Assembly (NCBI GenBank): GCA_945486445.1
Contig: CALYTD010000005.1
Location: 1-11,548 of the forward strand
Reading direction: 5' to 3'
Source of the DNA: an uncultured Prevotellaceae bacterium
GTDB taxonomy: Bacteria; Bacteroidota; Bacteroidia; Bacteroidales; Bacteroidaceae
Length of the DNA stretch: 11,548 bases
Part shown: in pieces, positions 1 to 11,548 of the stretch
Layout: every line of letters begins with the position of its first letter
How positions within the stretch are numbered: position 1 is the stretch's first letter
Made by a program: the position numbers and the translations under genes
The notes under the pieces: generated by a model
Told to the model about the DNA's origin: nothing
The model's database searches: none
The model's input: the letters and a program-made list of their open reading frames with translations, nothing else

Positions 1-151
1 AGAGTTTGGGGAGAAAAGTGATGATTTGGCGGGTGTTTTTAACAGTTGTTGGGTGTTTCGAACTTATAACATGAGTCCGGGATAATAAAAAATATTTAAT
101 AAGTGGGTAATCCCGATAATGCTCTCCCGTACCCCCAAGTGTTGCAAGCAC
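1..151. other. Left-edge stretch with no recognisable gene
   Basis: I see no convincing coding region here on either strand. The stretch is A/T-richer than the genes to its right. It lies downstream of the stop codon of the minus-strand M16 remnant, so it is probably the 3' flank of that former gene. A weak interrupted inverted repeat (AAGTG...CACTT around 136-152) directly follows that stop on the minus strand but has no T-tract after it, so I do not call a terminator. Confidence 0.4.
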
Positions 152-283
152 TTAATTTGATTTCATTGTTACCTGTATGCGGTTCCCTGCGGAGACAAGG
201 CGTTTGCACAGTTCCTGAATGTCTCTCGCGGTCAGCGCGCTGACCTTTTGCAGGTAGTCTTGCTCAAAATCCACGCCCTGTGC
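152..283 (-). pseudogene. C-terminal remnant of an M16 (insulinase-type) zinc peptidase
   Basis: On the minus strand about 41 codons read GVDFEQDYLQKVSALTARDI and continue through ELCKRLVSAG to MKSN and a TAA stop (154-152). The pattern 'G-D-F...Y...V.ALT..DIQ......L..GN.I.V.M' is what I know as the extreme C-terminus of Bacteroidota M16 peptidases, which are several hundred residues long. Upstream of the Gly-Val-Asp the homology stops. The frame runs into a GCCCCT-TGC-AGGGGC hairpin (282-296) and then into repeat family D, where an in-frame TAA is met. No catalytic HXXEH segment is present in the window, so nothing functional can be made from here. I infer deletion of the body of the gene with repeats now at the breakpoint. 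The assignment rests on a short pattern from memory, so confidence is moderate. Confidence 0.5.
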
Positions 284-338
284 CCCTTGCAGGGGCGGAC
301 GGCCATATCGCAAACGGGTGCTGATTACCATACAAACA

Positions 339-387
339 GGTGCTGATTACAGTGTAAAAAGCACTTGCCTACACTGCAATCAGCACC
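339..387. repeat. Family D 49-nt hairpin repeat, copy 1
   Basis: A 49-nt unit opens with GGTGCTGATTAC and closes with TACACTGCAATCAGCACC. The first and last 18 nt are complementary apart from one A/C mismatch, giving an 18-bp stem around a 13-nt loop. A free half-copy of the left arm (GGTGCTGATTAC) lies just before it at 317-328. The same 49-nt length and the same ends recur at 10492-10540 in the same orientation, with a different centre. It lies downstream of the S41 gene stop (minus strand) and could end or stabilise that transcript, but it has no T-tract after the stem. I infer a REP/MITE-like dispersed element. Confidence 0.75.
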
Positions 388-435
388 CTTCCAATTCATG
401 GTTTGCCGCGTTCCGCGCTTTGTCGCACCCCTGGC

Positions 436-1986
436 TCACTTGCCGGTGCGCAGATACTGGAACGCGCGCTCCAACTGGTTGTCACGCCCTGTCTGGTTGT
501 AAAGGTCGGTGTCGTAACGTATTTCTATGTCGGGCGTGAAGCCTTTGCCCTCGGCAGGCCCCATTCCGGTGTATGAGCAGAGGTGGTACGGGAAGTAACC
601 ATATACGGCTGTCTCTCCCCTTACGCCGAAGGTGCCGGCGTAGCCTGCTGCCTCGTTGTATATTCCGTCCCCTATCAACGTGGTGCATCCGCCCCAGGTG
701 GTGGTGCCTATGGAGATGCCTCCCTCCTTTTGTTTTATCGCTATCGTGGTTATCTCTGCCATACTCACCGACTGTGCGTTTGCCAATGCCACCACGGGGG
801 CTGTTATGCTCTCGCTGTTACCTTTGTAACACGGGATGGAGAAGGACACCGCGGGGGCGTAGTCAAGCCGCCCTATGCCGTTCTTTGACTTCATGGTGCC
901 CAACACACACTCGCCTGCCATGACAGCACCTGCCACATACTGGAAGTCTGACACGTTGCCGCCGCCATTGTTGCGCACGTCGATTATCACGCCTTTCAGC
1001 GTGCCGGAGCTGTGCATGCGGTATATGAGGTTGTGCCATGTGTGCCATGACTGTTTGTAGAGCTCGCCTATCGTCTCCTCCACGCCTTCCAGCCCGTCAC
1101 CCATTACGGCGGCGAGATCAAAGCCGCTGAGCCTCAGGTAGGCTATGTTGTCCTTGGTTATGAAGAGCAACAGGTCCGCCGGCAGGTCTCCGCCGAACAG
1201 TGTCGGGTATCCGAGTGCGGGGTGGTTGGGCACTATGGTCTTGTTGTATATGCTGGCAACGTCTTGATATCTTGCCGGGTCAGTGGCGCAGTTTTCCTGC
1301 AACTTGGCTATGGCGGAGAGCATGGAGAGGCGTTGGTACTGCTCTATTGTCTCCGTCCCGGTGTGTGTCTCCTCCTCGTCGTATTCGTCAATGGCCTGCT
1401 GGAGTTCCACGGCTTCCTCTGCCAGCCAGTTCATTATAGCCTTTCCCATGAGGGGATACAGATGCGCACAGTTTCCCGCGTCTATGTCATCGGTGACGGT
1501 TGTGTAGTATGACAGGTCCCATTCCGGGCAGTCTTGGAAATCCGGCCGTGCCTGATTGCGAATCATGGCGGGCGAGATGCTGTACTGTTCCTTTGTCAGA
1601 GGGTCGATGAAAGCCAGTTTGGTGTGTCCGTCATGCAGCGGTGAGAGTATCTCCTCGTACATGGCTTCCGCCTTGTTCTTTATCTCGTTTATCTGCTCTT
1701 CAACGTCGGGGCTGTCGGGATTCCCCCTGCTTGCCAGTGTGTCAAGTTCCACGAAGCGTGGGTAGTAGGTGACGTAGATGTCGTCCCAGTCAATGTCTTC
1801 TATCTCCCATGCCGCGTAGTTGGTGTTCATGGCGTGCCACATCACCTTGAATTGCTCACCGTAACTGTTCTCGGCGCCAAACATGTTGGGCTTGCTGTTA
1901 TAAGAGATCAGTTCGTCCCTGTCCTGCCGGCAACCGGTGAATGCCATGACTGCCAGTGCCAGAATGGCTGTATATAGATGTCTCAT
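436..1986 (-). CDS. S41-family (C-terminal processing/tricorn-like) peptidase lipoprotein
   Basis: 516-residue predicted lipoprotein. A short hydrophobic signal ends in a lipobox with Cys at residue 19 (AFTGC), so it is likely anchored in the envelope. Residues about 280-516 form an S41 peptidase domain: NIAYLRLSGFD (280), the family core IIDVRNNGGG (about 334-343), SVSMAE at 406-411 with the presumed catalytic Ser at 408, then IGTTTWGG and FTPDIEI near the end. The Lys that follows the Ser in Prc/CtpA enzymes (G-K-G-T motif) is not present: the corresponding stretch reads WGGCTTL. The enzyme may therefore follow the tricorn/IRBP branch or have lost activity. Residues 20-279 are acidic and not recognised as a named domain. 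The start is supported by AGGAG 8 nt upstream. It sits 27 nt after the barrel gene, probably co-transcribed. The substrate is unknown. Confidence 0.85.
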   Translation of the reverse strand: MRHLYTAILALAVMAFTGCRQDRDELISYNSKPNMFGAENSYGEQFKVMWHAMNTNYAAWEIEDIDWDDIYVTYYPRFVELDTLASRGNPDSPDVEEQINEIKNKAEAMYEEILSPLHDGHTKLAFIDPLTKEQYSISPAMIRNQARPDFQDCPEWDLSYYTTVTDDIDAGNCAHLYPLMGKAIMNWLAEEAVELQQAIDEYDEEETHTGTETIEQYQRLSMLSAIAKLQENCATDPARYQDVASIYNKTIVPNHPALGYPTLFGGDLPADLLLFITKDNIAYLRLSGFDLAAVMGDGLEGVEETIGELYKQSWHTWHNLIYRMHSSGTLKGVIIDVRNNGGGNVSDFQYVAGAVMAGECVLGTMKSKNGIGRLDYAPAVSFSIPCYKGNSESITAPVVALANAQSVSMAEITTIAIKQKEGGISIGTTTWGGCTTLIGDGIYNEAAGYAGTFGVRGETAVYGYFPYHLCSYTGMGPAEGKGFTPDIEIRYDTDLYNQTGRDNQLERAFQYLRTGK

Positions 1987-1994
1987 AGTTGTTT

Positions 1995-1999
1995 CTCCT
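1995..1999 (-). promoter_or_regulatory. Shine-Dalgarno site of the S41 lipoprotein gene
   Basis: AGGAG on the minus strand, 8 nt before the ATG at 1986. It is one of only two clear Shine-Dalgarno sites in the window (the other precedes thiD), and it fixes the start codon that yields a good lipoprotein signal. Confidence 0.7.
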
Positions 2000-2013
2000 G
2001 TGTTTTTATGAGG

Positions 2014-2685
2014 TTAGAATATGTAGAACACGCCTGCTTGCAGCGACACGGTGTTGTTGTATCTGCCGTCGTTGATGCGCATATAGTCCTTCGTGGTGCT
2101 TGTGACGCTGTAATAATAGCGCGCCTCCGCCTGTGCCGCCCAGTGCTCTGCCCAGCGGTATTCCACGCCGACGCCACCCACATAGCCGAAGTCCCAGCGG
2201 TTGTCACGGGTGCTGTTGAAGTCATAGTCCTGGTCAATGGGAAAGATATCGTCACCAACGTCGTTGTAAGAGCCTGTCACATTGCCCGACAGCCAGTAGC
2301 CGCCATAGATGCCGCCGTTGACAAACCCGCGGAGCTTCTCGCCGCCGAAGGAGAAGGATGCCATCAAAGGCATGACGAGATAGTTGTTGCGATACTTGTA
2401 GTCAGTGCCTGTCACCATTCCCGTGCGGTGCTGACTGTAGCCCCGTTGCAGGTAGTTGAGCTCTGCCCTGACGCCTAACCACTCCTTGAAGTCATATTGT
2501 CCGGCGGCTCCGAACGTCATTCCCCAGCGGTTATGGTAACGCCAGTCATACTGAAACTGCTTGTCAATGTCGAGCGAGTTGCTCACCGCGCCCATGGTGA
2601 CACCGGCACGCCACTGCGCCATTGTTGCCGTGGCGGTCATCATACACATGATGAGCACGGCATACCTCTTGATTGTTTTCTGCAT
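2014..2685 (-). CDS. Small outer-membrane beta-barrel protein (porin-family, OMP_b-brl type)
   Basis: 223 residues. An N-terminal signal peptide (Lys/Arg, then hydrophobic residues about 8-22, ending ATMAQ) suggests cleavage around residue 22-23. The rest alternates short amphipathic strands rich in Tyr, Trp and Gly (for example FGAAGQYDFKEWLGVRAELN, then GYVGGVGVEYR and AQAEARYYYSV) separated by polar loops, and it ends in Phe (QAGVFYIF), the usual terminal residue recognised by the Bam machinery. This fits the eight-stranded porin-family barrels common in Bacteroidota. No ligand or enzymatic function can be read from the sequence. It has no Shine-Dalgarno site; the ATG was chosen because it gives the signal peptide and follows a promoter -7 box by about 54 nt. 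The S41 lipoprotein gene follows after 27 nt, suggesting an envelope-related pair. Confidence 0.85.
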   Translation of the reverse strand: MQKTIKRYAVLIMCMMTATATMAQWRAGVTMGAVSNSLDIDKQFQYDWRYHNRWGMTFGAAGQYDFKEWLGVRAELNYLQRGYSQHRTGMVTGTDYKYRNNYLVMPLMASFSFGGEKLRGFVNGGIYGGYWLSGNVTGSYNDVGDDIFPIDQDYDFNSTRDNRWDFGYVGGVGVEYRWAEHWAAQAEARYYYSVTSTTKDYMRINDGRYNNTVSLQAGVFYIF

Positions 2686-2739
2686 TGCCGTAATGTGTTT
2701 TTAAGTAAATAATGTGTTTTATTGTGATAATTCTTTGGG

Positions 2740-2747
2740 CAAAGGTA
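2740..2747 (-). promoter_or_regulatory. Bacteroidota-type -7 box for the barrel/S41 transcript
   Basis: The minus strand reads TACCTTTG, an exact match to the Bacteroidota -7 consensus TAnnTTTG, 54 nt before the barrel ATG. A clear TTTG -33 box at the expected distance is not visible, so the upstream element is weak or unusual. Initiation would be expected near 2730-2735. Confidence 0.6.
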
Positions 2748-2776
2748 ATGAAAAAAGTTAGAATAGATGCAGGAAA

Positions 2777-2829
2777 GCAGGGGAAAAAGAAGGGGAAAGA
2801 GCCCTTTTTACCCTGCTGGCAGTCGCCAG
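2777..2829. repeat. Two adjacent hairpins between the divergent promoters
   Basis: GCAGGGGAAAAAG (2777-2789) is complementary to CTTTTTACCCTGC (2804-2816) except at one base, leaving a 14-nt purine-rich loop. It abuts a second small hairpin, CTGGC-AGTC-GCCAG (2816-2829). Both lie upstream of the two divergent transcription starts and so in neither predicted transcript. An operator or DNA-structural role is possible, as is chance; I cannot name a regulator. Confidence 0.4.
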
Positions 2830-2862
2830 TCCCCCGGCAATGCGTTATTTTTAGTTAATAAA

Positions 2863-2894
2863 TTTGGAATTGGCGGGAATATTATGTACCTTTG
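2863..2894 (+). promoter_or_regulatory. Promoter of the thiamine operon
   Basis: TTTG (2863-2866) and TACCTTTG (2887-2894) are separated by 20 bp, matching the Bacteroidota primary sigma consensus (TTTG, 19-21 bp, TAnnTTTG). Transcription would begin around 2900, some 10 nt before the TPP riboswitch and about 350 nt before thiS. Confidence 0.75.
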
Positions 2895-2908
2895 CAAAAG
2901 ACGTAAAA

Positions 2909-3143
2909 ACTCGGGGGTGCCCCTGTTGGTGGTTTGGTGGTTTAGTCGTTTGGTTGTTTAGTCGCGTGGCGACTCAGCCGTATTCAGGGTTTGGCCGTGT
3001 GGTTAAAACAATGAGCAATAAACCTGTCAGCGGCAGCAACTAAACAACTAAACATCCAAACGACTAAACCACCAAACCACCAACAAGGAGCTGAGATTAT
3101 ACCCATTGACCTGATGCAGGTAATGCTGCCGTAGGAAATGAGA
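2909..3143 (+). ncRNA. TPP riboswitch (THI element) with a greatly enlarged P3 arm
   Basis: All conserved THI-element segments are present, in order: 5' strand ACTCGGGGGTGCCCC (2909-2923), CTGAGA (3091-3096), ACCC (3101-3104), CCTGAT (3110-3115), GCAG...CTGC (3116-3119 with 3126-3129) flanking GTAATG, and CGTAGGAAA (3130-3138). GGGT 2915-2918 pairs with ACCC for P2, and CTC 2910-2912 with GAG 3140-3142 for a short P1. Aptamers of this class are normally about 100 nt; this one is about 235 nt because roughly 160 nt of inverted repeat is built into P3 between the GCCCC strand and the GGAGCTGAGA strand. TPP binding would be expected to repress the thi genes downstream. The insertion is in a region known to vary in length in this class, so ligand binding should be retained; that is inference. 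Confidence 0.93.
2924..3085 (+). repeat. Family A inverted repeat forming the extended P3 of the riboswitch
   Basis: 2924-2953 is perfectly complementary to 3056-3085 over 30 bp. After one T/T mismatch (2954/3055) another 8 bp pair (2955-2962 with 3047-3054), giving a helix of about 39 bp. The loop of 84 nt (2963-3046) can fold further. The left arm is made of G/T words such as GGTGGTTTGGTGGTTTAG and GTTTGGTTGTTTAGT; the right arm is the G-poor complement. The same word family recurs between thiH and tenI. The helix stacks directly on canonical P3 pairs (G2919-C3091, C2920-G3090), so it is continuous with the aptamer. Confidence 0.9.
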
Positions 3144-3169
3144 ATGATTTTATGGCGTATGAAAACTCC

Positions 3170-3203
3170 GGGTGATGGCATTGATGCCGTTATCCGTTTT
3201 TTG
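3170..3203 (+). terminator. Candidate riboswitch-controlled intrinsic terminator
   Basis: GGGTGATGGCA (3170-3180), loop TTGA, and TGCCGTTATCC (3185-3195) form an 11-bp stem with three G-U pairs, followed by GTTTTTTG and further Ts. It starts 27 nt after the aptamer and ends about 50 nt before thiS, the right place for an expression platform. The region just before and into the stem (3162-3174, AAAACTCCGGGTG) nearly copies the 5' strand of the aptamer (2906-2919, AAAACTCGGGGGTG). Without TPP it could pair with the aptamer's GAG and ACCC strands in its place, which would block this terminator. That switching model is inference. Confidence 0.65.
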
Positions 3204-3251
3204 TTTATAGCGCTTCTCCCGCAGATATAACCTTAAAACAATTACGTAGAG

Positions 3252-3449
3252 ATGAAGATATACATAAACAACAAGTCTGTTGAGACGGGGGCTGATACCC
3301 TTGCCGCTCTTGCCCGTGAACTGAACCTGCCCGACCGTGGAGTGGCCATGGCGCTGGGCACGCAGATGGTGCAGCGTAACCTGTGGGCGGAGACGGTACT
3401 GAAAGAGGACGACAGCGTGATAATCATCAAGGCGGCGTGTGGGGGATAG
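3252..3449 (+). CDS. thiS: ThiS, ubiquitin-like sulfur carrier protein
   Basis: 65 residues, the normal length for ThiS, beginning MKIYINNKSVE and ending in the diagnostic Gly-Gly (ACGG). ThiF adenylates this C-terminus, which then becomes a thiocarboxylate and gives sulfur to ThiG for thiazole formation in the cytoplasm. The beta-grasp pattern is visible: strand (KIYINNK), helix (TLAALARELN), and closing strand (DSVIIIKAACGG). It is the first gene after the TPP riboswitch and its terminator, so it is the first to be switched off by TPP. Only a weak GTAGAG precedes the ATG. ThiE follows after a 196-nt repeat-filled gap. Confidence 0.95.
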   Translation: MKIYINNKSVETGADTLAALARELNLPDRGVAMALGTQMVQRNLWAETVLKEDDSVIIIKAACGG

Positions 3450-3460
3450 AGCCCTTCGGG

Positions 3461-3635
3461 AGGTTTTAGGTTGTGGGTTATGGGGTTGTAGGTCTTTTGG
3501 CTATGGCCTTGAATACAAAAAGCCTGCAACCGTAAGGACCTATAACCCACAACCTCCACCCTCCAACCTCCACCCCACAACCTCTCAACCTGCAACCCAC
3601 AACCTCTCAACCCACACCCTCCAACCTCTCAACCT
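3461..3635 (+). repeat. Family B inverted repeat and C/A-rich array between thiS and thiE
   Basis: AGGTTGTGGGTTAT (3468-3481) is complementary to 3542-3555 over 14 bp, and AGGTC (3490-3494) to GACCT (3537-3541). The left arm has an extra GGGGTTG bulge. The 3' arm then runs on, to 3635, as a degenerate tandem array of CCAACCTC, CCACAACCTC and TCAACC words with almost no G. The array ends 10 nt before the thiE ATG. The family word GGTTGTAGGTC also occurs between thiF and thiH. The transcript here would be a hairpin followed by an unstructured, G-poor leader entering thiE. Confidence 0.85.
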
Positions 3636-3645
3636 TAAAAGAAAC

Positions 3646-4278
3646 ATGCTTCAATTCATATCACATTACACCGACAGATACTCGTATCTTGACTCCATAC
3701 GCATGGCACTTGACGGCGGATGTCAGTGGGTGCAGTTGCGGATGAAGGGCGTGACGGACACGGAGATGCGTCCCGTGGCGCGGGAGGCACAGCGTATGTG
3801 CCGTGAGGCAGGTGCCACATTCATCATTGATGACCATGTGGCACTGGTGAAGGAACTGCGTGCCGACGGTGTGCATCTGGGCAAAAAGGACATGCCGATA
3901 GCCGAGGCGAGGGCGATGCTTGGCGCTGACTTCATAATAGGCGGCACCGCCAACACGTTTGAGGACGTAGTGGCGCACCACAAGGCTGGGGCAGACTACA
4001 TTGGCTGCGGGCCTTTCCGCTTCACCACAACGAAACAGGGACTGGCGCCGGTGCTGGGCATTGAGGGCTATAAAAGCATAGTGGCGCGAATGAAGGAGGC
4101 ACATATCAACCTGCCGGTAGTGGCGATAGGCGGCATAACGGCGGAGGATATTCCCGGCATTATGCGGACGGGAGTGACGGGAATAGCACTGAGCGGCACC
4201 GTGCTACGCGCTGAAAATCCGGCAAAGGAGATGCAGAGGCTGCTGGGATTAGTGCGCTTGCATGAATCAAGGAGTTGA
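3646..4278 (+). CDS. thiE: Thiamine-phosphate synthase ThiE
   Basis: 210 residues, normal for ThiE. This TIM-barrel enzyme condenses HMP pyrophosphate with thiazole (carboxy)phosphate to thiamine phosphate. Family motifs are intact: QLRMK (30-34) at the pyrophosphate site, FIIDDHVAL (59-67), GVHLGKKD (75-82), YIGCGPFRFTTTKQG (118-132) and VVAIGGI (158-164). The frame is open upstream to a GTG at 3439 inside thiS, but those 69 codons only translate the C/A-rich repeat. I therefore start at ATG 3646, where the family's N-terminal strand begins. A second, shorter relative (tenI-like) lies later in the operon; this copy has the full set of catalytic motifs and is the likely coupling enzyme. The leader AAAAGAAAC has no true Shine-Dalgarno site. 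Confidence 0.95.
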   Translation: MLQFISHYTDRYSYLDSIRMALDGGCQWVQLRMKGVTDTEMRPVAREAQRMCREAGATFIIDDHVALVKELRADGVHLGKKDMPIAEARAMLGADFIIGGTANTFEDVVAHHKAGADYIGCGPFRFTTTKQGLAPVLGIEGYKSIVARMKEAHINLPVVAIGGITAEDIPGIMRTGVTGIALSGTVLRAENPAKEMQRLLGLVRLHESRS

Positions 4279-4286
4279 CAAACCGC

Positions 4287-4371
4287 ATGTAGAGACAATG
4301 TGCCACATCGTCTCAATAAATGAAAATACATACTGACGGCAAGGAGACGATGTGCTACATCGTCTCTACAT
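4287..4371 (+). repeat. Family C palindrome pair between thiE and thiG
   Basis: Two 28-nt units in inverted orientation (4287-4314 and 4344-4371) match at 25 of 28 positions. Each is also a hairpin by itself: the right unit is GAGACGATGT-GCT-ACATCGTCTC (perfect 10-bp stem), the left one GAGACAATGT-GCC-ACATCGTCTC (one mismatch). ATGTAG/CTACAT flank the outer sides. The RNA can therefore form either one long helix or two small hairpins. A related GTAGGGACG pair follows thiD. The remaining 34 nt to thiG are A-rich with no Shine-Dalgarno site. Confidence 0.9.
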
Positions 4372-4405
4372 ACTACCCGGAAATAAATAAAACATAATAA
4401 AGACA

Positions 4406-5176
4406 ATGAGCAAATTAGTTATCGCGGGAAGGGAATTTGATTCCCGCTTGTTCCTTGGAACAGGAAAATTCAACAACAATGCCCTGATGGCAGAGGCCAT
4501 AAAGGCCAGTGGCACGGAGATGGTCACCGTGGCAATGAAACGTGTGGAACTGGAGGATAAGCATGATGACCTGCTCAACCACATCACGCAAAACGCGGGA
4601 ATACAACTGCTTCCCAACACGTCCGGCGTGCGTAACGCCGAGGAAGCGGTGTTTGCGGCGCAGATGTCACGTGAGGCTTTCGGCACAAACTGGCTGAAAC
4701 TGGAGATACATCCCGACCCACGCTATCTGCTGCCAGACTCTGTCGAGACGCTGAAAGCCACGGAACAACTGGTGAAACTGGGCTTCGTGGTATTGCCATA
4801 CTGCCAGGCCGACCCCACATTGTGCAAGCATCTGGAGGAGGCGGGAGCCGCCACCGTGATGCCGCTTGCCGCGCCTATCGGCACAAACAAGGGCCTGCGC
4901 ATGAAGGACTTTTTGCAGATTATCATAGAGCAGGCCACAGTACCGGTGGTGGTGGATGCCGGTATCGGCGCGCCGAGCCACGCCGCGGAGGCCATGGAGA
5001 TGGGAGCCGACTGCTGTTTGGTGAACACTGCCATTGCCGTGGCAGGCGACCCGGTGCAGATGGCCATAGCATTCAAAGAGGCGGTGATAGCCGGACGCAG
5101 GGCTTATGAGGCCGGTCTCGGAGCCATAAGCGACTCGGCCGAGGCGAGTTCGCCGCTGACAGCGTTCCTGAACTGA
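4406..5176 (+). CDS. thiG: Thiazole synthase ThiG
   Basis: 256 residues, the usual ThiG length. It forms thiazole phosphate from deoxyxylulose 5-phosphate, ThiS thiocarboxylate and dehydroglycine through a Schiff base on lysine. The motif [16 protein letters not shown] places the imine Lys at 98 with Glu 100, and [20 protein letters not shown] places the acid/base Asp at 184. These match the B. subtilis Lys96/Glu98/Asp182 triad as I recall it, with a constant +2 offset. LFLGTGKF (16-22) and the C-terminal [15 protein letters not shown] segment are also typical. It follows the family C repeat and is separated from thiC by 27 nt. Its ATG has only an A-rich leader. Confidence 0.96.
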
Positions 5177-6892
<1,716 letters not shown>

Positions 6893-6897
6893 GATTA

Positions 6898-7590
6898 ATG
6901 GACGGAAGGTACGACAGACAGCTGATATTGCCTGAGATTGGCAGCGAGGGACAGTGCAAGTTGACCGAGGCACGGGTGCTGATTGTCGGCGTGGGCGGAC
7001 TTGGCTCTCCCTTGGCGGCATATCTTACCGCTGCCGGAGTGGGCACTGTCGGCCTGGTGGATGATGACGTTGTCAGCGTGAGCAACCTGCAACGGCAGGT
7101 GCTTTATGACGAGTCGCAGCAGGGAAAAGCCAAGGTTCTCTGTGCGAAACAGCGTCTGGAAGCCCTCAACAGCGAAGTGAACGTGGTGGCGCACCATACA
7201 AGGCTGACCGCCGGCAATGCCCGTGAACTGATAAGCCAGTACGACATCGTGGCGGACGGAACCGACAATTTCGCCACGCGTTACGTCATAAGCGATGCCT
7301 GTGAGGCACTGGGCAAGCCATACGTATATGCTGCTATCAACGGGCTTGACGGTCAGGTGGCGGTGCTGTGCAAGGCAAAAGCGACGTACAGAACACTCTT
7401 TCCTGACGAGAAAACGATGCTCTCGATGCCCCATCCGGGCAAGGCCGTGGCGGGAGTGACGCCTGCCGTGGTGGGAAGTGTGGAGGCCGGTCAGGTGATG
7501 CAGTTGATATGCGGCTATGGTGAGCCGCTGATTGACCGCCTGTGGACAATAGATCTGCGCACCATGCAGTCGTTCATTATTGATATTTAA
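6898..7590 (+). CDS. thiF: ThiF/HesA-type E1-like adenylyltransferase for ThiS
   Basis: 230 residues of the E1/MoeB/ThiF fold; expected to adenylate the ThiS C-terminal glycine. ATP-site features are present: GVGGLGS (31-37), VGLVDDDVV (51-59), NLQRQVLY with Arg 66, GKAKV with Lys 77/79, and DGTDNF (120-125). Unlike E. coli ThiF it has no CXXC zinc pairs, and the usual YRCLFP...NCAEAGV region reads YRTLFPD (164-170) then MPHPGKAVAGVTPAVVG. It therefore lacks the cysteine that forms the acyl disulfide with ThiS. I believe this Cys-free version is common in Bacteroidota HesA-like proteins. Context (thiS operon, no moa genes) makes ThiS the partner rather than MoaD. The longer in-frame ORF from 6745 overlaps thiC and is rejected; ATG 6898 starts the family domain. 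Confidence 0.9.
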   Translation: MDGRYDRQLILPEIGSEGQCKLTEARVLIVGVGGLGSPLAAYLTAAGVGTVGLVDDDVVSVSNLQRQVLYDESQQGKAKVLCAKQRLEALNSEVNVVAHHTRLTAGNARELISQYDIVADGTDNFATRYVISDACEALGKPYVYAAINGLDGQVAVLCKAKATYRTLFPDEKTMLSMPHPGKAVAGVTPAVVGSVEAGQVMQLICGYGEPLIDRLWTIDLRTMQSFIIDI

Positions 7591-7601
7591 TCATGGTTTG
7601 C

Positions 7602-7674
7602 AGGTTAAAGGTTTTGGGTTGTAGGTCCCGATGAGCACATTAGGCACTACAATCCACCCCAAAACCTTTAACCT
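7602..7674 (+). repeat. Family B inverted repeat between thiF and thiH
   Basis: AGGTTAAAGGTTTTGGG (7602-7618) is perfectly complementary to 7658-7674 (17 bp). After a 5-nt bulge on the right arm, TTGTAG (7619-7624) pairs with CTACAA (7647-7652). The G/T arm is upstream, and the C/A arm continues as CCAACCTTTAACC and ACAACA directly into the thiH ATG at 7698. The word GGTTGTAGGTC is shared exactly with the thiS-thiE gap. Confidence 0.87.
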
Positions 7675-7697
7675 CCAACCTTTAACCAAACAACAAT

Positions 7698-8822
7698 ATG
7701 TTTTCAGAAGAATTATTAAAGATAAGTTGGGACGAGACCACAGAGCGCATTGCTCAGATGACTGAGGCTGATGTGAGGCGCGCATTGGCAAAGGAACACT
7801 GTGACGTCAACGACTTCATGGCCATGATTTCGCCTGCTGCTGAGCCGTATTTGGAGCAGATGGCGAGGCTGTCAAGGAAATATACGGAGGAGCGTTTCGG
7901 CAAGACCATGTCAATGTTCATACCGCTTTACATCACTAACTCATGCTCCAACTCCTGCGTATATTGCGGTTTCCACCGCACAAACCCCATGCCCCGCACC
8001 ATCCTCACGCCCGAACAGATAGAGGATGAGTACAAGGCCATAAAGAAACTCGCGCCTTTTGAGAACATTCTTCTCGTCACGGGAGAGAATCCGGCGAAGG
8101 CAGGCGTGCCCTATCTTGCCAAGGCTATCGACATTGCCAAGAAGTATTTTTCCAACATAAAGATAGAGGTCATGCCCTTGAAGGCGGAGGAATACCGCGA
8201 ACTTACCAAGCACGGACTGAACGGGGTAATATGTTTTCAGGAGACATATCATCGTGAGAACTACAACATCTACCATCCCGCAGGCATGAAATCGAACTTT
8301 GAGTGGCGCGTAAACGGCTTTGACCGCATGGGACAGGCGGGTGTTCACTCCATCGGCATGGGGGCGTTGTTAGGCTTGGAGAAGGACTGGCGCACCGACG
8401 TTGTGATGATGGCGCACCACCTTCGCTACCTGCAAAAGCACTATTGGAGAACTAAATACTCCGTGAACTTCCCCCGTATGCGCCCCGCTCAGAACGAAGG
8501 CTTCCACCCCAACTGCTTTGTCACCGACAGGGAACTGGCTCAGGTGACTTTCGCCATGCGCATTTTCGACCACGATGTGGATATTTCTTACAGCACGCGG
8601 GAGCCGCAGTTCATCAGGGACAATATGTGTACGCTTGGCGTTACCACCATGTCGGCAGAGTCAAAGGTTAATCCTGGCGGTTACCACACATACCCCCAGG
8701 CTCTGGAACAGTTCACTGTCTCTGACGACCGGACGGCTGTTGAGATTAACCGCCGCCTGAAACAACTTGGCCGCGAGCCCGTCTGGAAGGATTGGGACGC
8801 GTCGTTTGATATGTTCAAATGA
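7698..8822 (+). CDS. thiH: 2-iminoacetate synthase (tyrosine lyase) ThiH
   Basis: 374 residues, close to E. coli ThiH. This radical-SAM enzyme splits tyrosine to dehydroglycine and p-cresol for thiazole synthesis. The cluster motif CSNSCVYC (C83, C87, C90; CX3CX2C) is followed by GFHRTN, and later blocks LLVTGE, EVMPL, CFQETYH and SIGMGALLGL are typical of the ThiH/biotin-thiamin-synthesis group. The C-terminal region (STREPQFIRDN through VNPGGY) is complete. No glycine oxidase ThiO gene lies in the operon, so the oxygen-independent route is used, fitting an anaerobe. It follows the family B repeat, has no Shine-Dalgarno site, and is followed by the family A repeat. Confidence 0.97.
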   Translation: MFSEELLKISWDETTERIAQMTEADVRRALAKEHCDVNDFMAMISPAAEPYLEQMARLSRKYTEERFGKTMSMFIPLYITNSCSNSCVYCGFHRTNPMPRTILTPEQIEDEYKAIKKLAPFENILLVTGENPAKAGVPYLAKAIDIAKKYFSNIKIEVMPLKAEEYRELTKHGLNGVICFQETYHRENYNIYHPAGMKSNFEWRVNGFDRMGQAGVHSIGMGALLGLEKDWRTDVVMMAHHLRYLQKHYWRTKYSVNFPRMRPAQNEGFHPNCFVTDRELAQVTFAMRIFDHDVDISYSTREPQFIRDNMCTLGVTTMSAESKVNPGGYHTYPQALEQFTVSDDRTAVEINRRLKQLGREPVWKDWDASFDMFK

Positions 8823-8823
8823 G

Positions 8824-8956
8824 TTGTTTAGTTATTTGGTTGTTTAGTTGTTTGGTTATTGGCTTTGCTGTATTAATAAAAGAATACGTAGTTGTGCCAT
8901 CCAATAGACATACAACTAAACAACCATACAACTAAATAACCAAACCACAAACCACC
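8824..8956 (+). repeat. Family A inverted repeat between thiH and tenI
   Basis: GGTTGTTTAGTTGT (8838-8851) is perfectly complementary to 8912-8925 (14 bp). ATTGG (8858-8862) pairs with CCAAT (8901-8905), and outer words such as TTTAGTTATTTGG have degenerate partners up to 8947, giving imperfect arms of about 40 nt. The words are the same family as in riboswitch P3. The C/A arm (CCAAACCACAAACCACC) runs directly up to the proposed TTG start of tenI with no other leader. Confidence 0.85.
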
Positions 8957-9499
8957 TTGTTCACAACCATAATAATAACAAAGCCCGCATTCTTTGACGG
9001 TGAGGCAGCCCGCATAACGGCCCTCCTCCGTCAGGGAATGGCGGGCTTTTTGCATATCCGCAAACCCGGTTCCGCGGCTGAGGAGGTGGAGACACTGCTG
9101 CGCCAGATACCCAAGGACTGCCACTGCCGCCTCGTGTTGCACGACCATTTCGCCCTTGCCGTGCGGTACGGACTGTACGGCGTGCACCTCAACTCACGCA
9201 ATCCGCTGCCCCCGGAGGGCTGGACGGGGAGCGTAAGCCGCAGTTGCCACTCGCTGGAAGAGGTGAGGCAGTGGAAAGACCGCTGCCGTTACGTCTCGCT
9301 CTCGCCCATCTTCGACTCCGTCTCCAAGCCCGGTTACGCCTCCGCTTTCAGCCGGGAAGAGATAGCGCGGGCGGTGCTTGACGGCACGATAGACAGCAGG
9401 GTGTATGCCCTCGGCGGCGTTACCTTCTCACGCCTTGCCACTGTTGAGGCAATGGGGTTCGGCGGGGCGATGATTCTTGGAGATGCATGGAGGGAATAA
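8957..9499 (+). CDS. tenI: TenI-like thiamine-phosphate synthase paralogue
   Basis: 180 residues with a TTG start. It belongs to the ThiE/TenI TIM-barrel superfamily: FLHIRKPG (31-38) replaces the QLRxK of ThiE, then VLHDHFAL (60-67), GVHLNSRN (75-82), SCHS, YVSLSPIFDSVSKPGY (112-127), ALGGV (151-155) and GFGGAMILGDAW. The loop SPIFDSVSK lacks the GPxxxTxTK of ThiE. I therefore expect the thiazole tautomerase (aromatising) or a partial coupling role rather than a simple duplicate. From memory, Bacteroides has a thiSEGCHF-tenI operon with a similar last gene. No ATG or GTG is available before residue 28 in frame, and TTG 8957 gives the N-terminus MFTTIIITKPAFF expected of these proteins. It ends 4 nt before thiD. 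Confidence 0.85.
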   Translation: MFTTIIITKPAFFDGEAARITALLRQGMAGFLHIRKPGSAAEEVETLLRQIPKDCHCRLVLHDHFALAVRYGLYGVHLNSRNPLPPEGWTGSVSRSCHSLEEVRQWKDRCRYVSLSPIFDSVSKPGYASAFSREEIARAVLDGTIDSRVYALGGVTFSRLATVEAMGFGGAMILGDAWRE

Positions 9500-9503
9500 T
9501 AAG

Positions 9504-10277
9504 ATGAAGACAATACTGACAATAGCCGGCAGCGACACCTGCGCCGGCGCGGGAATACAGCAGGACTTGAAGACCATTACCTCGCTCGGGCATTATGCCG
9601 TGACCGTGACCACTGCCCTTACGGCGCAAAACACCGTGGGGGTGCAGAGGGTGATGGCGGTGCCGGAGGAGATGCTCCGCGCGCAGTTGGAGTCCGTTCT
9701 CGACGACATTGCCGTGTCGGCCATAAAGATTGGCATGATACCCGACGTGACATCTGCCCGAATAATCGTTGATGCCATCCGCCAGACAGCCGTTCCCGTG
9801 GTCTGCGACCCCGTCATGCTCTCCACCAGCGGCACGCAGTTGATGGCGGACGAGTGTATTGATTACATCACCGAAGCCCTCTTCCCGCTCTGCACCCTCG
9901 TCACTCCCAACATCCCCGAAGCCCTGCGCCTTACGGGATGTGACGGCACTCGCAACCTTGACACCCTCGGCCGGAGGCTCGTCTCCAGGTTCCGCACGTC
10001 CTTCTTGCTGAAAGGCGGGCACGCGGAGGGTGACGTAATGCGCGACGTGCTCTATTGCACCGATGGCGAGACACATGAGTATTGCTCGCCGCGCATAGCC
10101 ACGACCAACCTTCACGGCACGGGATGCACCATGTCGAGTGCCGTTGCCACGCTGTTGGCGGAAGGCCGTCCGCTGCCCGAAGCCGTGCGGGGGGCGAAGG
10201 CGGTGATAGACCGTGGCATAGAGAAAGGCCGCTCGCTGCGTATAGGGAAGGGCAACGGGCCGCTGTGGTTGTTTTGA
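9504..10277 (+). CDS. thiD: HMP/HMP-phosphate kinase ThiD
   Basis: 257 residues, ribokinase-like fold. It phosphorylates HMP and HMP-P to the pyrophosphate used by ThiE. Recognised motifs: TIAGSDTCAGAGIQQDLKT (6-24, usually GSDSSGGAGIQADLKT), CDPVMLSTSG (101-110), LVTPNIPEA (132-140), LLKGGH (168-173) and the anion-hole segment GTGCTMSSA (206-214). In-frame ATG 9477 lies inside tenI. I prefer ATG 9504 because it has GGAGGGA 8 nt upstream and gives the family N-terminus MKTILTIAGSD. It is the last thi gene, and the TA-AG spacing of 4 nt after tenI suggests translational coupling. The Ser-to-Cys change in the glycine-rich loop is unlikely to be critical. Confidence 0.95.
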   Translation: MKTILTIAGSDTCAGAGIQQDLKTITSLGHYAVTVTTALTAQNTVGVQRVMAVPEEMLRAQLESVLDDIAVSAIKIGMIPDVTSARIIVDAIRQTAVPVVCDPVMLSTSGTQLMADECIDYITEALFPLCTLVTPNIPEALRLTGCDGTRNLDTLGRRLVSRFRTSFLLKGGHAEGDVMRDVLYCTDGETHEYCSPRIATTNLHGTGCTMSSAVATLLAEGRPLPEAVRGAKAVIDRGIEKGRSLRIGKGNGPLWLF

Positions 10278-10290
10278 GAATAACGGGGGC

Positions 10291-10355
10291 GTGGCGGCAA
10301 ATTGTGGCAACGTATGCGGCAAATCGTGATGGCGTATGCGGCAAATCGTGTCACC
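10291..10355 (+). repeat. Three tandem copies of a 21-22 nt unit after thiD
   Basis: Units 10291-10311, 10312-10333 and 10334-10355 share the core GCGGCAAATYGTG; the second and third are identical over their first 17 nt (GTATGCGGCAAATCGTG). This lies 13 nt after the thiD stop in the 322-nt gap before the pectinesterase gene. It shows no reading frame or known binding motif. Copy number may vary between strains. Confidence 0.8.
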
Positions 10356-10361
10356 GCCTCA

Positions 10362-10439
10362 TGTAGGGACGCACCTTGGTGCGTCCGCATTACCGCATGA
10401 AAACCCGCCACGTCGGACGCACCAAGGTGCGTCCCTACA
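10362..10439 (+). repeat. Family C perfect 26-bp inverted palindrome pair after thiD
   Basis: 10362-10387 and 10414-10439 are exact reverse complements over 26 nt. Each is also a hairpin with 9-bp stem GGACGCACC/GGTGCGTCC and a 2-nt centre (TT or AA). The spacer is 26 nt. The layout (TGTAG outside, self-complementary core inside, two units inverted) copies the thiE-thiG repeat with different core bases. It could act as a processing or end-protection hairpin for the thi mRNA, but no T-tract follows, so I do not call it an intrinsic terminator. Confidence 0.9.
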
Positions 10440-10491
10440 ACGGCGTTGCATGCCATTGAAACGCAGGATGTTACAAATCCGGCTGCAATCA

Positions 10492-10540
10492 GGTGCTGAT
10501 TACCTCGCAAAATAGGCCTGTTTACACTGCAATCAGCACC
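10492..10540. repeat. Family D 49-nt hairpin repeat, copy 2
   Basis: Same orientation, length and ends as copy 1 at 339-387: 12 nt identical at the left (GGTGCTGATTAC) and 18 nt at the right (TACACTGCAATCAGCACC), then a shared CCTT. The centre differs, so the stem is only 10 bp here. A free half-arm CTGCAATCA (10483-10491) abuts its left side. It lies 60 nt before the pectinesterase ATG. That last stretch (10541-10599) is A/T-rich, and I could not find a convincing TTTG...TAnnTTTG promoter in it. Confidence 0.75.
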
Positions 10541-10599
10541 CTTTTACGGGACAGACTCATATTATACTAATCAAAACTATAATCTAACAAAACAACAAA

Positions 10600-11548
10600 A
10601 TGAGAAAAATCTATCTTACACTCGTTCTGCTGCTCACAGCCATAGTGGCGATGCAGGCAAAGGATTATGACTTCATCGTGGCGCAAGACGGCACGGGCGA
10701 CTTCAAAACCGTGCAGGAGGCCATCAATGCCGTGCCCGACTTCCGCAAGGAAAAGGAGACGCGCATCTACATACGCAACGGCGTGTATAAGGAGAAACTG
10801 GTGCTGGCGGAGTGCAAACTTAACGTCACCCTCATTGGCGAGAGTGCCGAGGGAACGATACTTACCTATGATGACTACGCCTCAAAGCCCAACATCTTCG
10901 GCGAGAACAAAGGCACCTCCGGCTCTTCCTCGTTCTACATCTACGGCCCGGACTTCCATGCTTACGACATAACCTTCGCCAATTCGTCTGGTCCTGTGGG
11001 GCAGGCCGTGGCGGTGTTCGTGGCAGGCAACCGCGCCGTGTTCACGCGTTGCCGCTTCCTTGGCTATCAGGACACGCTCTATACATACGGCAAGGTGTCA
11101 AGGCAATACTACAAGGACTGTTACATAGAGGGTACGGTGGACTTCATATTCGGTGCTTCCACCGCCTTTTTTGAGAACTGCCAGATACACAGCCTGGGGC
11201 GTGGCTACCTCACGGCGGCATCCACCCTCGAAGGCACGGACTACGGATATGTGTTTTACCGCTGCCGCCTCACCGCCGAACCGGGTGTGGAGCGCGTGAT
11301 GCTTGGCCGCCCTTGGCGTCCGTATGCCAAGACTGTCTTCGTGGAATGCGCCATGGGTGACCACATAGACCCTGCGGGTTGGCACAACTGGGGCGTGGAG
11401 AAAGAGAAGACGGCGTTCTATGCCGAGGCCGGTTCAAGGACGCTTGACGGAAAGAATGTGGATGTGAGCAGGCGAGTGAAGTGGAGCCATCAGGTCAGTG
11501 CCGGCGATTACACGATAGAGAAAGTGCTGGCAGACGCTGACCGTCCGG
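10600..11548 (+). CDS. Pectin methylesterase (CE8 family), 3' end outside the window
   Basis: 316 residues are visible; bacterial enzymes of this family are about that length or slightly longer, so little is missing. Residues 1-20 (MRKIYLTLVLLLTAIVAMQA) form a signal peptide, with export predicted before Lys 21. The right-handed beta-helix esterase motifs are complete: DGTGDFKTVQEAI (30-42), GQAVAVF with Gln 135, GYQDTLY with acid/base Asp 158, GTVDFIFG with nucleophile Asp 181, LTAAS (204-208) and GRPWRPYAKTVF with Arg 237/Trp 239. It would remove methyl groups from pectin in the periplasm or outside. It is a plant-polysaccharide function with no link to thiamine. Separation from thiD by 322 nt of repeats suggests an independent transcript. 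The start is the only ATG that includes the signal peptide, with an A-rich leader. Confidence 0.94.
   Translation, partial: MRKIYLTLVLLLTAIVAMQAKDYDFIVAQDGTGDFKTVQEAINAVPDFRKEKETRIYIRNGVYKEKLVLAECKLNVTLIGESAEGTILTYDDYASKPNIFGENKGTSGSSSFYIYGPDFHAYDITFANSSGPVGQAVAVFVAGNRAVFTRCRFLGYQDTLYTYGKVSRQYYKDCYIEGTVDFIFGASTAFFENCQIHSLGRGYLTAASTLEGTDYGYVFYRCRLTAEPGVERVMLGRPWRPYAKTVFVECAMGDHIDPAGWHNWGVEKEKTAFYAEAGSRTLDGKNVDVSRRVKWSHQVSAGDYTIEKVLADADRP

What the first reader, a model, noticed from the sequence alone, without database searches (positions are those of the whole stretch)
2909..3143. TPP riboswitch whose P3 stem carries an approximately 160-nt inverted-repeat insertion
Seen directly: canonical THI-element segments at 2909-2923 and 3087-3143 are separated by a 30+8 bp helix with an 84-nt loop. 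This roughly doubles the aptamer. Established: P3 of TPP riboswitches tolerates length variation. Inference: a mobile or expandable intergenic repeat entered the variable P3 arm without breaking pairing, and its two arms stayed complementary because the helix is under selection or is maintained by templated repair. It could slow folding, add a pause during transcription, or supply a second regulatory input in the loop.
Basis: partly seen in the sequence, partly recalled or inferred. Interest (0 to 1): 0.85.

Follow-up and report, generated by a model that had tools for sequence, protein, structure and literature searches.

The report
Riboswitch arm filled by genomic repeat
A vitamin B1 sensor in the RNA of a Prevotella-like bacterium has one optional arm replaced by a very long hairpin of a kind that recurs between other genes of the same genome, apparently without disturbing the part that binds the vitamin.

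Summary
Window 2909-3143 is a TPP riboswitch aptamer before a thiS-E-G-C-F-H-tenI-D gene row. Its P3 arm is 170 nt (2921-3090). Of 40 other TPP riboswitches printed, 39 arms could be delimited: 12-47 nt; the two nearest relatives have 38 nt and the same aptamer boundaries. The extra sequence is a 42-nt, 95% complementary inverted repeat of degenerate 8-nt units. Its arms, not its loop, recur in the host genome, mostly in gaps between co-directional genes. In equilibrium folding the hairpin is self-contained: core pair probabilities are equal with and without it. Terminator and genes are kept, so a working riboswitch is likely but untested. P3 arms of TPP riboswitches in two same-genus genomes (G348, 82 nt; G282, 69 nt) also match dispersed repeats; these two share a 7-nt unit and may be one event. 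A fourth long arm (G302, 80 nt) is single-copy. Long P3 arms are known in fungi (up to 172 nt), moderate ones in enterobacteria; the listings of eight literature searches showed no report of a dispersed repeat inside a riboswitch helix. I call it a new variant of a known kind: a repeat lodged in a permissive arm. A regulatory role is possible but unsupported.

The parts
2863..2894 (+). Bacteroidetes-type promoter-like motif (TTTG at 2863-2866, TAccTTTG at 2887-2894), 14 nt before the aptamer
   Evidence: sequence; the motif is recalled knowledge, not tested; the sigma-70 scan does not cover it
2909..2920 (+). 5' half of TPP aptamer (P1 and P2 strands, start of P3): ACTCGGGGGTGC
   Evidence: one exact occurrence in the window; same segment in L050 and L125
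2921..2962 (+). 5' strand of the enlarged P3: degenerate 8-nt units, G/T-rich
   Evidence: inverted repeat I1; arm matches elsewhere in the genome
2963..3046 (+). 84-nt apical part of P3, weakly paired, not matched elsewhere in the genome on its own
3047..3088 (+). 3' strand of the enlarged P3: degenerate 8-nt units, A/C-rich
   Evidence: inverted repeat I1
3091..3143 (+). 3' half of TPP aptamer (CTGAGA, P2, P4/P5, P1)
3169..3202 (+). intrinsic terminator: 12-pair stem (3169-3196) then T6, likely expression platform
   Evidence: 2 terminator-like sites found in 2700-3300, 0.7 expected from shuffles; a similar hairpin and T run in L050 and L125 (by eye)
3252..3449 (+). thiS, first gene downstream
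   Evidence: TIGR01683 over its cut-off
3646..10277 (+). rest of the gene row: thiE, thiG, thiC, thiF-like, thiH, tenI/thiE-like, thiD
   Evidence: the thiF-like and tenI-like proteins are under the NCBIfam cut-offs
3459..3564 (+). 7-nt-unit hairpin in the thiS-thiE gap (L050 has a different hairpin here)
7598..7678 (+). 7-nt-unit hairpin in the thiF-thiH gap (shared with L050, absent in L125)
8823..8940 (+). 8-nt-unit hairpin in the thiH-tenI gap, same family as the P3 insert

Best explanation
The element is a TPP riboswitch, probably functional, that turns down the thiamine genes by transcription termination. Its P3 arm has been enlarged to 170 nt by a hairpin of a repeat family that otherwise sits in gaps between genes of this Prevotella-like genome. 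Shown: aptamer segments, arm lengths in relatives, repeat membership of the arms, a terminator-like hairpin. Inferred: the hairpin was copied or inserted into the pre-existing variable arm (about 60%) or grew there by tandem expansion (about 40%). It persists because a self-complementary insert at the tip of P3 folds on itself and leaves the TPP-binding core alone, so it is a tolerated passenger. Foreseeable side effects, not shown: the 30-pair duplex could be cut by RNase III, and transcription of about 130 more bases separates the two aptamer halves in time.
For: Aptamer segments match relatives. With the TPP layout given by hand, P2 pairs form in 14 of 14 relatives, 95.7% of all cells pair (1 of 500 shuffles as high), and 2 of 5 P3-base pairs change on both sides (window not included). 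39 delimited arms of other TPP riboswitches are 12-47 nt. The P3 sequence gives 99 rows in the host genome at E <= 0.001, self and both strands counted. In 81 of 272 contigs 11 of 14 hairpins of this family lie between co-directional genes, median 1 nt after the upstream stop. Core pair probabilities are equal to two decimals with the insert and with an in-silico empty site, for four 3' ends. Enforcing the core costs 4.77 kcal/mol with or without the insert, against a mean of 6.51 (sd 2.08) for 100 shuffled inserts. A terminator-like hairpin follows here and in relatives. Parallel cases: the G348 P3 arm has 43 rows in its own genome at E <= 0.01, that of G282 14 at E <= 0.001, self included.
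Against: No expression, probing or binding data. No covariance model recovers the full element. The automatic consensus of the 14 relatives found P4/P5 but paired the 5' segment with CTGAG instead of forming P2 and P3. In one search the count of pairs with changes on both sides (3) was reached by 40 of 500 shuffles. The window's minimum-energy fold shows the TPP layout for 2905-3139, a stretch that leaves out the 3' strand of P1, but not for 2895-3260; unliganded P2 probability is 0.12, 0.45, 0.14 and about 0 for ends 3157, 3168, 3200 and 3251, with or without insert. 14 of 100 shuffled inserts cost no more than the real one. Co-directional gaps are 402 of 488 overall, so 11 of 14 is no enrichment. 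The long arm of G302 is not repeated in its genome. The species is known here from one half-complete genome only.
Confidence: 0.75

Rival explanations
1. The insert has been recruited: the long duplex and its loop change regulation, for example by RNase III processing, by delaying the meeting of the two aptamer halves, or by a second signal acting on the loop.
For: 30 uninterrupted pairs exceed what RNase III usually needs (recalled). In Klebsiella, single bases of an extended P3 change ligand discrimination (PMC12632268, passages read).
Against: Equilibrium core pairing is unchanged. The loop has no match of its own in the genome. Hairpins of the same family lie in other gaps. The two closest relatives lack it.
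Confidence: 0.15
2. The arm grew in place: short direct repeats in an ancestral P3 expanded, and template switching across the hairpin made the two arms match.
For: Arms are tandem 8-nt units, and the order of unit variants is mirrored in the two arms with one mismatch in about 39. Within-hairpin arm identity exceeds that of arms paired at random (8-nt family 0.879 against 0.829, 1 of 2000 permutations; 7-nt family 0.884 against 0.743, 0 of 2000), a biased test because hairpins were chosen for complementarity. The P3 arm of G282 is largely a tandem array.
Against: The same unit family occurs at many sites of this genome, which purely local expansion would not give. Between species the same gap can be filled or nearly empty (thiC-thiF: 5 nt in the window, about 140 in L050, about 4 in L125, stop codons taken off).
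Confidence: 0.35
3. The riboswitch is broken or decaying and the insert marks lost function.
For: Unusual length; low unliganded P2 probability.
Against: The 3' motif is identical to that of the closest relatives, a terminator-like hairpin follows, and eight thiamine genes are open. The low P2 probability is the same without the insert.
Confidence: 0.07
4. Assembly artefact: a dispersed repeat caused a false join inside the leader.
For: Genome in 272 contigs, 51% complete; repeats invite misjoins.
Against: The two sides of the insert are the two halves of one aptamer in the right order, followed by the expected gene row, so two false joins would be needed. Other genomes show long repeat-bearing arms too.
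Confidence: 0.05

Closest known systems
TPP riboswitch / THI element (Rfam RF00059)
   Same: conserved halves, P2-P5 layout possible, thiamine genes, terminator-like hairpin
   Different: P3 arm 170 nt against 12-47 in 39 delimited arms; under Rfam's gathering score
Fungal TPP riboswitches with long P3 (PMC11683625, passages read)
   Same: P3 up to 172 nt, mean about 150; the Rfam model often fails to find the full element when P3 is long
   Different: the passages do not describe dispersed repeats; here the host is a bacterium and the arm is made of a repeat
Extended P3 of the Klebsiella thiC riboswitch Kp04 (PMC12632268, passages read)
   Same: bacterial TPP riboswitch with a longer P3; the E. 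coli riboswitch given this P3 still responded to pyrithiamine
   Different: 24 nt were grafted; not described as a repeat in the passages
BOX repeat between two T-box riboswitches upstream of the pneumococcal trp genes (PMC3049150, passages read)
   Same: dispersed hairpin repeat in a riboswitch leader that, by the authors' RNA-seq, still seems to act
   Different: the repeat lies between two riboswitches, not inside an aptamer helix
REP elements with GTAG or CGTC tag (PMC3733652, passages read)
   Same: dispersed intergenic hairpins; GTAG-type elements also occur in this window
   Different: the P3 insert is made of tandem 8-nt units with a long loop and holds neither GTAG nor CGTC on either strand

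Membership tests
TPP riboswitch (RF00059) | conserved 5' segment (ACTCGGGGTGC) and 3' segment (CTGAGA...ACCTGAT...GTAGG) in order | tested here: met
TPP riboswitch (RF00059) | Rfam gathering score | tested here: not met
   none; 38.4 of 54.3 bits with the 5' half misplaced; long P3 is a described cause of such misses (PMC11683625)
TPP riboswitch (RF00059) | P2, P3 base, P4 and P5 form | tested here: inconclusive
   all four are in the minimum-energy fold of 2905-3139, as in L050, but not in that of 2895-3260, and unliganded P2 probability is 0-0.45 depending on the 3' end
TPP riboswitch (RF00059) | lies upstream of thiamine genes with an expression platform | tested here: met
   (terminator by pattern only)
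TPP riboswitch (RF00059) | binds TPP and changes expression | not testable with these tools
   needs probing or a reporter assay
Dispersed 8-nt-unit hairpin family of this genome | arms match other hairpins of the genome | tested here: met
Dispersed 8-nt-unit hairpin family of this genome | lies between co-directional genes | tested here: not met
   11 of 14 do; this one lies in a divergent gap, 235 and 163 nt from its neighbours
REP (GTAG/CGTC) element | GTAG or CGTC tag beside a short palindrome | tested here: not met
   neither word nor its complement in 2921-3090
Mobile element (MITE-like) | target-site duplication or sequence beyond the arms shared between copies | tested here: inconclusive
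   one search shows shared arms only; no duplication noticed by eye; no strain comparison was possible

The most novel reading that the evidence does not exclude
The P3 arm of TPP riboswitches is a recurrent landing slot in this genus: dispersed hairpin or tandem repeats of at least two families have entered it in different species, because the arm accepts self-folding inserts without cost to ligand binding, and some inserts have become part of leader processing or timing. (Odds lowered from 0.30 on checking: the G348 and G282 arms share a 7-nt unit and follow related receptor genes, so they may be one event.)
Probability: 0.27. Interest if true: 0.7.

Novelty: new variant of a known kind. Interest (0 to 1): 0.5.

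Why it matters
It shows where a regulatory RNA can take up a genomic repeat without apparent harm, and offers natural insertion variants of one aptamer. It also warns that standard covariance searches can miss or misplace bacterial riboswitches with long arms, so their variety may be underestimated. If repeats enter aptamer arms repeatedly, they are a plausible raw source of new regulatory RNA parts.

Tried and rejected
Rfam at gathering score found nothing. The mir-1468 match at relaxed threshold (49.5 of 95 bits) is taken as an artefact of a long hairpin. Covariance model R1 from 14 relatives was meant as an independent test of the whole element, but it too took a decoy 5' half at 3020, so it supports the 3' half only. 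The arm co-evolution test is biased by how hairpins were chosen and is no main argument. Repeat origin of the G302 arm: rejected, single copy. Spread of the P3 repeat: 9 of 150 genomes, own included, have a match at E <= 1e-6 (at most five candidates scored per genome, so a lower bound). Genomes with no or very weak hits: of 40 (37 without and 3 with weak hits), 8 had any match at E <= 1, and I find those of G302, G088 and G348 convincing; G346 holds a copy that looks truncated after the 3' half. P3 arms were looked at in 34 of the 44 genomes whose best hit lay under Rfam's cut-off (361 less 317): G302, G348 and G088, own, and the 30 genomes with loci (30 loci of 41 matches; 26 loci by script, of which L223 was not delimited and L240 was cut short, 33 nt by script but about 50 by eye; L232, L243, L244 and L245 by eye). 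Genomes over the cut-off were looked at only as far as go. The survey is no rate. Polarity: the 8-nt and 7-nt classes were defined as G/T-arm-first; a separate check found no A/C-first hairpin among 102 inverted repeats. Literature: the listings of searches (one returned no paper) showed no report of a dispersed repeat within a riboswitch helix; I read passages of PMC3049150, PMC11683625, PMC4260697, PMC2704228, PMC5771137, PMC5882874, PMC12632268, PMC2258182 and PMC3733652 and no whole paper. The library lacks most subscription papers.

Full report
What is there. Window 2909-3143 carries the two halves of a TPP riboswitch. The 5' half ACTCGGGGGTGC is at 2909-2920, its one exact occurrence in the window (at one mismatch 18 of 200 shuffles also hold a match). 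The 3' half begins at 3091. Between them lie 170 nt with an inverted repeat, arms 2921-2962 and 3047-3088, 95% complementary, 84 nt apart, folding into runs of 30 and 8 pairs and a weakly paired tip. The region 2895-3260 folds 9.4 standard deviations below shuffles. Downstream are a 12-pair terminator-like stem with T6 at 3169-3202 and thiS, thiE, thiG, thiC, a thiF-like gene, thiH, a tenI/thiE-like gene and thiD (the thiF-like and tenI-like proteins stay under the NCBIfam cut-offs). A Bacteroidetes-type promoter motif (recalled, untested) sits 14 nt upstream, so the insert should be transcribed as part of the leader.

Why automatic annotation misses it. Rfam gives nothing at its own cut-off. 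With a relaxed threshold it reports 3020-3155, taking a decoy 5' half from inside the insert. A model that I built from 14 relatives without the window does the same. A study of fungal TPP riboswitches reports that the Rfam model often fails to find the full element when P3 is long (PMC11683625, passages). The full element therefore rests on the conserved segments, on comparison and partly on folding: the minimum-energy fold of 2905-3139, which leaves out the 3' strand of P1, has the same layout as that of relative L050, but the fold of 2895-3260 does not show P2.

Relatives. The window is contig C5 of a 1.42 Mb, 51% complete genome. Among the 41 loci compared the nearest by ThiG and ThiC (98% each) is L050, Prevotella sp. 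RGIG8630; next is L125 from unnamed same-genus genome G327. Both have P3 arms of 38 nt and the same core. One search printed 40 distinct other TPP riboswitches, these two among them; 39 arms could be delimited and measured 12-47 nt. They were the loci returned plus my picks, not a random draw. In 398 genomes of the genus the 3' half pattern occurs in 240 and RF00059 in 361 at E <= 0.001, 317 over the cut-off. Across 14 relatives, with the known layout given by hand, 95.7% of cells pair (1 of 500 shuffles as high), P2 is intact in all and two of five P3-base pairs change on both sides; but the number of pairs with such changes (3) was reached by 40 of 500 shuffles, and the automatic consensus found P4/P5 but not P2 and P3.

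The arm is a genomic repeat. The P3 sequence as a query gives 99 matching rows in its own genome at E <= 0.001, itself and both strands included; apart from its own reverse strand and one other hairpin (69%) they cover one arm only. In 81 of 272 contigs (687,735 bases) I catalogued 102 inverted repeats of at least 18 nt and 80% complementarity: 14 of the 8-nt-unit family and 12 of a 7-nt-unit family. Of the 14, 11 lie between co-directional genes, a median of 1 nt after the stop codon and 6 nt before the next start; of the 12, 10 do, at medians of 12.5 and 28.5 nt. Co-directional gaps are 402 of 488 overall, so this is no enrichment. The P3 copy is the only one of the 26 classed in a divergent gap (45 such gaps; one 8-nt-unit hairpin has an unknown neighbour). 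The classes were defined with the G/T-rich arm first; no A/C-first hairpin turned up among the 102.

Turnover. The gaps of the thi row differ between the three closest species (read by eye): thiS-thiE holds a 7-nt-unit hairpin in the window, a C/G-rich hairpin in L050 and another 7-nt-unit hairpin in L125; thiC-thiF is 5 nt, about 140 and about 4; thiE-thiG holds the same GTAG-type palindrome in window and L050 and none in L125; thiF-thiH holds the same 7-nt-unit hairpin in window and L050 and none in L125; thiH-tenI holds 8-nt, 7-nt and 8-nt units. Such hairpins come and go, by insertion, loss or local growth. I could not tell which.

Does it disturb the aptamer? Pair probabilities of P2, the P3 base, P4 and P5 are the same to two decimals with the insert and with an in-silico empty site, for transcripts ending at 3157, 3168, 3200 and 3251, while the ensemble energy differs by 80.5 kcal/mol. 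The cost of enforcing the core is 4.77 kcal/mol in both cases; with 100 shuffled inserts it is 6.51 on average (sd 2.08, range 4.77-14.09), and 14 of 100 are as cheap. Against this, P2 without ligand is at 0.12, 0.45, 0.14 and about 0 for the four ends in either form. These figures show neutrality of the insert, not an active aptamer. Kinetics, ligand and tertiary contacts were not modelled.

Other cases. Among weakly scoring TPP riboswitches of the genus I found three more arms over 60 nt, all before TonB-receptor-like genes (named by eye): G348, 82 nt, whose sequence gives 43 rows in its own genome at E <= 0.01; G282, 69 nt, largely a tandem array of 7-nt units, with 14 rows at E <= 0.001; and G302, 80 nt, found only once in its genome. 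So in two further species the arm matches a dispersed repeat of another kind than in the window, and in one it does not. G348 and G282 have related receptor genes, and their arms share the AGTTGAC unit (a 16-nt common stretch), although the G348 arm also has a GC-rich repeated core. They may go back to one event, so I count at least two entries, not three.

What is known. P3 is the variable arm of TPP riboswitches: up to 172 nt in fungi (PMC11683625, passages), 7-115 in algae (PMC4260697, passages), and extended in Klebsiella and Serratia; the E. coli riboswitch given the Klebsiella P3 still responded to pyrithiamine (PMC12632268, passages). A BOX repeat separates two T-box riboswitches in pneumococcus (PMC3049150, passages). 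The listings of searches showed no description of a dispersed repeat inside an aptamer helix; the library lacks most subscription journals.

Verdict. Membership as a TPP riboswitch is well supported by conserved segments and context, less by unaided folding, not by the Rfam score and not by experiment. The most likely story is a tolerated passenger repeat in a permissive arm. A regulatory role, for example through RNase III cleavage of the 30-pair duplex, is a testable minority view. The finding is a real and instructive variant of moderate interest, rising if the parallel cases prove to be a rule.

Noticed in passing
L202 (G088), L232 (G004), L243 (G296), L244 (G101), L245 (G076), around 1480-1650: A divergent TPP-like leader with GGTGGTGCC ... 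GGCTGAGA ... ATACACATTG(C/T)ACC: P2 appears as GUG/CAC instead of GGG/CCC and the CCTGAT segment is changed; in L202 a thiD-like frame follows (by eye). Possibly a variant aptamer.
   Followed up: partly
window 3459-3564, 7598-7678, 8823-8940 and contigs: Many gaps between co-directional genes of this genome hold hairpins of degenerate 7-nt or 8-nt units with the G/T-rich arm first and the A/C-rich arm second; no hairpin of the opposite order was found among 102 inverted repeats.
   Followed up: partly
window 4287-4371 and 10362-10439: GTAG-tagged palindromes (GTAGAGACG..., GTAGGGACGCACC...), REP-like; the first is shared with L050 at the same place.
   Followed up: no
window 311-390 and 10486-10543: Palindromes with GGTGCTGATTAC near both ends of the contig; 21 inverted repeats of this kind in 81 contigs, 9 of them in convergent gaps, perhaps terminators.
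   Followed up: no
G348 genome, e.g. L213 and L214 around 1490-1575: A repeat with a CTCCGCT...GAGCGGAG core flanked by 7-nt tandem units, 43 matching rows in the genome, one of them in a TPP riboswitch arm.
   Followed up: partly
L209/L211 (G346), around 1501-1532: A TPP riboswitch-like copy that seems to end soon after ACCTGAT, without the usual P4/P5 closing strand.
   Followed up: no
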